A DNA stretch of 49,654 bases from a virus, in IMG/VR virus record IMGVR_UViG_3300034164_000003, positions 1 to 49,654 of that record; one strand, given 5' to 3'. The notes below the pieces were generated by a model that worked only from the letters and a program-made list of their open reading frames with translations, searched no databases and was not told the DNA's origin. Below are positions 1-49,654 of this stretch, one piece after another (within the stretch, counting starts at the first letter, position 1; each line of letters begins with the position of its first letter). A program made the translations under genes and the position numbers.

Positions 1-627
<627 letters not shown>

Positions 628-628
<1 letters not shown>

Positions 629-801
629 TGCGCTATCCCACCATAGAGCAGGTCAACGTTTCGATTGTGGCGTCAACGAATTTTCTGACGCAGAAAAAGA
701 CAGACAACGACGCGTCGAATGTGTGGCAAAGATTGAGCAGCCCCCTACAACGTAAAGGGATAGACAACATTACTGGATGGAGATTGAGAGATGAGCGATA
801 A
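628..801 (+). CDS. Small phage protein of unknown function
   Basis: 57 residues beginning MRYPTIEQVNVSIVAS. The ATG overlaps the stop of the upstream gene (TAATG), and the end overlaps the next start by 11 bases, so it fits the tightly coupled operon. The frame is soluble and polar with no motif I recognise. Confidence 0.55.
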
Positions 802-1066
802 ATTAGATTCTTTAATTGCAGAAGCTATTGTGCAGGGCGAAGGGATGAAAGTTTATTTAATTCGCACCGGCGGCTCTTATCGGCAAATTCAATCTGGTGA
901 AACTGGAAAAGACGCCTGTATAAAAGCATTTAAACTTGATCCGCCAAACTACGTTAGCCTGTTAACTAGATTTAAAGAAAGATGGCCCGGCAAGTCTCCA
1001 TGGTTTTATATAGATTCTGCAATGCTACTTCGTCATGCCGGACATGATGTAAAGGTTGATCCATGA
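791..1066 (+). CDS. Hypothetical phage protein, 91 aa
   Basis: Starts at ATG 791 after a GGAGATTGAGAG ribosome-binding region. It contains VYLIRTGGSYRQIQSG and WFYIDSAMLLRHAG, suggesting a small alpha/beta fold. No family recognised. Part of the early rightward operon. Confidence 0.65.
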   Translation: MSDKLDSLIAEAIVQGEGMKVYLIRTGGSYRQIQSGETGKDACIKAFKLDPPNYVSLLTRFKERWPGKSPWFYIDSAMLLRHAGHDVKVDP

Positions 1067-1115
1067 CCACCCCCTACAACGTCATCCGTCAAATAGCGGT
1101 TACTTGGAGATAGAG

Positions 1116-1265
1116 ATGAAAGCACGAATCTTTTGGAGGAAAAATGAGACCGAGGATTCTATTGTGTTAGAAGCAAACACACTCGACGAATTACGGATGA
1201 TAGCGGCGGTAGAGATTGATAAGCGTCAACTAGATGATTATTGGTCTGAGATTATAGAGGAATAA
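1116..1265 (+). CDS. Hypothetical phage protein, 49 aa
   Basis: The start at 1116 is chosen because GGAGATAGAG precedes it closely; an upstream in-frame ATG at 1056 would overlap the previous gene and has no ribosome-binding site. The product is small and acidic (MKARIFWRKNETED to WSEIIEE). Function unknown. Confidence 0.6.
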   Translation: MKARIFWRKNETEDSIVLEANTLDELRMIAAVEIDKRQLDDYWSEIIEE

Positions 1266-1268
1266 TCC

Positions 1269-1508
1269 ATGAAAGCCATATCCATCTCCAAGCACTCACT
1301 AGACCAAGCCACTCTAAATCGCCGCTTCGTGCGCTTGTTTTATGAGACCGCCGTCAATATTTCGCATGACGATCCCGATCTGATCGCGTTGCGGGAAGCT
1401 AGGCGGGATCACGCTTACTTAAAAATGGGACACTTGCTGGATAAGATGATGAGCGACTATGAGAAACAAAATAATGAACCGTTGGAGGAATGCAAACATG
1501 AAAGCTAA
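1269..1508 (+). CDS. Hypothetical phage protein, 79 aa
   Basis: Begins 3 bases after the previous stop, behind GAGGAATAATCC. The sequence is helical and charged (RRFVRLFYETAVNISHDD, HLLDKMMSDYEKQ). It overlaps the next start by 11 bases, so translation is probably coupled. No family recognised. Confidence 0.6.
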   Translation: MKAISISKHSLDQATLNRRFVRLFYETAVNISHDDPDLIALREARRDHAYLKMGHLLDKMMSDYEKQNNEPLEECKHES

Positions 1509-1848
1509 AAATTTCGATGAGATCGTTACCGCACGCGCCGATGAGCGCGCTCAAAATAAAATCAATGTTTTTAAGAAAGAGATAAGAGCCGCTTGTATCA
1601 ATTTGTTAGGAGGCAAGTATGTGTCGAATTATAGTGCATTACACGAAGAAGAAACGGTGCGCAAGGTCTTGCTAAAAATAGCGAGCGGAACGCCAGTTGC
1701 CTGGCCCCGTGAAATATGGGAGATCGAGGAAAATCTTGTCCGCGAGGAGTTGCTAAACACGATGGACGAAATGCAAAAGGCGCTGATTGCTGCCTCACGA
1801 TTGACCCCTGGCGAAAATATCAAAGAAGAACCGTCGGAGACCCCATGA
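1498..1848 (+). CDS. Hypothetical phage protein, 116 aa
   Basis: The start at 1498 is favoured by TTGGAGGAATG about 7 bases upstream. The product is charged and predicted helical, beginning MKAKNFDEIVTARADERA. It ends in an ATGA overlap with the next gene. Function unknown. Confidence 0.65.
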   Translation: MKAKNFDEIVTARADERAQNKINVFKKEIRAACINLLGGKYVSNYSALHEEETVRKVLLKIASGTPVAWPREIWEIEENLVREELLNTMDEMQKALIAASRLTPGENIKEEPSETP

Positions 1849-2045
1849 AAGCGAAGAAACCAAAATACAAGGATCGTTATGTTCTCGGCGAAGGTTATGT
1901 ATGGGTTTCAAGTGGTGGCAACAGTGGATTGCAATTATGGGATAAAACTATTCATGGGTCTCTTGTCCCATTAAAAATTCCGCCGGAAGTGGAATTAGAG
2001 GAAGCGCCGAAATACCGACTTGTATTAGAACGGGTGAAGAAATGA
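1845..2045 (+). CDS. Hypothetical basic protein, 66 aa
   Basis: ATGA overlap with the gene before. The start at 1845 (MKAKKPKYKDRYVLGEG) sits behind GGAGACCCC. It looks beta-rich with a lysine-rich N-terminus. Another ATGA overlap joins it to the following gene. Function unknown. Confidence 0.6.
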   Translation: MKAKKPKYKDRYVLGEGYVWVSSGGNSGLQLWDKTIHGSLVPLKIPPEVELEEAPKYRLVLERVKK

Positions 2046-2326
2046 ACAAATCAGTCTTCGGCGAACACACGGAAACAATGCTCTCTATAGCAGAGATGGC
2101 CTGCAATCTCGATCCTGAAACGGTGAATATGAGATATATCCATTCGCCATTTTGTAATACAGAGCATTGCATTTTAGGCCATGCTGAGTTGCGCGAGATT
2201 ATTCCTTGTGCACATAGATTTTGTAGTCCTACTAATTGGGAAAAATGGTTTGGCGCTCGTGTCACGCTCACCCCCAAACAAATCGGATATCAAATCCTGG
2301 ACTGGCTTGAGGTAGAGCATTTATGA
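2042..2326 (+). CDS. Cys/His-containing hypothetical protein, 94 aa
   Basis: Several cysteines and histidines in the middle (HSPFCNTEHCILGHAEL, IIPCAHRFCSP) could bind a metal. The C-terminal part resembles no domain I can name. Overlaps both neighbours by 4 bases (ATGA). Confidence 0.65.
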   Translation: MNKSVFGEHTETMLSIAEMACNLDPETVNMRYIHSPFCNTEHCILGHAELREIIPCAHRFCSPTNWEKWFGARVTLTPKQIGYQILDWLEVEHL

Positions 2327-2409
2327 GATTTATCGAAGTAGTTATTTGGAGCGCCGTTTGGATTGGGGTGGTTATTTTGTTGGCGGCGATAACGTTCTGG
2401 TATCGGTAG
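2323..2409 (+). CDS. Single-span membrane micropeptide, 28 aa
   Basis: Starts in the ATGA overlap with the gene before. Almost the whole peptide is one hydrophobic segment (IWSAVWIGVVILLAAITF) ending in a short basic tail. The translational coupling argues that it is real. Role unknown. Confidence 0.45.
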   Translation: MRFIEVVIWSAVWIGVVILLAAITFWYR

Positions 2410-2456
2410 AGGAATTAGTGGAATCAATCAATGAGAGGAAATAGGAGAATAAATTT

Positions 2457-3227
2457 ATGACTGAGTTAATCATCCCTGAACAAACGAAAATGCCGGTTAA
2501 GTCATTGTCTCGACCTGACAACTCCGACAATCCGATTACGACTATTGCGAAAATGGTCACAGGCGGGGCCAGCAAGGAAATCATCGAACAGATGATGAAG
2601 CTAGTTGAATGGGACGACGCCCGCCGCGCCAAGGCTGAGTTCAACGCCGCGTTTTCCGCCGCCAAGCAAAAATTCAAGAAGGCAAAGAGGACCGGCCATA
2701 ACACTCACCTGCAATCCCATTATTCACTGCTGGAAGACTTGGACGAGGCGACGCGAGAGGCCTTGAGCGAGTTCGGGCTATCCTGGCGTCACGTTCCGGC
2801 TACGCTGGAAGGTGATATTACTTCCATTAAGTGCATCTTTGCGCACAAATCCGGACACTCGGAAGAAGCGGAAATGCAGGCGCCTTCGTACTCCATGACC
2901 AACAACGCGGTGAACAAATTGCAGTCTGTTGGGATTGTTGCAATGTATCTAAGGCGCTTGACACTATCTTCCATGCTCGGAATTGTCTCTGATTCTGAAT
3001 TGGATAATGACGGGAACGGCGGTGGGGAATTAATCACGCCAGAACAAGCCCTGGCACTTCATGCGAAGCTCACCGACAACGGCCTTGATATGGATAAGTT
3101 TAACGACTGGCTCCGGACCGACCTTAAATGCACCAAGCTGGACGAGTTGCCGGTCCAAGCGCTTAAAACTGTGGAGCGCGCCATTGACGCCTCGATTAAG
3201 GCGAGAGCGAAGAAGGCAAAGGCGTGA
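2457..3227 (+). CDS. erf: ERF-family single-strand DNA annealing protein
   Basis: 256 residues. The central ERF-like region (~70-190) contains HNTHLQSHYSLLEDLDEATR, LSEFGLSWRHVPAT and NAVNKLQSVGIVAMYLRRL, typical of phage ERF recombinases. These anneal complementary single strands, circularise phage DNA and drive recombination. The exonuclease gene follows with a GTGA overlap, giving the usual annealase-exonuclease pair. A short Gly/Asp-rich linker near residue 185 leads to a lysine-rich tail. Confidence 0.85.
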   Translation: MTELIIPEQTKMPVKSLSRPDNSDNPITTIAKMVTGGASKEIIEQMMKLVEWDDARRAKAEFNAAFSAAKQKFKKAKRTGHNTHLQSHYSLLEDLDEATREALSEFGLSWRHVPATLEGDITSIKCIFAHKSGHSEEAEMQAPSYSMTNNAVNKLQSVGIVAMYLRRLTLSSMLGIVSDSELDNDGNGGGELITPEQALALHAKLTDNGLDMDKFNDWLRTDLKCTKLDELPVQALKTVERAIDASIKARAKKAKA

Positions 3228-3841
3228 TAATCCACAACGTTCAACAGGGGTCAGATGCCTGGTACGCAGTGCGCGCAGGGCTCCCCACGGCCTCAGAATT
3301 TAGCAAGCTGATTACCAGCACCGGCGAGCCGTCCAAGTCTCTATCAGGCTATGCCATTACGCTCGCGGCTGAAAAGTATGCCGGGAAGCCTATTGAAACA
3401 TGGGAAGGCAATAAATATACCGACCGAGGGAAGGAATTGGAGCCAGACGCCAAATCTCTCTACGCCTTCATGCACGATCAAAATCTTGAGCCTGTCGGGT
3501 TTGTTACCGATGATTTACAACTATACGGCTGTTCGCCGGATAGCTGGGCGGGGACCGAAGGATTGGCCGAAATTAAATGTCTCAAGGCGGAGAACCACGT
3601 CAAGGCCATTCTTTACTATCGAAAGCATAAAAGATGCCATCCGGACTACGTACAACAGACCCAAGGGCAATTATTGGTCTGTGAAAGGGCGTGGTGCGAC
3701 CTGATTTTCTATCATCCCGATCTACCCATGCTGACAATACGGCAGGAGCGCGATCAAGCGATTATCGGCGCGCTTAGGGTTCATCTTGATTTAGTGATCG
3801 AGGAACGAGATAGAGTTCTAACCGCAATTGAGGAGCAGTGA
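3224..3841 (+). CDS. YqaJ/lambda-type viral recombination exonuclease
   Basis: 205 residues starting with GTG at 3224, overlapping the erf stop. The N-terminal GSDAWYAVRAGLPTASEF is the YqaJ signature, and the PD-(D/E)XK core is visible as CSPDSWAG followed by GLAEIKC (acidic residue, then E-I-K). Such enzymes degrade one strand of duplex DNA from the 5' end and supply single strands to the annealing protein encoded just upstream. Confidence 0.88.
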   Translation: MIIHNVQQGSDAWYAVRAGLPTASEFSKLITSTGEPSKSLSGYAITLAAEKYAGKPIETWEGNKYTDRGKELEPDAKSLYAFMHDQNLEPVGFVTDDLQLYGCSPDSWAGTEGLAEIKCLKAENHVKAILYYRKHKRCHPDYVQQTQGQLLVCERAWCDLIFYHPDLPMLTIRQERDQAIIGALRVHLDLVIEERDRVLTAIEEQ

Positions 3842-3941
3842 CAGGGGATTTTTGTTTAAGGCAATCCCCCGGAAGCGCCCCGCCTCGTGGCGCGTCAAAA
3901 ACGAGGCTGAATCTTCACCGGGAAAATAGGAGCCGTATCTG

Positions 3942-4397
3942 ATGAGCGAGATCAATACCCACAATCTTATCGTCGATTTCGGTAAGCATAAAGGCGAACT
4001 TTATACGCGCCTGCCAGTCAGTTATTTATTTTGGATGACCAATGCGAACCATAGCCGCGCAGATATCGCCAAGGCCGAGCTTGAGCGCCGTGGCACGGTA
4101 TTACCAACACTCGATATCAGCGGACACGCTATTGACCGTGCATCGCTGTCTTGCCGCAAAATTTGGCATCAGACCAAGCAAGAGAATGAGGGCCTGCATG
4201 CTTGGCTCGTGCGTATCACAACGGAAGCTATTGCCGAAAATAAACAGGATAAGAGCGGGAGATATTGTTACAACGGAATGCGCTTTGCCGTGGAGATGGA
4301 TGGATGCTGGCCTGTGCTTAAAACTGTGATGGTGGATATAGCAGAAGAATTAATTAAACGGGTCGATGAACAAATATCAAGGGCGAAATGTGACTAA
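3942..4397 (+). CDS. Protein with DUF3820-like N-terminal motif
   Basis: 151 residues. The first ~45 (VDFGKHKGELYTRLPVSYLF) match the short module of DUF3820 proteins and of exonuclease X-type C-termini. The remainder is mixed alpha/beta and unrecognised. It follows the recombination genes after a 100-base gap containing small GC-rich hairpins, and has AATAGGAGCC upstream of the ATG. A link to DNA processing is inferred from position only. Confidence 0.65.
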   Translation: MSEINTHNLIVDFGKHKGELYTRLPVSYLFWMTNANHSRADIAKAELERRGTVLPTLDISGHAIDRASLSCRKIWHQTKQENEGLHAWLVRITTEAIAENKQDKSGRYCYNGMRFAVEMDGCWPVLKTVMVDIAEELIKRVDEQISRAKCD

Positions 4398-4415
4398 CGA
4401 AATAAGGAGATTACT

Positions 4416-4598
4416 TTGCTCATCTTAACTCGCAGGATCGAAGAGATCATTCACATTGGTGATGACATTACGATCAAGATACTCGGCATCCATCATGGCC
4501 AGGTTCGCATCGGTATCGACGCGCCGGATGATGTGAAGATTTTTCGTGAAGAAATATTCCTTAGAATTCAGAAGGAAAAAATGCGGCAAGGCGGATGA
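4416..4598 (+). CDS. csrA: CsrA/RsmA-family RNA-binding regulator
   Basis: 60 residues with TTG as start, 5 bases after [27 protein letters not shown] and [19 protein letters not shown] are diagnostic of CsrA: a dimeric beta-strand protein that binds GGA motifs in RNA hairpins and blocks or stabilises mRNA. The RNA-contacting strand (LILTRR) and the I-x-x-REE-I segment are intact, so it should be functional. It may redirect host post-transcriptional control or regulate phage mRNAs. Length equals host CsrA. Confidence 0.93.
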
Positions 4599-4783
4599 TC
4601 AAAACCAAGCGCGCTCTATTTTGCGACGGCGATAGGTGCCCCCGTAGCGGCGCGCACCTTGGGTCTGATTTCTCTTATTGGTCCGCTCAAGAATTGAGAC
4701 AGCAAGCCGCCATAATCGGTTGGGTGCGGCGAGGCGAGAATGACTACTGTCAGGCATGTAAAGAGAAGGAGAGCGAAAAGTGA
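4595..4783 (+). CDS. Small four-cysteine protein, 62 aa
   Basis: ATGA overlap with csrA. CDGDRCP near the N-terminus and CQACK near the C-terminus could form a zinc-binding site around a helical middle ([14 protein letters not shown]). The domain is unnamed but has the look of phage zinc-finger accessory proteins. Confidence 0.65.
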
Positions 4784-5034
4784 GGGATGGCAGCGTCAAA
4801 TGTCCACAATGCGGAGCACGCTCATTTGTAGTAGGTAGTCGCCCTACGTCAGACAAGAAAAATACACTTCGTCGGCGTGAATGCCGCGTCTGCAAACATC
4901 GGTTTAGAACGATTGAAATACTCGAAGACGAGGTTAACGCCATTAAAGCCTCAGTCAAAAAACACGAGGGCATGTGGAATTCGCTCGCCACTATGTTGGC
5001 TGAGCATGGAGATACGGGAGGATCGGCAGGTTGA
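4780..5034 (+). CDS. NrdR-like zinc-ribbon protein lacking the ATP cone
   Basis: 84 residues, GTG start in a GTGA overlap. CPQCGARSFVVGSRPTSDK and RRRECRVCKHRFRT correspond to the zinc-ribbon, DNA-binding half of NrdR, the repressor of ribonucleotide reductase genes. NrdR itself is about 150 residues with an ATP-cone domain, which is absent. It may act as a stand-alone DNA-binding module; whether it targets nrd promoters is unknown. Confidence 0.75.
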   Translation: MRDGSVKCPQCGARSFVVGSRPTSDKKNTLRRRECRVCKHRFRTIEILEDEVNAIKASVKKHEGMWNSLATMLAEHGDTGGSAG

Positions 5035-5088
5035 AATAATAGACCGCATTCATACGAAGCATTTTGTTTAGTAGGAGGAATAAATTAT

Positions 5089-5514
5089 ATGGGCACAAGA
5101 GCAGATTTTTACGTTGGGCGCGGCAAAGACGCGGAATGGATTGGTAGCCAAGCTTTAGATGGATATCGAGACGGCATTAATCCGCAAATTCTTGGCTGTA
5201 CAAGCGAAGCTGCATTTCGCCATGCGGTCGCCGATTTTCTTGCCAAGAGTCGATATTCTACCACACCAGATCAAGGCTGGCCGTGGCCGTGGGATACGAG
5301 CGCAACCAGCGATTGTTCCTATTGGCATTTCGACGATAAGACGTGGGACGATCATTGTGGGGTATATGTCCCATGCGATGAAAAAGCGCCGGAGACAGAC
5401 GAAGAATACGACGAATGGATTAAGGGCCGACAGCGCATTGAGTTCCCGGACATGAGCAGCAAAAAGAACGTAACGCTTGGCCCACGCTCAGGACTTATAG
5501 TTTTGGGAAGATAA
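5089..5514 (+). CDS. Conserved phage hypothetical protein (MGTRADFYVGRG family)
   Basis: 141 residues. The N-terminus MGTRADFYVGRGKDAEW and the GWPWPWDTS motif are familiar from many temperate phages of Proteobacteria; no function is established that I know of. Strong AGGAGGA ribosome-binding site 9 bases before the ATG. Confidence 0.75.
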   Translation: MGTRADFYVGRGKDAEWIGSQALDGYRDGINPQILGCTSEAAFRHAVADFLAKSRYSTTPDQGWPWPWDTSATSDCSYWHFDDKTWDDHCGVYVPCDEKAPETDEEYDEWIKGRQRIEFPDMSSKKNVTLGPRSGLIVLGR

Positions 5515-5518
5515 AGCC

Positions 5519-5674
5519 ATGACCTGGACAAATACCTGCTTTGATTATCTCCATGATCTCTATAAAGAGATCCCAACTGAGCAGTATTTACCCTTGTTGC
5601 CGGAACAAGAGGACGTCAGGGAATTGATCCAAATGGATGATTTGCTTGTACGGATGAGGAGGGAAGGATTGTGA
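5519..5674 (+). CDS. Small acidic hypothetical protein, 51 aa
   Basis: Begins MTWTNTCFDYLHDLYK four bases after the previous stop and ends LLVRMRREGL. Predicted helical and acidic. A GTGA overlap leads into a very short frame. Function unknown. Confidence 0.5.
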   Translation: MTWTNTCFDYLHDLYKEIPTEQYLPLLPEQEDVRELIQMDDLLVRMRREGL

Positions 5675-5727
5675 AATTAAAAATAGCAGACGGCCTGTCA
5701 CTGCCGCACGGTAACAAAAATGACTAA
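5671..5727 (+). CDS. Possible 18-aa coupling peptide
   Basis: A GTG-start frame (MKLKIADGLSLPHGNKND) that begins in the stop of the gene before and ends across the start of the gene after (ATGACTAA). It may only serve to carry ribosomes to the next start. Weak evidence. Confidence 0.25.
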   Translation: MKLKIADGLSLPHGNKND

Positions 5728-6085
5728 GCTATATGAAAAAATGAGACTAGCTGAAAACATAAAGGGGCAGCGATACCTAAGAGGTATCAATCGCAAAATT
5801 GAACTAATCATTAAACTAATGGAGATCGCCAAAGTGAAAATATTTAAAGTTAGATATTCCGTAAAGGAAAAGCAAGAAAAAGCTAGGGGATGGTATGAGG
5901 TCGATGGAGAATCTATTAATGTCTCATCCCATACTGCCGAACGAGCAATAGAAGCGGCAAAAAAGAATGTTCTCAGTATTAGCTATGAAGCGGATCGAGA
6001 AACAGGTAAAAAAATAAAATTAGTACATAAGGACTTTGTGCTTATTTCTGTTGATCTAGTTGCCGAAGCGGATATTAAAGGCTAG
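5720..6085 (+). CDS. Lysine-rich hypothetical protein, 121 aa
   Basis: The first ATG at 5720 is used; ATG codons at about 5744 and 5819 are alternatives, the latter closely preceding the more conserved-looking part (KVKIFKVRYSVKEKQEK onward). The central WYEVDGESINVSSHTAERAI suggests a small alpha/beta domain. Family unknown. Confidence 0.6.
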   Translation: MTKLYEKMRLAENIKGQRYLRGINRKIELIIKLMEIAKVKIFKVRYSVKEKQEKARGWYEVDGESINVSSHTAERAIEAAKKNVLSISYEADRETGKKIKLVHKDFVLISVDLVAEADIKG

Positions 6086-6139
6086 CGGAGTGAATAGCAT
6101 ACGTGCAGCCGATATTTTATTTCCGGGAGGAATTTAGTA

Positions 6140-6316
6140 ATGACTGAGACAAATGAGTTATATGGGTGCCTCGCTGAATTCGTGCGAATCGATGAAGAAA
6201 GTAATGGCCTGTACGCTCACCCGGAGGGCGCGTGCGATCTTGTTCTGGCACTCGTTGAGGCGCGGAGGCTTTTAGAAAAAACGGTGAACGAGGAGCCGCC
6301 AAGATGTCTGACATAG
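6140..6316 (+). CDS. Small hypothetical protein, 58 aa
   Basis: Starts 10 bases after GGGAGGAA. Sequence begins MTETNELYGCLAEFVRIDEE. Overlaps the next start by 13 bases in another frame, as other genes of this operon do. Function unknown. Confidence 0.5.
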   Translation: MTETNELYGCLAEFVRIDEESNGLYAHPEGACDLVLALVEARRLLEKTVNEEPPRCLT

Positions 6317-6621
6317 ACCAACTTGAAGGATTAGAACTTACCAAGGCATTCGCTGAGGCGCTTGGGTATCAAGCCCGTATTTTAAAAAATACGGTAGAGG
6401 TAAAAGTCAATCAAAGTTTTCAGATTTGGGACGAGCTACCGACTTATCTCATTATTAGTTGCTTCGATAGGATAAAGCCAGATGTTGGCTGGTATAAACC
6501 TTTAGGAGAGATCGTTCCTGTATGTCGCTTATCGGATGGAATTTCTCAACATGCCGAAGGCTCCGACTTCAAAACCGCCATGGCCCGGCTTGTCGTGAAA
6601 CTGGATGAGGAGAAGAAATGA
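6304..6621 (+). CDS. Hypothetical phage protein (ABA-sandwich-like), 105 aa
   Basis: An N-terminal helix (LEGLELTKAFAEALGYQ) and a C-terminal Asp/Glu-rich helix (FKTAMARLVVKLDEE) flank a beta-rich middle. The pattern recalls the small phage ABA-sandwich family, without certainty. ATGA overlap with the next gene. Confidence 0.55.
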   Translation: MSDIDQLEGLELTKAFAEALGYQARILKNTVEVKVNQSFQIWDELPTYLIISCFDRIKPDVGWYKPLGEIVPVCRLSDGISQHAEGSDFKTAMARLVVKLDEEKK

Positions 6622-6725
6622 TTAAATGCCCTAAATGTGGAGTAGAACCGTTTCAACATTGGGACTTTGGCTATATGCATAAGTGTCATGTCTGCGGGAC
6701 TATTTGGCGGAGTGAGCCTGAATGA
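6618..6725 (+). CDS. 35-aa zinc-ribbon micropeptide
   Basis: MIKCPKCGVE and HKCHVCGTIW give two CxxC knuckles 18 residues apart, a minimal zinc ribbon. It starts and ends in ATGA overlaps with both neighbours, which supports expression. Confidence 0.6.
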   Translation: MIKCPKCGVEPFQHWDFGYMHKCHVCGTIWRSEPE

Positions 6726-7645
6726 ACAACAACAGAGAATATCTTATAGCCGCACTTAAAAAAGAAGCTGAATTTCATGCGGATTTAGCTAAAGAAAAGA
6801 TGGCGGTTGATGACACTAACTATCATTTACGGAAGACGGCTTTATTCACTAAGTGCGCCGACGCGCTCAGAAATGCTCAGGGGGAGAGGGAGGGGGCGTT
6901 GATGGAGGCGCTTAAATTCTATGCTGACAAAAGTAAATGGCATCAATTCACGGTCATGTCCGGTGATATAGGCGGAGCGCGGGAAGGTGACTTTGCCATG
7001 GCCTTTGATGATGGGGAAGACATGCCCTGGTCGATTGCTGAGCGTGCCCTCCTCAATCAGAAAGCTGAGCAAGAAATTAAACCTAGCGATCTACGAACAC
7101 CGTTAACCGCCTCCATCCATGCGGAAGAGTTAAGGCAAGGACAGGCAGCATTAAATCAGGAGATAAGGAGCGATATGAACGATCTCGTAGGAAAACTAAG
7201 AAGCCAAGCCGAACCCACGAAGTCGGTCGAGGAGACTGGATACAAAGAATTATTGTCCAGTGCCCTCCTCACCAATAAGCCCAAAGCCGAAACATACACA
7301 GCGGATGAACTAAAACAATGGTGGCCAGCAGTATGTCCCAAATGCCACTGGAAAGGCTTAAGCCGTGACTGTGCTGGCGGCGGACAAATAGCGGATACAG
7401 GAGATTACGATGATGTTAGCTGTCCTATCTGTGGCGAACTGGTCGAAGATGATTCGCCAGAAGCCGAAACCACGAAGCCGGTCGGGGAAACTGGATACAA
7501 AGAGCTGTTTTCCGGCGACTATAGTCGCGACATGTGGGCGAAAATAGATTCCGTCACGGACGAAGAAGCGAGCGAGGCTTTATATCTAGTCTGCTGCCGG
7601 ATTCAGGAAATGGAAACGCAACTAAAGAAACTGATCGGAGGGTAG
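6722..7645 (+). CDS. Large hypothetical early protein with zinc-ribbon, 307 aa
   Basis: Residues ~58-70 carry the phage motif LMEALKFYADKSKWH, often found in early-region proteins. A zinc-ribbon-like section follows (CPKCHWKGLSR and SCPICGELVED). Two near-copies of T-K-x-V-x-E-T-G-Y-K-E-L lie around residues 165 and 252, an internal duplication of linker sequence. A mosaic regulator or DNA-metabolism accessory protein is plausible, but its function is unknown. Confidence 0.6.
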   Translation: MNNNREYLIAALKKEAEFHADLAKEKMAVDDTNYHLRKTALFTKCADALRNAQGEREGALMEALKFYADKSKWHQFTVMSGDIGGAREGDFAMAFDDGEDMPWSIAERALLNQKAEQEIKPSDLRTPLTASIHAEELRQGQAALNQEIRSDMNDLVGKLRSQAEPTKSVEETGYKELLSSALLTNKPKAETYTADELKQWWPAVCPKCHWKGLSRDCAGGGQIADTGDYDDVSCPICGELVEDDSPEAETTKPVGETGYKELFSGDYSRDMWAKIDSVTDEEASEALYLVCCRIQEMETQLKKLIGG

Positions 7646-7646
7646 A

Positions 7647-8186
7647 ATGACTGACGATGACAAAGAGTTGCTTGAGGAATTAAAGGTACTTTGTGAAAAA
7701 GCAACCCCGGAACCGTGGTATAGCTACGAGGGCGATCTAATGACAGGACCGCTGACGGATGGCTATGGTCCCAAAATAGGATCATTTAATTTTATCAGAA
7801 CACGTCACGGCAAAGAAACGTCTTACGTCACCGATCAGGCATTTGAAGATTCGCATTTTGTAGAAAAAGCCAGGTCGGCTATTCCGCGGTTACTCGCCAT
7901 CATCGAATCCCTACAGGCTAGGATAGAGGAACAGGCGAAGGAAGCAAAGATATTGGAAGAATCGCTAACATTCTATGCCGACCCAGAAACCTATTTTGCT
8001 ATTGGCTTCTTTGCTGATCCACCATGCGGCGAGTTTATGACCGACTTTGAAGACCTACCGGAATTTGGAGCATGGAAGCCTGGGAAGCGCGCAAGAGAAG
8101 CTGCTAGAAATTATTTAGCTATCTTGGATAAGAAAAAGAAAGAACTCGAAACCCAACTGCGAGGGCGAAATGAAAGCAAAAACTAA
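7647..8186 (+). CDS. Ead/Ea22-like early protein, 179 aa
   Basis: Contains WYSYEGDLMTG, then FVEKARSAIPRLLAIIESLQ and a coiled coil, the arrangement of Ead/Ea22-like proteins of lambdoid early regions. The SLTFYADPETYFA segment echoes LKFYADKSKWH of the previous gene. Role unknown. Its end overlaps the HNH endonuclease gene by 17 bases. Confidence 0.6.
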   Translation: MTDDDKELLEELKVLCEKATPEPWYSYEGDLMTGPLTDGYGPKIGSFNFIRTRHGKETSYVTDQAFEDSHFVEKARSAIPRLLAIIESLQARIEEQAKEAKILEESLTFYADPETYFAIGFFADPPCGEFMTDFEDLPEFGAWKPGKRAREAARNYLAILDKKKKELETQLRGRNESKN

Positions 8187-8667
8187 TTTTACACAACAAC
8201 GTCTTAAAGAACTGTTTCATTACGATCCAGATACTGGCGTATTTATTCGACTTGTACGCACCTCCAATCGCATAAAAGTTGGGGATATTGCTGGTAGTTT
8301 AGATAACCATGGTCATTTGGTAATTAGTGTTTTTGACAGCAAGTATCTCGCCCATCGCCTCGCCTGGCTCTATATGACAGGAGAGTGGCCGACCAATCAA
8401 ATAGACCATAAAAATACCATCCGTGACGACAACCGTTGGGAAAATCTACGAGAGGCAACGCATTCTATTAATACTCAGAATTTGCGAAAGCCTCACTGCG
8501 ATAACAAAACCGGATTCCTTGGCGTGACCCAAGGGCGCAAAGGTTTCCGGGCCACCATTGGTCTTGGCAAAAAAGATTACCATCTCGGCACTTTCCAAAC
8601 AGCAGAATTAGCGCATGAAGCTTATCTCAAAGCTAAGCGCAAGCTCCATGCAGGGTGCACGATATGA
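8170..8667 (+). CDS. HNH endonuclease with AP2 DNA-binding domain
   Basis: 165 residues. The HNH motif runs from LAHRLAWLYMTGEWP through IDHKNTIRDDNRWENLREAT; the AP2-like domain covers ~115-160 (NKTGFLGVTQGRKGFRATI, HLGTFQTAELAHEAYL). Such proteins are homing endonucleases that cut intron- or gene-free alleles. This one is free-standing at the 3' end of an early gene, just before a tRNA gene. Confidence 0.88.
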   Translation: MKAKTNFTQQRLKELFHYDPDTGVFIRLVRTSNRIKVGDIAGSLDNHGHLVISVFDSKYLAHRLAWLYMTGEWPTNQIDHKNTIRDDNRWENLREATHSINTQNLRKPHCDNKTGFLGVTQGRKGFRATIGLGKKDYHLGTFQTAELAHEAYLKAKRKLHAGCTI

Positions 8668-8709
8668 CAGAGCGTTTCGGTCAGAGCTTGGATTAACTAG
8701 GAGATAATA

Positions 8710-8784
8710 CAGGGCGTAAGTCATCGGTAGACGACCGGGCTTGGAACTCGGAGGTAGTGGGTTCAATTCCCACCGCCCTGACCA
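8710..8784 (+). tRNA. tRNA-Pro (UGG)
   Basis: 75 nt with encoded CCA. The acceptor stem CAGGGCG/CGCCCTG is perfectly paired. The D stem is GTC/GAC, the anticodon stem CCGGG/CTCGG with one wobble pair and loop CTTGGAA (anticodon TGG), and the T arm GTGGG-TTCAATT-CCCAC. C1-G72 and A73 fit proline identity. It lies between an HNH gene and the RtcB gene and should be co-transcribed with the early operon. Confidence 0.92.
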
Positions 8785-8800
8785 ATTTTAGGAGAATGCA

Positions 8801-10024
8801 ATGCCAGTTAAAAAAGTTATTAATGAAGGAATGCCAGTGAAAATCTGGACGGACGATATTGAAGAATCTGCAATGCAGCAGCTTCGCAATATTTCCAAAA
8901 TGCCATTCATCCATAAGCACGTCGCGGCCATGCCAGATGTCCATTGGGGTATGGGCGCTACGATTGGCTCAGTCATCCCAAGCAAGGGCGCAATTATCCC
9001 CGCTGCCGTGGGTGTTGATCTTGGTTGCGGGATGATCGCGTGCCGTTTAAATATCGCTGCCAACGACCTGCCGGACAATCTGAGCGCGGTTCGCTCTGAG
9101 ATCGAGGCCGCAATACCACATGGCCGCACCGATAACGGTGGTATAAATGATCGTGGCGCATGGGGAGAAATACCTGTATCCGTCGATTCAATATGGTCGA
9201 GAATAAATATCGAGTCAGCGATTCCAGACATTCTTGAACGCCATCCAAAGTTATTAAAGGGGAACGTAAATAGTCGCCGTCATCTAGGGACGCTTGGCAC
9301 AGGAAACCATTTTATCGAATTATGTCTAGACGAAAACAATGATGTTTGGATGATGTTACATAGCGGCTCTCGCGGCATCGGCAATCGCATTGGCTCTTAT
9401 TTTATCGGGCTTGCAAAAGAGGACATGGAAAAATGGTTTATCCACCTACCGGATAAAGACCTTGCCTATCTCCCGGAAGGAACGGAGCATTTTAAGGATT
9501 ACGTTTCAGCAGTAGGTTGGGCGCAAGAGTTTGCAAGTAACAACAGAACCTTAATGATGGTGCTTGCGATAAACGCGGCGGGCAAGGCATTGTCACGCCC
9601 CGATCTCTGCCAGACAGAAATGGTAATAAACTGCCATCATAACTACGTCGCCCACGAAAATCATTATGGATCAAATGTTTGGGTGACTCGCAAGGGCGCG
9701 ATTCGCGCACGCGAAGGTGACTTAGGCATTATCCCCGGCAGCATGGGCACCGGCTCCTTTATCGTTCGCGGCAAGGGAAATCCAGAGTCTTTCCATTCTT
9801 GTTCTCATGGGGCCGGCCGCAAGATGGGGCGCGCCGAGGCTAAGCGCCGCTTTACCGTGGAGGATCTTGCTCAACAGACCGCCGGCATTGAGTGCCGCAA
9901 AGACGCTGACGTGATCGACGAAATACCGGGGGCCTATAAGCCAATTGGCGAGGTCATGGAAAATCAGTCTGACCTTGTTGAAATCGTCCATACACTTCGA
10001 CAAGTTGTAAATGTAAAAGGCTAA
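8801..10024 (+). CDS. rtcB: RtcB-family RNA ligase
   Basis: 407 residues, full length for the family. Metal-binding and catalytic motifs are present: GVDLGCGMIA (Asp, Cys ligands), GTGNHFIELC, HSGSRGIGNRIG, VINCHHNYVAHEN and SCSHGAGRKMGR, whose His forms the RNA-His-GMP intermediate. RtcB joins 2',3'-cyclic-phosphate (or 3'-phosphate) ends to 5'-OH ends, as left by anticodon nucleases. It starts 16 bases after a tRNA gene, so repair of cleaved tRNAs during host defence is the natural hypothesis. Confidence 0.95.
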   Translation: MPVKKVINEGMPVKIWTDDIEESAMQQLRNISKMPFIHKHVAAMPDVHWGMGATIGSVIPSKGAIIPAAVGVDLGCGMIACRLNIAANDLPDNLSAVRSEIEAAIPHGRTDNGGINDRGAWGEIPVSVDSIWSRINIESAIPDILERHPKLLKGNVNSRRHLGTLGTGNHFIELCLDENNDVWMMLHSGSRGIGNRIGSYFIGLAKEDMEKWFIHLPDKDLAYLPEGTEHFKDYVSAVGWAQEFASNNRTLMMVLAINAAGKALSRPDLCQTEMVINCHHNYVAHENHYGSNVWVTRKGAIRAREGDLGIIPGSMGTGSFIVRGKGNPESFHSCSHGAGRKMGRAEAKRRFTVEDLAQQTAGIECRKDADVIDEIPGAYKPIGEVMENQSDLVEIVHTLRQVVNVKG

Positions 10025-10059
10025 TAGCAACAGCGGATCGGATAGAGGGGATTGAGTAG

Positions 10060-10377
10060 ATGAATTTAGCAAAAGCAGCTTTAGAGCTTCGCGGGTTTTA
10101 TTCTACGTTCCTCAAGGTATTTGATGGGGAGCATACAACCCACGATTATACATTCAAAGGTCCGGGGCACGATTTTATATTTACTCCGATCAACAATGGC
10201 TTAAAAGGAAATATGTCCGGCTGGGGGCTCGATATAAAGCAAGGAGATTATTTAATTCTTCCGAATAAAGGAAAATCCACCAGATACCGAATTGATAACA
10301 TTAAATATTATTCCGACCCGTCTGATATGTGGAGCGCTCAGGTTTCATTTTATCCGAGGCATGAGGGAATTGAGTAG
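10060..10377 (+). CDS. Hypothetical phage protein, 105 aa
   Basis: Starts behind GAGGGGATTGAGTAG. Beta-rich, with HDYTFKGPGHDFIFTPINNG and a C-terminal TRYRIDNIKYYSDPSDMWSA that resembles small phage beta-barrel proteins. No assigned function. Its stop overlaps a short GTG-start frame. Confidence 0.6.
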   Translation: MNLAKAALELRGFYSTFLKVFDGEHTTHDYTFKGPGHDFIFTPINNGLKGNMSGWGLDIKQGDYLILPNKGKSTRYRIDNIKYYSDPSDMWSAQVSFYPRHEGIE

Positions 10378-10448
10378 TGGATAAGCGCGACCTCAATCTA
10401 TTAGGCAAAGACTACTTCACGATGGAGGAGGCGGCATGTTCCCTCTGA
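10377..10448 (+). pseudogene. Remnant or leader of a helix-turn-helix gene, 23 aa
   Basis: A GTG-start frame reading MDKRDLNLLGKDYFTMEEAA then CSL and stop. The DYFTMEEAA segment is the usual opening of an excisionase-like helix-turn-helix, which here is cut short. The next gene starts inside it. It is either a decayed gene or a coupling leader. Confidence 0.35.
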
Positions 10449-10795
10449 TAAAAATACGTAAGCGCAAGCATGTCATAGGAAAGCGCTGCAAAGAAGCCAT
10501 GACGCGACTAGCTTCGATTGAAGATCTTCATGCAAAAAGAACGCCTTTCAAAAAACTTAATGGAATCTACTTCCTTTTTAATGGTGATGAATTGGTTTAT
10601 GTTGGGCTGTCTGTAAATATTATTGCCCGCGTTCATGTGCATGACAAGGTAGATTGGGATAGCTACTCGTTTGTTGAAGTGGATATTTGGGGCGAAGATC
10701 TTGAGGTTTTAGAAACGGCGTATATCAAAAAATTTAAGCCTAGATATAACAGCCTTCCAGCTTGGAAGTTAAAAAATTATGGAATGGCTGACTGA
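10436..10795 (+). CDS. GIY-YIG domain protein
   Basis: 119 residues. NGIYFLFNGDELVYVGLS is the GIY-YIG signature, followed by VNIIARVHVHDKVDWDSYS (catalytic Arg region) and LEVLETAYIKKFKPRYN, with the conserved metal-binding Glu and the N-terminal Asn of the tail. It is a small nuclease fold; phage copies are often free-standing endonucleases. Lies just before excisionase and integrase. Confidence 0.85.
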   Translation: MFPLIKIRKRKHVIGKRCKEAMTRLASIEDLHAKRTPFKKLNGIYFLFNGDELVYVGLSVNIIARVHVHDKVDWDSYSFVEVDIWGEDLEVLETAYIKKFKPRYNSLPAWKLKNYGMAD

Positions 10796-10809
10796 AGGCA
10801 TTTGACTAA

Positions 10810-11004
10810 ATGGACCCGGCGCGCTACGTTTTGCCTATAAAGTTTGAAGAATTGACTGGCTATACGGTCAAGGCCGTGGAGCGCAAGATAGAATCCGATG
10901 TATGGAGGGAAGGGCGCGAGTACCGCAAGGCTCCTGACGGGAGAATCCTAATTGATCTTGAGGGATACTATAAATGGGTAGAAGGTCAAAGACGGGCGGG
11001 ATAA
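10810..11004 (+). CDS. Excisionase-like DNA-binding protein
   Basis: 64 residues (IKFEELTGYTVKAVERKI, EYRKAPDGRILIDLEGYYKW), a winged-helix excisionase type. It overlaps the integrase start by 31 bases in another frame, the common xis-int arrangement. It would direct Int towards prophage excision by binding arm DNA near attP. Confidence 0.75.
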   Translation: MDPARYVLPIKFEELTGYTVKAVERKIESDVWREGREYRKAPDGRILIDLEGYYKWVEGQRRAG

Positions 11005-12146
11005 TATCAAAGGGCGACCGCGTTCAGTTTGATTTCACCATAGGCCGGACGCGATACAGACCGACAATTGACAACATTCCAACCGAAGCAAACCTACGCC
11101 GTGCCCGCAAAAGACTGGAAGATATAAAACGACGCATCCGCTCTGGAACGTTTGATTTTGCCGAAGAGTTTCCAGACTACAGATTTATTAGCAAGGTCTC
11201 CTCTGAAATACCCATTTTTGACACATTAGCCGATCAATGGCTTGCCTCCATTAAAAGTGAAGTAGAGTTTTCTACCTACGAAAGCTATCGAAAAATCCTA
11301 GCGTATTTTTGGCGGCCACGCATCGGTAAAAAATACGTCAACAGCGTAAAGTATTCCGATCTCACCACAGAGCTTGCAAATTATCCCTGGCAGTCTCGCA
11401 AAACCCGCAACAACGTCGTCAGCGTGGCCCGGTTAGTGTTTGACTTTGGCGTTACTGACAACGTTATTTCTCGCTCACCGGCACAGAACCTAAAAAGCCT
11501 AAAGATTCAAAAAACACCGCCAGATCCTTACCCCGTTGAGGAGGCCGAGGCAATCATTAGCGGGATATTAAAAGATTGGGGTCAATATGACTCCAACTAT
11601 GTTGAATTTGGATTCTTTACCGGGACCAGGCCCTCAGAGTCTATTGCCCTGCAATGGCCCGATATTGACCTTAAACGCGGTATCGCGCGCATAGATAAAG
11701 CAAGGGTCATGGCGCGAGACAAGGACCGCACCAAAACATCGGTAGCGCGAGAAATTGAGTTATGCCCCCGCGCCCTGGCGATTTTAAAAAAACAGTGGAC
11801 ACTTACCGGGCTGCAAGGAAAGCATGTTTTCGGCCAAGACAACGGTAGACCATATCATGACCTACAAATGCCCTGGAGCCGTTGGCAATACACCCACAAG
11901 CGCCTAAAAATGCGCTACCGGGAGCCCTATCAAATGCGGCATACCTCCGTCACCTGGAATCTGATGATCGGTAAAAACCTGCTTTGGGTAGCCGAGCAAC
12001 ACGGCCACAGCCCCGCGGTCATGTTGAAGACCTACGCCAAGTGGTTAAAAGGCGCGACCGAAAACGATGTAGACCTGATTCGGCGTGTCATGGGATTTGG
12101 CACTAATTCGGCACTAGCCTTTTTCAAAAAGACCGATTCCCATTAA
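10974..12146 (+). CDS. int: Tyrosine-family phage integrase
   Basis: 390 residues. An N-terminal Arm domain of DUF3596 type (RRSKTGGIISKGDRVQFDF), a core-binding domain (~75-165) and a catalytic domain with GTRPSESIALQW (Arg I), PYQMRHTSVT (Arg II; the usual first His of HxxR is Tyr), GHS (His) and LKTYAKW (nucleophilic Tyr). It catalyses site-specific recombination between attP, which directly follows the gene, and a bacterial tRNA-Ser gene. Two arm-type repeats lie inside its last codons. Confidence 0.95.
   Translation: MGRRSKTGGIISKGDRVQFDFTIGRTRYRPTIDNIPTEANLRRARKRLEDIKRRIRSGTFDFAEEFPDYRFISKVSSEIPIFDTLADQWLASIKSEVEFSTYESYRKILAYFWRPRIGKKYVNSVKYSDLTTELANYPWQSRKTRNNVVSVARLVFDFGVTDNVISRSPAQNLKSLKIQKTPPDPYPVEEAEAIISGILKDWGQYDSNYVEFGFFTGTRPSESIALQWPDIDLKRGIARIDKARVMARDKDRTKTSVAREIELCPRALAILKKQWTLTGLQGKHVFGQDNGRPYHDLQMPWSRWQYTHKRLKMRYREPYQMRHTSVTWNLMIGKNLLWVAEQHGHSPAVMLKTYAKWLKGATENDVDLIRRVMGFGTNSALAFFKKTDSH
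12094..12117 (+). repeat. P-arm integrase-binding repeats
   Basis: Two adjacent same-direction copies, GATTTGGCACTA then AATTCGGCACTAG, sit in the last codons of int. The same pair recurs at 12271-12295 on the other side of the tRNA-like core. That is the layout of arm-type sites bound by the integrase N-terminal domain. Confidence 0.7.
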
Positions 12147-12164
12147 AATATCAACCACTTACGG

Positions 12165-12192
12165 TGGCGGAGAGAGAGGGATTCGAACCCTC
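12165..12192 (-). other. attP: attP core identical to a tRNA-Ser 3' end
   Basis: Read on the minus strand this gives GAGGG-TTCGAAT-CCCTC (T arm) followed by TCTCTCC-G-CCA (acceptor strand, discriminator G, CCA). A discriminator G is typical of serine tRNA. No 5' half is present, so it is not a functional tRNA gene. It restores the 3' end of the host tRNA gene on integration. It begins 19 bases after the int stop. Confidence 0.88.
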
Positions 12193-12270
12193 TTAAACTA
12201 AACGGTATATAAGGTGTATTTCGCTTAAATAAAGCCTTAAAAACCCCCTACAAATACCCCATTGCCCCCT

Positions 12271-12295
12271 GATTTGGCACTAGATTTGGCACTAG
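12271..12295 (+). repeat. P'-arm integrase-binding repeats
   Basis: Two tandem copies of GATTTGGCACTA with 12-bp periodicity, same orientation as the pair at 12094-12117, about 80 bp from the attP core. Confidence 0.7.
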
Positions 12296-12298
12296 GAT

Positions 12299-12556
12299 TT
12301 ACCGCAATATCCCCAACCGTTGATTGCATTCAACCGCCGCCGCGTCCTGTTCGAACACGAGCTTAATCGCGTCCCTGTAGGTGTCAAACTTAACCGTCAA
12401 CAATGGCCGGTCGCAATTTTTAGTAATGGCCGGACTAGGGGAGACGACTACTGGCGTCGTTCCGCAACCGCTTAACATCACTAGGCAGAGGACGATCAAG
12501 GCAGTCATCAATAATCTTATCGACTTTAACGATTCTCTCTCTATAAACGATTGCAC
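12299..12556 (-). CDS. Rz1: Outer-membrane spanin lipoprotein (Rz1-like)
   Basis: A hydrophobic segment LLMTALIVLCLVMLSGCGTT holds a lipobox (LSGC). It lies largely inside the Rz frame in another register, as in the classic nested Rz/Rz1 arrangement. A later Met near 12508 (MTALIVLC) is a plausible alternative start. The lipoprotein would bridge to the inner-membrane partner and fuse the membranes in the last step of lysis. Unusually, the mature part extends beyond the end of Rz. Confidence 0.8.
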   Translation of the reverse strand: MQSFIERESLKSIRLLMTALIVLCLVMLSGCGTTPVVVSPSPAITKNCDRPLLTVKFDTYRDAIKLVFEQDAAAVECNQRLGILR

Positions 12557-12725
12557 GTTTCTTTTTCGCCTCCTCTAGTTGGGCAAGTAGTTTGTTTTCC
12601 TTCTCGCGGTATTCGAGAGCGGTCTTAACCGCTTTCTGTCTCTCTGAATCCTTGCCGGACGAGTACATCCAGAGGTGGGAGCCAATGAGGCCGAGTAGGA
12701 TGGCGGCGTAGAAATAGATTTTCAT
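12435..12725 (-). CDS. Rz: Inner-membrane spanin (Rz-like)
   Basis: 96 residues: an N-terminal membrane anchor (YFYAAILLGLIGSHLWMY) followed by a long charged periplasmic coiled coil (ALEYREKENKLLAQLEEAKK). Last-but-one gene of the lysis cassette. Together with the nested lipoprotein it would disrupt the outer membrane. ATGA overlap with the upstream holin-like gene. Confidence 0.85.
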   Translation of the reverse strand: MKIYFYAAILLGLIGSHLWMYSSGKDSERQKAVKTALEYREKENKLLAQLEEAKKKRAIVYRERIVKVDKIIDDCLDRPLPSDVKRLRNDASSRLP

Positions 12726-12934
12726 TTCGGCGCCTGCCCCGACTTGAAGTTAAACCACATTTCCGCGAGTTTAAGCGCGACCGATGATCCACCGACAACG
12801 GCGAGATAAACCAAGAGCATGAGCCAATCGAGCGTGTCCTGGCGGGATTCGTAAAGCACGCAATAGGTCGCAACGAAATAAGCGACATTTACCCAAAACT
12901 TGGATACACCGGGGATGTAGTCTTTTAGGTTCAT
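12722..12934 (-). CDS. Putative holin
   Basis: 70 residues from the ATG at 12934, preceded by AGAGGGAG and overlapping the endolysin stop. Two hydrophobic segments (FWVNVAYFVATYCVLY and WLMLLVYLAVVGGSSVAL) joined by a short charged loop give a class II holin-like topology. Placed between endolysin and Rz. It would make the inner-membrane lesion that releases the endolysin. Confidence 0.7.
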   Translation of the reverse strand: MNLKDYIPGVSKFWVNVAYFVATYCVLYESRQDTLDWLMLLVYLAVVGGSSVALKLAEMWFNFKSGQAPK

Positions 12935-13383
12935 ACTCCCTCTACGTACTTCGCGTAATTGCCTAAGAACTGCTGCTGCGTCGCCGCGCCTAAATGGGTA
13001 TTCCACACCCGTTTATAAATCTCCCATAGGCCATTAATATCGTCGGGTTGTGGTAATGGGTGAGGATCAAGCCAATATTTCGCGCGGGCTACGATGGTTG
13101 CATAACGAAGGTCATAGATAAGCCGCTCAGAGGGAGAGGTAGGATATAAGGCACCCAGGATATTGGTTGCGCGGGTTAGCGTGTCTACAAACGTCGCGGG
13201 CTCCATCTGGAATATACCGAGCGCAGGCCCGTTAACTTGGTGGAGATACTCTCCCATGTGGGATTCTTGCGCGGCCGTGGCGAGCAATAATTGAACAGCA
13301 ACGTCTGAGGAGTATTTCTCGCCCATTAACTGTAGAGCGGGAATGATGATATGGGTTTTGAGGTCGGCAGTGCGGATGCTCAT
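12931..13383 (-). CDS. Endolysin, lysozyme/transglycosylase-like
   Basis: 150 residues. LLLATAAQESHMGEYLHQV and PALGIFQMEPATF resemble the catalytic region of lytic-transglycosylase-like domains, with Glu in AQES as probable catalytic acid and GIFQ as the conserved strand. No signal peptide, so holin-dependent release is expected. Family assignment is by motif only. Confidence 0.75.
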   Translation of the reverse strand: MSIRTADLKTHIIIPALQLMGEKYSSDVAVQLLLATAAQESHMGEYLHQVNGPALGIFQMEPATFVDTLTRATNILGALYPTSPSERLIYDLRYATIVARAKYWLDPHPLPQPDDINGLWEIYKRVWNTHLGAATQQQFLGNYAKYVEGV

Positions 13384-13394
13384 TGCTCACGATC

Positions 13395-13643
13395 CTATTT
13401 ATTATTTCTCTGAATCATCAAAATAAGCCGATCAAAGTCTTGCCGCTGATCTGCCCGCAATTGCGCGATCTGCGCGCTGAGATCGACCTTAACCTCAATA
13501 ATGCTGGCCTCGGCGCCGGCAACCCGGCTAGTAAGCATGCCGTATCCAAAGATCGCGCCCACGGCGGCGATTCCTATCACGATCCAGGCCTCGATACCGA
13601 TTCCTAAATAGCAATGCTTTCTGCGTTCGCCTTCTTCGCTCAT
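13395..13643 (-). CDS. Small membrane protein with coiled coil (possible holin or antiholin)
   Basis: 82 residues: basic N-terminus, one membrane segment (AWIVIGIAAVGAIFGYGML), then a periplasmic or cytoplasmic coiled coil (SIIEVKVDLSAQIAQLRADQ). It is the first gene of the lysis group, so a pinholin-like or antiholin role is possible. Its start is coupled to a mini-ORF (ATGA). Confidence 0.6.
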   Translation of the reverse strand: MSEEGERRKHCYLGIGIEAWIVIGIAAVGAIFGYGMLTSRVAGAEASIIEVKVDLSAQIAQLRADQRQDFDRLILMIQRNNK

Positions 13644-13666
13644 TCGACTATACCTTGAGTAACCAT
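13640..13666 (-). CDS. 8-aa leader peptide before the membrane/holin-like gene
   Basis: AAGGAGAAACGC precedes an ATG that encodes MVTQGIVE and stops inside the next start (ATGA). The good ribosome-binding site belongs to this mini-frame, not to the 82-aa gene, so ribosomes reach that gene by termination-reinitiation. Confidence 0.4.
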   Translation of the reverse strand: MVTQGIVE

Positions 13667-13692
13667 TGCGTTTCTCCTTAACGTGGTGGCCA

Positions 13693-13727
13693 GGGGCGAC
13701 AGGGGTTCTTTACACTCTTGTCGCCCC
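13693..13727. terminator. GC-rich hairpin between ejection and lysis genes
   Basis: GGGGCGACA pairs perfectly with TGTCGCCCC over a 17-base loop. There is no strong U-run on the minus strand, so it may be an attenuator, RNase barrier or weak terminator separating virion genes from lysis genes. Confidence 0.45.
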
Positions 13728-13748
13728 GCTTTTGGCATGGGAATTGCT

Positions 13749-15596
13749 TTAGTTCCTATTGACGTAGGACCGGAATTCTCGAAAATCCGTTCTCTCCATG
13801 CGCTGCCCGGCATCCTTAAAAAGGCCGTTCATTTCAGTTTTCATTTCATTTAATTGCTCGCGGCGCTGGCGGTTGCTGAGCGCGCGGTCGGTTTTGACCT
13901 TTGCCATTCTTTGTTTTAGTTCGGTGGCTTTTTGTTGATAATCCGATGATAGGCCATAGCCAGTCGCAGCTCGGCTTGTCGCTTGTCCGGCAATCCTAGC
14001 GGCTTCTAACACTTCTGGGGACGCGTTTTTAATGAAGTCAGGCCGCTTAGCCAACAACGCGGCCATTATTTTTTGTCCTGGTTTTGTGTAGGCACCGGCG
14101 ACGGTTAAGCCACCAACTAAAGCGCCTGGGCTTAAAAAGCCAACGCCGCCAGCGGCACCAATATTCAGGATGTGGCGATAAGGTGTGCCGGAATCTGGGA
14201 CCGCGCTGGACAATACATTTTTCCCAGGGCCGGATAAATCTTGCATCAATGCCTCTCCATGGGAAAACTGGCGTTTCCTTATGCTCGCGTCCATAGCACG
14301 GACGGATGCTTGTAGTTGTGCCGGTGTAAAGACCCCTTCCTTCGCTCCTATCGCGCCAGATGCCCGCTCAATACGCAGTAGATTGGCATAAGCTGAATTT
14401 ACATTTTTAAGGGCCGGAGCTTGTTTCGGGTTGGCGCGCATAATCATGTCGTCAACCGCATCTTTTACGCTGCGCAAAGCGTCCGCAAAGTCTCTATGAT
14501 CCGGGTCTTGGCTTGACGCGAAATTCCGAATCTTCGCGCCCAACCGCATCTGAATATCTTTTAATCCTTTACCGGAGATGCTTCCATCGTCCTCAAATCT
14601 CTTTAACACATTATGAGCGACGAAATTCTCAAATTGTTTTGCTTGAGGTTCGGCAAGAGAGTTTAAGGCGTCTTTCGACGCTATCGACATGCTCTTTACC
14701 AATTCGTCGTCTAATGATCCGGCGAGGTTTGGAAGAAGTTTGTTATAGGCACCGGATATAACCTCATGAGCAGTAGCGACCGCCTCATGGCCTACTGGGG
14801 AGCCTTCGGCCACGGCCTTACCAATGGGGTTTAACGCCCTGTTAAGCGCGGCGCGGTTAAAGTCCTCAATCCCCCGGCGTTGCGCGGATTTAATCGTATC
14901 CCCAACAATAGGGACGCTTGTCATTCCTTCTTCCGCACGCCTAAACCCACCGCCTAAAACTTGGCCCGGGGTTGGTGTTATACCCTCCGCCATCAATGCC
15001 TGAACTTCGGGCGATGTCTTGGGTCGTAGGGCTCGACTAATACCTTTTACGGCGGTTGCCGCGCCGCCGCCGAACAAAACCCCAGTTCCCGCATTTGTTA
15101 ACCTGGATTCACCGGTTGCCGTTGGCTCTACCGCGCCCTGGCCAGCGCCAATTAAAGCCCCCCCAACAATAGTATTCGCCCCAGGAATTAACGCGGTCGG
15201 CGCGGCAACGGCAACCTTGCCGGCGATATTCCCAACAAGCCCCGCTCCGGTTTCCATTAATGGCGCGTCAAGCCTTCTTGATTCATCGATATCAGCTTGA
15301 ATTTTTGCCGATCTTTGCGCCTCGGCATCCAAGTATTCTTGGGAAGGCTCAGCCCCGCCCAGCCCGACCCCGGTCGTCATTTGGTCTACGGCGCGTTTCG
15401 TATCGACAAATGCCTTACCCATGCCGGCGAAAAACTTCCCGGTTCCGCTCATTCCTTCGGTAGGATCAGCCGCTTTTTCTTCAGGCGCGACCGTGCGCAT
15501 CCGAATAATTTCACCAGCCAACGCCTTAGCCGCCTCCGTATCTCCGGCTTTATCGGCGTTAACTAAGGCCGTCTGGAGTTGACTAAGATCCGCCAT
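13749..15596 (-). CDS. Large ejection (internal virion) protein
   Basis: 615 residues, rich in Ala and Gly. A hydrophobic stretch (~110-180: GNIAGKVAVAAPTALIPGAN, GGALIGAGQGA) could insert into a membrane, flanked by helical regions. Third and last of three genes downstream of the tail genes, the position of podovirus ejection proteins that leave the virion and form a DNA conduit across the envelope. Assigned by composition and position. Confidence 0.65.
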   Translation of the reverse strand: MADLSQLQTALVNADKAGDTEAAKALAGEIIRMRTVAPEEKAADPTEGMSGTGKFFAGMGKAFVDTKRAVDQMTTGVGLGGAEPSQEYLDAEAQRSAKIQADIDESRRLDAPLMETGAGLVGNIAGKVAVAAPTALIPGANTIVGGALIGAGQGAVEPTATGESRLTNAGTGVLFGGGAATAVKGISRALRPKTSPEVQALMAEGITPTPGQVLGGGFRRAEEGMTSVPIVGDTIKSAQRRGIEDFNRAALNRALNPIGKAVAEGSPVGHEAVATAHEVISGAYNKLLPNLAGSLDDELVKSMSIASKDALNSLAEPQAKQFENFVAHNVLKRFEDDGSISGKGLKDIQMRLGAKIRNFASSQDPDHRDFADALRSVKDAVDDMIMRANPKQAPALKNVNSAYANLLRIERASGAIGAKEGVFTPAQLQASVRAMDASIRKRQFSHGEALMQDLSGPGKNVLSSAVPDSGTPYRHILNIGAAGGVGFLSPGALVGGLTVAGAYTKPGQKIMAALLAKRPDFIKNASPEVLEAARIAGQATSRAATGYGLSSDYQQKATELKQRMAKVKTDRALSNRQRREQLNEMKTEMNGLFKDAGQRMERTDFREFRSYVNRN

Positions 15597-16626
15597 ATTT
15601 CCTCAGCAGGTCGTCGATATTAGGCGCCGCGGGTTTTTGCTTATCTCCTGGTTTGGCCCGTACCTGCCCAGTTGCGGCTGTTTGCCCGACAGACGACATT
15701 ATTCTTCCAAGCTCCCTGGCTTGATCTCCCAGCGCTTCTTTCGATGTAATAGCCCCGGTCAGTGTTCTTGGGTCGGTAATGACTCTCTGTAAAATCTCAA
15801 AGTCCGGTCCGTTCAACACGCCTAAGTTGTAGGCTTCTTTCGCCTGCAACATCATGTTGTTGTACTTGGTGCCCATGCGGGCGCGCGCATTAGGGTTGGC
15901 GATATCCAATGCCCCCCACCCTTCAAGCTGACTCAAATACTCCTGAACAGCGTTCTGTAAATTGGTGACGCCGGTCAATTGCTTCTGTTGAGATTCCGTT
16001 GGTTTTGTCGCGGGGCCGCCTGGAATGGCCTCAAGGTTTCCATCCGCTCCCCACCGGTAGCCGGCAGGAGGCTTCCCACCTTCTCCGCCGGCCCTTTCCG
16101 TGGCACGGTTATGCCGTTTTGTTTCCTCAAGGGTCGCGGTCTTATAGCCCTTTTCAAACTCTCGTAGCTCCATTTCCGCCTGGCCCTTGAATCCAAGAGC
16201 CTGTTGTTTATGTTGTTTAATAAAAGCCCGTGTCTGTTCATTCCAGACGGTTGGTATTTTGCTTGTATCTAACCCCATTGCCTCCGCTTGCTGGCGCACT
16301 AAACTAAGGCGCGTTTGACCCTCCGCGGGGTCCGTAATATCTTCTAAACCTGCCGTAAGTTTTTCTACCGCGCTAACCTGGTCTATTACTCGTTTTAATT
16401 GTTTATCCCGGCTCTCCGCTTTCTGCTCCTGGTGTTGTGCGGCCTCGATGGGGAATTGCTGCTGATAGGTTTGCATGGCCTCCGGAGTACCTGCACGTAA
16501 AGCCCCTTCCAGTCCAGACTTTGCCTGGGCGCCGCGCGCGGCCTCGCTTAAGCGGTAATTGTTCATTGCCAACGTTTGACCCTGCTGAAGGGCGTCACCG
16601 AGTCGTAGAAATTGAAGTTCAGCCAT
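15583..16626 (-). CDS. Second ejection protein
   Basis: 347 residues, almost entirely helical and Gln/Ala-rich (LGDALQQGQTLAMNNYRLSE, QQQFPIEAAQHQEQKAES). It overlaps the large ejection gene by 14 bases. By order and composition it corresponds to the middle ejection protein of P22-type phages (gp20-like position). No sequence motif proves it. Confidence 0.6.
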   Translation of the reverse strand: MAELQFLRLGDALQQGQTLAMNNYRLSEAARGAQAKSGLEGALRAGTPEAMQTYQQQFPIEAAQHQEQKAESRDKQLKRVIDQVSAVEKLTAGLEDITDPAEGQTRLSLVRQQAEAMGLDTSKIPTVWNEQTRAFIKQHKQQALGFKGQAEMELREFEKGYKTATLEETKRHNRATERAGGEGGKPPAGYRWGADGNLEAIPGGPATKPTESQQKQLTGVTNLQNAVQEYLSQLEGWGALDIANPNARARMGTKYNNMMLQAKEAYNLGVLNGPDFEILQRVITDPRTLTGAITSKEALGDQARELGRIMSSVGQTAATGQVRAKPGDKQKPAAPNIDDLLRKYGGS

Positions 16627-16634
16627 AAGTCCTC

Positions 16635-17309
16635 TCAGGTATATTCAAAATTCATATTAAAGGAGGGATCATAAGTTACCCCACCAGCGCCACCGGTCGG
16701 GAACCGACCACCATTATTGGTTGGTAATCTGCTCTGCCAATCATTATAAGACCGATAGGTCGCGTAGTTTTGCAGCCCAGACTGAATAGCATTGTTGTAG
16801 TTGGCATACATATTGGCCTGGTTCTGGCCAGCTTGCATGGCAATATTGGGAAGTTGGCTTGAAGGGGCCGGGGTTGCATTTCCACTGAACCCTGCTAACC
16901 GGAAACGGCGATCCAGCACATTGCCGTATTCCTGGGATGCAACGCCCTGATTGTATTGAATACCCTCTTTGACCGCCCGCCCGCCGAGTCTATGGCCAGA
17001 GGCGGCTTGATAGCGGTCAAAGGCTGTTTGTCCTTGTTTAAGTCTGAATTGATAACCAGGATCATTTTCTAGAGCCTTGGTGGGGTCGATCTTCCCGGAC
17101 ATGGCGTCGTTTAGCCAATTGACTGACTCCCTTCCGGCCACGCCATAAGCAGCGTCGTTTAATTCAAACCGCCGCTTGTCCTCCGCCATGCGTTCCCGCT
17201 CGACTTGGGCGGCGGTCTCTGCGGCCTTCTCTTGCGCTTTCGCGCCTTTATAGGCGCCATATCCGCCGACCACCACCGATGCTGTTGCTGCCGCTGCGAC
17301 AAAAGGCAT
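16635..17309 (-). CDS. First ejection protein (gp7-like position)
   Basis: 224 residues. A hydrophobic N-terminus (PFVAAAATASVVVGGYGAYK) is followed by a coiled coil (EKAAETAAQVERERMAEDKR) and a Gly/Asn-rich C-terminus. ALENDPGYQFRLKQGQ matches the motif of phage internal core proteins that are injected with DNA. Confidence 0.65.
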   Translation of the reverse strand: MPFVAAAATASVVVGGYGAYKGAKAQEKAAETAAQVERERMAEDKRRFELNDAAYGVAGRESVNWLNDAMSGKIDPTKALENDPGYQFRLKQGQTAFDRYQAASGHRLGGRAVKEGIQYNQGVASQEYGNVLDRRFRLAGFSGNATPAPSSQLPNIAMQAGQNQANMYANYNNAIQSGLQNYATYRSYNDWQSRLPTNNGGRFPTGGAGGVTYDPSFNMNFEYT

Positions 17310-17310
17310 A

Positions 17311-17625
17311 TTAGCCTCCTAATATTTCAATTTCACCGGCCCTATCTATCCGGTGGATACAATAAATCACGGTGTTCGGTTCCAGGCTCAAAAACTTGTG
17401 TTCCGAATTTTCCTTGATGAAAATCGCCGTCGGTGCTTTGTAGTCTCCCTTAAATTCTCCGTCACACCAAACCCTGACGGACCCCACGGCAAGCATGGAG
17501 TGATGCGAGTATTTATGTCGATGTTGCGGGACCAATACACCCTCCTGCTTTATCAGCATTTGCTTGATAAATATCCCGTCCGTGCAGACGATCTCAACCC
17601 CTTCTTCGACGAGATCAGCCGGCAT
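17311..17625 (-). CDS. Cupin-fold protein
   Basis: 104 residues. VPQHRHKYSHHSMLAVGSVR supplies the His-x-His cluster of cupin motif 1, and NSEHKFLSLEPNTVIYCIHR the later His. Small metal-binding cupins can be enzymes or sugar/virion-associated proteins. It overlaps the upstream oxygenase gene by 11 bases, so the two probably act together. Confidence 0.75.
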   Translation of the reverse strand: MPADLVEEGVEIVCTDGIFIKQMLIKQEGVLVPQHRHKYSHHSMLAVGSVRVWCDGEFKGDYKAPTAIFIKENSEHKFLSLEPNTVIYCIHRIDRAGEIEILGG

Positions 17626-18181
17626 AACGCTCCTCGTAACGCTCGGTCTTGGCGCAGATGATTAACGTCACGCGGTCATCGTCGCTGTCATTTACCACCC
17701 AGTGCGGCTTGGTATTGTCGATCAACCAGATTTCCCCAACTTTCGGATTGATTGATTCATTCTCAACGTGGAACGTTGCGCCAGGCGCGCTTTTGAGCGA
17801 AAGATAATATTTTTGATACCAGAGCGCGTGCCATTCAAGATCTGCATGAGGGTCAATTCTACCACCAGGTGGGAGTCGAGTAATCAAAACTCCTCCGAGC
17901 TGCTCCGCTTCCACCCGTGTCATGACCCAAAAGATAAGCTGGCGGACAGGCAGGGCAAACGCTGCATCGTACCAGATTGAAAAATGAGGATCGTTAAACC
18001 CGCCATCTTTGCATTTATTTAAATCATTCGCTCTAATCCAAATATCGTCCATGGCGACATGCGGAGAGTCTGGCCGGTCTTTTCGTAATCGATGGCGGTT
18101 CCAGAGTTCCGGCTGACGGTGGATCGCGGCAACGATATGCGCCACGTCGATTCCTTCCGCTATTTTTAGAAAGTGCTTCAT
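17615..18181 (-). CDS. 2-oxoglutarate/Fe(II) oxygenase, aspartyl-hydroxylase-like
   Basis: 188 residues with the double-stranded beta-helix triad: H-x-D in RIDPHADLEWH, distal His in IDNTKPHWVVND, then an Arg (DDDRVTLII) suited to bind 2-oxoglutarate. Such enzymes hydroxylate Asp/Asn, Pro or small molecules. Encoded inside the virion gene block, it may modify a phage structural protein or a host target. Confidence 0.82.
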   Translation of the reverse strand: MKHFLKIAEGIDVAHIVAAIHRQPELWNRHRLRKDRPDSPHVAMDDIWIRANDLNKCKDGGFNDPHFSIWYDAAFALPVRQLIFWVMTRVEAEQLGGVLITRLPPGGRIDPHADLEWHALWYQKYYLSLKSAPGATFHVENESINPKVGEIWLIDNTKPHWVVNDSDDDRVTLIICAKTERYEERYAG

Positions 18182-18226
18182 GTTTGTTTCGTCATGCTCG
18201 GAGTGTTTCTTCTTGGAAAGTTATCA

Positions 18227-18877
18227 TTAAAACTCCTTCCAAAATTCAATTTCAGCGTAGACTTCGACAACACCGAAAGAAGATGCTGTTCCAAATCCGA
18301 TTGTCGCGGCAGTTGTCAGGCATTGATGTTGAAGTTCTAATGCTTTACCCGCAATAACTGTAAATCTTCCTGAAACAAAGCTTCTATCCATTACATCAGA
18401 CGAGACTAGAGTATTTCCGTTACACCCTATTTGAATAGTCGTTGCATCAGTTACATTTTGTAAACGGCACTTATGCATGTCTACATGAAACGCAGGAGCG
18501 CTAGCTCGAAATCGATAAGTTCCTGCCGTTAAGGTAATTTGATTAGAAGCGAGTGAAGCATTATTCCCCGCATCACTAACTTCTGTATTTAAATCTCTTG
18601 TCCGCCAAGCCCCTGAGGTAAACGTACCGCCATCAGTTCCGCTTGCTTTCTCGTCGCGGATGTAGATATAGGCTTCTGAAACAAGGGTGGCCGGCGATAT
18701 GTAGGCTCCCTCAACTGATCCAGCCGCGACTTCCGCCGCTGTTGCCGCGCGCGGAAAATTATTCCAAACCTGCACAATCCATTTCCAGGCCTCATCGGAA
18801 AGCGATGCGACTTCGCCTAGTTTGGAGATCCAGTTTCCAGGTTGTGGTGGTTTGGCGACGCCTTTTTCAGCGGCCAT
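18227..18877 (-). CDS. Tail fibre/receptor-binding-like protein, 216 aa
   Basis: N-terminal region with PQPGNWISKLGEVASLSDEA as in fibre shafts. The C-terminal ~120 residues are a beta-rich C1q-like trimerisation or receptor domain (ITLTAGTYRFRASAPAFHVD, QHQCLTTAATIGFG). Directly downstream of the gp10-like gene. Confidence 0.65.
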   Translation of the reverse strand: MAAEKGVAKPPQPGNWISKLGEVASLSDEAWKWIVQVWNNFPRAATAAEVAAGSVEGAYISPATLVSEAYIYIRDEKASGTDGGTFTSGAWRTRDLNTEVSDAGNNASLASNQITLTAGTYRFRASAPAFHVDMHKCRLQNVTDATTIQIGCNGNTLVSSDVMDRSFVSGRFTVIAGKALELQHQCLTTAATIGFGTASSFGVVEVYAEIEFWKEF

Positions 18878-20289
18878 CAGGATCTCCCTACCTGAATATC
18901 GGCAAAGAGGTTGAACAGGCTAAAGGAAACAGGATCAGAACAACTCAGCTCGAACACCCAGTCGTACCCCATACCTAAATTCGTCCAGGCTGGTTTATAT
19001 TCCGGCTGCCCAATCGCTCCCAGGCTACGCCATAAATCCGATGACCACGTTCTACCGCCGTCCACCGAATATCGCATCATGACCTGCGGGTCAGAACCTT
19101 GGCCGGTGATTAATCCCACTCCAGCTTCGGCGTCCAGAATCAGCGAGCGAACAGAGATCCCCAGCCCGTCCTTATGAAAAACGCGGGTAATGCGCTTGCG
19201 GATAAGCGGGTTCGTGTTGTCGCTGTAGACAGCGGGGTCGAGCTCGTAGATCGTGCCGTCTGAGTAATCCCCGACATAGGCTTTATTGTTGAGATATCCA
19301 TATCCCGCCCCCCGAAAGCGCTCAAGCCCGTAGCTTTTAAGCTCGCTCCATTGTTTCGTTTCGATATTGAGCGAAAAGGTTCTTTCGGCGGAGGGAAAGG
19401 TCAGCTCGTAAAAGCTCGCCTCATCCATGCGTCTGCACCAGGCAATTGCATCGCTCTTAACGGAAAGCTTGTTGATCTGTATCGTCGTTTCGCTGTCAGA
19501 AACAATCTCGAACTGGGCGCCGTTGGCCTTCACAACCGCCATGCCGCCTTCAAAGTTACTCGCCAACCAGAAAAGCCCATGGACACTTCGAGCAATGGAA
19601 TAGGGCGCCCCGATACCGATCGGTAAAGCAGCGGGATAGGTCTCGAATGGAAAAAGTGCGTTACCGGAGTTAAAATAAAGTTGCGTCACTTCCGATCCGA
19701 ACATGTACAGATCCTTGCCGTGCACTTCTTCGGCCAAGGTCTTGTCGGGGTTGATCGATGCGGTCTCAAAATCCAACGCGGCCCACGCGGATGGATCTTC
19801 GGTATTGGTGTTGATAAAAAAATCATCGGTATCCGCGTCGTTCACCGGGAAATAGCCGTCCATGTAGGCGACATGGGTCGGTTTGTCCGGGAAATCCGGG
19901 TCGGTAATATTCGTCAACGTCGTGCCGTCGGTGTAATAGCCCTTGGTTCCATCGACGAACATGAGCTTTAGGCGGCCGGGCACCATGACCACACGAGAAC
20001 CGGAAGTCAGTAAAGTGCCGACATTCGTCAGTAATCCCGCGCTGTCCTGGGAAAAGAGTTCCGAGCCAGACACCCACCAGAGCTTGTCCAGGAACTTCGC
20101 GGGGTTGCAGCGGTGCGGACCCAATCCTGCAATGCCGGCCGCCACAAGGCCGGGCTGGGAATACATAATGAGGTCCGATTTCGCGTCTCCCTCACGAAAG
20201 GCGGTGTACATGTTAATGGCCCTTTGGCTATTTGCTTGAATAGCCTTGTCCTGGCGGCTTGGACCGTTGAGGGGTAAAGATACTCTCAC
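18877..20289 (-). CDS. P22 gp10-like packaged-DNA stabilisation protein
   Basis: 470 residues. NSQRAINMYTAFREGDAKSD at the start, PFETYPAALPIGIGAPYSIA in the middle, and YSVDGGRTWSSDLWRSLG near the end are the signature of gp10-type tail-hub proteins that plug the portal after packaging and carry the tail needle or fibres. Full length for the family. Confidence 0.85.
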   Translation of the reverse strand: MRVSLPLNGPSRQDKAIQANSQRAINMYTAFREGDAKSDLIMYSQPGLVAAGIAGLGPHRCNPAKFLDKLWWVSGSELFSQDSAGLLTNVGTLLTSGSRVVMVPGRLKLMFVDGTKGYYTDGTTLTNITDPDFPDKPTHVAYMDGYFPVNDADTDDFFINTNTEDPSAWAALDFETASINPDKTLAEEVHGKDLYMFGSEVTQLYFNSGNALFPFETYPAALPIGIGAPYSIARSVHGLFWLASNFEGGMAVVKANGAQFEIVSDSETTIQINKLSVKSDAIAWCRRMDEASFYELTFPSAERTFSLNIETKQWSELKSYGLERFRGAGYGYLNNKAYVGDYSDGTIYELDPAVYSDNTNPLIRKRITRVFHKDGLGISVRSLILDAEAGVGLITGQGSDPQVMMRYSVDGGRTWSSDLWRSLGAIGQPEYKPAWTNLGMGYDWVFELSCSDPVSFSLFNLFADIQVGRS

Positions 20290-20357
20290 CTATAGCTCCT
20301 GGCATGAAACTTGCTGGTATGCTTATTAAGCACGCTCTGGCGTGAAATTTCAAGGAT

Positions 20358-20372
20358 TGGCACGATTCGTGC
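20358..20372 (+). promoter_or_regulatory. Sigma54-like -24/-12 element
   Basis: TGGCACGATTCGTGC matches TGGCACG-N4-TTGC with one mismatch, and the essential GG and GC are at the correct spacing. It points to the moron genes 20511-21462. Confidence 0.45.
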
Positions 20373-20396
20373 ATTCTCTACTATGTATATGGGAGG

Positions 20397-20424
20397 TTGA
20401 CAGCAGGACGAGGCTGTCTATACT
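20397..20424 (+). promoter_or_regulatory. Sigma70-like promoter for the moron
   Basis: TTGACA, 16-base spacer, TATACT. Directed to the plus-strand cassette, so these genes can be expressed from the prophage independently of late transcription. Confidence 0.65.
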
Positions 20425-20510
20425 TAACAGTGAATGCGGTCGGTAGAGTGCGATTAACACCCTACCGCCCGGCTCGCCAAATCATGCAATCTAACAAGGA
20501 GACTGCAATC

Positions 20511-20684
20511 ATGACTAAGCTAATTATACTAAGTTTCGCGCTTGCCGCGGCTTTTCTTGTCGTCAAAAATCCACCGAATAAAGAAGCCGTCCTGCAATTG
20601 CAACGACTTAACGATAATTTAGAGAGGCTGCGCGACACGGAGATGCGCTTTCCGGCGCGCGTGGATCAGAAGTTTAGTGCATGA
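20511..20684 (+). CDS. Small exported or membrane-anchored protein, 57 aa
   Basis: N-terminal hydrophobic segment (LIILSFALAAAFLVV) followed by a short coiled coil (VLQLQRLNDNLERLRDTEMR). It starts after AAGGAGACTGCAATC and overlaps the next gene by 4 bases. First gene of the moron; likely in the inner membrane or periplasm. Confidence 0.6.
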   Translation: MTKLIILSFALAAAFLVVKNPPNKEAVLQLQRLNDNLERLRDTEMRFPARVDQKFSA

Positions 20685-21124
20685 AAAAGATCGTTCTGCT
20701 CTGCTGCTTGCTTGCCGGCCATGCGCACGCCGACGAATGGTCTCTCCAAATTAATGGCGTCTCGCGCCATCAAGGCAAATGCCGTATAGAGTGCAACGAA
20801 AATAATAAAGGCATCGGCCTTCAATATGGCTGGACCGACGAAAGTGGTTATGCCAAGGCACTTACAGCCGGAACGTTAATCAACAGCATGAATGATCGCT
20901 CGTATTATGCCGGTGGAGCGACAAAGCTTACTATGGGGCCTGTTGGCGTAGGCGCATTTTATGGCTTAGTTTATTATCCGGCCGAACAGGCGAACTGGTG
21001 GCCAGCACTCTTACCGATGTTATCGCTCGATTTCAAGCGGTTTGGGATCAATGCGATTTATATCCCGGCAGTAGGAAATGATGTAGTACCGGCTTTATTT
21101 TTTCAGTTGGTAGTTAAACTTTAA
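20681..21124 (+). CDS. Secreted outer-membrane beta-barrel-like protein
   Basis: 147 residues with a signal peptide (MKKIVLLCCLLAGHAHA) and alternating beta strands (GIGLQYGWTDESGYAKALTA, YYAGGATKLTMGPVGVGAFY) ending in FQLVVKL, whose terminal aromatic/hydrophobic pattern suits BAM-mediated insertion. Related proteins occur as phage lysogenic genes. Surface change or superinfection exclusion is inferred, not shown. Confidence 0.7.
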   Translation: MKKIVLLCCLLAGHAHADEWSLQINGVSRHQGKCRIECNENNKGIGLQYGWTDESGYAKALTAGTLINSMNDRSYYAGGATKLTMGPVGVGAFYGLVYYPAEQANWWPALLPMLSLDFKRFGINAIYIPAVGNDVVPALFFQLVVKL

Positions 21125-21138
21125 TAAAGGAGATCGTC

Positions 21139-21462
21139 ATGGCTACTTCAAAGTATATCTTTATTTTTTGTTTGTTTCTGATTGGATGCTCAACACTAAG
21201 AATACCGGCGAATCTAAATCCGTCCATGGAAACCTGGAAAGGTGCTTCTCCGCAGGATGTTGTTGCTGGTTTCGACAATCCATATCGCCAGTCTCTTTCG
21301 CCGGAAGGAAACCTAGTTTACGAGTACCGCCATAACGGAACGGCTTACTACGACAACATGATTCTTCCGTTGGAATGTGATCGTTCGTTTGAGTTTAGAA
21401 ATGACGCTATGATCCGTTGGAAATGGAGTGGTAATTATTGCGCGGTAATATCACGGAAATAG
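21139..21462 (+). CDS. Lipoprotein, 107 aa
   Basis: Signal peptide with lipobox (YIFIFCLFLIGCSTL). The mature part has NPYRQSLSPEGNLVYEYRH and two further cysteines, similar to small phage-borne lipoproteins. AAAGGAGATCGTC precedes the ATG. Last gene of the moron, ending just before the convergent terminator. Confidence 0.7.
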   Translation: MATSKYIFIFCLFLIGCSTLRIPANLNPSMETWKGASPQDVVAGFDNPYRQSLSPEGNLVYEYRHNGTAYYDNMILPLECDRSFEFRNDAMIRWKWSGNYCAVISRK

Positions 21463-21471
21463 AAAAATCAT

Positions 21472-21501
21472 CTTGGGGTGATTTTAAATTGTCACCCCAA
21501 G
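21472..21501 (-). terminator. Rho-independent terminator after the tail fibre gene
   Basis: CTTGGGGTGA and TCACCCCAAG form a perfect 10-bp stem around a 10-base loop. On the minus strand it is followed by ATGA and five T. The fibre gene's stop codon lies inside the stem. It may also stop plus-strand moron transcripts, though less well. Confidence 0.7.
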
Positions 21502-23165
21502 AGTTCGCCACTAATTCCACTTTGCGAAATTCCAGGCAATCCGCTATCTCCATACCAAACACCAGTTCCAACTGCCTCCGAATATTCCAGCCAAGCAAGA
21601 AAATGTCTTCCTGCTGGCGGGTTTCCCTTATAGCGAGAAAATATACTATTTGCTGGAGAGGCGGTCGAACCAACAGGACTATCTAAAGAATTAATTGCAT
21701 CAGAAGAAGCTGTGGTGGTTGAATCCAGCCCAACTGAAACAATTTTTTTACTACTGGCCGCAGCGGCCTGACTATTAGCCGCGCTTGCAGCTACCAGCGC
21801 TTCTATCAAATCCTCAGAAACACCAATAATAAAATCTAGTTGGTTCGCCGCATTAGCATTTGCTTGTCTGAATGTCGCGGTAGTATAAGTCCAACTATCC
21901 GTAGTTTCTAACGCTGCCCGCATCGCCCTACGAACACGATTGTAATAATTCCACACATACCGCTTAGCCAAAGAATCTTCCGTCTGACCCGAAACCGTCG
22001 TAGTGCGGAATGATCCAATATAACGCCGCGTGGTCGCGCCGGATTTAACTAGTACGCCATTTTGTAGGACTAAGGCGGTAGCACGGGTGGTGTCATTGGT
22101 CCAGGCCAGCGCTTCAATCGCAACCACGCCTGAGTTATCAAAGGCGAACATGTCGTACATTTGACTTGTCGTCGCCGGGACGGCAAGAGACAGCTCGGAA
22201 AAAGTACGCAGTATCCAGCCGGTTGAGCCGTTATAAAGCGCGATGCGATTACCTTTGTATGGCGTGAAATAAATTGTCGTCGCGGCCAGTACATCAGCGG
22301 TGGTGACGGGAACAGCGGTCGTTAACGTCAGCCGCCCGTTACAAACGTCAAGCTGATCGGTGCTGAAAGTGAAAACCTCCGGCGCGTTCTTTAGTATAAA
22401 CCGCGAAAACTTAACATCATCGAACCGCGTCGTTCCCGACGTCGCGTCACTTGAAGAACAACCAGTTAATTTAATCTGCGCGAAAGCCGCGTCCGAGGGT
22501 GAAGTGACTTCGGCCCATTTCTCCGTCCAGGCTACCGGGTTAGTGGTGGAGTTGTCGTAAATCGACGTACTGACCGTTGCGGAGGCTGTTCCGTCTTTTT
22601 TGAACCAGAAAATCTCAACAACGTTCCGCACATCCGCCACGGTGCTTTTGATGGCAAAGCCAACGGTGTAGATAATGGAGGGAGAAACGGCGAATTGATT
22701 AGTGCTTGTTAGGGTTCCGCCGCCGGTGCCAATTGAAACAAACTTCGCGGATACAGCACCGTTGAATGTCTCCGTGGTGTCGAGCAAGAACGTCCCGCCG
22801 GTAAACAGCGCGCGCGTCCAACTATTCGGTATCCCATCCGCATCGGTATCGTCCTCGAATGACGGATTGAGGGCTAGATTAGCCTCGCCGGTCGCGCTTG
22901 AGGTCTCTGTCAGATTAATATCGTCGTCGGTGTAAACAACGACATTGGTGGGGGTGTAGAAAGTGACGTCGGCGTTTCCGGAGAACCAGATTTGTGCGGC
23001 GCCGTTAGCGTCTGCTATAACAGTAGCTAAGTTTTCATTGCTAACGGTAAGGCCGCTATCCTTGTAGGTTATTTTGGGGGTCGAAGTTCCGGGCTCCCAG
23101 AATGCCCATTTGTACCCGGCAAACTCCGTACCGAGAATAATCCGACCGCCTAAGAATTGTGCCAT
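21492..23165 (-). CDS. Tail fibre or tailspike protein, 557 aa
   Basis: The N-terminus (FAGYKWAFWEPGTSTPKITY, QIWFSGNADVTFYTP) is the capsid-attachment type seen in podovirus tailspikes. Residues ~95-255 form a carbohydrate-binding-like jelly roll starting NLALNPSFEDDTDADGIPNS. The C-terminal part is beta-rich with a Ser/Ala coiled stretch. Likely host-recognition protein. Confidence 0.7.
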   Translation of the reverse strand: MAQFLGGRIILGTEFAGYKWAFWEPGTSTPKITYKDSGLTVSNENLATVIADANGAAQIWFSGNADVTFYTPTNVVVYTDDDINLTETSSATGEANLALNPSFEDDTDADGIPNSWTRALFTGGTFLLDTTETFNGAVSAKFVSIGTGGGTLTSTNQFAVSPSIIYTVGFAIKSTVADVRNVVEIFWFKKDGTASATVSTSIYDNSTTNPVAWTEKWAEVTSPSDAAFAQIKLTGCSSSDATSGTTRFDDVKFSRFILKNAPEVFTFSTDQLDVCNGRLTLTTAVPVTTADVLAATTIYFTPYKGNRIALYNGSTGWILRTFSELSLAVPATTSQMYDMFAFDNSGVVAIEALAWTNDTTRATALVLQNGVLVKSGATTRRYIGSFRTTTVSGQTEDSLAKRYVWNYYNRVRRAMRAALETTDSWTYTTATFRQANANAANQLDFIIGVSEDLIEALVAASAANSQAAAASSKKIVSVGLDSTTTASSDAINSLDSPVGSTASPANSIFSRYKGNPPAGRHFLAWLEYSEAVGTGVWYGDSGLPGISQSGISGELLG

Positions 23166-24112
23166 TATCGTTCACACTCAAAGAAAACGGGTTCAGCGTT
23201 ATCAGGATCGAGATTGCCGGCAATGGATAACGCCTCGTTGCGATAGTCCTTCATTTCCTGGGTTACAGGCCGTCCATTAGCCGTTGCCACGTCAATAGCG
23301 AGTTGGCCGACTAAGGGTTTAAACCACTCCTGGGGATAGTCCGGGGTGTCAGCCGAGGCGTCGAAGTCCTCGGCCGGTCGCAAGAAGGTTAGCAAGTAAA
23401 CTTGCGTCGTGTCGTTGATGTTGTAATCAAAGGTCAATGTTCCAGTAGTGACGCCGCGCTCATACAAATATCGCGTCGGTGTCCCGCTGTTATTCTTCTT
23501 AAGTAGCCCTTCCTCGTAGTTACCGAGGCTCATGGGGTCAACGACGGTTTCATTTCCGGAGGTGTCTTTCCAGCGCACCGAGATCATGCTTAAGGGAAGC
23601 ATGATTTTATTGGTGTACCAGTAGACCGTGCTTCCAGAGGCGGCGGCGGAAGGGAGTTGAGTCGTTATCGTGACTGAGGTGTTAGCGACAAACGAAACAA
23701 TGGTGGTCCAGTGGATCGTTCCGTCATTAAGTCTTATCCCGATATTGTCACCATTCACCATACCGGTCGTGGCAATTATAGATAAGACCGTCTGTGCGGC
23801 TGCTTCGTCCGCTGATAACGTGCTTGAGTTATAAGAAGCGGTGGCGTGATCTCCGCCGGTGCCTAGGATGTATTGTTCCTCCGCGAGCTCCGGGAACAGA
23901 AAAGCGCGTTTGCGAGTCCAGACTTTAAGACCGGGGGCGAAGTCAGCCTTCCCCATCCACTGCTTACCGATGAGGTTAAGCAAAAGCCTGCTGCGATTAT
24001 AATCCTCCGCCGATAGTACGCGACCGATACCTTTAAAACCGGCCATTTCGTTGGAAAGATTTATGATCTCAAGCTCGGAAACGGTGAAATCATGACTGCC
24101 GGAGGATGGCAC
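23165..24112 (-). CDS. Head-tail connector/tail accessory protein (gp4-like position)
   Basis: 315 residues. Helical ends (RLLLNLIGKQWMGKADFA; GQLAIDVATANGRPV) enclose an inserted beta domain (~85-165, Ala/Thr-rich). The gene lies next to the tail genes where P22-like phages encode the tail accessory factor. It would contact the portal. The beta insertion makes it longer than P22 gp4 (~166 aa). Assignment by architecture and position. Confidence 0.55.
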   Translation of the reverse strand: MPSSGSHDFTVSELEIINLSNEMAGFKGIGRVLSAEDYNRSRLLLNLIGKQWMGKADFAPGLKVWTRKRAFLFPELAEEQYILGTGGDHATASYNSSTLSADEAAAQTVLSIIATTGMVNGDNIGIRLNDGTIHWTTIVSFVANTSVTITTQLPSAAASGSTVYWYTNKIMLPLSMISVRWKDTSGNETVVDPMSLGNYEEGLLKKNNSGTPTRYLYERGVTTGTLTFDYNINDTTQVYLLTFLRPAEDFDASADTPDYPQEWFKPLVGQLAIDVATANGRPVTQEMKDYRNEALSIAGNLDPDNAEPVFFECER

Positions 24113-25705
24113 TTATCCCCCCACCGCTTGAAGCGGCGGCGCGCGCTCTAGCGTGCCGGTTTTCTTCAAGACGCCCAGTATTCCGGCCCAGGCCGCATCG
24201 GCCGGTATCGCGGCTTGGCAAACAGCGACTCCTGTTTGTTCATCCTGATAACAAAATTGAAAACTCGTGTGAAGCATGTGGCATGGGTGGCATTTTACCG
24301 ATGGCGGTGGCGCGAGCGAGCACGTATTCACCCAATGTTTCGTCAAGTTCTCTTTCGTCGAGTGGGAGAGAAAACAGACCTTCGGCACCTGCTCCATGCC
24401 GACCGCGTTTAAAATACCGGTCTCAGGGCCGATGACTAAACCCGCCTGCTTGCAGCAGAATGTTAGAGTCTCCCGAATTTTCCAGACTCCGGCGCGCCTG
24501 AGAACCCGCGGCTCTTTCTCCCAACCAGCCTCTAAAATCTGCGCCATAGCATTACCCAGGAGGATTACTCGGCAGTCGGGGAATGTCAGGAGCAGTCGGG
24601 CAATGATCTGGTCCATATAAGGCCAGGTCTTATGCACCGAGCTGCCGGACATGGAGAAGGCAACAATCAGGTTCCCGCCAATCCTCGCCCGTTCTCGCAC
24701 CGCCCACTCTTGCTCTTCCGGAGTCGGATAGAAATGCGGTGCGAACTTATCCTGGACGCCCGCGATAAGGTGCGTCATTTCGAGGTAATTTTTATCGCAC
24801 ATCGCATGCCTTGCCTCTTTGGGCCAAAAATGGACGGTTCTGCCGGGAATGGCTAAAAATGTTCCCTCCACCGATTCACTAAGGTTTATGAATTTATCAA
24901 AACGCCGCTTCATGGATTCCCAGTAGGGGCCGAGTTCTTCATTTGGCACTTGGTCGGTATCTTGAATCTCAAACGCGTCAATATTGGGATCGTGCAATAA
25001 TATTTCCTGGCCTGCGGGAGTCGTCACAAATGTAACGTGATAGCCCAATTTCTTGAGTCCGGGAAGGATAGAAGAGCTTTGAACTTGATCACCGATCCCA
25101 CCATACCTGACCACGGCGGCGGTTTTTTCCGGCCTTGGCTTTTTATGCGAATATTGCACCTTGGATCCGCCCTTCTTAAATATGAACAGGAGAGAATATT
25201 CGTTTAAGCGGTGCCCGGGCCCAAAGTCTTGATCGCGCCGCTCGAATTTAACAAGATCCCACACGCCGGCGCGGTTCATCATGTCGACGACGCGGTCATA
25301 GTTGACGTTCCATTCATGGTCCGGATTGGCGCCTTCTTCTCCGACCTTCGGATATTGATCTTCATCCGGTAGGTAAAGAACGAGGTAGCCGCCTTTTTTA
25401 ATCACACGGAACCATTCCTTCAAAGCCTGCTCAGGCTGGTCCATGTGTTCGAGGGTATGCGAGGAAAATACTGAATCCATGCTCTCCGTTGCGAACATGG
25501 AAAGATCACACGCGTCAGCAACAACATCCGGCTTAAACTGCCAACCGAACCGATGCGCGTGGTCCATGTTATCGACGCTGATCGCGTGGGGGAAAATCTT
25601 GAATGGTCCCGCGCCGATGTCCAGCACGCGCCCTCGTACATAGGGAACGACATCGTATTTTACTTTCTCAGCCTCGTTACCTTGGGGGTCGTCAGCGCGC
25701 CACAT
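24113..25705 (-). CDS. Methyltransferase-glycosyltransferase (GT9-like) fusion
   Basis: 530 residues. Residues ~1-175: class I SAM methyltransferase with GRVLDIGAGPFKIFPHAISV and SSHTLEHMDQPEQALKEWFR. Residues ~195-505: a GT9 heptosyltransferase-like domain with AAVVRYGGIGDQVQSSSILP, AFSMSGSSVHKTWPYMDQI and GPETGILNAVGMEQVPKVCF. GT9 enzymes transfer heptose or related sugars to LPS or protein. Immediately after TylF-like and small genes following the capsid genes. A role in glycan or virion modification is inferred. Confidence 0.82.
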   Translation of the reverse strand: MWRADDPQGNEAEKVKYDVVPYVRGRVLDIGAGPFKIFPHAISVDNMDHAHRFGWQFKPDVVADACDLSMFATESMDSVFSSHTLEHMDQPEQALKEWFRVIKKGGYLVLYLPDEDQYPKVGEEGANPDHEWNVNYDRVVDMMNRAGVWDLVKFERRDQDFGPGHRLNEYSLLFIFKKGGSKVQYSHKKPRPEKTAAVVRYGGIGDQVQSSSILPGLKKLGYHVTFVTTPAGQEILLHDPNIDAFEIQDTDQVPNEELGPYWESMKRRFDKFINLSESVEGTFLAIPGRTVHFWPKEARHAMCDKNYLEMTHLIAGVQDKFAPHFYPTPEEQEWAVRERARIGGNLIVAFSMSGSSVHKTWPYMDQIIARLLLTFPDCRVILLGNAMAQILEAGWEKEPRVLRRAGVWKIRETLTFCCKQAGLVIGPETGILNAVGMEQVPKVCFLSHSTKENLTKHWVNTCSLAPPPSVKCHPCHMLHTSFQFCYQDEQTGVAVCQAAIPADAAWAGILGVLKKTGTLERAPPLQAVGG

Positions 25706-25706
25706 T

Positions 25707-26216
25707 CTAAAACCTTACAAGCGCCCGGCCATCGGGGATAACGAGTCGTTCAGGGAAATATTCGTCCACAGCCTTAATACACCCAACCACACCGCGATAA
25801 TCATCGAATAGAATAACTCCGCCTTTCACCATCAACGGCTCAAATACACGACAAATCGCTTTTGTGCTTTCGTATTGATCCGCGTCGGCATGCACAAACG
25901 CCATGCGCGGCATCCGAACTACCGTATCTGGGAATATCCCCATCTGGATGTGTGCTTTCGGCATGGCTTGCGCGATTTTCTCAACGGAACAATCCGCATA
26001 GTCGCCTAATCGATGCGCGTCGATCTCACCCGCAATCGGCATACCAGCAAACGAGTCGTACAGATATAATTCCCTGCCCTGATGTTGCGCTATCTCATAC
26101 AATCGGAAGGCCGAACCGCCTTGGTAAACTCCGACTTCAGCAAACGCGCCAGGAGGGGATGAAAGCGCCATCCCAACCATGCGATCCAACAGGTCGTCAG
26201 TGATTAGACTCAGCAT
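25707..26216 (-). CDS. TylF/MycF-like O-methyltransferase
   Basis: 169 residues. FAEVGVYQGGSAFRLYEIAQ (SAM-binding), LYLYDSFAGMP, MAFVHADADQYESTKAICR (metal-binding Asp pair) and GGVILFDDYRG are typical of the TylF family, which methylates sugar hydroxyls. It abuts the MTase-GT9 gene by one base, suggesting one pathway. Confidence 0.82.
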   Translation of the reverse strand: MLSLITDDLLDRMVGMALSSPPGAFAEVGVYQGGSAFRLYEIAQHQGRELYLYDSFAGMPIAGEIDAHRLGDYADCSVEKIAQAMPKAHIQMGIFPDTVVRMPRMAFVHADADQYESTKAICRVFEPLMVKGGVILFDDYRGVVGCIKAVDEYFPERLVIPDGRALVRF

Positions 26217-26217
26217 C

Positions 26218-26388
26218 CTATAGACGGTCCCTTACATTGTTGCGCTTGATAAAGCCGTCAATCTGGTCTTTGTCCCGCTCTGCATAGGAATAGCCTTGAA
26301 TACGGGAGAGGCGTTCTTGTTCTTCCCGGTATTCATCCTCACATTCCGCCTTTCCGTCGAGCACTTCATAACCTTTTTCGTCTTTCAT
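26218..26388 (-). CDS. Small charged protein, 56 aa
   Basis: MKDEKGYEVLDGKAECEDEY and GYSYAERDKDQIDGFIKR: highly charged, predicted helical. ATGA overlap with the gene before and one base from the TylF-like gene. Function unknown. Confidence 0.55.
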   Translation of the reverse strand: MKDEKGYEVLDGKAECEDEYREEQERLSRIQGYSYAERDKDQIDGFIKRNNVRDRL

Positions 26389-26567
26389 ATATCTTCCTCG
26401 TCGAATTTATGTTTCTTGTACCCGCGCTCTTTGATTTTTTCCGGCGTGTTCTCGTCCTCAATATTCCCGGATTCAACTGCCTGCCGACGCTTCTTCAGAC
26501 GATCTGCTAGTGAGCCTTTGCCGGCGAAGATATCAACCTTCCGTGCCGGGGGTTTTTCTTTTTCCAT
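26385..26567 (-). CDS. Small basic/acidic protein, 60 aa
   Basis: The start at 26567 is chosen (AGGAAGCG 3 bases upstream) rather than an in-frame Met at 26603. The product MEKEKPPARKVDIFAGKGSL is very charged and likely disordered. Position after the capsid genes suggests a minor virion or assembly role; not demonstrable. Confidence 0.55.
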   Translation of the reverse strand: MEKEKPPARKVDIFAGKGSLADRLKKRRQAVESGNIEDENTPEKIKERGYKKHKFDEEDI

Positions 26568-26606
26568 AACGCTTCCTAAAATAGGGGGGCTTTCAGCCCC
26601 CATAAA

Positions 26607-26999
26607 TTACGCCGTGACGTTAGCGCCGGGAACCGTCAACGCCTCAATAGCGAATGACAGAACAGCGGTCGCATCCGTGCCGTGCGTCAACCAGAACTGA
26701 TCGCCGGCGGCCAATGTTACCGGCGTGGCGAGATCGTTGATTAACGGGGTAATCGCGGCCGAGGTTAACGCGGTCAGCGTGGTGGTGGTTGTCGCGGTTC
26801 CGCTCTTGACGAACAACAGGGGCTGGGAGCCCGCCGCTGTCGATGCGACGTTAGGCGTTGTCAGCGACGATTTGATCTGCATCGCGGTGAACGCCGCAAA
26901 CTTGGGTGATACACCGTTCGCCCCGACGGTGGTCTGTCCGGCAAAAATATACGGAACTGTATACGCCGGGTGGTCATACGACATTGATCTTTTAGCCAT
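26607..26999 (-). CDS. Putative capsid decoration/virion protein, 130 aa
   Basis: Beta-rich, Ala/Thr-rich (SGTATTTTTLTALTSAAITP, AAGDQFWLTHGTDATAV) with no charged clusters, like head-decoration proteins. Directly downstream of the major capsid gene. Good TAAATGG/AGAAGTAAA context on the minus strand. Confidence 0.55.
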   Translation of the reverse strand: MAKRSMSYDHPAYTVPYIFAGQTTVGANGVSPKFAAFTAMQIKSSLTTPNVASTAAGSQPLLFVKSGTATTTTTLTALTSAAITPLINDLATPVTLAAGDQFWLTHGTDATAVLSFAIEALTVPGANVTA

Positions 27000-27105
27000 T
27001 TTACTTCTCCGCTATGCCCGCCTCTCAGGCATAGTTAAGACCCAGCGAGAAGGCGCTATTGGGTCAGTTTCACGTTAAAACGTGTGATTACGCGACTGTG
27101 TCCTA

Positions 27106-28327
27106 CTAGGCGGCACTATCCCATTTCACGATACGGACTTGATCCACGGAAGCCGCATTGGCATGGACAATGCCCATCCCCCCCAGGTAGTACCACGCAA
27201 TACCCTTGGACCGTCCGTAGTCGCTCGGCATCTTCGCCCGGATTTCCTCCGCGACCGCGACACCTTCCATCACCGTGTCCTCACCGAAGAAGTAAATCCA
27301 ATCGTTACCGTTCGCCCAGGGTGTCGCCGTAACACCACCAGCTATAGGATTGAAACCCTTGGCGATATTGGTCTGCTCGATATGCCGGATATTTTCGTAA
27401 CGTCCGATTTCTCCGTTCATAATCATTGCAAAACCTTCGGAGGTGTACTGATGGATCGACTCCAAGTCGTTCTTCAACCGACGGTAGGTCGCAGGCCAGC
27501 CAATTGCAAAGTAATCGTCGCCGGCATAGGGAGGCAGATTTCGCTCTTTCATCAAGTCGGAGAGTATTTTTGCATGCTCTTTCTGGTAGACGATATTGTT
27601 GGTCAGCGTTGCGGTTCCGTTTGTGGTTAACGTAACGGAAGTAGTGGACGTGCCGGACGCAGGGACTACACGCAGGAGGGTCGCGTTGAATTGCGAGTGC
27701 GCGGCATAGTCAAACGCCTTCTTGGCGTCGTTCTTAAGCCCGCGCATGATCGGCTTTTTAACCGATTGCTTCGCCAGGGACTCCAGCTTGCCGGTATAGG
27801 GGATCGAGTTGCCTAACTCGTTGACGGTTAACGTTCCCTGAATTACCCGGAAGTTACTTTCCGGCATGGTGTTGGTTTCCACCAACGTGCCGCCCTGGGT
27901 TTGGATATTGAGATAAATATTCCAGTGGAAATTTTCGCCACGATTCTTACCGTAGGCGGACTGGAGGTCTGCAAATTGTCTGATGCTTTCTTCATTCCGG
28001 TTCGTTATGTCGGAACCGCCTTTCGGCTGCTGCATGTCTCCATGCAGGCGAGACTATATCTTCACGCTTTCGCGTGCTGTGCGCTTCGAGCCACTTGGCT
28101 CTACTCCCTTTCGGGATAGTCGTTGAACCTTCCGGATTTCTCCGGCTTGGCTGCTGATTGCCCTCGTCTTTACGTTAGGGGTTCCCAGTCAGTTCACACA
28201 GTTTTAACGTCAAGCTCAGCTAAGCTAACTTGACTTCGGGCTGCACTGCATCCCGAAATTCCTCAGACAGAGGTTCTTTAAACATGAAGCCGCCAAGTGA
28301 GTTGACGGCCCAGAGATTACCGGCCAT
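27106..28327 (-). CDS. Major capsid protein, interrupted by a group I intron
   Basis: Exon 1 is 28327-28228 (MAGNLWAVNSLGGFMF to QPEVK plus one base, after AGGAG); exon 2 is 27983-27106. Without splicing exon 1 stops at TAG six bases into the intron. Splicing gives 978 bases, 325 residues, with the join reading EVKF-RQFADLQ, as in the continuous capsid proteins of related phages (VKFRQFCD from memory). Later motifs TNTMPESNFRVIQGTLTV and WDSAA-stop also fit the family. Self-assembling HK97-type shell subunit, just after the scaffold gene. Confidence 0.88.
27984..28227 (-). ncRNA. Group I self-splicing intron, ORF-less, ~244 nt
   Basis: P1: exon GTCAAGT pairs with guide GCTTGAC (28215-28209), with U28228-G28215 wobble at the splice site. 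P10: exon 2 TCAG pairs with CTGA (28219-28216). Q-like AATCAGCAGCCAAGC; P6a CCGGA-GAAA-TCCGG; P7 GACTAT (28121-28116) with ATAGTC (28057-28052) within R-like GTTCAACGACTA and S-like AAGATATAGTC; P8 GAGCC-AAGT-GGCTC; P9-type hairpins 28047-28030, 28027-28018 and 28017-27999. The last intron base is A (27984), not the usual G; G27986 is an alternative end. Read from 28227 down to 27984. Confidence 0.9.
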
Positions 28328-28343
28328 AAATGGCTCCTATTCA

Positions 28344-29411
28344 TTAGTTCAATCCGCGAGCAGCCCGCATCGAAGCTAATTTTTCTTCATGCGATTTGGG
28401 CTTGCCCTCTATGGGTGCGGGAGTTTTACCTCCGGCACCACGGACGACGCCTGTGGAGCTTTTACGCTGGTTTCGATCTTCCAGTCCGGTCTTGGGGATA
28501 TGCTTCTCAACTAAGGCATCGCGCCATGTGCGAATTTCATTGCCAATGGCTCGATACAATTCGGCGTAGGGGCGCCGGTCTTTCTGTATGTCCCTCAATT
28601 CATCTTCACGGCGATAGAACATCGCGCGAAGTGTGGGATCTCCCATGATGTCGGCATATCCGCCTTTCTCCGGCGGATCTTCGAGAATCAGCTTACCTCT
28701 CTCAAAGGCGAGCGTCTCTTCTATGTATCCACGGATCTGTTGCTGGGTCATGCCTTGGGTCTGGGTAGCCAGATCTGCTTGACGCCCTTTCCCAAGTAAC
28801 TTCGCAACTGCTTCGGATACCTTCTCTTCTTCGCCGTACATCAGGGCTTTAGTGATTTCCGCGATAACTTCAGTATCGCGCCCAACGTCCGCCGCCGAAG
28901 AGGTGGCAGCGGGTAGCTGGGTTGCCGGGTCCGGTGCGGGGGTGGCGGCGCTTGTGCGCTTGGCGTCCTCGCGTAACCGGGTAGCCTCGGCTAATCTTGC
29001 ATCGGCAGTCGCGTGCTTTTGCACGTACTCCGCAATTTGTTCCTCCGTGAATTCTTTCTCAACGCCGTCAATCGTAAATTTACGTTTGGGCGGAGTATCC
29101 TTGGGTTCTTCAGTTGTTGCCGCTAACGGCTCTTCTTCGCCAGAATCTTCTTCCTCTGAGTCCGTCTCGTCCGGTTCCAATAGAGCCTTATCCGCAGATG
29201 ACTCTCCGTCGGCAATATATCGTTCCTTATTCGCGTCGGAGATTTCTTTCAAAATAGACGCGCGCTTCTGATAATGCGGCGAGCCGGTAGGTCTTGGCTC
29301 GTCCTCCCGCTTGGGAGTTTCAGCAACCTGTTCCGGTTCAACAACGGGTTCCGGCGCGGCGGTTGCCGCTTCTTCCTTCGGTTTATTCTTGCTGCCTTGT
29401 GGTCTGGCCAT
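28344..29411 (-). CDS. Capsid scaffolding protein
   Basis: 355 residues, very acidic N-terminal half (ETDSEEEDSGEEEPL, Ala/Pro/Glu-rich), helical centre (FTEEQIAEYVQKHATADARL) and basic C-terminal tail ending EEKLASMRAARGLN. Low complexity, no cysteines and position just before the capsid gene fit a scaffold that guides procapsid assembly and is then removed. Confidence 0.75.
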   Translation of the reverse strand: MARPQGSKNKPKEEAATAAPEPVVEPEQVAETPKREDEPRPTGSPHYQKRASILKEISDANKERYIADGESSADKALLEPDETDSEEEDSGEEEPLAATTEEPKDTPPKRKFTIDGVEKEFTEEQIAEYVQKHATADARLAEATRLREDAKRTSAATPAPDPATQLPAATSSAADVGRDTEVIAEITKALMYGEEEKVSEAVAKLLGKGRQADLATQTQGMTQQQIRGYIEETLAFERGKLILEDPPEKGGYADIMGDPTLRAMFYRREDELRDIQKDRRPYAELYRAIGNEIRTWRDALVEKHIPKTGLEDRNQRKSSTGVVRGAGGKTPAPIEGKPKSHEEKLASMRAARGLN

Positions 29412-29713
29412 TAATCCTCGCTTTCCGGTATATTCAATTGATGTAAAGCTTGCTTGCCAGAAATAATAGCATCCGCTAAATATTGGCGCAATGCAAGAGC
29501 CGTGCCAGCTTTTCGTTTAATGGAAATTATTTTATTCTGAAGGTCGACCAGGGTAGTGAACTGATAGGGGTCGAGATCGAATATTTCTGCCTTGGCGTCC
29601 TCCAAATCCTGCAAACTGCGGCCATCCAAGAGCCTCCCAACGTCAGTTTTGAGGAATTTCTCAACCTCTATTCCAAGTTCGGCATGGGCCAACAACTCGC
29701 GGTCTTCGCTCAT
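29411..29713 (-). CDS. Hypothetical late protein, 100 aa
   Basis: Helical (HAELGIEVEKFLKTDVGRLL, LVDLQNKIISIKRKAGTAL). Stop and start overlap its neighbours by 1 and 4 bases. Position between connector-side genes and scaffold suggests an assembly or head-completion factor; no family recognised. Confidence 0.6.
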   Translation of the reverse strand: MSEDRELLAHAELGIEVEKFLKTDVGRLLDGRSLQDLEDAKAEIFDLDPYQFTTLVDLQNKIISIKRKAGTALALRQYLADAIISGKQALHQLNIPESED

Positions 29714-30027
29714 GAATCCAATAATAACATGGTGGCGGCAACGTTTCGTTTCCGCTTTATTTCCCTGGTTTGGGCGATTACCAGCGGGTCCGCTATGGAG
29801 TCGACCCGGACATGGAGCGGTATCGGTGGCGGCGGAAGCTCTGGACGAATGAAAAGCATCCGTCTTTCCTCATCCCTAAGCGCGCGGAGTATTTCCCTAG
29901 CGGTAGGCGGGCGTTTGTATCTGTGTTTTCGTGGACCGGGTAAAGATAATACCGGCGCTATAACAATGCCAGCATCAGTATTGAAAATATCGTCGTTGAA
30001 TACCGCCCTATTGAATATCCCGGCCAT
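29710..30027 (-). CDS. Hypothetical late protein, 105 aa
   Basis: The N-terminus AGIFNRAVFNDDIFNTD repeats an F-N-x-x-V/I-F-N pattern seen in small phage virion proteins. Then a proline-rich basic middle and IADPLVIAQTREIKRKRNV. Coupled to the next gene by ATGA. Function unknown. Confidence 0.6.
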   Translation of the reverse strand: MAGIFNRAVFNDDIFNTDAGIVIAPVLSLPGPRKHRYKRPPTAREILRALRDEERRMLFIRPELPPPPIPLHVRVDSIADPLVIAQTREIKRKRNVAATMLLLDS

Positions 30028-30107
30028 TATTTACCCACTGTTATACACGGATCAATCTTGGGTATAGATTTTCGTTTCTTCTTTGCGGGTCATGGCGATA
30101 TTATACC

Positions 30108-30467
30108 TTAGCCAACGCTATAATTCGGATCGAGCAAGATGAGTAATCTGACATTCGTGGCTAAGGTTACCGTTAGAACAACGTCGTTACCGCTCACGCC
30201 GGCCGCGAGCGTCCACAACGCAGCCCCGGCTGTTGCCTGGACGGCTGGGGCCACAAGAATGCCGGTTCTTACGGGCGCCGCCACTCCCACTTTTCTCCAT
30301 GCGTCCGACCCAACCCAGGTTTTGTGATCCCCGGTTGAAACAAGATAAGCTTCCGCGTTGAACCGAAAAGAAATATAGGAATCAGCCGCCATCGTCCCGA
30401 CTTTCACGGTGAAGGGAGTCGCGTTGGCGGCGATGATCTTTTGAAGCCTGATCGTATGGCTCCTCAT
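30108..30467 (-). CDS. Small beta-rich virion protein, 119 aa
   Basis: Ala/Thr/Val-rich strands (AAGVSGNDVVLTVTLATNVR). ATGA overlap with the gene upstream. No family recognised; likely a minor structural component because of its place among fibre-like genes. Confidence 0.5.
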   Translation of the reverse strand: MRSHTIRLQKIIAANATPFTVKVGTMAADSYISFRFNAEAYLVSTGDHKTWVGSDAWRKVGVAAPVRTGILVAPAVQATAGAALWTLAAGVSGNDVVLTVTLATNVRLLILLDPNYSVG

Positions 30468-30715
30468 AATACCATCCTAATATCACTCTCTGTGACCGTT
30501 ACCGTCGTATTAGTGTCGATGGAGGCTTGAGTAGATACCAGAGAAGCCAGGGTACTATAAATAAAATTATCCAGCTCTGTTTCCGTTTGTGTAAGGTTCG
30601 CTGTTTCCACCGCTATAGTAGCGCTCCATGTATTGTCTTCCAGCGTACATCGGTACAAAATCTTTAAATTTACACCCTCTCTGACAGTCTGTATGCGATC
30701 CGCGTAACAAATCAT
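30464..30715 (-). CDS. Hypothetical late protein, 83 aa
   Basis: MICYADRIQTVREGVNLKIL and TQTETELDNFIYSTLASLVS; mixed alpha/beta. ATGA coupled on both sides. Unknown role. Confidence 0.5.
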   Translation of the reverse strand: MICYADRIQTVREGVNLKILYRCTLEDNTWSATIAVETANLTQTETELDNFIYSTLASLVSTQASIDTNTTVTVTESDIRMVL

Positions 30716-31635
30716 TTGGATTGCGCTCCGAAGCGCGCAAGCAGAATAGCCCTAGCAGAGGCCGTAGTTGGATTGACGGTGGCGCTTTGCACTAACGAAT
30801 CGCCGACACTTGGTAAGTTCGTTGTAACAACGCCGACGAATAAATTATTGATATAATAAGATACTTGATCGTCTACCGAAGTATCTATTTCCATCTCCCA
30901 ACGTGTCTCCGCGACAACCGGAGTTTTGGAACCACTGACGGTAATTCCAGAAAAATCATCTATTGCTACCAATTGCCAATTAAGATCGCCGGCAACGGAA
31001 GAAAAACGAATTCCCAACCCAGGGACGGCGGTAGGTAAATCTACATTTCCTATATAAGAAGTAGCGGCCTCAAGCCAAATCCTGCAATTTGTGAGATTAG
31101 TGTCTGTTTTAAATGTGTAATAGAAATGAGCTTTACAACGACGTTGAATCCCAATGAAGTTACTTGCCTTCCACCCACCGGGTGATCCTGGTGTTCCAGG
31201 TGTCGTATATTTATTATATTGTCCAGTATCCTCATTGATCGAAGTTGGCGTTCCAACCACGGTCGGCGCAGAGGTATTGATTCCTACAACTTCTATTAAT
31301 GTTGACGCATGGTTTGCTTTTTGCACCCAATAATTACGTAGAAAGCAATCTGCTTGTATTGGCCGTTCAATTCCATAAGAAGCGTCAAAGACGTTAAGAC
31401 TGTCCACGGTCAGACCAAGTTCAGCGGCCCTCGCGATCGCCGCCCTGGTGACATCCGCCTTAATCCGGGTGTGATTCCAAGTAGTCTCCTTGACGATTTC
31501 TAGTTGATTCTGAGCCCCCTTGGCAATCTCTTCCGGCACATCAACGCCGGCAAAAGTTGCGTTGTAAAAAAGATGTTGATTGCCGGATATATCGATATCG
31601 GCCTGATCGACAAATTTAACAAATGCTTGTGCCAT
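30712..31635 (-). CDS. Virion protein with lectin-like C-terminal domain, 307 aa
   Basis: N-terminal ~100 residues are mixed; residues ~130-307 look like a concanavalin-type jelly roll (CKAHFYYTFKTDTNLTNCRI, WEMEIDTSVDDQVSYYINN). A Pro-Gly linker (TTPGTPGSPGGWK) joins the halves. Probable capsid- or fibre-associated glycan-binding protein. Confidence 0.55.
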   Translation of the reverse strand: MAQAFVKFVDQADIDISGNQHLFYNATFAGVDVPEEIAKGAQNQLEIVKETTWNHTRIKADVTRAAIARAAELGLTVDSLNVFDASYGIERPIQADCFLRNYWVQKANHASTLIEVVGINTSAPTVVGTPTSINEDTGQYNKYTTPGTPGSPGGWKASNFIGIQRRCKAHFYYTFKTDTNLTNCRIWLEAATSYIGNVDLPTAVPGLGIRFSSVAGDLNWQLVAIDDFSGITVSGSKTPVVAETRWEMEIDTSVDDQVSYYINNLFVGVVTTNLPSVGDSLVQSATVNPTTASARAILLARFGAQSK

Positions 31636-31649
31636 ACACGTTCCCTATG

Positions 31650-32462
31650 TTAAGCGCCAATGTAGTATCCACAATTACCGCGGTTGAGGACCGCCGCGCC
31701 AGGCGCCGGCATGACAATTGTCGTTGCTGTGTTCGCAAGCAGACTTTTAAGCGGAATACCCGGCTGAAAGTTGACATCTTCCTTCGTATCACCAGCGGCC
31801 ATTGCGTTGCCATTGCTCCATGCGAGAGTACCTGGAAGATTGGTCGTTGTGATTATGAGTGTAGCGGTGCCAGCTAAAACCGCAGTCGAGTGTCGTCTGC
31901 AATTGAGATAGACAATATAATGGAAAAGACCAGCGCCGGCGGCTGGAATCGTGATGGTTGCTGCTGTATTCGCCGCCGCCGTCACTGTAACCCATAACGT
32001 GACTGGAATCGGCTTCGAGTAAATGATTTGATCCGCCGACGATGCTCTAGCGGCGACATTTATATTCCCAGACGTATAGGCTGAAATACGGAGGCGGATC
32101 TTCTTGAGCCCCGTCACGCCGACGACGTATGTTGACGCTATTGTCGTCGCAACAACCACGGAGAAAACATAAACCTCCGCGCTGGTTACTGCGGCAACCA
32201 ATGATCTTGTGGCGAACGCGGGTAAAAGAATGTCGTAATTTACGCCATCAACGGACCCTTCGAATACAAACGTGAGAGAACCCGCGGCGGTGCGGATATC
32301 GAATGTAGCGGTCGCGGCGCCGTTCAGATCCATTACGACTTCAGCGTTCAGCGCGCCGATAGTCTTTACATACGTCCGTCCGGTTTCGGTAACGACTTCA
32401 TCGCCGACGGTATCGAGTTGCCCTCGGAAGGGATTACCGAATTGGTCTACTATCTGCGGCAT
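31650..32462 (-). CDS. Beta-rich virion protein, 270 aa
   Basis: Almost entirely strands of Ala/Thr/Val. N-terminus MPQIVDQFGNPFRGQLDT resembles the first residues of phage fibre and decoration proteins. Possible inserted Ig-like domain near VEGSVDGVNYDILLPAF. No enzymatic motif. Confidence 0.5.
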   Translation of the reverse strand: MPQIVDQFGNPFRGQLDTVGDEVVTETGRTYVKTIGALNAEVVMDLNGAATATFDIRTAAGSLTFVFEGSVDGVNYDILLPAFATRSLVAAVTSAEVYVFSVVVATTIASTYVVGVTGLKKIRLRISAYTSGNINVAARASSADQIIYSKPIPVTLWVTVTAAANTAATITIPAAGAGLFHYIVYLNCRRHSTAVLAGTATLIITTTNLPGTLAWSNGNAMAAGDTKEDVNFQPGIPLKSLLANTATTIVMPAPGAAVLNRGNCGYYIGA

Positions 32463-32463
32463 G

Positions 32464-33120
32464 TCATCCTGTTAAGTAATTCAATTTGAAGTCGCCGAAC
32501 AAATTGCTCGGATCGAGCGAATATAACTCCGCCGTTAATTGGCCTGTTCCCGGAACAGCATTGAACCCCACTTCCCCCATCCCTGGATGATTGGCGTCGG
32601 ACTGCGCGCAATTCCCCCACCCAACCATGATCTGTGAAGCTCCGGTAACATCACCATCGGTAACGGTGAAAAAGGCTTCTTTCGCTGGTGTTGCAACGGT
32701 TACGGTTGTTGCTTTGATATTGGTCGAGCCGGCGCCTGGTGTTGTCCCGACAATAGTCGCACCAGACCTAGTCAATACTTGTCCATCGGCGACCGCGCCT
32801 ACAACAAGATTTGTCGGCCCACTGGTTTCACGCAGCGCCTTGGCGCGCAATACCGCAACATCTGCGTCAACGCCGGCATAGCCACTAACGGCATCCTTCT
32901 CGCTTTCTTTCTGATACTGAATATGAGGATCACCTGCGGCGATATGCGCGGTATCACCCGCGGCAGCTACGCCAGCGGCGTCAAAATCAGTCGTTGCGGC
33001 TTCGGCGGCGGTGCCAAGGCCGGTAACGACATGGTTATCGTTCCACTCGGCCTTATTGACCTCGGCGCCGGGTTCATCCGGAAGCGTGGCGACTTTGGCG
33101 TGGGTGACTGTGACAGCCAT
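32464..33120 (-). CDS. Fibre-like virion protein, 218 aa
   Basis: Contains EVNKAEWNDNHVVTG, a phage-fibre segment, then a GDTAHIAAGDPHIQYQK collagen-poor shaft motif and a beta-rich tail (FFTVTDGDVTGASQIMVGWG). Stop overlaps by one base with the portal gene start region. Likely a fibre or head protein; exact role unknown. Confidence 0.55.
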   Translation of the reverse strand: MAVTVTHAKVATLPDEPGAEVNKAEWNDNHVVTGLGTAAEAATTDFDAAGVAAAGDTAHIAAGDPHIQYQKESEKDAVSGYAGVDADVAVLRAKALRETSGPTNLVVGAVADGQVLTRSGATIVGTTPGAGSTNIKATTVTVATPAKEAFFTVTDGDVTGASQIMVGWGNCAQSDANHPGMGEVGFNAVPGTGQLTAELYSLDPSNLFGDFKLNYLTG

Positions 33121-35396
33121 TACTCTTCAACGATCCGCGAACGTGAGCGTATAGCCATGCCATCCGCGTTATGCTCAAGAATCGTCGTCTCTCTTGGCGC
33201 CGTAATCGTTTTAGCGATCTCCTGAAGCGACTCGCCCTGTTGTTTTTGGTTGTTGCCTTGTAGGGCGGCGAGGAAGGCTTTATTGTCGTTCGCGGATTGG
33301 GTAATTTGGGCGCGCGAGTCCGCGGCGATCTGCGCCACCAGTATTTTGGTTTGCTCGCTCATATTAGCAAGGTACAGTTGCAATCTCGCATCGCGCGCGG
33401 CCTCGCGTTCGCTTTGATGTAGTTCAGCATCTTTAATTGCAAGGTCAGCATTAATCTTCCGCTCCGATTCCCGGTCTTTCTGCTCCATGGCCGCGTCTTT
33501 CGCGTGTAACTCAGCCTCGATCTTAGCATAGGCGGCCTCGTTTTTAGCGTCAATCTCGGCCATTTTGCTTTCGAGCATTTGCTTAAGCTGCTGGATTTCC
33601 TGATCCTTGGCGGCGAGTTGCGGGTTATCTTGGTCAACGGAGAACCGCGCAGCATCCCGGAAACCAAGGAGCCCGAAGATATAGGCCTTGATAGGTTCCG
33701 GGTCCATGTCAGGCGGCATCTGCGCTCTGAACTCGGCATACGTCGTCAACGCCTGGGTGAAGGCCTGTAGTCGGATCATGGGGTCCATGGCCGAATTCGC
33801 CACGTTCACCACGACTTGCGACGGGACCATCAACAGATCTTTGGTGATAGCCGTTACCCCATAGCGTTGAATATCCGCGCGCCGAGCCATCAACGTTAAT
33901 AGATTCATGTCGGATTCGTAGTGCTGTTCGAGCATGTCTAATTGATTTAGGACGCGCTCCACCCAGGTTTCCGAGAATACTCGGATAACATATTGGGTCA
34001 TGGCGTTCGAGCCGCCTTTCAGCATCGCCATGCCGCCGACCGTTTCATTTAGCTTGCGGTTGGTCTGTACTGATCCTTGAGAGAAGGAGCCTAGGAGATC
34101 GTCAAAGTCATTGTTTACCCGGTCCTGCTCCGCGTAAGCGGACTGGGTAACATCGTTGAACTCCATCGGGAATACATCTTTTTCGATGTCATTAACGAGG
34201 GTCACAGAACCCGGCGCGTTACGGACAAGGGATTGCAGGTCAACCTGTTTACCCCTACGTACAAGATATCGCTTATTCAACACCAGCTTAACGTTGTCTT
34301 GGCGTGAGTTCGATATTTCGTTCGCTTCTTTCTGCGTTCCCTTAGCTAAATGTACCGGGGCGTCCGGGACGGATTTATGGGGCTCGATGACTGACGTTCC
34401 GACCACAAACGGACGGATACCGTGCAGATAGGCTTTTTCTAATGGCCTTGGCTCAGAAAGGATAGCGACTACACCAAGCGTGTAATACTGCACTTCCTCT
34501 CCACGTATCCGCATGAAGTTTTCATGCACCCATACAATATCGAAGTCGGACAGTTCTTTGCTGAATCGGGGGTCGGTTTCGTCCTCCCTTTCTCCTGCTC
34601 TTGCTTGGCGGGTCGAATCGTAGGCTGAATTTCTCGCCGTCATGAGAATATTGGCTGAAACAAATTCCCAGTCACCAGATTCTATTTTTTCCCTCACATC
34701 GCCGATTCGCATGGGCTCCATGGCGATAAAATAGGGGCTTGAGTTGACGACATCGGTCCATTCCGCGGCCGGGTCAAAGCGGAGATTTTCGATAGGATAA
34801 AGCTTAATATCGGGCTGATCTTTTATCTTGATCTTCGCTGGTTGCCCGGTTTGCTCATCGAGAATAGTGGGATCTTCCATATCCTGATATTCCCAGAATT
34901 GTTTAGAGCCGACGATGCCATAAATGTACGCTTCCTGCATGGCGCCGACGCAGACCTGAAACCACGGTATTTGTCCCTTACGTGACAGACGATAGTTAAT
35001 CAATTCCTGGCGCAGTGCGGCGCCAGCCAAGTGCATAGGGTCTTTATCGTCCTCGGGCTCATGTGACATGATATCTAGTTGCGAAAAAAAAGCGGCGGCG
35101 GTCGCGGCTTCTAGCTGTCTCCCAGTGGCCCTGGTTTTGGGCCGAAACATCTTAGATCGGTATTTATAAGCATCGGAATGATACTTCGATCCCTGCATGT
35201 GCTTGTTCTGGAAATGCGCAATAGAGTTTTCCCAGTCCTTGCGGTAGTTGGTGTCGATGAAGGTCGTCGAAGTATCGAATGCCTCCGCCGCGCGCTTTAA
35301 CCAGGGATCGGAATTAGCGTCGGGCCGGCTCGTCCGCATATCGACCGGCCGGTGGTGCTTGCCGAATTTCTTGCGGGCTGGGAGGGCTTCAGGCAT
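33120..35396 (-). CDS. Portal protein
   Basis: 758 residues. N-terminal region with FRPKTRATGRQLEAATAAAF, a stem/clip-like middle (VNNDFDDLLGSFSQGSVQTN, NETVGGMAMLKGGSNAMTQY) and a ~150-residue C-terminal coiled coil (~590-735) rich in Glu/Lys/Ala. The coiled coil corresponds to the barrel seen above P22-type portals. Dodecameric channel for DNA packaging and ejection. Encoded after the terminase as expected. Confidence 0.85.
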   Translation of the reverse strand: MPEALPARKKFGKHHRPVDMRTSRPDANSDPWLKRAAEAFDTSTTFIDTNYRKDWENSIAHFQNKHMQGSKYHSDAYKYRSKMFRPKTRATGRQLEAATAAAFFSQLDIMSHEPEDDKDPMHLAGAALRQELINYRLSRKGQIPWFQVCVGAMQEAYIYGIVGSKQFWEYQDMEDPTILDEQTGQPAKIKIKDQPDIKLYPIENLRFDPAAEWTDVVNSSPYFIAMEPMRIGDVREKIESGDWEFVSANILMTARNSAYDSTRQARAGEREDETDPRFSKELSDFDIVWVHENFMRIRGEEVQYYTLGVVAILSEPRPLEKAYLHGIRPFVVGTSVIEPHKSVPDAPVHLAKGTQKEANEISNSRQDNVKLVLNKRYLVRRGKQVDLQSLVRNAPGSVTLVNDIEKDVFPMEFNDVTQSAYAEQDRVNNDFDDLLGSFSQGSVQTNRKLNETVGGMAMLKGGSNAMTQYVIRVFSETWVERVLNQLDMLEQHYESDMNLLTLMARRADIQRYGVTAITKDLLMVPSQVVVNVANSAMDPMIRLQAFTQALTTYAEFRAQMPPDMDPEPIKAYIFGLLGFRDAARFSVDQDNPQLAAKDQEIQQLKQMLESKMAEIDAKNEAAYAKIEAELHAKDAAMEQKDRESERKINADLAIKDAELHQSEREAARDARLQLYLANMSEQTKILVAQIAADSRAQITQSANDNKAFLAALQGNNQKQQGESLQEIAKTITAPRETTILEHNADGMAIRSRSRIVEE

Positions 35397-35851
35397 TAGG
35401 ATGCTTGCCTTCTTTCAAGCAGAAAAAAATTGCCCCAGTCAATATACTTTGCATCTTTAAAGCTTTTGGCCGAATAAACAAAATCACCTTTGTACCAATC
35501 TGAAGAGGTCGGACTGTAATACCATGCTATATGCTTTGATTGCCCATAATCCATCGGTATTCTTAAACGTAAGTCATACCATGTCCCAGGCGGCAAGATT
35601 GTTCTTGCGTCCTCCCTAACCAGATTCCTTAAGAAATCCTCATCATGGCCGCTTAGTTTTGCGTACGGAAAAGAGCGGCCATACTCGTGAGTTGGATCAA
35701 AGGCATGGTTAATTGATCGAATACTTTCAGGGAGTTCGTCCGTTAAAAGTAAATCATTGGCCAATACTTCATCGGGTAGCGCGAGATATTTTGAGGCAAT
35801 AACTGTGGCGCCGGCTGCCAACATACCCTTAAGAAATTGACGACGGTTCAT
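35396..35851 (-). CDS. Protein with twin-arginine (Tat) export signal, 151 aa
   Basis: MNRRQFLKGMLAAGATVIAS is a textbook Tat signal (RRxFLK followed by a hydrophobic core; ALPDEVLA may end in a signal peptidase site). The mature part (SFPYAKLSGHDEDFLRN, RIPMDYGQSKHIAWYYSPTS) matches nothing I know. Tat substrates fold, often with a cofactor, before export. Located between portal and small late genes, one base from the portal start. Confidence 0.7.
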   Translation of the reverse strand: MNRRQFLKGMLAAGATVIASKYLALPDEVLANDLLLTDELPESIRSINHAFDPTHEYGRSFPYAKLSGHDEDFLRNLVREDARTILPPGTWYDLRLRIPMDYGQSKHIAWYYSPTSSDWYKGDFVYSAKSFKDAKYIDWGNFFLLERRQAS

Positions 35852-36219
35852 ATAATTATCCCTAGTTCTTTAATCGGCTGATGTTTGTCCAGCACGCCGT
35901 CAATGTAGTCCGGCGTAGCGCCTTTGAACGATCCTCTTGCCATGCGCGCCCGCTCCAATATCTCGCCGCCGGCCATCAATACCTTTCGGAGCCTGGCATC
36001 GAGCTTGGCGATATGCAGGACATATCCATAGCGGTAGGACACGGAGAAATTCTTGATGATGAGCACCCCGCCTTTTTCCTCGCTGTTGACGTTCACGGCC
36101 CAGAGATGGCCGGGGTAGTGCTTATTTAGCATATTGGCGGCGCGCTTGGCGAGTATTTCATCGTTAGCGGTGAAGGTGTGGCCGTCGAAGGTTTGGAGAT
36201 TGGTAATTATATTTTGCAT
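35848..36219 (-). CDS. Conserved late protein, 123 aa
   Basis: FTANDEILAKRAANMLNKHYP and FSVSYRYGYVLHIAKLDARL are recognisable from other podovirus genomes near the portal gene, without assigned function. ATGA overlap with the Tat-signal gene. Confidence 0.6.
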   Translation of the reverse strand: MQNIITNLQTFDGHTFTANDEILAKRAANMLNKHYPGHLWAVNVNSEEKGGVLIIKNFSVSYRYGYVLHIAKLDARLRKVLMAGGEILERARMARGSFKGATPDYIDGVLDKHQPIKELGIII

Positions 36220-36240
36220 TTTATGGAGGCGTGGTGATAA

Positions 36241-36393
36241 TCATTTAATCAACTTCGCAATTTTGATGGATTGCGGCTCAAAATTAAGCCATGTTCCGGG
36301 CGAGACCTTGAAATAAAATAAGTCTGTGTGCCGGCAATAGCGCGCATCCTCAAATACCTCGCCCCACTGGGTAATGACAATAGCTTTTTTCAT
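36241..36393 (-). CDS. Small late protein, 50 aa
   Basis: The start at 36393 is preferred because it touches the upstream stop (TGATG); an in-frame Met at 36453 would overlap that gene. MKKAIVITQWGEVFEDARYC. Unknown. Confidence 0.5.
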   Translation of the reverse strand: MKKAIVITQWGEVFEDARYCRHTDLFYFKVSPGTWLNFEPQSIKIAKLIK

Positions 36394-36548
36394 CAATGGT
36401 CCTGATGGTGAATATAAACGGCGGAATACTCGCCATCTTCTTCCGGCTCGCACCAGCAGAACTGGGACATGACGTGGGGCCTGCCGAACTCCGGATAAAC
36501 ATGGAGGTCCCGGTCTTGTTCCATGACTTGATTGGGCTGGAGAATCAT
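36393..36548 (-). CDS. Small late protein, 51 aa
   Basis: MILQPNQVMEQDRDLHVYPE then FCWCEPEEDGEYSAVYIHHQ. Two cysteines and three histidines near the end could bind metal. Joined to both neighbours by one-base TGATG overlaps. Unknown. Confidence 0.5.
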   Translation of the reverse strand: MILQPNQVMEQDRDLHVYPEFGRPHVMSQFCWCEPEEDGEYSAVYIHHQDH

Positions 36549-36802
36549 CAATCCTCCTCCACTTCCGGATTCATTATGTCGAACAGCAATGTCCTTTTTT
36601 CCTCGTCTGGCATGACGAAGTAGTCGCGGGGGGAGAATGCGATCTTGATGCCTTCGGGGAGGGAGTCATAGTCTGGGTGAACCTCACAGCTCATCGAAGT
36701 TATTTGAATAGGCGGGTCAGGCGGCTCCATTTCTATCTTATACAGTGCCGATTGAGTTCCAGGACCATGCGGACCGATGGGGCCTTTAAGTTTCGTTATC
36801 AT
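36548..36802 (-). CDS. Small late protein, 84 aa
   Basis: Pro/Asp-rich (GPIGPHGPGTQSALYK) with an acidic end (DIMNPEVEED). Overlaps the preceding gene by 17 bases in another frame. No family recognised. Confidence 0.5.
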   Translation of the reverse strand: MITKLKGPIGPHGPGTQSALYKIEMEPPDPPIQITSMSCEVHPDYDSLPEGIKIAFSPRDYFVMPDEEKRTLLFDIMNPEVEED

Positions 36803-37091
36803 CCAGGTCTCGTTTTACTTTTGCGAAATCCACTCCCTGCTTCCAGCAACGAGCACATCTGCCTGAAAGGGGGCGGCTCCATGGCTGACCGATTAATGGT
36901 CCATGAGTACAAATGAGTTGTCTTAGCCAACGCAGAAAACGCCATGGCCGCTTAATGCTAATTTCCAGGCTGCGGCCCAACCAATAGATCACAAATCCCC
37001 AAAATATTCCGAATCCAGGGTTGATAAAAGATATCATTGGTATTCGATAGAATCGCCGACGTTGGTGTCGGCATCGCTTTAGAACTATCAT
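36786..37091 (-). CDS. Small membrane protein, 101 aa
   Basis: Starts within the upstream stop (ATGA). Very basic N-terminus, then a hydrophobic segment (FINPGFGIFWGFVIYWLG). A cysteine pair follows near residue 80 (GRCARC). A Met at residue 19 (MISFINPG) is an alternative start. Role unknown. Confidence 0.5.
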   Translation of the reverse strand: MIVLKRCRHQRRRFYRIPMISFINPGFGIFWGFVIYWLGRSLEISIKRPWRFLRWLRQLICTHGPLIGQPWSRPLSGRCARCWKQGVDFAKVKRDLDDNET

Positions 37092-37258
37092 GGCCGGCGA
37101 TATACTCCGTTCTCGGTCCTGTCGGTGCTGAGCTTTTCCTTGCCATTCGAGAATTTATACACCACCTCCGGCTTTTCCATATCCGGGTCCGCCTTATGGC
37201 AAATAGCACGGAAGTCCGTGATAGTGTTATGGGGTGGTGGCTGCGTGGGGTCAGCCAT
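37088..37258 (-). CDS. Small late protein, 56 aa
   Basis: MADPTQPPPHNTITDFRAIC to TDRTENGVYRRP; ATGA at its end and an 8-base overlap at its start. A competing frame over the same bases (37272-36958) lacks this coupling and reads as low-complexity basic sequence. Confidence 0.5.
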   Translation of the reverse strand: MADPTQPPPHNTITDFRAICHKADPDMEKPEVVYKFSNGKEKLSTDRTENGVYRRP

Positions 37259-37487
37259 TTAACTTGCTCCATTCACTCATTGCTTTATTCAATTCAGACC
37301 TCCAAACGCCGGCATGAGGCCCGGAGTAGAATTTAAACCACTCCTCTTCGGAATGCTCCGTCTGCGCGAACTTATCATGCAGTTGAGCCGACTTGCTCTC
37401 GCCGGTCTCGGAGCTGTAAATTGTATTCCCTTCCTGCCATATTTTAAACCCGCGTATGATTTGTGGAGATAGGCTATGGCCGGCCAT
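37251..37487 (-). CDS. Late protein, 78 aa
   Basis: MAGHSLSPQIIRGFKIWQEG and HSEEEWFKFYSGPHAGVWRS. The GAGGACACACC before the ATG is a fair ribosome-binding site. First of the chain of small overlapping genes between terminase and portal. Unknown. Confidence 0.55.
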   Translation of the reverse strand: MAGHSLSPQIIRGFKIWQEGNTIYSSETGESKSAQLHDKFAQTEHSEEEWFKFYSGPHAGVWRSELNKAMSEWSKLNG

Positions 37488-37784
37488 GGTGTGTCCTCAA
37501 ATTGGTGCCATCCCGGACTCTCTGCTCGTCGTCTGCTCATTCTGGGTCACGATTGGTTACGTGATTGCGCGCTATTCGATCCTTGTTGGATCCCTAGATT
37601 GATGGAACCGCCACGCGTGGCAATCGCTCCTAGGCACGAATAATTCTGCGACTTTACCAGGTACGCCTCACTATCCTTTCGGAGGCAGAACTCTGAGACC
37701 GGGTATGGCATAAACAGTAAGCAAGTCCCCTGCCCTCAATACGCATTACGCATTCTGGCACGATATTTGCGTCTATGCAAAAGC
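37488..37784 (-). other. 297-bp non-coding gap after terminase, hairpins and GGA motifs
   Basis: No credible gene on either strand. On the minus-strand RNA there are about seven GGA triplets, some as AAGGAU (AAAGGATAG, CAAGGATCG, TAGGGATCC), and local palindromes GCCACGCGTGGC and GGATCC-AACAA-GGATC. A hairpin GCCTC-N12-GAGGC is also visible. Could be a regulatory leader for the small genes or a CsrA-binding RNA. Confidence 0.4.
37756..37770 (+). promoter_or_regulatory. Perfect sigma54-like -24/-12 site, antisense to terminase
   Basis: TGGCACG-ATAT-TTGC equals the consensus exactly. It faces the 3' end of the minus-strand terminase gene, so a transcript from it would be antisense. Confidence 0.4.
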
Positions 37785-39461
37785 TCAATCCTCCGCAACA
37801 GCGGGTAACGTATCGGCATCGTTATAGACGCCTGGAATAACATAGTCCGGCATGTCGTAGATGCGTGACATGACGTCGAGGAAATCTTTCATCAGAGTCG
37901 CCGGGAACAATAGATACTCGTTATTCAGCACCCACTTTACGAGGTCATAGGGCTTCCGGTCCTGGTTGATGCGCTTGATCGGCTTGGCGCATAAAAACTC
38001 TTGCCCCCTCTCTTTGGCCTGGCGCTGTGTTTTTGTCTCCTCGCCATCGTAGGGAAAGAAAAACCGCCACGAACTTAAATCAGGAACCAGGCGCTTGATG
38101 CGATCATCCTTAGCCTGGTCGCTGTCATGCGTCCAGGACACCACTTCAATGGGGAAATAGGATTTTTCGATTTCCATCATCTGTTCGAAGTGCTGGATAT
38201 CGGACTGCATGCCGTATTTTTCGTAGCCTACATAAACCCCTTGAATACCGGGTTCTTTTGTCCATTTTTTATGCAGGGCTTTCAGCATTTCCCACCGCTC
38301 CTTGAGGTTCATCTTATGACACGCGCCGTCCAGCAGGTATTTATTGTGCGCCGAATCCAATCCGATAACGGCCATGGCGGTATTGGACGATCCTTTGAGT
38401 TTTGAGTCTGCTGGATCACACAGGATATACACGTTGAGGGTAAACGGCCTGATCTCGTAGGTTCTAATCCATTCCGGCTTGAGGCTTTGCTCGCTGCCGG
38501 CGATGGGGTTTAGCAGTAGCTGGCAAGCTGTATTATAGATCCCGTTAAGCTTCTTCTTTTCCTCCCATACTTTCTCATTCCAAAATATCGGCTTACCATC
38601 CGGCGTCCCAGTATCAGTGGCTGGATAAGATCTTAGCTTAATGATTTTTTTAGCAATAATGGCCGCGTAGGTATCCGCGAAATGAAAGCGAGTGCCCTCA
38701 TGCCATTGCCGGCCAGTTGTCTCGCCCGTCGATGCGAGATTCTGCGAGAGCTCCCAGTTATCCGTTGTTTTCATGATCTGCTCACCAGTGGTCACGGACT
38801 CGCGCGTGACCACATCATTATAAATTCGAAGTTTAAAATGTTTGCTGATCGGCTGGCCGTCGATCAATCCCCACGATTCAACGGTGGCCTCGTTTGAGTT
38901 TGATTTGCGCTTAACCGTGATACCGTTTTCTTCGGACCACAAAATGGCATCCTTGTGCGGCTTATTCCAGAAAATATCAGAATAGACTGATTTCAATAAT
39001 TCGTTAATTTCAAACTCGGTTTTTATTTGGCGTAGAAATGCGCGCGCGATCGGGCGGGTGTGTGAAAATATACCGATAGTTATATCGGGATTATTGATGA
39101 TTTCCTGGATAGATCCGGCGAATGTAATAATGGTGGATTTGTAATGCTCCCGGCTCCACAGGTCCATATGTCCGTCGGGGCTCGCCTCGACCTCGCGGCA
39201 ACGGGCATAGATCCAGGGATGGATTGCGTCTATGCGATTGAGCAGGTGGGTCAGCAGGAAAAATCTATCCCCTCTCCCCATCTCAGCGACTATCGCATTT
39301 TCACACCCAGGATGATGACAAACCTCATCATAAAAACTCAGTGCCTGGCGCATCGTGGCCGTGTGCAGCCACGGCAATTCCGCTCTAATGCCTAGTAGGT
39401 TCGATTCGCTGTTGCTGAGGGTCTGCGCGCTGGCGGATGGCATCGAATGGGATGGACTCAA
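37785..39461 (-). CDS. terL: Terminase large subunit
   Basis: 558 residues if the Met at 39461 is used, but this overlaps terS by 77 bases; the true start may be a downstream Met (MRQALSFYDE) or a non-ATG codon. ATPase region with DLWSREHYKSTIITFAGS (divergent Walker A); nuclease domain opening LNVYILCDPADSKLKGSSNT with the first acidic residue, and NNEYLLFP near the end. Motor that packages DNA through the portal. Confidence 0.88.
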   Translation of the reverse strand: MSPSHSMPSASAQTLSNSESNLLGIRAELPWLHTATMRQALSFYDEVCHHPGCENAIVAEMGRGDRFFLLTHLLNRIDAIHPWIYARCREVEASPDGHMDLWSREHYKSTIITFAGSIQEIINNPDITIGIFSHTRPIARAFLRQIKTEFEINELLKSVYSDIFWNKPHKDAILWSEENGITVKRKSNSNEATVESWGLIDGQPISKHFKLRIYNDVVTRESVTTGEQIMKTTDNWELSQNLASTGETTGRQWHEGTRFHFADTYAAIIAKKIIKLRSYPATDTGTPDGKPIFWNEKVWEEKKKLNGIYNTACQLLLNPIAGSEQSLKPEWIRTYEIRPFTLNVYILCDPADSKLKGSSNTAMAVIGLDSAHNKYLLDGACHKMNLKERWEMLKALHKKWTKEPGIQGVYVGYEKYGMQSDIQHFEQMMEIEKSYFPIEVVSWTHDSDQAKDDRIKRLVPDLSSWRFFFPYDGEETKTQRQAKERGQEFLCAKPIKRINQDRKPYDLVKWVLNNEYLLFPATLMKDFLDVMSRIYDMPDYVIPGVYNDADTLPAVAED

Positions 39462-39771
39462 CTAATTTGTGCTCAATCTCGATTTTGCCGGTCATTTCGG
39501 TTGTTTGCAATTTTGGATGCACATACGGCGCTACGGCTTTAGCTGCCTCGAATCGCATGCTGTGCCAATTGGAGAATCCGGCGCATATATCCCGATCAAT
39601 TTTTCCTTCCGCTACAGCTTTTAGGAGATCAGGCGGACACGGCGTGCGCATGAGTTCAAGCATATATTCTTTTGGTGTAATTCCGCTCGCGGCAATTTCG
39701 GCTGCAACCCTCGCAGTCCGTTTATTTTTCGCCCCCTTTTTGCGGCCGCCGGTCTTTTTTCTCTTTACCAT
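39385..39771 (-). CDS. terS: Terminase small subunit
   Basis: 128 residues. Basic N-terminus (MVKRKKTGGRKKGAKNK), helical middle (GITPKEYMLELMRTPCPP, FEAAKAVAPYVHPKLQ) ending IRQRADPQQQRIEPTRH. Recognises the packaging site and delivers it to the large subunit. Directly precedes terL. Confidence 0.82.
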   Translation of the reverse strand: MVKRKKTGGRKKGAKNKRTARVAAEIAASGITPKEYMLELMRTPCPPDLLKAVAEGKIDRDICAGFSNWHSMRFEAAKAVAPYVHPKLQTTEMTGKIEIEHKLVESIPFDAIRQRADPQQQRIEPTRH

Positions 39772-39814
39772 ATCTATTTTTTTCTATTTCTAGAAAATTA
39801 CTCCTAGCGCCTAT

Positions 39815-39931
39815 TTAAAATAGATTAGCAATCGGTTTGGCAAAAACCAACAATATCAGGCCGAAACATATCCAAAAAAAACACGGCCAGCACCAATAAT
39901 CCTTGATGGTAAAACGAGTATGGTTTTCCAT
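39815..39931 (-). CDS. 38-aa membrane peptide
   Basis: MENHTRFTIKDYWCWPCFFW followed by a hydrophobic stretch ICFGLILLVFA. The ATG abuts the stop of a lysine-rich mini-frame. Precedes terS in the late direction. Confidence 0.4.
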   Translation of the reverse strand: MENHTRFTIKDYWCWPCFFWICFGLILLVFAKPIANLF

Positions 39932-39988
39932 TTAATACCCCGGTTCCGGCCGTGGTCGCTTGCCTTTACCTTTTTTACCTTTTTTCAT
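39932..39988 (-). CDS. 18-aa lysine-rich peptide
   Basis: MKKGKKGKGKRPRPEPGY, with GAGGTAAAATT before the ATG. Too short for any inference; start/stop abutment with the next frame supports translation. Confidence 0.3.
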   Translation of the reverse strand: MKKGKKGKGKRPRPEPGY

Positions 39989-40257
39989 AATTTTACCTCG
40001 TGAATTAGTCTAATTATTGGCTCAATCCCTCCCCCTGTCAAATTCCATGCCAATCCAGCCAAAATAACCTACCTATTAAATCCACCCAGGCATGTCGGCA
40101 AACTCAGATACAGATAGGTAACGGGTATGCCGTGATCTCGCCCCAGATCGCAGAATTTTGGCTGTGAATATATACAGCTTTTCCCATTTATCGGGTAAAA
40201 GCAACCATTCGTCGGTAGGCAGTAGCAGTCTAGGCTAAAATAGCCCACAATTACCGC
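39989..40257. promoter_or_regulatory. Divergent control region between late genes and 40258 operon
   Basis: 269 bases without a convincing gene. Contains palindrome GGCTA-AAA-TAGCC about 20 bases before the 40258 gene and several GATAGGTA-like half sites. It should also contain the late minus-strand promoter, but I see no clear sigma70 pair for it. Confidence 0.35.
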
Positions 40258-40476
40258 ATGAATACAAAATCCATGCTTTTGCAATATCTCGCCCGGTTTG
40301 ATCGTCCTACCGATTGCGTTAATGCGCTGAACGCGGTGCTCGGTACTAATTACGATATCAACCGCCTGGGGCAATGGCGCCGCGGCGCTGTGCCGCCTCC
40401 AGGGATTGTATCAGGTTATTTACTCGGATTAGCTGATAATACCGTTGGTCGGAAAGCTAAAAAAAATAGCAAATAG
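40258..40476 (+). CDS. Small putative Cro-like DNA-binding protein, 72 aa
   Basis: MNTKSMLLQYLARFDRPTDC, YDINRLGQWRRGAVPPPGIV, VGRKAKKNSK. The helix-loop-helix and Trp-Arg-Arg-Gly pattern with P-P-P-G is like Cro-type regulators that choose operators by a W-R-x-G turn. No ribosome-binding site is obvious. Confidence 0.5.
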   Translation: MNTKSMLLQYLARFDRPTDCVNALNAVLGTNYDINRLGQWRRGAVPPPGIVSGYLLGLADNTVGRKAKKNSK

Positions 40477-40479
40477 GGC

Positions 40480-40521
40480 TTGACGGCATAGGCAGGGATA
40501 GCCTACTATTATAGATAGTAG
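40480..40521 (+). promoter_or_regulatory. Promoter and palindromic operator for the 40563 operon
   Basis: TTGACG, 18-base spacer, TACTAT, with a palindrome CTACTA-TTATAGA-TAGTAG (40503-40521) overlapping the -10 box and start site. A repressor could bind there, perhaps the 72-aa protein just upstream. Confidence 0.55.
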
Positions 40522-40562
40522 TACGGGCGCCTCGCCGGAGATCAGGGGCAGGAGAAGCAAAC

Positions 40563-40796
40563 ATGGAAAAAAAGACAATCAACATCAAGCCTGGCCGAGT
40601 CGTTGAGATGGATGAGCAAGGCCGCTACCGTTTGATCGAGGCAGAGTTTGGCCTTAACGAGGCCATTAGTGAGGCTGAGGTCATCGACCTACTAGAGCGC
40701 CATAATAAGGCCGATCTGCGCAAGCACTTCCCGATGTACGGGTTTCACGACGCGGAGCCAATTGACCGCACCCCCGAGCACAAGGAGGACTACTAA
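40563..40796 (+). CDS. Hypothetical acidic protein, 77 aa
   Basis: KTINIKPGRVVEMDEQGRYR and EAEVIDLLERHNKADLRKHF. Ribosome-binding site GGCAGGAGAAGCAAAC. Codon use is richer in GC than in the early operon. Overlaps the next start by one base. Unknown. Confidence 0.6.
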   Translation: MEKKTINIKPGRVVEMDEQGRYRLIEAEFGLNEAISEAEVIDLLERHNKADLRKHFPMYGFHDAEPIDRTPEHKEDY

Positions 40797-41005
40797 TGGC
40801 CAACCACCCCAATCGCAACGCATATCTCGCCGTCTACATCCGTGAGCTGTCAGGCAACTTAACCAGGCACACGATCAAAGGCATGGACAAGGCCGCTCAT
40901 ATTGAGCACCACAATATCGGTCCTATTACTGGCACCGAGCACCTGGTGGGATGGCCTGAGCCAAGTGTCGAGTGGCACGGATCAACCGGTTACTGGTTTA
41001 ATTAG
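40796..41005 (+). CDS. Hypothetical protein, 69 aa
   Basis: ANHPNRNAYLAVYIRELSGN with five histidines in the centre (AAHIEHHNIG, TEHL). Stop is followed by an intercistronic hairpin. No family recognised. Confidence 0.55.
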   Translation: MANHPNRNAYLAVYIRELSGNLTRHTIKGMDKAAHIEHHNIGPITGTEHLVGWPEPSVEWHGSTGYWFN

Positions 41006-41012
41006 CCCCCCT

Positions 41013-41041
41013 CCCATCCAGTCTACGGGCTGGATGTGGGA
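41013..41041 (+). promoter_or_regulatory. Intercistronic hairpin
   Basis: CATCCAG-TCTACGGG-CTGGATG stem with flanking C/G run, right after the 40796-41005 stop. No U-run follows, so it more likely protects or processes the transcript than ends it. Confidence 0.45.
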
Positions 41042-41069
41042 TTACCAACCAACAAATAGGAGATAGAAA

Positions 41070-41255
41070 ATGATCGCCTTAATTAATTTTACCAATAAAG
41101 AAACAAACATATCCAGCACGGTTGAAATCCATGCGGACAATGTAGACAATTTTTGGGCTATCCATTCAGCTTTAAAAACCCATCCGGAATATACCAATGT
41201 GGGCATGCGGATTGAGCGCGAGCGCGGCAGGGGCTTCCATGCTGTTGTTGCCTAG
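41070..41255 (+). CDS. Hypothetical protein, 61 aa
   Basis: IALINFTNKETNISSTVEIH, then HSALKTHPEYTNVGMRIERE; small alpha/beta. AATAGGAGATAGAAA gives a good ribosome-binding site. Unknown. Confidence 0.55.
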   Translation: MIALINFTNKETNISSTVEIHADNVDNFWAIHSALKTHPEYTNVGMRIERERGRGFHAVVA

Positions 41256-41266
41256 TCTAGCCTCCC

Positions 41267-41290
41267 TATCCCTGCCAACGCGGGGATAGT
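41267..41290 (+). promoter_or_regulatory. Second intercistronic hairpin
   Basis: CTATCCC-TGCCAACGCG-GGGATAG follows the 41255 stop, the same place relative to genes as the hairpin at 41013. Part of a repeated stop-hairpin-RBS-start pattern in this operon. Confidence 0.4.
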
Positions 41291-41325
41291 GGGATAGAGA
41301 CTAATCACAGATAGGAGAAGCAAAT

Positions 41326-41460
41326 ATGACCAATGAAACTTTCCAATCCGCCGATGGCACGATTAGATGCCGGCAATGCCATCTGATTGTTTGTGACTGC
41401 ACTTGTCGCCAAGATCATCCACTGCGCGTATTGTTGCGCGCATTGGGGTTTATCCATTAG
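41326..41460 (+). CDS. 44-aa cysteine-rich peptide
   Basis: RCRQCHLIVCDCTCRQDH holds five Cys and two His within 18 residues, a likely zinc knuckle. The leader ATAGGAGAAGCAAAT copies that of the 40563 gene. Confidence 0.55.
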   Translation: MTNETFQSADGTIRCRQCHLIVCDCTCRQDHPLRVLLRALGFIH

Positions 41461-41476
41461 TCCCGCCTCACATGAT

Positions 41477-41707
41477 CTATCTCCCCGGCTTCGGTGACCG
41501 TGTAAGTGCCCGCCGGTGATGCGCCCGAGACGTCAGGCGCAGCGGGACCGAGCCCTTTGTGCAGCCAAGCCCAGGACATTTAATCCGCTTAATCCCATCC
41601 AGCAGCTTACCACTGATACATTCACCATAACCCAGCTCGTGCCAGGCTTTATAATACCTCCACCTTGCCCAGCGCTCCATGGCCTCCTTAATGTCAAACT
41701 TAGTCAT
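41477..41707 (-). CDS. Possible late-gene regulator (antitermination-like), 76 aa
   Basis: MTKFDIKEAMERWARWRYYK and LGYGECISGKLLDGI resemble the N-terminal part of short phage Q/RinA-like regulators (a WGRW...G-Y helix pair); CPGLGCTKG starts a zinc-ribbon-like end that then runs into basic sequence. Last gene of the leftward early operon and next to the late genes, the normal place for a late activator. The C-terminus may be frameshifted. Confidence 0.45.
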   Translation of the reverse strand: MTKFDIKEAMERWARWRYYKAWHELGYGECISGKLLDGIKRIKCPGLGCTKGSVPLRLTSRAHHRRALTRSPKPGR

Positions 41708-41747
41708 CTTGTGCTGTTATTCTAGCCAGTAATTCAGCGGGGTTCAT
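41700..41747 (-). CDS. 15-aa coupling peptide
   Basis: MNPAELLARITAQDD, ending across the next start (ATGACTAA). Bridges the DHH gene and the possible late regulator. Weak evidence. Confidence 0.25.
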   Translation of the reverse strand: MNPAELLARITAQDD

Positions 41748-41752
41748 TTCCG

Positions 41753-42631
41753 TTATCTCGCCAGTTCATGATCGTATGGAACACGGAACCCAGAGGCATT
41801 TCTATGACCACCACCGCCATATTGCTTAGCAATCTCCGACACGTCCATTCCGGCATCAGTGGACCGCAAACTAAAACACCGTCCATCCGGTGTATCCCAA
41901 TAGCATCCAGCGAATGGCTCATCTTGCGCGAGTTTATGACCGGCATCGGAAGTCAATGTATATGGGAGATTAGCAATCGGTACGCTATGGCCACCAATGA
42001 CAAAGCGACGTGTGACAACTTTTATCAGTTCGTCAATATCCTTAAAATGCTTGCGCTCAATGGCCTCGCCTTCCTTCGCTAAATCCTCTGGACGCGCCAA
42101 CATCAACATGTCCCATACTTTAAAATCGTAAGGATAGGAAAAGACATTGGCCTGAATTTCTCGCGTCCTTGGAATGGCAAAACGCCATAAATCACGATCC
42201 TCGATGTGATTAATAAGTGCCGGTCTCGGCTCATCGGGGAAAAAGAAATCCCAGGTAATGCCGGCGCCGGAACGATTCATATCAAACAACGCATACAGAC
42301 TCCGCGTTACGCCTTCACAACGATCCTGATAAACGTTCATTAAATGTTGCTGCCAGCTTGAGGCGGCATGGCCAGCAAATTCCAAATCAGAGGCGGCGCT
42401 CTTATGGTGATCCAGCACAAGAATGGACGAGGCATATGCGGCCATTTCTTCCAACACTGGACGCTTATAACTGAAGTCTACGAGGATAACGTCACGGTTC
42501 TTTGTGTCAGGTGGGGCGTCTTGATAAACACCAGCATGGAAATCGACATCCATAAGAGCGCGACGGACAACCCAAGCGGCCCCAAAACCATCAGCACAGT
42601 TCCCGTGGTAAATACAAAGTGGTTTACTCAT
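41753..42631 (-). CDS. DHH-family phosphoesterase
   Basis: 292 residues from the ATG at 42631 (AGAGG 8 bases upstream). Motif I CIYHGNCADGFGAAW, II VILVDFSYKRP, III LVLDHHKSA, and the DHHA1 end AKQYGGGGHRNASGF. Such enzymes (NrnA, RecJ-like) degrade nano-RNAs, cyclic dinucleotides or single-strand DNA. In a phage it may recycle nucleotides or remove signalling dinucleotides used in defence; substrate unknown. Confidence 0.85.
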   Translation of the reverse strand: MSKPLCIYHGNCADGFGAAWVVRRALMDVDFHAGVYQDAPPDTKNRDVILVDFSYKRPVLEEMAAYASSILVLDHHKSAASDLEFAGHAASSWQQHLMNVYQDRCEGVTRSLYALFDMNRSGAGITWDFFFPDEPRPALINHIEDRDLWRFAIPRTREIQANVFSYPYDFKVWDMLMLARPEDLAKEGEAIERKHFKDIDELIKVVTRRFVIGGHSVPIANLPYTLTSDAGHKLAQDEPFAGCYWDTPDGRCFSLRSTDAGMDVSEIAKQYGGGGHRNASGFRVPYDHELAR

Positions 42632-42704
42632 CGTCATATCCTCTGTTAATACGGCTTCCCCTTGCCCACCGTTCCATGATTTCTTTAATGTCAAAATTTG
42701 TCAT
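42624..42704 (-). pseudogene. 26-aa partial duplicate of the 41477 gene N-terminus
   Basis: MTNFDIKEIMERWARG matches MTKFDIKEAMERWARW of the gene at 41707 in 13 of 16 residues, then diverges and stops at the DHH gene start. A degenerate copy or a leader that couples to the DHH gene. Confidence 0.55.
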
Positions 42705-42969
42705 GCGTTTTATAAATTACCTTAATCGCCTCATCTAAATCATGCGCGACCGCAACCTGTCCGTTCCATGTTCCATGCCACATTTTTTGATCGTTGTTCA
42801 GCCGCCCGTGATCACTTTTTATTTCGATCAAATAATTCTTACCTCTAAATCCGATCAGTAAATCCGGTGCGCCTCGCTTAACTTGATTCAGAATTTGCAC
42901 CGAAGCACCGAGCTTCATCAGGCCGTTTACAATGCCGGGTTGATTCTGATCTATTTTAGCGGCGCGCAT
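42691..42969 (-). CDS. VRR-NUC-like PD-(D/E)XK nuclease
   Basis: 92 residues. VKRGAPDLLIGFRGKNYLIE followed by IKSD and DHGRLNNDQKMWH shows the PD...E-x-K core of minimal VRR-NUC domains. Phage copies are short stand-alone nucleases thought to act on branched or recombining DNA. Adjacent to the Ref-like gene. Confidence 0.82.
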   Translation of the reverse strand: MRAAKIDQNQPGIVNGLMKLGASVQILNQVKRGAPDLLIGFRGKNYLIEIKSDHGRLNNDQKMWHGTWNGQVAVAHDLDEAIKVIYKTHDKF

Positions 42970-43227
42970 TTATTTTAAAATGCCCTCCTCAATCGCCCTA
43001 CCCAATGTCCGCGCTACATATTCCAACTGACTACCGTGACGCTCCTCCCATGATTGCCACCCGCGTGAATGCAGGTCCGTATGTTCCATGCGGGTAAGTG
43101 GGATTACGGCCCAATCAGCCGCCTTCACTGAACCGCCGAAACCGTGTCCCTTTATGTGATGTGGTTCCGTGCCGATTTGTTCGCTAATACAACTCGGCAG
43201 AGTTCTAACATAGGCCAGATATTTCAT
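42970..43227 (-). CDS. Ref/DUF968-like HNH recombination nuclease
   Basis: 85 residues from Met 43227 (MKYLAYVRTLPSC); in-frame Mets at 43263 and 43287 overlap the HNH-AP2 gene and may be used. TEPHHIKGHGFGGSVKAADW and PLTRMEHTDLHSRGW carry the His cluster of Ref-type nucleases, which cut DNA beside RecA filaments in P1. Confidence 0.75.
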   Translation of the reverse strand: MKYLAYVRTLPSCISEQIGTEPHHIKGHGFGGSVKAADWAVIPLTRMEHTDLHSRGWQSWEERHGSQLEYVARTLGRAIEEGILK

Positions 43228-43705
43228 GGATTCCCATCTCTTTTTCTTTTGCAAATCTTGCATTGATTGCCTCTTCTCTATTTTCATAAAATCCTATGTG
43301 CTCGCGTGATTTTTTGCCCCCAATGTAAGCATGCCATTTCTGCAAACGCTTATTCCATGAAACTCCCTTGTGACCGGAAATATTATTAGATGGAATGCCG
43401 GAATTAAATGAATTTATTCTCTTTGTCGCTTCGCGCAGATTCTCTATTCTATTGTCGCCCTTAATTCGATTTATATGGTCTAGCATAATTGGCTTATACC
43501 CAAAATGGTAAATCCATACTAGATGATGTACCTTCCAAGGCCGACCGGAAAAATGCGTAACTATGTAACCGTCTTTGTCTTTCGTTCCTACGATTGATCC
43601 AGCCTTCCATATTCTGCAACTATCTATTGTTTTTATTCGCGTTAGAAATCCTGTGCTTTCATTATATGAAAAACATTCGCGCAACAGTCTTTGCATTTTA
43701 GTCAT
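43205..43705 (-). CDS. HNH endonuclease with AP2-like domain
   Basis: 166 residues. VHHLVWIYHFGYKPIMLDHI then RIKGDNRIENLREATKRINS is the HNH core; ISGHKGVSWNKRLQKWHAYI and HIGFYENREEAINARF form the AP2-like part. It starts in an ATGA overlap with a truncated Ref-like frame and ends inside the intact Ref-like gene, so it looks inserted in that locus. Confidence 0.88.
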   Translation of the reverse strand: MTKMQRLLRECFSYNESTGFLTRIKTIDSCRIWKAGSIVGTKDKDGYIVTHFSGRPWKVHHLVWIYHFGYKPIMLDHINRIKGDNRIENLREATKRINSFNSGIPSNNISGHKGVSWNKRLQKWHAYIGGKKSREHIGFYENREEAINARFAKEKEMGIHEISGLC

Positions 43706-43821
43706 AAAAGATAATCGTCCGCCGGCAGTCCGCTGACTACGCTAGGCAGGCTCTTAACGTAGTTGAGATAGGCGCGGCTACGCCAACTTTGATGTTTGGG
43801 AATAATTGGACGGTTTAGCAT
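43702..43821 (-). pseudogene. Truncated Ref-like N-terminus, 39 aa
   Basis: MLNRPIIPKHQSWRSRAYLN and YVKSLPSVVSGLPADD match the opening of DUF968/Ref-type proteins up to just before the His cluster, then stop at the HNH gene start. Compare YLAYVRTLPS in the downstream copy. Confidence 0.55.
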
Positions 43822-43991
43822 TTCTTTAACCAGCACATATAAAATCTGCCCATCGCTATATAAATATGGTAGCCATGCCGCTCTGAGAAAAGAGCAATGG
43901 GACGCTTTCTTAAATTCTTAAAATAAAGCCCACGGCCAAATAATCTAAACCAAAACGCACCCGGGAATTTGGCATAACAAAATTTTCTCAT
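43815..43991 (-). CDS. Small basic aromatic protein, 58 aa
   Basis: MRKFCYAKFPGAFWFRLFGR, GYHIYIAMGRFYMCWLKKC. Hydrophobic and Arg/Lys-rich. It may associate with membrane. ATGA overlap with the gene upstream; 7-base overlap downstream. Confidence 0.5.
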   Translation of the reverse strand: MRKFCYAKFPGAFWFRLFGRGLYFKNLRKRPIALFSERHGYHIYIAMGRFYMCWLKKC

Positions 43992-44386
43992 CCAGCCTCC
44001 CTTATCGGTATCGCCACGCCCATCATTCCCGCGATGGATCGGCTATGCTCAACAAAGTTTGACATCTCATCCCATGGCAATACGTCCCGCTCGCCGTCCT
44101 CGTTTTCGGTAGTGGTGCGCCGTGGCGTTTCGCGCAGTCGCCCATTAAACTCTTTCATCACCCACCCGAAGTATTCCCCGCAAAGAAGGCGGTGTGTTTC
44201 CTTTGGCGACTCTCCGCAGTAATTGGCTAAGGGCGTAACAACCGATACAAAGTAATATCGGTTGAATGGGATGCTGCGCGGTTTCTTATATGGTCCCCAT
44301 TCGACTTCGACCGGCAAAGGTATTTCATACAGCCTTTCAATGAAGGCTGCTCTTTGCGGGTCGGTGCGGAGGATGGATTGCGTCAT
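43988..44386 (-). CDS. Hypothetical early protein, 132 aa
   Basis: RSIPFNRYYFVSVVTPLANY, EYFGWVMKEFNGRLRETPRR and SNFVEHSRSIAGMMGVAIP are familiar from replication/recombination regions of phages, where related proteins are uncharacterised. ATGA overlaps on both sides. Confidence 0.6.
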   Translation of the reverse strand: MTQSILRTDPQRAAFIERLYEIPLPVEVEWGPYKKPRSIPFNRYYFVSVVTPLANYCGESPKETHRLLCGEYFGWVMKEFNGRLRETPRRTTTENEDGERDVLPWDEMSNFVEHSRSIAGMMGVAIPIREAG

Positions 44387-44613
44387 TCTTCTTTTCTCAT
44401 CAGCCTGCCGATATGATATCGCCCGCCAATAATATCTAAAAACCCGTACTTCACCATTTGCGTTAAATGATGCTTAATCTTTTGCGGCGATGTTTTTTCC
44501 ATACCGATACGTTTGCTGATTTCGCGCAATGACAGCTCATCGATACCTTTATCCTGCACCAAATCCATAATGGCGCATTGAATTGGATGCGCGGCGATTT
44601 TGTATTTTGTCAT
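44383..44613 (-). CDS. Winged-helix DNA-binding protein, 76 aa
   Basis: IDELSLREISKRIGMEKTSP then QKIKHHLTQMVKYGFLDII and a wing GGRYHIGRL form a LexA N-terminal-like or replication-terminator-type winged helix. A small transcription or replication factor is likely. Coupled to neighbours by ATGA overlaps. Confidence 0.65.
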   Translation of the reverse strand: MTKYKIAAHPIQCAIMDLVQDKGIDELSLREISKRIGMEKTSPQKIKHHLTQMVKYGFLDIIGGRYHIGRLMRKEE

Positions 44614-44846
44614 TTCACCTTCCCATTGATCGAAGGCTTGATATCCGGCGGCTTAAGCGTCAACTGAAATGGCTGACCGTTTCGATACGATATTGTGACC
44701 TCGCCGCCTTGGAGATAATCTACTAAAGCTCGTGGTGCGGAAGCTTGAGTAGCTTTGTACCAGCCATAACAGACACCAAACGTCTGCGCGGAGCCGAAAA
44801 CGATGCCGGCCAAAAGAAAGTATATTTGTTTGCGCGATATTCTCAT
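44610..44846 (-). CDS. Membrane-anchored small protein, 78 aa
   Basis: One N-terminal membrane segment (IYFLLAGIVFGSAQTFGVCY) and a short extracytoplasmic domain with VTISYRNGQPFQLTLKPPDI. Function unknown. Confidence 0.55.
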   Translation of the reverse strand: MRISRKQIYFLLAGIVFGSAQTFGVCYGWYKATQASAPRALVDYLQGGEVTISYRNGQPFQLTLKPPDIKPSINGKVK

Positions 44847-44868
44847 TTGAATAGTTCCTGGTTAGTTT

Positions 44869-45099
44869 TCATGAAAGCAGCCACATCGCAAGCCGCCATT
44901 TCCAAGTCGGCAAATTGGGATTGACACATAGAAGTTTTTCACCGGCTGCATGCCATTTATCTACTGGCGCAACAATTACATGCCCGCCGCAATTAATGCC
45001 TATGCCGCCACTTTCCGTAACGTGAATACTCGGCGAATAAAAACTGGTTGGATCTTTGCGCCAAATTTCTCTATCTGTGTTAATAGCTGATTCGATCAT
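44869..45099 (-). CDS. Conserved phage protein (MIESAINTD family), 76 aa
   Basis: The start at 45099 is chosen because MIESAINTDREIWRKDPTSF followed by SPSIHVTESGGIGINCGGHV is the complete conserved unit of this phage family as I recall it; GGGAGAACCCT lies before it. The frame stays open upstream of 45099 but out of register with known homologues. Unknown function. Confidence 0.65.
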   Translation of the reverse strand: MIESAINTDREIWRKDPTSFYSPSIHVTESGGIGINCGGHVIVAPVDKWHAAGEKLLCVNPNLPTWKWRLAMWLLS

Positions 45100-45296
45100 A
45101 GGGTTCTCCCGCACTGATTCACCGGCAACAGTCCAAATCTGGTACGTACAAATAAATCCCCATTCACCTTTTTTAAACCAAACGTCAGCAGCGGTCCCTT
45201 GACCTTTTGGCGTAGCTGCCAATAGGCGTACTGTTCGATAGCTACCGACCTATCCGTGTAAAAACGATCCTGGGCTTTGAGTGTGGCGGCGTTCAT
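45096..45296 (-). CDS. Hypothetical early protein, 66 aa
   Basis: The start at 45296 (MNAATLKAQDRFYTDRSVAI) uses an ATGA overlap with the gene before and GGGAAAAGAA upstream. ATGA at its end as well. Beta-rich end. Unknown. Confidence 0.55.
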   Translation of the reverse strand: MNAATLKAQDRFYTDRSVAIEQYAYWQLRQKVKGPLLTFGLKKVNGDLFVRTRFGLLPVNQCGRTL

Positions 45297-45520
45297 TTCT
45301 TTTCCCTCACATTCACAAGCCGCTCTCCGAATTTCTCCCGCAAAGATTTCTCCGCCGCGTCTAATTCCACGCCTGCCGTAAAATAAATTAACCAACTTGG
45401 CGAGCCGGCAAGCTGGTATTCGTAAACGCGGACTTGTTTCGCCGGTTCAGCAATTCTGCTTGCCTTTGTTTTTTCGTAGGCTTCCTGCGCGCTTTTAAGG
45501 CTTGCGTAGAGGTCGGTCAT
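45293..45520 (-). CDS. Hypothetical early protein, 75 aa
   Basis: Starts at ATG 45520 touching the previous stop (TGATG). MTDLYASLKSAQEAYEKTKA is a helix, followed by strand-rich VRVYEYQLAGSPSWLIYF. Unknown. Confidence 0.55.
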   Translation of the reverse strand: MTDLYASLKSAQEAYEKTKASRIAEPAKQVRVYEYQLAGSPSWLIYFTAGVELDAAEKSLREKFGERLVNVREKK

Positions 45521-45897
45521 CAATGCGTCCGCTCACTTATGCGCCTAACCCGCAATTCAAACTGTTGCCACGATTCCCCACGATTAGCTTGTATACCCAA
45601 ACGTTTGGCAGTAGCTTCGACATCAAACTTCATAGAAAATTTATCCGCTTTTTCAACTTCTGGTAACTCGTCTTCCCAACACTCGGCGCGTATCCACGTA
45701 GCCGGGTATTTCCATTCCGGGACGAATCTCTGCGCCAGTTTCATTTTTTCCCGGTGCTGAATCTGCGCATGAATGGCACGAATCATTAAGCCTATTAACT
45801 CCTCGGAAGGATTGAGCTTTGCGAAAGCTTTTCGAGCCGCGCCTTTGGATACCTTTAAAGGGTAATGCTGGTACCATTTATCGAATAGCTCGGACAT
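45520..45897 (-). CDS. Replication organiser-like protein (O C-terminal type), 125 aa
   Basis: The start at 45897 (MSELFDKWYQHYP; TTTGGAGAAGAA upstream). FDKWYQHYPLKVSKGAARKA and KYPATWIRAECWEDE are the C-terminal signature of phage replication initiation proteins that recruit the host helicase loader. The DNA-binding N-terminal half normal in those proteins is missing, so this may be a minimal or divided version. Confidence 0.65.
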   Translation of the reverse strand: MSELFDKWYQHYPLKVSKGAARKAFAKLNPSEELIGLMIRAIHAQIQHREKMKLAQRFVPEWKYPATWIRAECWEDELPEVEKADKFSMKFDVEATAKRLGIQANRGESWQQFELRVRRISERTH

Positions 45898-46059
45898 TTC
45901 TTCTCCAAATTTAAGACAAAGAAAACCCAAGAACGCCAAAAATTACATCCTCGCATCCCTTCCACAGTGGCGTTTAGCTACGTTTCTTTATCGGGGCCGG
46001 CTGTGTTCCAGATCCCCTAGGGTAGTTCCCCGGTCGCCGAAGCGACTTCCCCCGCCTAG
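45898..46059 (-). other. 162-bp structured non-coding gap
   Basis: On the minus strand it contains a stable GTCGC-TTCG-GCGAC tetraloop hairpin and a pairing CCGGGG/CCCCG. No reading frame of note. Lies between the HNH gene and the replication gene; may be the scar of the HNH insertion, a promoter region or an origin. Confidence 0.35.
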
Positions 46060-46692
46060 CTATGTCGTTAGCTTTTTACGTTTGTTAATTTCTACAGCAG
46101 CAGTCAGAACTCTTTCTATGGGCCAGCCATATCTAATTCTTTGTGAAAGCGTTGTTTGACAAATTTCAAGCTCTCGACTCCATTCGGTCAGGGTCAAAGA
46201 ACGACCGTTATGAGTTAATATTCTGTTATTACGGCGATTGTTATGTTGCTCAATTCCGGTCGCCCATCGACAATTATTTGGTTCGTAATTGCCGTTATTG
46301 TTTTTACGATCAATGGAAAGTTTTAGCGGACGCTCACCCATGTCGGCCAAGAAGTTTTCAAATGTGAGCCAGTGTTCGCAAACTGTGATGCCGCGGCCGC
46401 CATAGTTTTTATATCCGATAGATTTTTTATCAAAGCAACGCCTTATCATTTCATACCATATTTTATGAGTTGCGTTGGTGCTGAAACCATGCTTTGTCTT
46501 GTTCGCTGTTAATAATTCACTCCTTAAACAACCACATGATCTTGTGGTGCCTTTTAAAAGGTTGCCGCGCAATACAGTAACGGTATTCCCGCAATCACAC
46601 TTACAAAGCCATCGCTTCTTATAATGCTTGTCGCGCCCATTGGAAGAGATCGCCAAAAGGCGACCAAATCTTTTGTTTAATAGATCGCTCAT
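46060..46692 (-). CDS. HNH endonuclease with N-terminal zinc finger
   Basis: 210 residues from Met 46692 (MSDLLNKRFGRLLA). LCKCDCGNTVTVLRGNLLKG and RSCGCL form a zinc finger; HKIWYEMIRRCFDKKSIGY then LSIDRKNNNGNYEPNNCRWA is the HNH-type nuclease core; the C-terminal ~40 residues read as a helix-turn-helix (SLTLTEWSRELEICQTTL). Typical homing endonuclease of phage introns or intergenic spaces. Confidence 0.85.
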   Translation of the reverse strand: MSDLLNKRFGRLLAISSNGRDKHYKKRWLCKCDCGNTVTVLRGNLLKGTTRSCGCLRSELLTANKTKHGFSTNATHKIWYEMIRRCFDKKSIGYKNYGGRGITVCEHWLTFENFLADMGERPLKLSIDRKNNNGNYEPNNCRWATGIEQHNNRRNNRILTHNGRSLTLTEWSRELEICQTTLSQRIRYGWPIERVLTAAVEINKRKKLTT

Positions 46693-46694
46693 TT

Positions 46695-47036
46695 TCAGGT
46701 AGGGAAAATGAAAAAAAAGAACTCCGCCCGGCTCGACACGCCGCACTTTTCATAAATCGTAGAGATATGCTGTTTTAAGGTCTTATCGCTGTTGCCGGCG
46801 ATGTGCGCCATATCAGCGGTGGATAGACCTTTCAACAAAAGATGTGCGACTTCCACTTCTTTGAGCGTGAGCGCGGGGACACCGGCCAGGATACGATCAC
46901 GGTGTTGGGTAAGCGGCGTACTGTGTATCGGATGGTAGGTGCTTTTCTTCTCGGCGGCGCGCTCTCTCGCCCATCGATTCTGAGACGCGATCGCTATTTT
47001 ATTTTTTTCTACCGGGAAGCCGTTTTGGAATTTCAT
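46695..47036 (-). CDS. LuxR-type (GerE) HTH regulator, 113 aa
   Basis: Residues ~55-110: ALTLKEVEVAHLLLKGLSTA, AHIAGNSDKTLKQHISTIYE, KCGVSSRAEF, a complete GerE helix-turn-helix. There is no receiver or autoinducer domain; the first ~45 residues are basic and polar. A phage transcription regulator, probably for the leftward operon or lysogeny decision. It ends only two bases before the HNH gene. Confidence 0.85.
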   Translation of the reverse strand: MKFQNGFPVEKNKIAIASQNRWARERAAEKKSTYHPIHSTPLTQHRDRILAGVPALTLKEVEVAHLLLKGLSTADMAHIAGNSDKTLKQHISTIYEKCGVSSRAEFFFFIFPT

Positions 47037-47055
47037 ATAAATTCAACCGTATCCA

Positions 47056-47286
47056 TTACGCCCTCCTCGCCCGCAGTTGATTCTTGCGCTTCCGGGCTCG
47101 CCGTTTGTCCTGCATCGTGGTATGCCGAGACTTAACGGCATGGCGCCCACCGTGCCCGCGCGAATGGTAGGGCTTGAGCTTATCGAGGGCTTTCTGTCGC
47201 TCAACTTCGCTTGGCAACGCCAAAGCCGCGGCTTTTGCAGCGAACCAGGACTTGAGTCTTGCGAAGACGTTGCGGGTGTTATGCAT
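47056..47286 (-). CDS. Highly basic protein, 76 aa
   Basis: HSRGHGGRHAVKSRHTTMQD and KRRARKRKNQLRARRA: an Arg/Lys/His-rich C-terminal half likely to bind nucleic acid, after a helical N-terminus. Overlaps the upstream stop by one base. No family recognised. Confidence 0.55.
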   Translation of the reverse strand: MHNTRNVFARLKSWFAAKAAALALPSEVERQKALDKLKPYHSRGHGGRHAVKSRHTTMQDKRRARKRKNQLRARRA

Positions 47287-47447
47287 TATTTCCTCGCCTC
47301 CGCTTCCAGCTGTCGCACGATAAGTTTCATTAGCCGTTTCCGCCTATTGGCGATTGATTTTTCCGCCTCGCTCTGTGGTTGCACGCCAAGGCCGGCCATT
47401 AAAGCAAACCGATGCCACATGGATTTTTGCGATTCGTTGAAATTCAT
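47286..47447 (-). CDS. Small early protein, 53 aa
   Basis: MNFNESQKSMWHRFALMAGL and ANRRKRLMKLIVRQLEAEAR; helical. GGAGGGGGA before the ATG; ATGA-type overlap with the CII-like gene end. Unknown. Confidence 0.5.
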   Translation of the reverse strand: MNFNESQKSMWHRFALMAGLGVQPQSEAEKSIANRRKRLMKLIVRQLEAEARK

Positions 47448-47764
47448 TCCCCCTCCGTTTTTTCCAAATACTTACGTGCGAAAGCATTTAGACCGTTGTA
47501 AATATCAGGCGAGAGGCAAATAGCGTCGTCGTTGACAACCTTTAGGCCGAGCGCGTCCAGGAAGGCGCCGATTTTGTCGATCGGGACACCGGTATATCCG
47601 GTGAGATATTGACCCACGCTGCCGCCTAATATTTTTTCACCAAGGTAGCCGGACATCTTCGCGGCAATGTCGTCTTGGGTTAATTTCAGTTCGGCACGGC
47701 GCCGATGCATGAGATTTTCAACGTTGCACATGGATTTTACCCACGGTTGATAATGCGGACTCAC
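47444..47764 (-). CDS. CII-like lysogeny regulator
   Basis: 106 residues with GTG start at 47764; Met at 47731 (MCNVENLMHRRR) is an alternative. HRRRAELKLTQDDIAAKMSG, GSVGQYLTGYTGVPIDKIGA and FLDALGLKVVNDD have the form of CII-type HTH proteins. Second gene after cro, where CII is expected. It would activate lysogeny promoters such as that of the repressor. Confidence 0.7.
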   Translation of the reverse strand: MSPHYQPWVKSMCNVENLMHRRRAELKLTQDDIAAKMSGYLGEKILGGSVGQYLTGYTGVPIDKIGAFLDALGLKVVNDDAICLSPDIYNGLNAFARKYLEKTEGE

Positions 47765-47801
47765 GGCTGGTAACGGTGTTTTTGGCGTAGTGGTGAGTCA
47801 T
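47718..47801 (-). CDS. Possible 27-aa peptide before the CII-like gene
   Basis: MTHHYAKNTVTSRESALSTV, overlapping the start of the CII-like frame in another register. No ribosome-binding site is evident. Low support. Confidence 0.25.
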   Translation of the reverse strand: MTHHYAKNTVTSRESALSTVGKIHVQR

Positions 47802-47841
47802 GGAGATTTCTCGTTTTTAATCAGGCATTAGTTGGCAGAAT

Positions 47842-47889
47842 AAAAAATCCCGGCGCCACTCTCTGTCGATAGCAAAGACGCGCGCCGGG
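47842..47889 (-). terminator. Strong terminator after cro
   Basis: CCCGGCGC and GCGCCGGG form an 8-bp GC stem followed on the minus strand by ATTTTTT. It separates cro from the rest of the leftward operon, so later genes need read-through or antitermination. Confidence 0.8.
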
Positions 47890-47940
47890 GAATATCCCGA
47901 AGAAGGGGGAGGAGGAGTAAAGATGTCTTCGGGGGTGAAA

Positions 47941-48144
47941 TCATGGGGCACCAAAAATATCGGGACGCAACTCACGCGACTTTACTTTGCCGCGCGTTAT
48001 CTTTTCGATTTGCTTGGCGCGTTCCGCTGTTATCCGTATGCGCCCGCTTAGCCATTGATGCACGGCGCCTTGCGTAACGCCCATTAATTCAGCAAAGGAG
48101 GCTTGGGTATGATCCCCATTTTGTAGATAGGTTTTTAAATCCAT
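47941..48144 (-). CDS. cro: Cro/YdaS-like repressor
   Basis: 67 residues: HTQASFAELMGVTQGAVHQW, LSGRIRITAERAKQIEKI, SRELRPDIFGAP, the YdaS/Cro helix-turn-helix family. Divergent from the CI-like gene. The -10 box lies 6 bases before the ATG, so the mRNA should be leaderless. Would bind the 15-bp operators and turn off repressor synthesis. Confidence 0.85.
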   Translation of the reverse strand: MDLKTYLQNGDHTQASFAELMGVTQGAVHQWLSGRIRITAERAKQIEKITRGKVKSRELRPDIFGAP

Positions 48145-48150
48145 GTGCGA

Positions 48151-48219
48151 ATAATATCACTGCTACTATCCCTGTCAATAGCTTAGCTATTTGACAGGTT
48201 ATTAGTGTCACTATTAACT
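48151..48219. promoter_or_regulatory. Divergent cro/cI promoters and three operators
   Basis: Leftward: TTGACA (complement of 48173-48178), 16-base spacer, TATTAT (complement of 48151-48156). Rightward: TTGACA 48191-48196, then TTAACT 48214-48219 at 17 bases. The two -35 boxes are the arms of one palindrome (48171-48198) centred on AATAGCTTAGCTATT. Related operators lie at 48153-48167 and 48201-48215, covering each -10 side. Confidence 0.75.
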
Positions 48220-48245
48220 TAAGATATCACAACGCAGAGCTTGCA

Positions 48246-48668
48246 ATGATTAACAGAAGATCGCTGACCGATGATGAGCTAATAATGAGTAAAAATCTGA
48301 GGAGAATTTGGGATAAAAAGAAGGATAAGCTGGGATTAACTCAGGAAAAAGCCGGCTATCAGTTCGGTTGTACCCAAGGGGCCATAGGCCACTATTTGAA
48401 CGGTAAAATACCGCTCAATCTGCGTGCGCAGCTTAAATTTGCCCAAATTCTACAAGTTAACGCAACCGACATTAACCCAAGGGTCGATTTTTTGATCGGC
48501 AACCTGTCAGAATTAAGCCAGGACGCGATAAATGTCGCCCATAGCTATGACCAGCTTCCCCCGCATTTCCAGTCTGAAATCAAAGAATTTATCGAATCCA
48601 ACCTAAAATGGGCCAGAAAAAGAAGCGTCCCCAAGTTGGTTTTGCATAGCCGGCGGCAAGAAGATTAG
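48246..48668 (+). CDS. cI: CI-like prophage repressor without peptidase domain
   Basis: 140 residues. Residues ~15-75 form an HTH (LGLTQEKAGYQFGCTQGAIG, HYLNGKIPLNLRAQLKFAQI); the rest (~90-130) is a helical dimerisation-type tail. There is no S24 autocleavage domain, so RecA-driven cleavage is not expected and induction must work otherwise. Divergent from cro. Confidence 0.8.
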   Translation: MINRRSLTDDELIMSKNLRRIWDKKKDKLGLTQEKAGYQFGCTQGAIGHYLNGKIPLNLRAQLKFAQILQVNATDINPRVDFLIGNLSELSQDAINVAHSYDQLPPHFQSEIKEFIESNLKWARKRSVPKLVLHSRRQED

Positions 48669-48706
48669 CCCCTAAATCCCCCAGGTAAAAATTTTTATCA
48701 ATCTGT

Positions 48707-48748
48707 AATAGCAATGCTATTGACATGTAATAATAGCACTGCTAATGT
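48707..48748 (+). promoter_or_regulatory. Rightward early promoter with two operators
   Basis: TTGACA 48720-48725, 17-base spacer, TAATGT 48743-48748. Operator AATAGCAATGCTATT (48707-48721) overlaps the -35 box and AATAGCACTGCTAAT (48732-48746) overlaps the -10 box. The design repeats that of the cro promoter. The first ATG is 10 bases after the -10 box, so the mRNA is leaderless or nearly so. Confidence 0.75.
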
Positions 48749-48757
48749 GATTCCTAT

Positions 48758-49045
48758 ATGCCACCCAACCCAAAGGCTTACCACAACCAGATGAAATTCA
48801 TTAAAAATGATAAAACAATCGACCGCTGGAATTCCGGGCCTTACGTGGTCGCCAAATATGAGCCCAGCTATGCCTGCAAGGGCGGATTCCGTGCCTACCG
48901 TTATTTCAAATACAAAGATGGCTCACGCGATTCAAAGCAACTACATCCTGAATTGCTTCGATCATTTGCCGAGGCCAAAAAGCTTTGCGAGAAAGTTTCA
49001 CGCAAACCGATCCCCGATGGAATCGAATTGGTGGATGCCCCATGA
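48758..49045 (+). CDS. First gene of the rightward early operon, 95 aa
   Basis: FKYKDGSRDSKQLHPELLRS and YVVAKYEPSYACKGGFRAYR; basic, mixed alpha/beta. There is no Shine-Dalgarno sequence because transcription appears to start at or beside the ATG. ATGA overlap with the next gene. Function unknown. Confidence 0.65.
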   Translation: MPPNPKAYHNQMKFIKNDKTIDRWNSGPYVVAKYEPSYACKGGFRAYRYFKYKDGSRDSKQLHPELLRSFAEAKKLCEKVSRKPIPDGIELVDAP

Positions 49046-49290
49046 ATAGGTACAGCATCCCAGCCCCAGGCCACACGCTCGGACCCTGCACCACCAAATG
49101 CAGCCACTTCTCGTGTGCGCTGTTCCGGCACGTGGCACGCGACAACTGCAAGCTGTGCGGCAAAGTAATCGGCTACGAGACCAACTTCGACGAAACCAAC
49201 ATTAGTAGGGCTCATACGGATTGCGTAGCGGCGCACTACCGGGACGAAGCTGCCGAGAAATTAACTTTAACTTTGGAGGAAAGACAGTGA
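49042..49290 (+). CDS. Zinc-finger-like early protein, 82 aa
   Basis: The start at 49042 (MNRYSIPAPGHTLGPC) is within an ATGA overlap. CTTKCSHFSC, CKLCGKVIGYETNF and HTDCVAAHYR give 6 Cys and several His, likely one or two zinc sites. Other phages carry comparable small proteins before DUF6948 genes. Confidence 0.65.
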   Translation: MNRYSIPAPGHTLGPCTTKCSHFSCALFRHVARDNCKLCGKVIGYETNFDETNISRAHTDCVAAHYRDEAAEKLTLTLEERQ

Positions 49291-49527
49291 AGAAAGTAAA
49301 AGAGCGTGCGGTATTGGTTACAACAGAACACAGGGGCGTATTTTTTGGCTACGCCACGGAAACGAACGGCGATGTTATCAACCTTAAGCGGGCGCGCAAT
49401 TGCGTGTATTGGCCTGCCGAGAATAAAGGATTCTTGGGGCTGGCGAGTGACGGTCCGCTGCGTGGTTCGCGCGTAGGTCCGCCGGCTGACATCGAACTAC
49501 GCAAGATTACCTGTGTTGCCGAAGTCA

Positions 49528-49654
<127 letters not shown>

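Follow-up and report, generated by a model that had tools for sequence, protein, structure and literature searches.

The stretch of DNA analysed here, referred to as the window, is the whole of IMG/VR virus record IMGVR_UViG_3300034164_000003 (49,654 bases). Its minus strand carries a capsid gene in two exons, the first of which opens with an ATG at 28327. The gene is made up as follows.

28228..28327, minus strand: capsid exon 1 (100 nt), ending GUCAAGU; its frame and its N-terminus MAGxxWxxxxLGG are conserved in homologues
27984..28227, minus strand: group I intron (244 nt, no homing gene), placed by an RF00028 match of 85.2 bits and by junction enumeration
28220..28222, minus strand: in-frame TAG, read from the sequence, at which unspliced reading ends two codons into the intron
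27106..27983, minus strand: capsid exon 2 (878 nt with the stop codon), beginning UCAGACAA; phrog_1357 match, homologues 55-63% identical

Removal of 28227-27984 joins the exons into 978 nt encoding 325 amino acids and a stop, with EVKF-RQFADL across the join, which reproduces the reading frame of the original prediction. The exon 2 product matches phrog_1357, major head protein, and the earlier assignment of the interrupted gene as the major capsid gene is supported by this match. Since both capsid exons remain open, the gene looks to be in use. Relatives of the capsid protein, of which there are many, were gathered by searching IMG/VR twice and bacterial genomes once. The motif K[FYW]RQ[FY] is free of any inserted residue in 102 of 103 distinct relatives aligned over the N-terminus, so that KF continues ungapped into RQF as proposed; the remaining relative (NRLQF) is an out-of-frame reading at an intron. 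The predicted joined product matches the expectation for the family.

The intervening 244 nt match Rfam RF00028 in the correct orientation, scoring 85.2 bits (E 2.2e-20) where the gathering score is 50, the sole match to that model in the 49,654-base record, and the computed single-strand fold of the intron is better than that of all 200 shuffles (z -5.5). For covariation, relatives were found with a core pattern, 48 introns including that of the window were aligned, and the window's helices were counted over 43 pairs. The elements of the fold are listed below.

28195..28201, minus strand: P3 5' strand CUGUGUG; 98.8% of cells paired, 5/7 pairs changed on both sides
28077..28083, minus strand: P3 3' strand CGCACAG, from the 48-intron covariation count
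28185..28191, minus strand: P4 5' strand with one bulged A; 99.3% of cells paired
28152..28157, minus strand: P4 3' strand UCAGCA, from the 48-intron covariation count
28117..28123, minus strand: P7 5' strand ACGACUA, with the guanosine-site G at 28121; 100% of cells paired
28051..28056, minus strand: P7 3' strand UAGUCU, with the guanosine-site C at 28052, from the 48-intron covariation count
28084..28116, minus strand: P7.1 and P7.2 hairpins in the stretch between P7 and P3, both in the fold; layout of subgroup IA
28063..28076, minus strand: P8 hairpin CACGC-GAAA-GCGUG; 92.8% of cells paired, 5/5 pairs changed on both sides
28030..28047, minus strand: P9 hairpin CUGCAU-AUGCAG; 80.6% of cells paired, 5/6 pairs changed on both sides

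Across the 48 introns, 91.3% of structure cells pair, compared with 30-43% in slid controls, and none of 500 shuffles reaches this value; cells changed on both sides number 300, compared with 50-103 when the pairing partners are slid. The core helices P3, P4, P6, P7 and P8 are all present with covariation. P7 consists of the 6 bp originally described plus one bulged C. The guanosine-site pair (G 28121-C 28052) is normal and is invariant in 48/48 introns, fixed core bases being partly selected because the aligned relatives came via a core pattern; the covariation in P3, P8 and P9 is free of this selection. With the covariance-model match and the helix covariation both bearing out the proposed 244-nt element, it is virtually certain that 28227-27984 is a group I intron. 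The presence of P7.1 and P7.2 indicates subgroup IA, and their layout probably places the intron in IA2.

The intact ribozyme core also bears on whether the gene is spliced at all. A 309-aa ORF at 27106-28035 appears in the ORF-finder output, so that the capsid could be read as starting at the internal ATG at 28035, the upstream stretch being a separate short gene. However, the first residues of this ORF are intron sequence (P9.1, P9.2 and the tail), and the conserved N-terminus of the homologues lies in exon 1. Translation from the internal ATG was rejected on these three grounds, and an unspliced gene is a very remote prospect.

As the original prediction had noted, the 244-nt intron holds no homing endonuclease gene; the core extends throughout it and leaves no room for one. 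The intron is most likely a resident selfish element. Elsewhere in the window there are three free-standing HNH endonuclease genes (8170-8667, plus strand; 43205-43705 and 46060-46746, minus strand). A tyrosine-type phage integrase gene (10974-12146, plus strand) and a tRNA gene (8710-8781, plus strand) are also present, suggesting a temperate phage. An ORF at 20-628 (plus strand) contains a long GSGSGYGYGDG low-complexity run.

The ends of the intron were mapped by enumerating, here and in each related intron, every pair of ends that restores the peptide of the homologues. Two junctions keep the frame of the window's gene, namely exon-final AAGU with intron-final A, or exon-final AAGUU with intron-final U; neither gives an intron-final G, and no junction yielding KFRQF does. 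Because the 5' helix of the RF00028 match falls within exon 1, the P1 used here differs from that of the model and was set by pairing of the exon end. The following elements define the junction with exon-final AAGU.

28228..28234, minus strand: P1 exon strand GUCAAGU; 7 bp, U.G at the splice site
28209..28215, minus strand: P1 guide strand GCUUGAC, pairing with exon-end GUCAAGU
28216..28219, minus strand: P10 guide strand CUGA; 4 bp with exon 2 UCAG at 27980-27983
27984..27984, minus strand: omega, the final base of the intron, which is A rather than G at the junction restoring KFRQF

This junction thus combines a 7-bp P1 with a U.G wobble and a contiguous 4-bp P10, the two pairings originally proposed, and no other position within 35 nt matches the 4 bp of P10. 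The exon boundaries at the level of the protein, like P1 and P10, come directly from computation, and the predicted P1 and P10 fix both intron ends. A shift of the splice sites would avoid the final A: with exon 1 ending AAGUU before AGC and the intron ending GAAAG before CAUCAG, the exon still ends in U, omega is G and the frame stays open through the join GUCAAGUU-CAUCAG. This arrangement, however, adds one isoleucine (KF-I-RQF) to a motif that is ungapped in 102/103 relatives, and it lacks both the P10 and the U.G P1 at the guide sequence, which makes it improbable.

A final G is near-universal among group I introns. The window's intron, taken with the AAGU junction, does not end in G and has A at 27984; the A that the original prediction noted as an oddity is confirmed at that junction. 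In seven related introns (L019, L276, both of L052, L288, L178 and L112), the junctions always allow an exon-final U with an intron-final G. L176, read against the HTVC010P capsid protein, has the join GCC-T/TC-TTT and likewise ends in G, so that omega-G is allowed in all eight relatives with mapped junctions. The automatic P1 finder chose core-internal guide positions for L288 and L052 intron 1 and doubtful ones for L178 and L112, and the P10 values of these introns were not used. Since the window's junctions give no G and the eight mapped relatives allow one, the A at 27984 appears to be a real departure at the level of sequence. A pattern search for further introns that end in a purine and share the window's exact insertion point had no matches, and a pattern joining P7 to exon 2 gave three, all unrelated. 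The window's junction was also sought in a second record; none was found, although near-identical records may be hidden from such a search. A constant distance between the GAA motif and omega was considered as evidence for A and dropped, since several bases occur at that distance (G 11, T 5, C 4, A 1). A P9.0 pairing between a GC in J7/9 and the GC that directly precedes the A is attractive on inspection but inconsistent across relatives, and was not used.

Close DNA relatives of the intron are found in unrelated marine phages, HTVC010P-like and HMO-2011-like, where they interrupt capsid or coat genes. L176 (HTVC010P-like Pelagibacter phage) and L178 and L112 (both HMO-2011-like) have introns of 262-270 nt with 76-80% core DNA similarity to that of the window, in major capsid or coat genes unrelated to the window's capsid gene. 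Unlike the window's intron, they end in G and have a P2 hairpin (by reading). L176, the nearest DNA relative, shares the contiguous layout of P1 and P10, and its intron likewise interrupts a codon, T^TC.

Within the window's own capsid family, introns with group I-type core motifs (by reading) are found in L019, L276, L052 (two), L287, L288 and L132. The insertion sites are G12/G13, R35/Q36, about N93 and about G259, in addition to F34 in the window, which gives this single family group I-type introns at no fewer than five positions, with just 5 nt between two of them. Five of these seven introns were mapped, with exon-final U and intron-final G, whereas that of the window ends in A. L052 (3380-3980) has two introns in one capsid gene (273 and 233 nt, after codons 12 and 35); these and the L019 intron fall below the Rfam gathering score. 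The 233-nt example shows that the original placing of the window's intron at the lower size limit of group I introns was overstated. The introns of L019 (2923-3690) and L276 (about 3283-4003) are at R35/Q36, 5 nt downstream of the window's site, and hold nuclease-like ORFs in which a LAGLIDADG-like motif, LAGIIDGEGN, was recognised by eye. The capsid gene is split at about residue 93 in L287 (2948-4000; Aromatoleum anaerobium genome contig) and at about residue 259 in L288 (4676-4994; Candidatus Moraniibacteriota bin), and likewise in L132.

The omega-G allowed in all eight mapped relatives could also mean that the A is non-functional, whether through an error in the consensus or assembly or through a recent mutation of G to A, and that the working intron is ordinary and ends in G. 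A single substitution separates the window's intron from a canonical one, and the base is known from a single record; however, the consensus of an assembled contig seldom contains errors at single bases. An omega-A also occurs naturally in the ND5-717 intron of Stichodactyla haddoni (PMC8146996), and an erroneous or newly mutated base is the less likely explanation, with perhaps a quarter of our confidence. A working group I intron with the exon boundaries given above, omega-A included, is the probable reading of the sequence. It draws on the RF00028 match, the ungapped KF-RQF, the covariation, P1 and P10, the likeness to L176 and the open exons; against it stand the omega-G allowed in the eight mapped relatives and the single record of the virus.

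For such a working intron, two-step GTP-initiated splicing would be expected from membership of the family. GTP held in P7 would cut after GUCAAGU, and the freed exon end, held in P1 with exon 2 held by P10, would then attack after the A at 27984 and join KF to RQF. We infer that the intron is spliced and that A acts as omega in the second step. This step would be unusual in that A fills the site normally taken by omega-G, with the guanosine-site pair unchanged; P10 may help offset the poorer fit of A in the guanosine site. On balance, we lean slightly towards a phage intron that naturally splices with omega-A, keeps the standard guanosine site and relies in the second step on P10 and neighbouring pairing. 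As has been suggested for the sea-anemone ND5-717 intron, the A would perhaps restrict hydrolysis at the 3' site and the formation of intron circles.

With this intron the window contributes an example of a compact ribozyme lodged in a capsid gene, and the supply of capsid should depend on its splicing. Should the A prove genuine and functional, the intron would serve as a modest experiment of nature on whether group I introns in a phage can do without the final G. The wider pattern of group I-type introns at a minimum of five positions in one capsid family is useful in itself.

Capsid-gene introns have been described previously. The major capsid gene of mycobacteriophage LittleE contains an intron that the authors of that study regard as most likely group I; splicing of this intron was shown by RT-PCR and protein sequencing (PMC3706429). 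Together with the at least five sites in the family and the unrelated marine phages, LittleE runs counter to the rarity that the original prediction had implied. The LittleE intron (about 819 bp) includes an HNH endonuclease gene, ends in G and lies in an unrelated capsid family (PMC3706429), whereas the window's intron is 244 nt long, has no nuclease gene and ends in A. The finding is sound, though ordinary except at the last base of the intron. For that base, the closest parallel cited here is the hexacoral mitochondrial ND5-717 intron, a group I intron that, as in the window, can be without omega-G (PMC8146996; PMC6545197). For the omega-A of Stichodactyla haddoni, the authors suggest a role in preventing circularization and hydrolysis at the 3' site (PMC8146996). 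Corallimorpharian ND5-717 introns, which are without the essential G, are still spliced out in vivo (PMC6545197). The final G is thus not strictly defining for group I introns, as the ND5-717 exception indicates (PMC8146996). ND5-717 introns are mitochondrial, very large and vertically inherited, with genes inside P8, and the likeness to the window's intron is drawn with no claim of close kinship.
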